Shown here one piece after another: positions 1 to 6,229 of a DNA stretch of 6,229 nucleotides. The notes beneath the pieces were generated by a model. The model was given only the letters and a program-made list of their open reading frames with translations, was not told the origin of the DNA and did not search any database. The position numbers and the translations under genes are program-made. Position 1 is the first letter of the stretch; every line of letters starts with the position of its first letter. This stretch comes from Labilithrix sp. GTDB taxonomy: Bacteria > Myxococcota > Polyangia > Polyangiales > Polyangiaceae. The stretch is from contig JAQBQL010000150.1 in the NCBI GenBank assembly GCA_028287035.1, forward strand, positions 1 through 6,229. Direction: 5' to 3'.

Positions 1-408
1 GATCAGGACGTGCACATCCACGTTCCGGCCGGCGCCACTCCCAAGGACGGACCCAGCGCGGGCGTCACCATCTTCACCGCGCTCGTCTCGCTCTTCACCG
101 GGCGGCGGGTGCGGAGCGACACGGCGATGACCGGTGAGGCCACCCTGCGTGGTCGCGTGCTTCCGGTCGGCGGCGTGAAGGCGAAGGTTCTGGCCGCCCA
201 CCGCGCCGGCCTGACCCGGGTGATCCTGCCGCGGAAATGCGGGCAGGATCTGGACGACGTCGCCAAGGAGGTCCTCGACGCCATGGAGGTCGTCCTCGTC
301 GACGACATGAGCGAGGTCATCGAGGCCGCGCTCGAGAAGGAGGCCGGCGACCTGCCGCGCATCTACGGCACGACGCGCGGACCGAGCGCCGCGACGCCGA
401 CCGCCTGA
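1..408 (+). CDS. lon: ATP-dependent protease Lon (LonA), C-terminal fragment
   Basis: The last 135 codons of a Lon protease, cut by the window start and read in frame 1 to a TGA at 406-408. Lon is a cytosolic AAA+ serine protease that degrades misfolded and regulatory proteins. Visible here is the C-terminal part of its proteolytic domain. The DGPSAG motif places the catalytic serine at nt 55-57, and the GGVKAK motif places the catalytic lysine at nt 184-186. The serine-lysine spacing of 43 residues matches the S679/K722 pair of E. coli Lon. The [15 protein letters not shown] and [13 protein letters not shown] stretches are also typical of LonA. After the conserved domain there is a short poorly conserved tail ([18 protein letters not shown]). 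The ATPase and N-terminal domains lie outside the window. The gene is followed by a hairpin terminator and converges with the outer-membrane protein gene. Family assignment is very secure; the fragment appears intact and in frame. Confidence 0.96.
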
Positions 409-425
409 CCCGACTCTGACCCGGC

Positions 426-469
426 CGAGAGCGCCAGGACCCCCGCGGTCCTGGCGCTCTCGCCGTTTT
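426..469 (+). terminator. Intrinsic terminator of lon, shared convergent hairpin
   Basis: A perfect 16-bp inverted repeat (426-441 paired with 447-462) with a 5-nt loop, followed by CC and a GTTTTGTT tract, starts 17 nt after the lon stop codon. The T-rich tail is present only on the plus strand, so it is a conventional intrinsic terminator for lon. The same hairpin begins 10 nt past the stop codon of the convergent minus-strand gene. It may stall or stabilise that transcript too, but no T-tract follows it in that direction. Confidence 0.88.
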
Positions 470-471
470 GT

Positions 472-2328
472 TCAGGGCGAGAACGCCTGGTCGAACGAGA
501 AGAAGAAGCCCACCGGGTCGACGCGCGTGGTGATGCCCTGCTCCGGGAAGGGGCCGCGCTGCATCGGGAACGCGAGGTCGGCGCGGAAGACGAGACGGTT
601 CACCTGCGGGAAGAGCGCGCGGAGGCCGACGCCCACCGACTGCTTGGCGCGGAGCATGTCGAAGCCCTGCGCGGCGTCGCCCACGTCGTAGAACGCAACG
701 CCGCCGAGCGCGCACTTCAGGATCTCCACCGACGTCGAGCGAAACTCGAGGTTGTAGAAGATCGCGTCCTTGCCGAAGAAGTAGTTCGATGGATATCCGC
801 GCAGCCGGTCGTCGCCGCCCGTGGTGGTCCGCGCGCGCAGGTAGTTCTGGTAGCGGTTGATGAAGTACGCGTTCATCACGACGCGACCGAAGCCGGTGCG
901 CGGGCTGATCGCGCCGAACGATCCGGCCACCGAGGCGTCGGTGATGTCGCCGTGCGAGTCCTCGGCGAAGGTCGAGACGCTGGCGCCCGCGAGCCCGTCC
1001 CCGAGGCGCAGCGAGTAGCCGACCTTGGCACTGAAGCCGACGAGATCGCGCGTCGACCCGAGCGCCTTCGCGACGGGGTAGACCGACGCGCTCACGTCGT
1101 GCCCGAGCCGGAAATCCTCCTGGAGCGCGAGCGTGTTGATGTCGATGGTGCGCAGGTAGTGGTTCGAGAACGTCGCCCAGGAGAGCGCGGGATAGACCCG
1201 GTCCTCGCCGCGAGGCACGAAGCGCTGCTGGAAGTCGGCCACCGCGCGGGGGTCGAACGCCTCGTTGCCGAACGACGTGTACTCGGCCTTCGCCGCGTTC
1301 ATGGACAGCGAGAAGTTGTTCTTGATGCCCCAGCCGAACGAGCGCGTCACACCGACCGACGCGCCGCGCACCGCGCTCTTGTACTGGGTCGGGATGTTGT
1401 CGGCGACGTTGGGCGTCACGCTCGAGTTGAAGAGGCCGACCTGCGCGTTGACGTAGCGGCGCGCGACGCCGGTGCTCTCGCTGGCGGAGGCCGACCAGCC
1501 CCACTTGGTCCGCGTCGAGTAGAGCCCCTGCCCGACCGAGAGCGAGAGCGACGAACCCTCGGCCTCACCGGTCCGCCGGTTCACGCTGATGCTCGCCCCC
1601 GCCGACGCGCCGATCCAGCTGCTGCCGAAGCGCGGGATCTTGTAGCCCGCTCCGAGCGTGTAGCTCTCCGGCTGCAGCTGGAAGCTCGTCGAGACGGTGT
1701 GCTGCCACCCGAAGAGGTTCGTCTCCTGGGGCACGATGAGCAGGTTCTCGAGCCCGCCCGGGGTGACGGACATGTCGTAGGAGAGACGAAGGCTCCAGAT
1801 GTCCTTCGTGATGACGAGCAGCTTCACCCGGTCGGGCGCCGTGCCGGTGATGGGCACGATGATGATGATCGAGGCCTGGAGCGGCATGCGCGCGCGCATG
1901 TTGCGGGCGGTCTCGTCGACCCAGATCTGCTCGTACGCGTCGCCGACGCCGATCAGCATCTCGCGGCGGATCACGTAGTCCTTCGACACGGCGTGCAGGC
2001 TGTTGGCGAGCTTCCGCGTCTTGATGCCGAGCACCTGCTCCGGGATCGGATCGCGGTCCTCGAGGACCTCGAGCCGGCGCGTCTCGACCCCCTCGATGAT
2101 CTTGCCCTCGGGGGCGCGGTCGATCGTCTCGCCGGTCTCGGCGAGCGTGCGCGCGATGGTCTCCTTCTCGTAGGCGGAGTAGCCGAACGTCTTCGACGTG
2201 GGCCGCGACTGCGCCAGCGCGGCCCCGCTCGCCAGCGAGAGCGCGCACGCGGTGAGGACCCCCACGGTCGCTAGGCGCCACTGCACGGCGGCGAGACTAC
2301 CCGACGTCCTTCGTGCCCCGCGCGACAT
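472..2328 (-). CDS. Omp85/BamA-like outer-membrane beta-barrel protein
   Basis: A 618-residue predicted outer-membrane protein. Residues 1-40 look like a Sec signal peptide: an arginine-containing start, a hydrophobic core (VGVLTACALSLASGAA) and an ALA-Q cleavage site. Residues of roughly 85-180 form an alpha/beta region resembling a single POTRA domain (DYVIRREMLIGVGDAY, then a VKLLVITKD strand). From about 185 to the end there are alternating amphipathic strands rich in Ser, Gly, Tyr and Phe, as in a transmembrane barrel. Near the C-terminus, GDDRLRGY (ending at residue 512) matches the (V/L)RG(F/Y) motif of the loop that folds into Omp85 barrels. GVAFYDVGD (about 544-551) matches the strand following it. 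The barrel ends in FFFSFDQAFSP, so the last residue is Pro rather than the usual aromatic. Family knowledge suggests a role in outer-membrane protein insertion or secretion, but one POTRA argues against it being housekeeping BamA itself. A GTG 14 codons downstream is an alternative start; the ATG is preferred because it gives a complete signal peptide. It probably shares a transcript with the EEP gene 25 nt upstream. Confidence 0.85.
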   Translation of the reverse strand: MSRGARRTSGSLAAVQWRLATVGVLTACALSLASGAALAQSRPTSKTFGYSAYEKETIARTLAETGETIDRAPEGKIIEGVETRRLEVLEDRDPIPEQVLGIKTRKLANSLHAVSKDYVIRREMLIGVGDAYEQIWVDETARNMRARMPLQASIIIIVPITGTAPDRVKLLVITKDIWSLRLSYDMSVTPGGLENLLIVPQETNLFGWQHTVSTSFQLQPESYTLGAGYKIPRFGSSWIGASAGASISVNRRTGEAEGSSLSLSVGQGLYSTRTKWGWSASASESTGVARRYVNAQVGLFNSSVTPNVADNIPTQYKSAVRGASVGVTRSFGWGIKNNFSLSMNAAKAEYTSFGNEAFDPRAVADFQQRFVPRGEDRVYPALSWATFSNHYLRTIDINTLALQEDFRLGHDVSASVYPVAKALGSTRDLVGFSAKVGYSLRLGDGLAGASVSTFAEDSHGDITDASVAGSFGAISPRTGFGRVVMNAYFINRYQNYLRARTTTGGDDRLRGYPSNYFFGKDAIFYNLEFRSTSVEILKCALGGVAFYDVGDAAQGFDMLRAKQSVGVGLRALFPQVNRLVFRADLAFPMQRGPFPEQGITTRVDPVGFFFSFDQAFSP

Positions 2329-2353
2329 TACGCATCGTTCATCCCGCCGCTGT

Positions 2354-3154
2354 TCACCGACCGGCGGTGACGAGCGCCGTCACGCCGAAGTGGTCGCTGG
2401 GGAACACGCCGCCATGGGGCGCATCGAAGCAGACGCGCGCCTCGCGGGGCTCACCGCGGAGCCCCTCGTCCGGGCGCACGAAGATGTAGTCGATGCGCCG
2501 GTCGGGCTCGCGGAGCGGCTCGGCGAACGCGTTGCGCTTCGAGAACGTCGCGCCCGTCCCCTCCCCGTCGGCCGCCGCGACGGCGAACGCGTCGGCGAAG
2601 TAGACGCTCTCGCCGCCGAGGCTCGTGAGGCCACGGAGGTACCGGATCTCGTCCGAGTCCGGCTCGGCGTTGAAGTCGCCCATGACGATCGGCGGGAAGC
2701 CGCCCTCGGGCGCGAGCCGCGCCACCGCCGCCGCGAGGGCCTTCACCTGCAGCTGCCGCACGTGCCCGTGATGCAGCTTCCAGTTGAGATGCGTGCAGAA
2801 TACCGGGACCCTTCCGAACGGCGAATCGAGCTCCGCGAAGACCACGCTGCGGGTCTCGTCGGTCGCGCCGGTCGGGAGCGGCACCACCTCGGTCCGCGCG
2901 ACCGGCCAGCGCGAGAGGATGGCGTTGCCGAAGGGAAAGCCGTGGTTCTCGGAGGCCATGCCCCACGCCACCTCGTAGCCGAGGCCGTCGGCGACGAGCG
3001 CCGCCTGGTCGAGCGCTGGAAACCGCAGCACCTCCTGCAGGGCGAGGACGTCCGCGCCCAGCGCGCGGACCCCCGCCCGGATGGCGACGAGCCGCTCCTC
3101 CCACGGGCCGAGACGGTTCCAGATGTTGAGCGTGGCGACGCGGAAGGCTCTCAT
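2354..3154 (-). CDS. Endonuclease/exonuclease/phosphatase (EEP) family hydrolase
   Basis: A 266-residue protein of the metal-dependent EEP superfamily (DNase I, exonuclease III, sphingomyelinase and inositol-phosphatase relatives), which hydrolyses phosphodiester or phosphoester bonds. All family motifs are present in order: LNIWN (residues 9-13), LALQE with the metal-binding Glu41, GNAILSR (76-82), THL with His122, GDFNAEP with Asp160 and Asn162, RIDYIF with Asp222, and SDH with Asp254 and His255. The catalytic set is therefore complete and activity is expected. No signal peptide or membrane segment is seen, so it is probably cytosolic. The reading frame stays open 26 codons further upstream, to 3232. 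I chose the ATG at 3152-3154 because the core strand RVATLNIWN normally lies near the N-terminus and the extension is Arg-rich without family features. The ribosome-binding site is weak. Substrate cannot be deduced; ExoIII-type DNA repair, a lipid or a sugar phosphate are all possible. It is the first gene of a two-gene unit with the outer-membrane protein. Confidence 0.9.
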   Translation of the reverse strand: MRAFRVATLNIWNRLGPWEERLVAIRAGVRALGADVLALQEVLRFPALDQAALVADGLGYEVAWGMASENHGFPFGNAILSRWPVARTEVVPLPTGATDETRSVVFAELDSPFGRVPVFCTHLNWKLHHGHVRQLQVKALAAAVARLAPEGGFPPIVMGDFNAEPDSDEIRYLRGLTSLGGESVYFADAFAVAAADGEGTGATFSKRNAFAEPLREPDRRIDYIFVRPDEGLRGEPREARVCFDAPHGGVFPSDHFGVTALVTAGR

Positions 3155-3230
3155 GGCGACCGCAGGGTACGACAAAAGCCGAGCGAAATCCCGGCCCCGC
3201 ACGCGCCGCGCTCCGCTCTTCAAACGTGCC

Positions 3231-3260
3231 ATTCAAATACCAAAAACAGTCGAACATCAA
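3231..3260 (-). promoter_or_regulatory. Possible promoter of the EEP-outer-membrane protein unit
   Basis: This is the most AT-rich stretch upstream of the minus-strand genes. On the minus strand it offers TTGATG (3255-3260) and TTGAAT (3231-3236), 18 nt apart, each matching the sigma-70 consensus at four of six positions. An overlapping TATTTG (3234-3239) is an alternative -10. Transcription from here would start near 3224 and give a leader of about 70 nt before the ATG at 3154. This is a weak by-eye match. Confidence 0.28.
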
Positions 3261-3309
3261 ACATGATTGTTTCTCCACAGGCGGGCTATAGACCGGGGCA
3301 TACGCCGGA

Positions 3310-3343
3310 GATCACGCCACAAAACAGGCACGCACGCGTGATC
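3310..3343. repeat. 8-bp inverted repeat in the divergent intergenic region
   Basis: GATCACGC at 3310-3317 is the exact reverse complement of GCGTGATC at 3336-3343, with an 18-nt spacer. The half-site spacing (26 bp start to start) puts both arms on roughly similar faces of the helix, so it could be an operator for a dimeric regulator. It could equally be a chance repeat. It lies between the two divergent promoters proposed here. No T-tract follows in either direction, so it is not a terminator. Confidence 0.35.
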
Positions 3344-3366
3344 CACCCCTCCTCCGGGCACGCATT

Positions 3367-3389
3367 CCTGTGGACAAACCTGTGGACAA
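3367..3389. repeat. Tandem 11-bp repeat containing two DnaA-box-like 9-mers
   Basis: CCTGTGGACAA occurs twice in direct repeat (3367-3377 and 3379-3389) with a 12-bp period. Each copy contains TGTGGACAA, the reverse complement of TTGTCCACA, which is the DnaA-box form common in GC-rich bacteria. A third related 9-mer, TTCTCCACA, lies at 3271-3279 in the opposite orientation. An AT-rich patch follows at 3388-3400. With only two or three boxes and no dnaA nearby, this looks more like a DnaA-responsive regulatory site, or a site for another regulator, than a replication origin. Confidence 0.45.
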
Positions 3390-3418
3390 TAATAGGTTTG
3401 AGCGCGATCCTATTTCTG

Positions 3419-3447
3419 TTGATCGGATTCGCGGAGTCCGGCATAAA
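3419..3447 (+). promoter_or_regulatory. Candidate sigma-70-type promoter for the large RNA
   Basis: TTGATC (3419-3424) and CATAAA (3442-3447) are separated by exactly 17 nt, each matching the consensus at four of six positions. They lie just downstream of an AT-rich patch and the DnaA-like repeats. A start near 3454 would put the first RNA-like hairpin (3462-3480) about 8 nt into the transcript. This is the best plus-strand candidate I can find in 3280-3460, but it is a by-eye match only. Confidence 0.38.
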
Positions 3448-3461
3448 CCGCTCATGAAGTT

Positions 3462-3607
3462 CGCGGCACATCGAGCCGCGGGCCTCTTGGTCGTAGAAGC
3501 CGTCGGGGCGCTGCGGTCGGCGTAGGTACAGCGGGAGCAAGCAGTCTCCTCGCGAAAGGCCACGCAGACCGAGCCGTGCTGCGTCGCTTGGGTCGTCAGG
3601 CCCAGGC
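3462..3607 (+). other. RNA candidate, 5' hairpin cluster
   Basis: Three local stems. CGCGGC/GCCGCG pairs 3462-3467 with 3475-3480 (6 bp, 7-nt loop). ACGCAG/CTGCGT pairs 3562-3567 with 3579-3584 (6 bp). 3586-3592 pairs with 3601-3607 (7 bp including one G-U, 8-nt loop). They are the first structured elements after the candidate promoter. Stem calls are by eye, and alternative pairings exist. Confidence 0.45.
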
Positions 3608-3731
3608 GAAACGGAACGGTCGAAAAAAAGGCGACTCGCTCTCCGAAGTTGCAATGCTCTCGAGCCTCGAGCTCGAAGCACTCTGCCCCTGCCATGGGAG
3701 CCAGCGTGCGAGCGGCGTGAGGACGGAGAGC

Positions 3732-3790
3732 CGACGCGAGCAATTGCTCGGTCGCAACGGTGAAAGGCACCCTGATCCCCGTGACACCGT
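3732..3790 (+). other. RNA candidate, palindromic hairpin and closed stem-loop
   Basis: A 14-nt perfect palindrome (CGAGCAATTGCTCG, 3737-3750) folds as a 5-bp hairpin with an AATT loop. It is extended by CGAC/GTCG (3732-3735 with 3751-3754), giving 9 bp with one bulged G at 3736. It is followed by ACGGTG/CACCGT, pairing 3757-3762 with 3785-3790 around a 22-nt loop. Confidence 0.48.
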
Positions 3791-3885
3791 CAGCCTTCGC
3801 GGGCCGCCGGAAGAACGTGGGTCTAGGTCGGTCCGTCACGTCGGTCGGGGGCTCGTTCCCCGGCAGTCGGACGCACCGGCGACAG

Positions 3886-4063
3886 CGGGTGTCCTCTGGA
3901 GAACCGAGGAGGGGAACGTCTTCGTGACGTCCTTCGCTCGTTCCAGAGACCCGTGCACGTCTCGCCCGTGAGTTTCAGGTGTCCCGAAAGGGGTGTCGGG
4001 CTCGTGGGCCGGTGATGGTGCCATCGCCTCCGGGCAAACCCACGAAGGTGGGAGGAACCGGAG
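3886..4063 (+). other. RNA candidate, long stem followed by two nested stem-loops
   Basis: This is the best-organised part of the region. 3886-3890 pairs with 3949-3953 and 3894-3900 with 3942-3948, giving 12 bp with a 3-nt bulge and an inner ACGTC/GACGT hairpin (3916-3930). 3964-3972 then pairs with 4001-4009 (9 bp, two G-U) around a CCC-GAAA-GGG hairpin (3983-3992). A GGTGATGG/CCATCGCC hairpin follows at 4011-4028. CTCCGG/CCGGAG (4028-4033 with 4058-4063) encloses CCCAC-GAAG-GTGGG (4039-4052). The stems abut each other with few unpaired bases, like helices around a multibranch junction. Confidence 0.52.
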
Positions 4064-4080
4064 ATCGGGGGCATCGTCAC

Positions 4081-4174
4081 TGGACGGAAATTGCGCGGCT
4101 CGCCGCGCGTCACCGTTCACGAGAGTGAGCTTGCGTGACGCGTCAGAAAAGGATGATGGTCATGGCCATCATCC
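4081..4174 (+). other. RNA candidate, alternative stems and a 9-bp hairpin
   Basis: A 9-bp perfect hairpin (GGATGATGG/CCATCATCC, 4151-4159 with 4166-4174, 6-nt loop) sits beside mutually exclusive pairings upstream. In one, 4081-4087 pairs with 4113-4119 around a GCGCGG/CCGCGC hairpin (4093-4108). In the other, CGCGTCAC (4106-4113) pairs with GTGACGCG (4135-4142) around a TCAC-GAGA-GTGA hairpin (4117-4128). The two folds share bases and cannot coexist, so either one is fortuitous or the RNA can switch. Confidence 0.42.
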
Positions 4175-4324
4175 CTGCGAGGACTCGAGGGCCCGAAGCT
4201 CAGGGCCCGTACGTCGTGGTTGGTTGCAGAAGTCGTCAGGCAGCATCCTGGCCTCGAAGAAGCTCGCACGCAGCGCTCCAAAAAGAGTGGCGGTACGGGT
4301 GAACGGGGGCCTAGCAAGGCGCGA

Positions 4325-4446
4325 GGCGTGGGGCGAGAGCCCTGCGGACCACGCCGAGCGAAACGGATGGGCTGGAGAGCCGGTTCTCACGCGTGCTGAA
4401 TGGCGTGCGGGATCGGCCGAGACCCAGAGCGGCACGAGAGTGCCGT
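4325..4446 (+). other. RNA candidate, GAGA-capped stems
   Basis: GGCGTGG (4325-4331) pairs with CCACGCC (4349-4355), enclosing a short stem capped by GAGA (4335-4338). GGCAC-GAGA-GTGCC (4431-4444) is extended by a C-G and a G-U pair to 4429-4446, making a 7-bp hairpin with a GNRA tetraloop. Such loops commonly dock into receptors in large folded RNAs. Confidence 0.47.
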
Positions 4447-4605
4447 TCGGCGGTCGCCTCGTCACCCGGAAGGGCGGCGTGGTGGTCGCGGGACCGGGGC
4501 TGTAATGGCCACCGGATCCTGGGAAGGGTCCTTGACGGTGGAAGGCACTTCGGGTCGATACGAATCATCCCCTTTCACGAGCGGGTGGTGACGGCGATCT
4601 CGGCG

Positions 4606-4861
4606 GCTTGCTCACGCAAGCAGCGACAGGAGTGTCAGAGGTACGATCGCATTCGCTCGCACCGTGGGAAGAAAACGCCCACGCTCGATACCCCCGAACG
4701 CTCCGGACGAAAACCCGGAGAAGAAGGGATTCGAGGCACATGGCAGTGCGCTACGAGCGTCGGTCCGCCGAAGCGTCAGGAGTGTCGTGAAACACTCCTC
4801 TCCCCGGTACATCCAGCAGGGCCCAAGACCCTGCGGGATATCCCCGCGACGAAAGTTGCGG
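4606..4861 (+). other. RNA candidate, run of seven successive hairpins
   Basis: In order: GCTTGC/GCAAGC (4606-4621), GACA/TGTC (4625-4636), CGTGGG/CCCACG (4663-4683), CTCCGG/CCGGAG (4701-4720), AGGAGTGT/ACACTCCT (4778-4799, 8 bp), GCAGGG/CCCTGC (4816-4834), and a 7-bp stem 4844-4850 with 4855-4861 capped by GAAA. Unpaired linkers are A-rich (GAAGAAAAC, GACGAAAAC), as is common in structured RNA. One loop, TCAC in the first hairpin, would be GNRA on the opposite strand. Confidence 0.47.
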
Positions 4862-5290
4862 CAGTGAGCCGGGAACACACGAGGTACGGGTAAACGTCAA
4901 TCGTTCAGGTGGCAGACGTCGGTCGTACGCATCGCGCGCTAACGCGCTAGCCAGAAGGAAGCCCGGAGCACCGCCTGACGCGGGGCCCGGGCCGAGAAAC
5001 GGCGAAACGATGCGCGGTACCAGACGCATCTCAAAAAGGTGCAGCAGGTCCGGTTCGTGGGTTTCGGCCCGCGAGCTCTCGATACGACAGAAGGCATTCT
5101 CGGGCTCTCGCCCGGCCAGCTCTCACGGGCGGGTCGCCGCGAAGGTCCTCTGGCTCGAAGGAAGCGGATCGGTCGACACAGAGGTCGATCGGGCGTGCCT
5201 CCGGGCGACACGAAGAATGTCAGAGGCTCGGCATGGTCTGGTGAAGGTTCCCCGAGGCCCGAGAGGGTTCGAGAGGAGCTCGCATCCCTC

Positions 5291-5464
5291 GACACTGAAA
5301 AGGTGTCGCGTGTGCGGTGCGCCAGGTCACGTCCCGCCGAAGCTGACGGCAGCGAATAGCTCCGTCGACTCTCCCCCTTCCTGGCTACGCGAATAGCCGG
5401 GACCGCTGGTGAGAGCACCTCGAACGAAACGGCGATGGCGCGGAGGGCGACGGCCCTCCCGTGC
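5291..5464 (+). other. RNA candidate, 3' hairpin cluster before the terminator
   Basis: GACAC/GTGTC (5291-5295 with 5303-5307) has an A-rich loop. GCTG-ACGG-CAGC lies at 5342-5353. CTGGCTA (5381-5387) pairs with TAGCCGG (5394-5400), 7 bp with one T-G. GGAGGGC-GACG-GCCCTCC (5442-5459) is a perfect 7-bp hairpin extended by four pairs (5438-5441 with 5461-5464) across a bulged C. About 70 nt further on the terminator stem begins. Confidence 0.48.
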
Positions 5465-5532
5465 AACGTCCAACGGGGCCGGCCATCGAGCCGGAGCGAG
5501 CGCTAAACTGCTCCCCCACGGAAAGTGAACGC

Positions 5533-5576
5533 CAGAAGGGGCGGCCGGGTGACCGGTCGTCCCCTTCTGCTTTTTT
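5533..5576 (+). terminator. Strong intrinsic terminator of the large RNA candidate
   Basis: 5533-5541 pairs with 5561-5569 (9 bp). After a single bulged T at 5560, 5542-5548 pairs with 5553-5559 (7 bp, one G-U), capped by a GTGA tetraloop (5549-5552). A C and six T residues (5571-5576) follow. The T-tract lies only on the plus strand. Because no plus-strand protein gene lies upstream of it back to lon, this terminator needs some other plus-strand transcript to end, which supports an RNA gene in the preceding 2 kb. Confidence 0.92.
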
Positions 5577-5619
5577 GTGCGCGCGAAAGGTCAGCCGCGT
5601 TCTAGGGTGACGGCGCACG

Positions 5620-6229
5620 ATGGACGAGGAACAGAAGGAAGCGCGGCGAAGGATGCTCGCGGAGCTCGAGGGCTCCTGGGACTCGGTGCAGCCGGCCGTC
5701 CCTCCCGGGTCTTCCCCGGAGCTCGAGGCCGCGCCTCGTTCGGAGCCCCCGAGCGCGGAGGTCCAGGCGGCGCTCGACGCCGCCGCCGACCGGCTCGTCG
5801 ACTCCCTGGATCCGCCGCCGGTCTCCGTACCGACGATGGCGGAGCTCGACGACCTCGACTCGGGCTGGGGCGCCGAGGAGGCCGACGAGCCCGACGAGCC
5901 GGAGCCCGAGCGCCCGGACGAACGCCTCGACCCCGTCGCCTACGCGGCGGCGCAGGCGGCGTACGTCGAGGCGCGCCAGGCGTATCTCGAGGAGAAGAAG
6001 GCGCGCGACGAGCGCAACGCGGCGCGCCGTGAGCGCCGGCGCATGAAGCTCGACGCCCGGAAGTCGCGTCAGAAGGCGCGCGCCCAGGCGGCGAAGCAGA
6101 AGCAGAAGCAGAAGTCGAAGAAAGTCCCGCCGGCGACCCAGCTGAAGGCCGAGAAGGAAGCGAAGGCGCTCGCGCGTGCCGAGGGCTTCGCGAAGCAGCA
6201 GCAGCGCGCGGCGGCCGCACGCGACGCCG
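5620..6229 (+). CDS. Hypothetical charged low-complexity protein, N-terminal part
   Basis: The frame is open from the ATG at 5620 through the window end (203 codons seen, C-terminus missing). An in-frame TGA at 5608-5610 rules out an upstream start, and AGGGTGA (5604-5610) is a well-placed ribosome-binding site. The protein starts MDEEQKEARRRM. Residues of roughly 13-105 are acidic and rich in Pro, Ala, Glu and Asp (DEPDEPEPERPDE), likely disordered. From about 106 it is strongly basic and Ala/Gln/Lys/Arg-rich, with a coiled-coil look and an exact (AAGCAG)3 repeat at 6094-6111 encoding KQKQKQ. No signal peptide, membrane segment or known domain is seen. Codon third positions are nearly all G or C, which supports this frame over the antisense frames. 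Charge segregation could suit a nucleic-acid-binding or scaffold protein, but I do not recognise it. It starts 43 bp after the terminator, so it needs its own promoter, which I could not identify. Confidence 0.75.
   Translation, partial: MDEEQKEARRRMLAELEGSWDSVQPAVPPGSSPELEAAPRSEPPSAEVQAALDAAADRLVDSLDPPPVSVPTMAELDDLDSGWGAEEADEPDEPEPERPDERLDPVAYAAAQAAYVEARQAYLEEKKARDERNAARRERRRMKLDARKSRQKARAQAAKQKQKQKSKKVPPATQLKAEKEAKALARAEGFAKQQQRAAAARDA

Follow-up and report, generated by a model that had tools for sequence, protein, structure and literature searches.

Comparative evidence for a giant structured RNA gene in Labilithrix and related myxobacteria

Comparison with homologous loci revealed a conserved gene for a structured RNA of about 2,100 bases (about 2.12 kb) on the plus strand of the window, the 6,229-nucleotide stretch of DNA analyzed here, whose host is a soil myxobacterium. 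In near relatives the ends and the structure of this gene are conserved, and no reading frame is. We consider it very probable that positions 3454-5576 specify one stand-alone structured RNA, and the sequence comparisons suggest a new class of such RNAs, up to rRNA size. The features of the locus are as follows.

2354..3232, minus strand: endonuclease/exonuclease/phosphatase gene (Pfam PF03372), divergent flank, context only
3369..3377, plus strand: upstream box 1, TGTGGACAA, one mismatch from the DnaA box TGTGGATAA
3381..3389, plus strand: upstream box 2, TGTGGACAA, 12 bp after box 1 in the same orientation
3419..3424, plus strand: predicted -35 element TTGATC, aligned in 22 sequences
3442..3447, plus strand: predicted -10 element CATAAA, 17 nt after the -35 element; GCATAA-like in most of the 22 aligned sequences, by eye
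3450..3526, plus strand: best-conserved 5' block, GAAGTTCGCGG...GTAGAAGCCG...GGCGCTGCGG, the basis of models R1 and R2
3454..5576, plus strand: giant structured non-coding RNA gene, from homologs, covariation, absence of a codon signal and abrupt conservation ends
3480..4194, plus strand: domain I, closing helix 3480-3492/4182-4194
4204..4892, plus strand: domain II, closing helix 4204-4218/4878-4892, inner long helix 4232-4240/4531-4539
4895..5431, plus strand: domain III, closing helix 4906-4911/5416-5421 plus weaker flanking pairs
5469..5522, plus strand: 3' tail region ahead of the terminator; only the 3-pair closing helix 5469-5471/5520-5522 is well supported
5533..5576, plus strand: intrinsic terminator, 16-bp stem, GNRA loop (GTGA), T6
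5620..6228, plus strand: Lys/Glu-rich protein gene, incomplete open reading frame, flank, context only

Ends, structure and coding potential of the RNA gene

The gene boundaries were taken from a conservation profile; lenient-score BLAST could not place them. Conservation sets in near 3360-3370, because the two boxes and the promoter upstream belong to the RNA gene, and invariant columns per 50 nt amounted to 0-52% within 3360-5560 versus 0-4% outside (10 sequences). In near relatives, conservation runs from two TGTGGACAA boxes and the promoter to the GNRA-capped terminator. Transcription of the gene would start near 3454, as predicted from the -10 element, which is the start that the initial annotation had given. 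By raw count, a TTG lies 25-55 nt ahead of GAAG at all 53 loci, and a sigma-70 promoter scan of the window returned zero sites. The terminator previously noted at the 3' end was located at 5538-5563 by the window scan and is kept in near homologs (all 11 have the GNRA loop, and 9 of the 16 pairs covary). Hairpin-plus-T 3' ends were assigned at 39 loci by a rule that considered only positions beyond 1200 nt or 1600 nt, so that short forms were missed by it; where more than one candidate was present (eight loci), the first was taken, except at L192.

Single-sequence folding of the plus strand gave z-scores from -0.4 to -3.9, with 10 of 13 segments (300 nt, starts 3451-5251) at or below -1.5; the minus strand reached -4.3 in one of these segments, and coding segments outside reached -3.2. 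Since the minus strand and coding segments fold comparably, such single-sequence results carry little weight, and we turned to homologs. With 12 homologs, RNAalifold yielded -1285.7 on the plus strand versus -991.3 on the reverse complement, -719 ± 16 for 40 column shuffles and -624 ± 17 for 40 tree simulations, and double compensatory change occurred at 276 pairs versus 60 ± 8 and 82 ± 8 in controls. When the structure obtained from 8 sequences was applied to 4 others, 87.8% of the pairs were canonical (38-43% for slid pairs) and 99 were compensated (4-16 for slid pairs), while the single-sequence fold of the window, imposed on the other 11 homologs, gave 73.2% canonical pairs (versus 39-43%) and 67 compensated ones (versus 6-12). 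The near-set structure was also applied to 28 distant sequences (63.4% canonical versus 39-44%; 73 compensated versus 8-22), in which 11 of 391 pairs were significant at E ≤ 0.05 versus 0-2 in controls; with 40 sequences, 17 of 445 pairs were significant and one slid control reached 4. The helix test took its structure from the same data and rewards pairing besides covariation, and the low-powered test of all column pairs returned one pair at E ≤ 1 with 12 sequences and seven with 40. These data indicated strong covariation in the near set and in the 28 distant sequences, the check that had been proposed at the outset; the dense plus-strand stems of the initial annotation thus stand on homolog covariation, and their single-sequence basis proved weak.

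The RNA would fold into three domains, each closed by one of the long-range helices listed above, with conserved unpaired motifs sitting between variable stems. The closing helix of domain I falls outside the set of well-covarying helices. In the inner helix of domain II, 7 of 9 pairs covary, and the pair 4234-4537 was significant also in the 28 distant homologs, as were pairs 4918-5088, 5098-5216, 5100-5214 and 5251-5275 of domain III.

The longest stop-to-stop frame in 3350-5590 was 208 aa, while 20 base shuffles averaged 210 aa, and a Pfam search of all six frames of the stretch gave no match at cut-off, the best being RraA-like (17.5 bits versus 24.5). In homologs, 568 of 658 indels were not multiples of 3, and mismatch rates by codon phase were 0.359, 0.364 and 0.366. 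The earlier impression that credible coding frames are lacking was thus borne out by frame lengths, Pfam, and codon-blind indels and substitutions, and no conserved reading frame, which would have spoken against an RNA, was found in the homologs. A short 5' ORF (ATGAAG...) was rejected, its frame being disrupted in close homologs by eye.

Distribution, and long and short forms

The promoter element and 5' block were present in 51 of 183 genomes of the same order (Labilithrix/Minicystis relatives), in single copy in 50 of the 51, and the other 132 gave no match at E ≤ 1e-5. There were no verified copies outside the order: a phylum-wide search returned 5 matches outside it, all without boxes and promoter by eye, and both were likewise absent by eye from the three class-level matches inspected outside the order (L201, L207 and L209; weaker ones were left out). 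E-values of model R1 were inflated in GC-rich DNA, with 233 of 317 genomes passing E ≤ 0.01, mostly by chance; eight R1 matches (L198, L199, L201 and L206-L210) were read and found false, as were two in L213.

Eleven near sequences, one of them cut by a contig end, align end to end with the window at 49-72% identity. At 22 of 40 distant loci the match to the near profile covers at least 50 positions past the 5' block (at 13 of them, at least 500), and at the remaining 18 it is confined to the 5' block; all 20 loci with separate downstream matches were collinear, with zero matches on the minus strand. Flanking genes differ among loci, so that the homologs do lie between non-orthologous flanks, where it had been suggested to look for them. 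A general partner gene was considered and rejected: flank families were lineage-specific and the largest occurred in 8 loci (where no 3' end had been assigned, flank ORFs were counted as if it lay at 2300 nt). BLAST against plasmids and phages gave no phage record matching beyond a 28-nt piece, and a connection to phages gained no support from this and one similarly narrow search of viral contigs.

The generality of the ~2.1-kb form is limited, as some distant relatives are much shorter. The form of Minicystis rosea ends after about 0.8 kb, where a strong GNRA-capped terminator follows the 5' block by 788 nt; coding-like frames begin at 1029 in M. rosea, at 1170-1200 in G146 and G147, at 488 in L195 and at 251 in L196. 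We therefore reasoned that some lineages can do without domains II and III. What the short relative in M. rosea retains is the promoter, the 5' portion of domain I, and a terminator. Long and short forms in related hosts constitute a natural truncation series, and the host of the short form is sequenced and named.

Upstream boxes and possible control of synthesis

For scoring, we took the DnaA box consensus to be TGTGGATAA. Within 160 nt upstream, a plus-strand box with at most one mismatch from it was found at 53 of 53 loci, versus 1 of 53 on the minus strand and a background rate of 0.013 per 160 nt (49 loci). Two or more plus-strand boxes were present at 32 of the 53, and 17 of these carry a pair spaced 11-12 bp apart. 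Genome-wide, the single box was no commoner than its reversed control, and the tandem form occurs about once per genome: the pattern gave 16 matches in 15 genomes, 12 of them at this RNA's promoter, and the reversed control gave 0. Off-site matches lay about 210 bp ahead of a dnaA match in M. rosea, upstream of mraZ in two genomes (G123 and G125), and, in G145, 20 kb from dnaA beside nothing identified; the pattern is absent in G146 and G147. Of 26 genomes, 16 have a box in the 400 nt ahead of mraZ, compared with an overall rate of 0.12 per 400 nt for these loci; the other 10 regions had none, and the mraZ boxes take either orientation.

In the mechanism we propose, the boxes would be binding sites for DnaA or, with lower probability, for MraZ, a regulator of division, so that RNA synthesis would track the state of replication or division. 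A near match to the DnaA box, with at most one mismatch, does not prove that DnaA binds, and we hold cell-cycle-linked control to be somewhat likely. MraZ is known to recognize short direct repeats of the GTGG type, spaced by about one helical turn. This known type of target and the near-uniform orientation of the boxes speak for MraZ operators, which would place the RNA in the division-cluster regulon and not in that of DnaA, as does the tandem motif upstream of mraZ in G123 and G125; however, the match to the DnaA box extends over the full 9-mer, M. rosea has a box pair ahead of dnaA, and boxes at mraZ itself lack a fixed orientation, and we judge the MraZ assignment unlikely.

Alternative readings, proposed role and relation to known RNAs

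The initial annotation had inferred that the stretch is one RNA, and this gained support from the one conserved promoter, the one conserved terminator in near relatives and the three long-range helices. Several adjacent structured RNAs, or a precursor cut into pieces, would account for the separable domains (M. rosea retains only the 5' part and a terminator), for poorly conserved linkers such as 3960-4010 and 4710-4760, and for an earlier hairpin-plus-T candidate at 5 of the 39 loci with an assigned 3' end. We find this rather improbable, however, given that the conserved promoter block and terminator sit at the gene ends, that the scan shows zero internal plus-strand terminator-like sites and that domain order is constant in near homologs; a precursor, even if cut, is one gene. 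The chance that the stretch is a protein-coding region or pseudogene appears vanishingly small: GC-rich DNA has long open frames (L134 has 399 aa stop to stop versus a shuffle maximum of 290, n = 20), but neither a codon phase nor indels in threes nor a Pfam match over cut-off accompanied the compensatory base changes.

The rarity of tandem DnaA-like boxes in the genome and their concentration at this locus would also fit a role of the DNA itself, as a DnaA-titrating or origin-like locus with the RNA a by-product. Yet dnaA is 1.1 Mb away from the locus in G145, 2.9 Mb in G146, 3.0 Mb in G147 and 2.0 Mb in M. rosea, distances on which an origin of replication was rejected, and compensatory changes extend over 2 kb with the plus strand favored, which requires selection on the RNA; this reading is very improbable. 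We regard a decayed mobile element or group II intron-like ribozyme, suggested by the size range and rich structure, as exceedingly improbable in view of the own promoter and terminator, the single copy in nearly all positive genomes and the Rfam results below, and one exact pattern (covering close relatives only) searched against 2.9 million viral contigs met just a chance match in a phage gene.

Transcription of a single RNA would start at a promoter of the sigma-70 type and stop at the intrinsic terminator. We propose that this RNA acts as itself, either as a ribozyme or at the core of a ribonucleoprotein, since conservation falls on a multi-domain architecture with its fixed unpaired motifs, and on neither a reading frame nor a link to one neighboring gene. 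The catalytic or ribonucleoprotein-core role is tentative, falling just short of likely, and our estimate was lowered slightly because short forms exist. The overall model, one ~2.12-kb RNA with cell-cycle-linked synthesis that serves as a ribonucleoprotein core or ribozyme, seems to us reasonably probable; a new RNA machine of one order, catalytic or a ribonucleoprotein core, rRNA-sized in Labilithrix and coupled in its synthesis to DnaA, is possible but rather doubtful. The family, with its ~2.1-kb RNA, is spread over one order, and its rare promoter element is found in some genomes also at dnaA or mraZ. On the RNA-machine reading, an RNA larger than OLE, ROOL and GOLLD would have its synthesis coupled to chromosome replication by DnaA, through tandem boxes whose other sites in some of these genomes are at dnaA and at the mraZ division cluster.

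Rfam 15 (4227 families) gave 6 matches to the window at E ≤ 10, all under curated threshold; the only one touching 3454-5576 scored 17.6 bits (cut-off 72.2) on the minus strand at its end. In ten homologous loci, 2 matches had E ≤ 1 and neither reached its cut-off, and the covariance models of OLE, GOLLD, ROOL, group II intron and LSU/SSU rRNA had no match over cut-off in the window and these loci. The first reading had recognized no known family, and Rfam gave none over cut-off either; since no known family fits by test, the RNA class would be categorically new.

Large structured bacterial RNAs are rare, and their known jobs are basic chemistry, namely, the ribosome, RNase P and self-splicing introns (PMC11332333). 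OLE RNA (about 600 nt, mostly in Bacillota) is likewise large, stand-alone and highly structured, with conserved unpaired nucleotides and an unsettled function, whereas the window RNA is three to four times longer, belongs to another phylum and shows no partner gene that recurs in the flanks fetched. Also long and structured, with no settled function, are ROOL RNA and the abundant Lactobacillus salivarius RNA (520 nt for the latter). GOLLD RNA of phages and prophages is similarly giant and ornate, the largest of three ornate classes compared, with many members above 800 nt (PMC12286853). The M. rosea short form is of similar length to GOLLD, while the window RNA has about 2.1 kb, and GOLLD often lies near tRNAs; 17 loci scanned here had 0 tRNAs. 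Group II introns are multi-domain RNAs in the same size range, but the window RNA would have its own promoter and terminator and matches no such family over cut-off. Of the rRNAs, 16S is shorter and 23S longer than ~2.1 kb, which places the window RNA between them, and rRNA domains, too, are each closed by a long-range helix, a resemblance only. M. rosea itself has four rRNA operons (PMC8436480). If all giant ornate RNAs are one kind, the window RNA would be a new, far larger member.

Conserved extent and non-coding character of the candidate RNA gene

The window is a 6229-base metagenome contig; its features are listed by position.

1-408: 3′ end of lon (Pfam Lon_C)
472-2328, − strand: outer-membrane protein gene (weak Omp85 match, under cut-off)
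2354-3232, − strand: endonuclease/exonuclease/phosphatase gene (PF03372)
3369-3377 and 3381-3389, + strand: DnaA-box-like 9-mers (boxes)
3450-3526, + strand: most conserved 5′ block
3454-5576, + strand: candidate RNA gene, terminator at 5533-5576
5620-6228, + strand: Lys/Glu-rich protein gene, start only, after the RNA stretch

Eleven near sequences aligned with the window from end to end at 49-72% identity (L128 is cut by its contig). Across 10 near sequences, invariant columns per 50 nt amounted to 0-4% before 3360, rose to 34% in each of the two bins of 3360-3459, and were 0-52% inside the gene, 36% at 5510-5559, 8% at 5560-5609 and 0 thereafter. The conserved span in near sequences thus defined holds the boxes, promoter, RNA, terminator and little else. 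A protein gene was ruled out, since of 658 indels under 60 nt relative to the window 568 would shift a reading frame, and the three codon phases had nearly equal mismatch rates (0.359, 0.364 and 0.366; 12 sequences for both). The initial annotation, which had found no credible coding frames and a terminator at the end of the stretch, was right on both counts; the terminator is conserved in near relatives, with a GNRA loop in 11/11 sequences.

Rfam 15 returned no match over cut-off for the window (E ≤ 10) or 10 homologous loci (E ≤ 1), in agreement with the earlier failure to recognize a known family. The RNA was unreported among the matches listed from open-access full text, whether on RNA discovery surveys or on structured and large RNAs of myxobacteria, Polyangiales, Sorangium and Myxococcota. 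A word search of two RNA discovery surveys (PMC11109978, PMC8632094) gave no mention of these bacteria, and the two ncRNAs given in the Minicystis rosea DSM 24000 genome paper are RNase P and SRP (PMC8436480).

Distribution, gene neighborhood and length forms

The closest named relatives of the window nuclease were from Labilithrix and other Polyangiaceae. An alignment of 22 nuclease proteins chosen from 120 listed (A1) led to 80 loci from genome contigs, three of which (L002, L003 and L011) carried homologs of the RNA stretch, 4.6-6.3 kb from the nuclease. A DNA search of 183 genomes of the order, which we take to be Polyangiales, matched 27 at E ≤ 0.001, several by short or chance pieces. 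R2, a sequence-only model of the 5′ block from 49 sequences, matched 51 of the 183 at E ≤ 1e-5, once per genome except for two matches in G118; the RNA 5′ end was read by eye in all 51, and the three genomes new with R2, as well as the second G118 copy, look true. The two G118 copies differ and lie on two contigs (L203, L231), so that either the gene is truly duplicated there or the bin is mixed.

R1, a covariance model built from 22 sequences of the 5′-most 77 nt, was used to scan 317 genomes of the class. Among the matches listed, those fetched and read were taken as true when box, promoter and 5′ block were all present; eight were judged false. Over 377 genomes drawn from the phylum, R1 matched 25 at E ≤ 1e-6, including 19 known true ones. 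The G152 match is the false L206, and five others (L216-L220) lack boxes and promoter.

Homologs between differing flanks had been proposed as a check, and the flanking genes indeed vary by lineage. When flank ORF families were counted among fetched loci, the largest adjoining family recurred in 8 loci, and those flanks revealed no general partner gene. Two members tested were RlmN-like, under cut-off. In these 8 loci, which include M. rosea (L200), the family's gene stands divergently upstream of the RNA.

L185:3-1217, − strand: divergent gene, match to the rRNA methyltransferase RlmN family below cut-off
L200:4222-5400, + strand: divergent gene, match to the same family below cut-off

The gene that follows the RNA in some Labilithrix-like genomes encodes a Lys/Asp/Glu-rich protein with an LLEELEDGW motif (window 5620-6228; also L129, L130 and L134), and the three copies that are complete end in a hydrophobic C-terminal helix. 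Related matches occur in L127 and L132, and a motif search of the loci gave none beyond these.

A profile of the window and its 11 near homologs was compared with 40 loci that are more distant. Beyond the 5′ block, 22 of them matched over at least 50 positions, 13 over at least 500 and 3 over at least 1500; in 18 the match was confined to the neighborhood of the 5′ end. Separate downstream matches were collinear at 20/20 loci, with no − strand match there. A 40-sequence profile gave a near full-length match in 6 of 12 held-out loci (L181, L205, L214, L231, L232 and L233), a partial one in 5 and none in L196. A 3′ end, taken as a hairpin with a T run behind it, was placed at 39/48 loci, 1672-2924 nt past GAAGTTCGCGG (median, 2171), by a rule blind to early ends. 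M. rosea has a strong GNRA-capped terminator 788 nt past the 5′ block and a coding-like frame from 1029; such frames start 1170-1200 nt after the block in G146 and G147, at 488 in L195 and at 251 in L196. Together, the early terminator and early frames indicate that short forms of the RNA exist; the L195 and L196 copies may be remnants. Across L195, L196, L202 and L211, the coding-like frames begin 251-1200 nt past the block. Stems come and go among homologs, and near 3923 (columns 616-684 of alignment A4) the window lacks a stretch of ~65 nt present in near relatives.

Consensus structure and covariation

RNAalifold (12 sequences, pair span up to 900) gave a + strand consensus of −1285.7 with 699 pairs, 276 of which combined a double compensatory change with canonical pairing of 80% or more, versus −719 ± 16 and 60 ± 8 compensatory pairs in 40 column shuffles, −624 ± 17 and 82 ± 8 in 40 tree simulations, and −991 and 216 for the reverse complement. 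A structure derived from 8 sequences and scored on 4 others was 87.8% canonical with 99 compensated pairs, versus 38-43% and 4-16 for eight slid versions.

The structure of 11 near sequences (A4) was then scored on 28 distant ones, in an alignment built jointly from sequence only, with 391 of 651 pairs testable. Here 63.4% of pairings were canonical and 73 pairs compensated, versus 39-44% and 8-22 for slid versions, and 11 of the 391 pairs reached E ≤ 0.05 in a purpose-made R-scape-like test, versus 0-2; the covariation that the initial annotation had asked for in a diverse alignment was thus present. With all 40 sequences, 17/445 pairs were significant (slid controls, 0-4), spread across all three domains and the terminator. 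Testing every possible pair of columns was low in power. At the helix level 75/92 helices and no slid helix passed, by a partly circular score. Without a span limit the fold comprised domains I (3480-4194), II (4204-4892) and III (4895-5431), then a tail and the terminator.

The proposal of a giant structured non-coding RNA was upheld by homologs and by covariation relative to shuffled and simulated controls. On this comparative evidence, 3454-5576 encodes a giant structured RNA of a new family.

Upstream boxes, candidate regulator and proposed role

In the 160 nt that precede the 5′ block, TGTGGATAA (≤1 mismatch) occurred on the + strand at 53/53 loci and on the − strand at 1/53. Two or more + strand boxes were present at 32, and 17 of these had a pair spaced 11-12 bp apart. 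Among the first 49 loci, 30 had a box without mismatch; the background in DNA farther upstream was 0.013 per 160 nt. Genome-wide, single boxes were about as frequent as the reversed control, so pairing and place are what is special. The tandem pattern TGTGGANAA(N2-3)TGTGGANA had 16 matches in 15 genomes, 12 at the RNA gene, versus 0 for its reversed control; G146 and G147 had none. Off the RNA, one pair lies upstream of dnaA (M. rosea), and G123 and G125 each have one upstream of mraZ. A fourth (G145:C1:20778; L237 1479-1498) lies 20 kb from dnaA in a 12.2-Mb genome, and no adjacent gene was identified.

Of 27 mraZ loci, one was too short to be read; in 16 of the other 26 a box fell within 400 nt upstream of mraZ, versus an overall background across the loci of 0.12 per 400 nt. 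The two tandem pairs of TGTGGATAA-like boxes that precede mraZ are at L235 1809-1827 and L236 1940-1958. The mraZ-upstream boxes suggest that the division cluster is under DnaA or MraZ control in this order. Box counts and places at the RNA, dnaA and mraZ argue that the regulator of the RNA gene is probably DnaA, with MraZ acting at the same boxes as the rival; both belong to the cell cycle. Comparison with dnaA led us to reject the RNA locus as a replication origin.

We reasoned that the RNA would act as a stand-alone machine, a ribonucleoprotein core or a ribozyme, whose production the upstream boxes would tie to replication or division. Sizes and traits of OLE, ROOL and GOLLD, the known large RNAs considered here, are as given in PMC12286853, PMC11332333 and PMC5643018.
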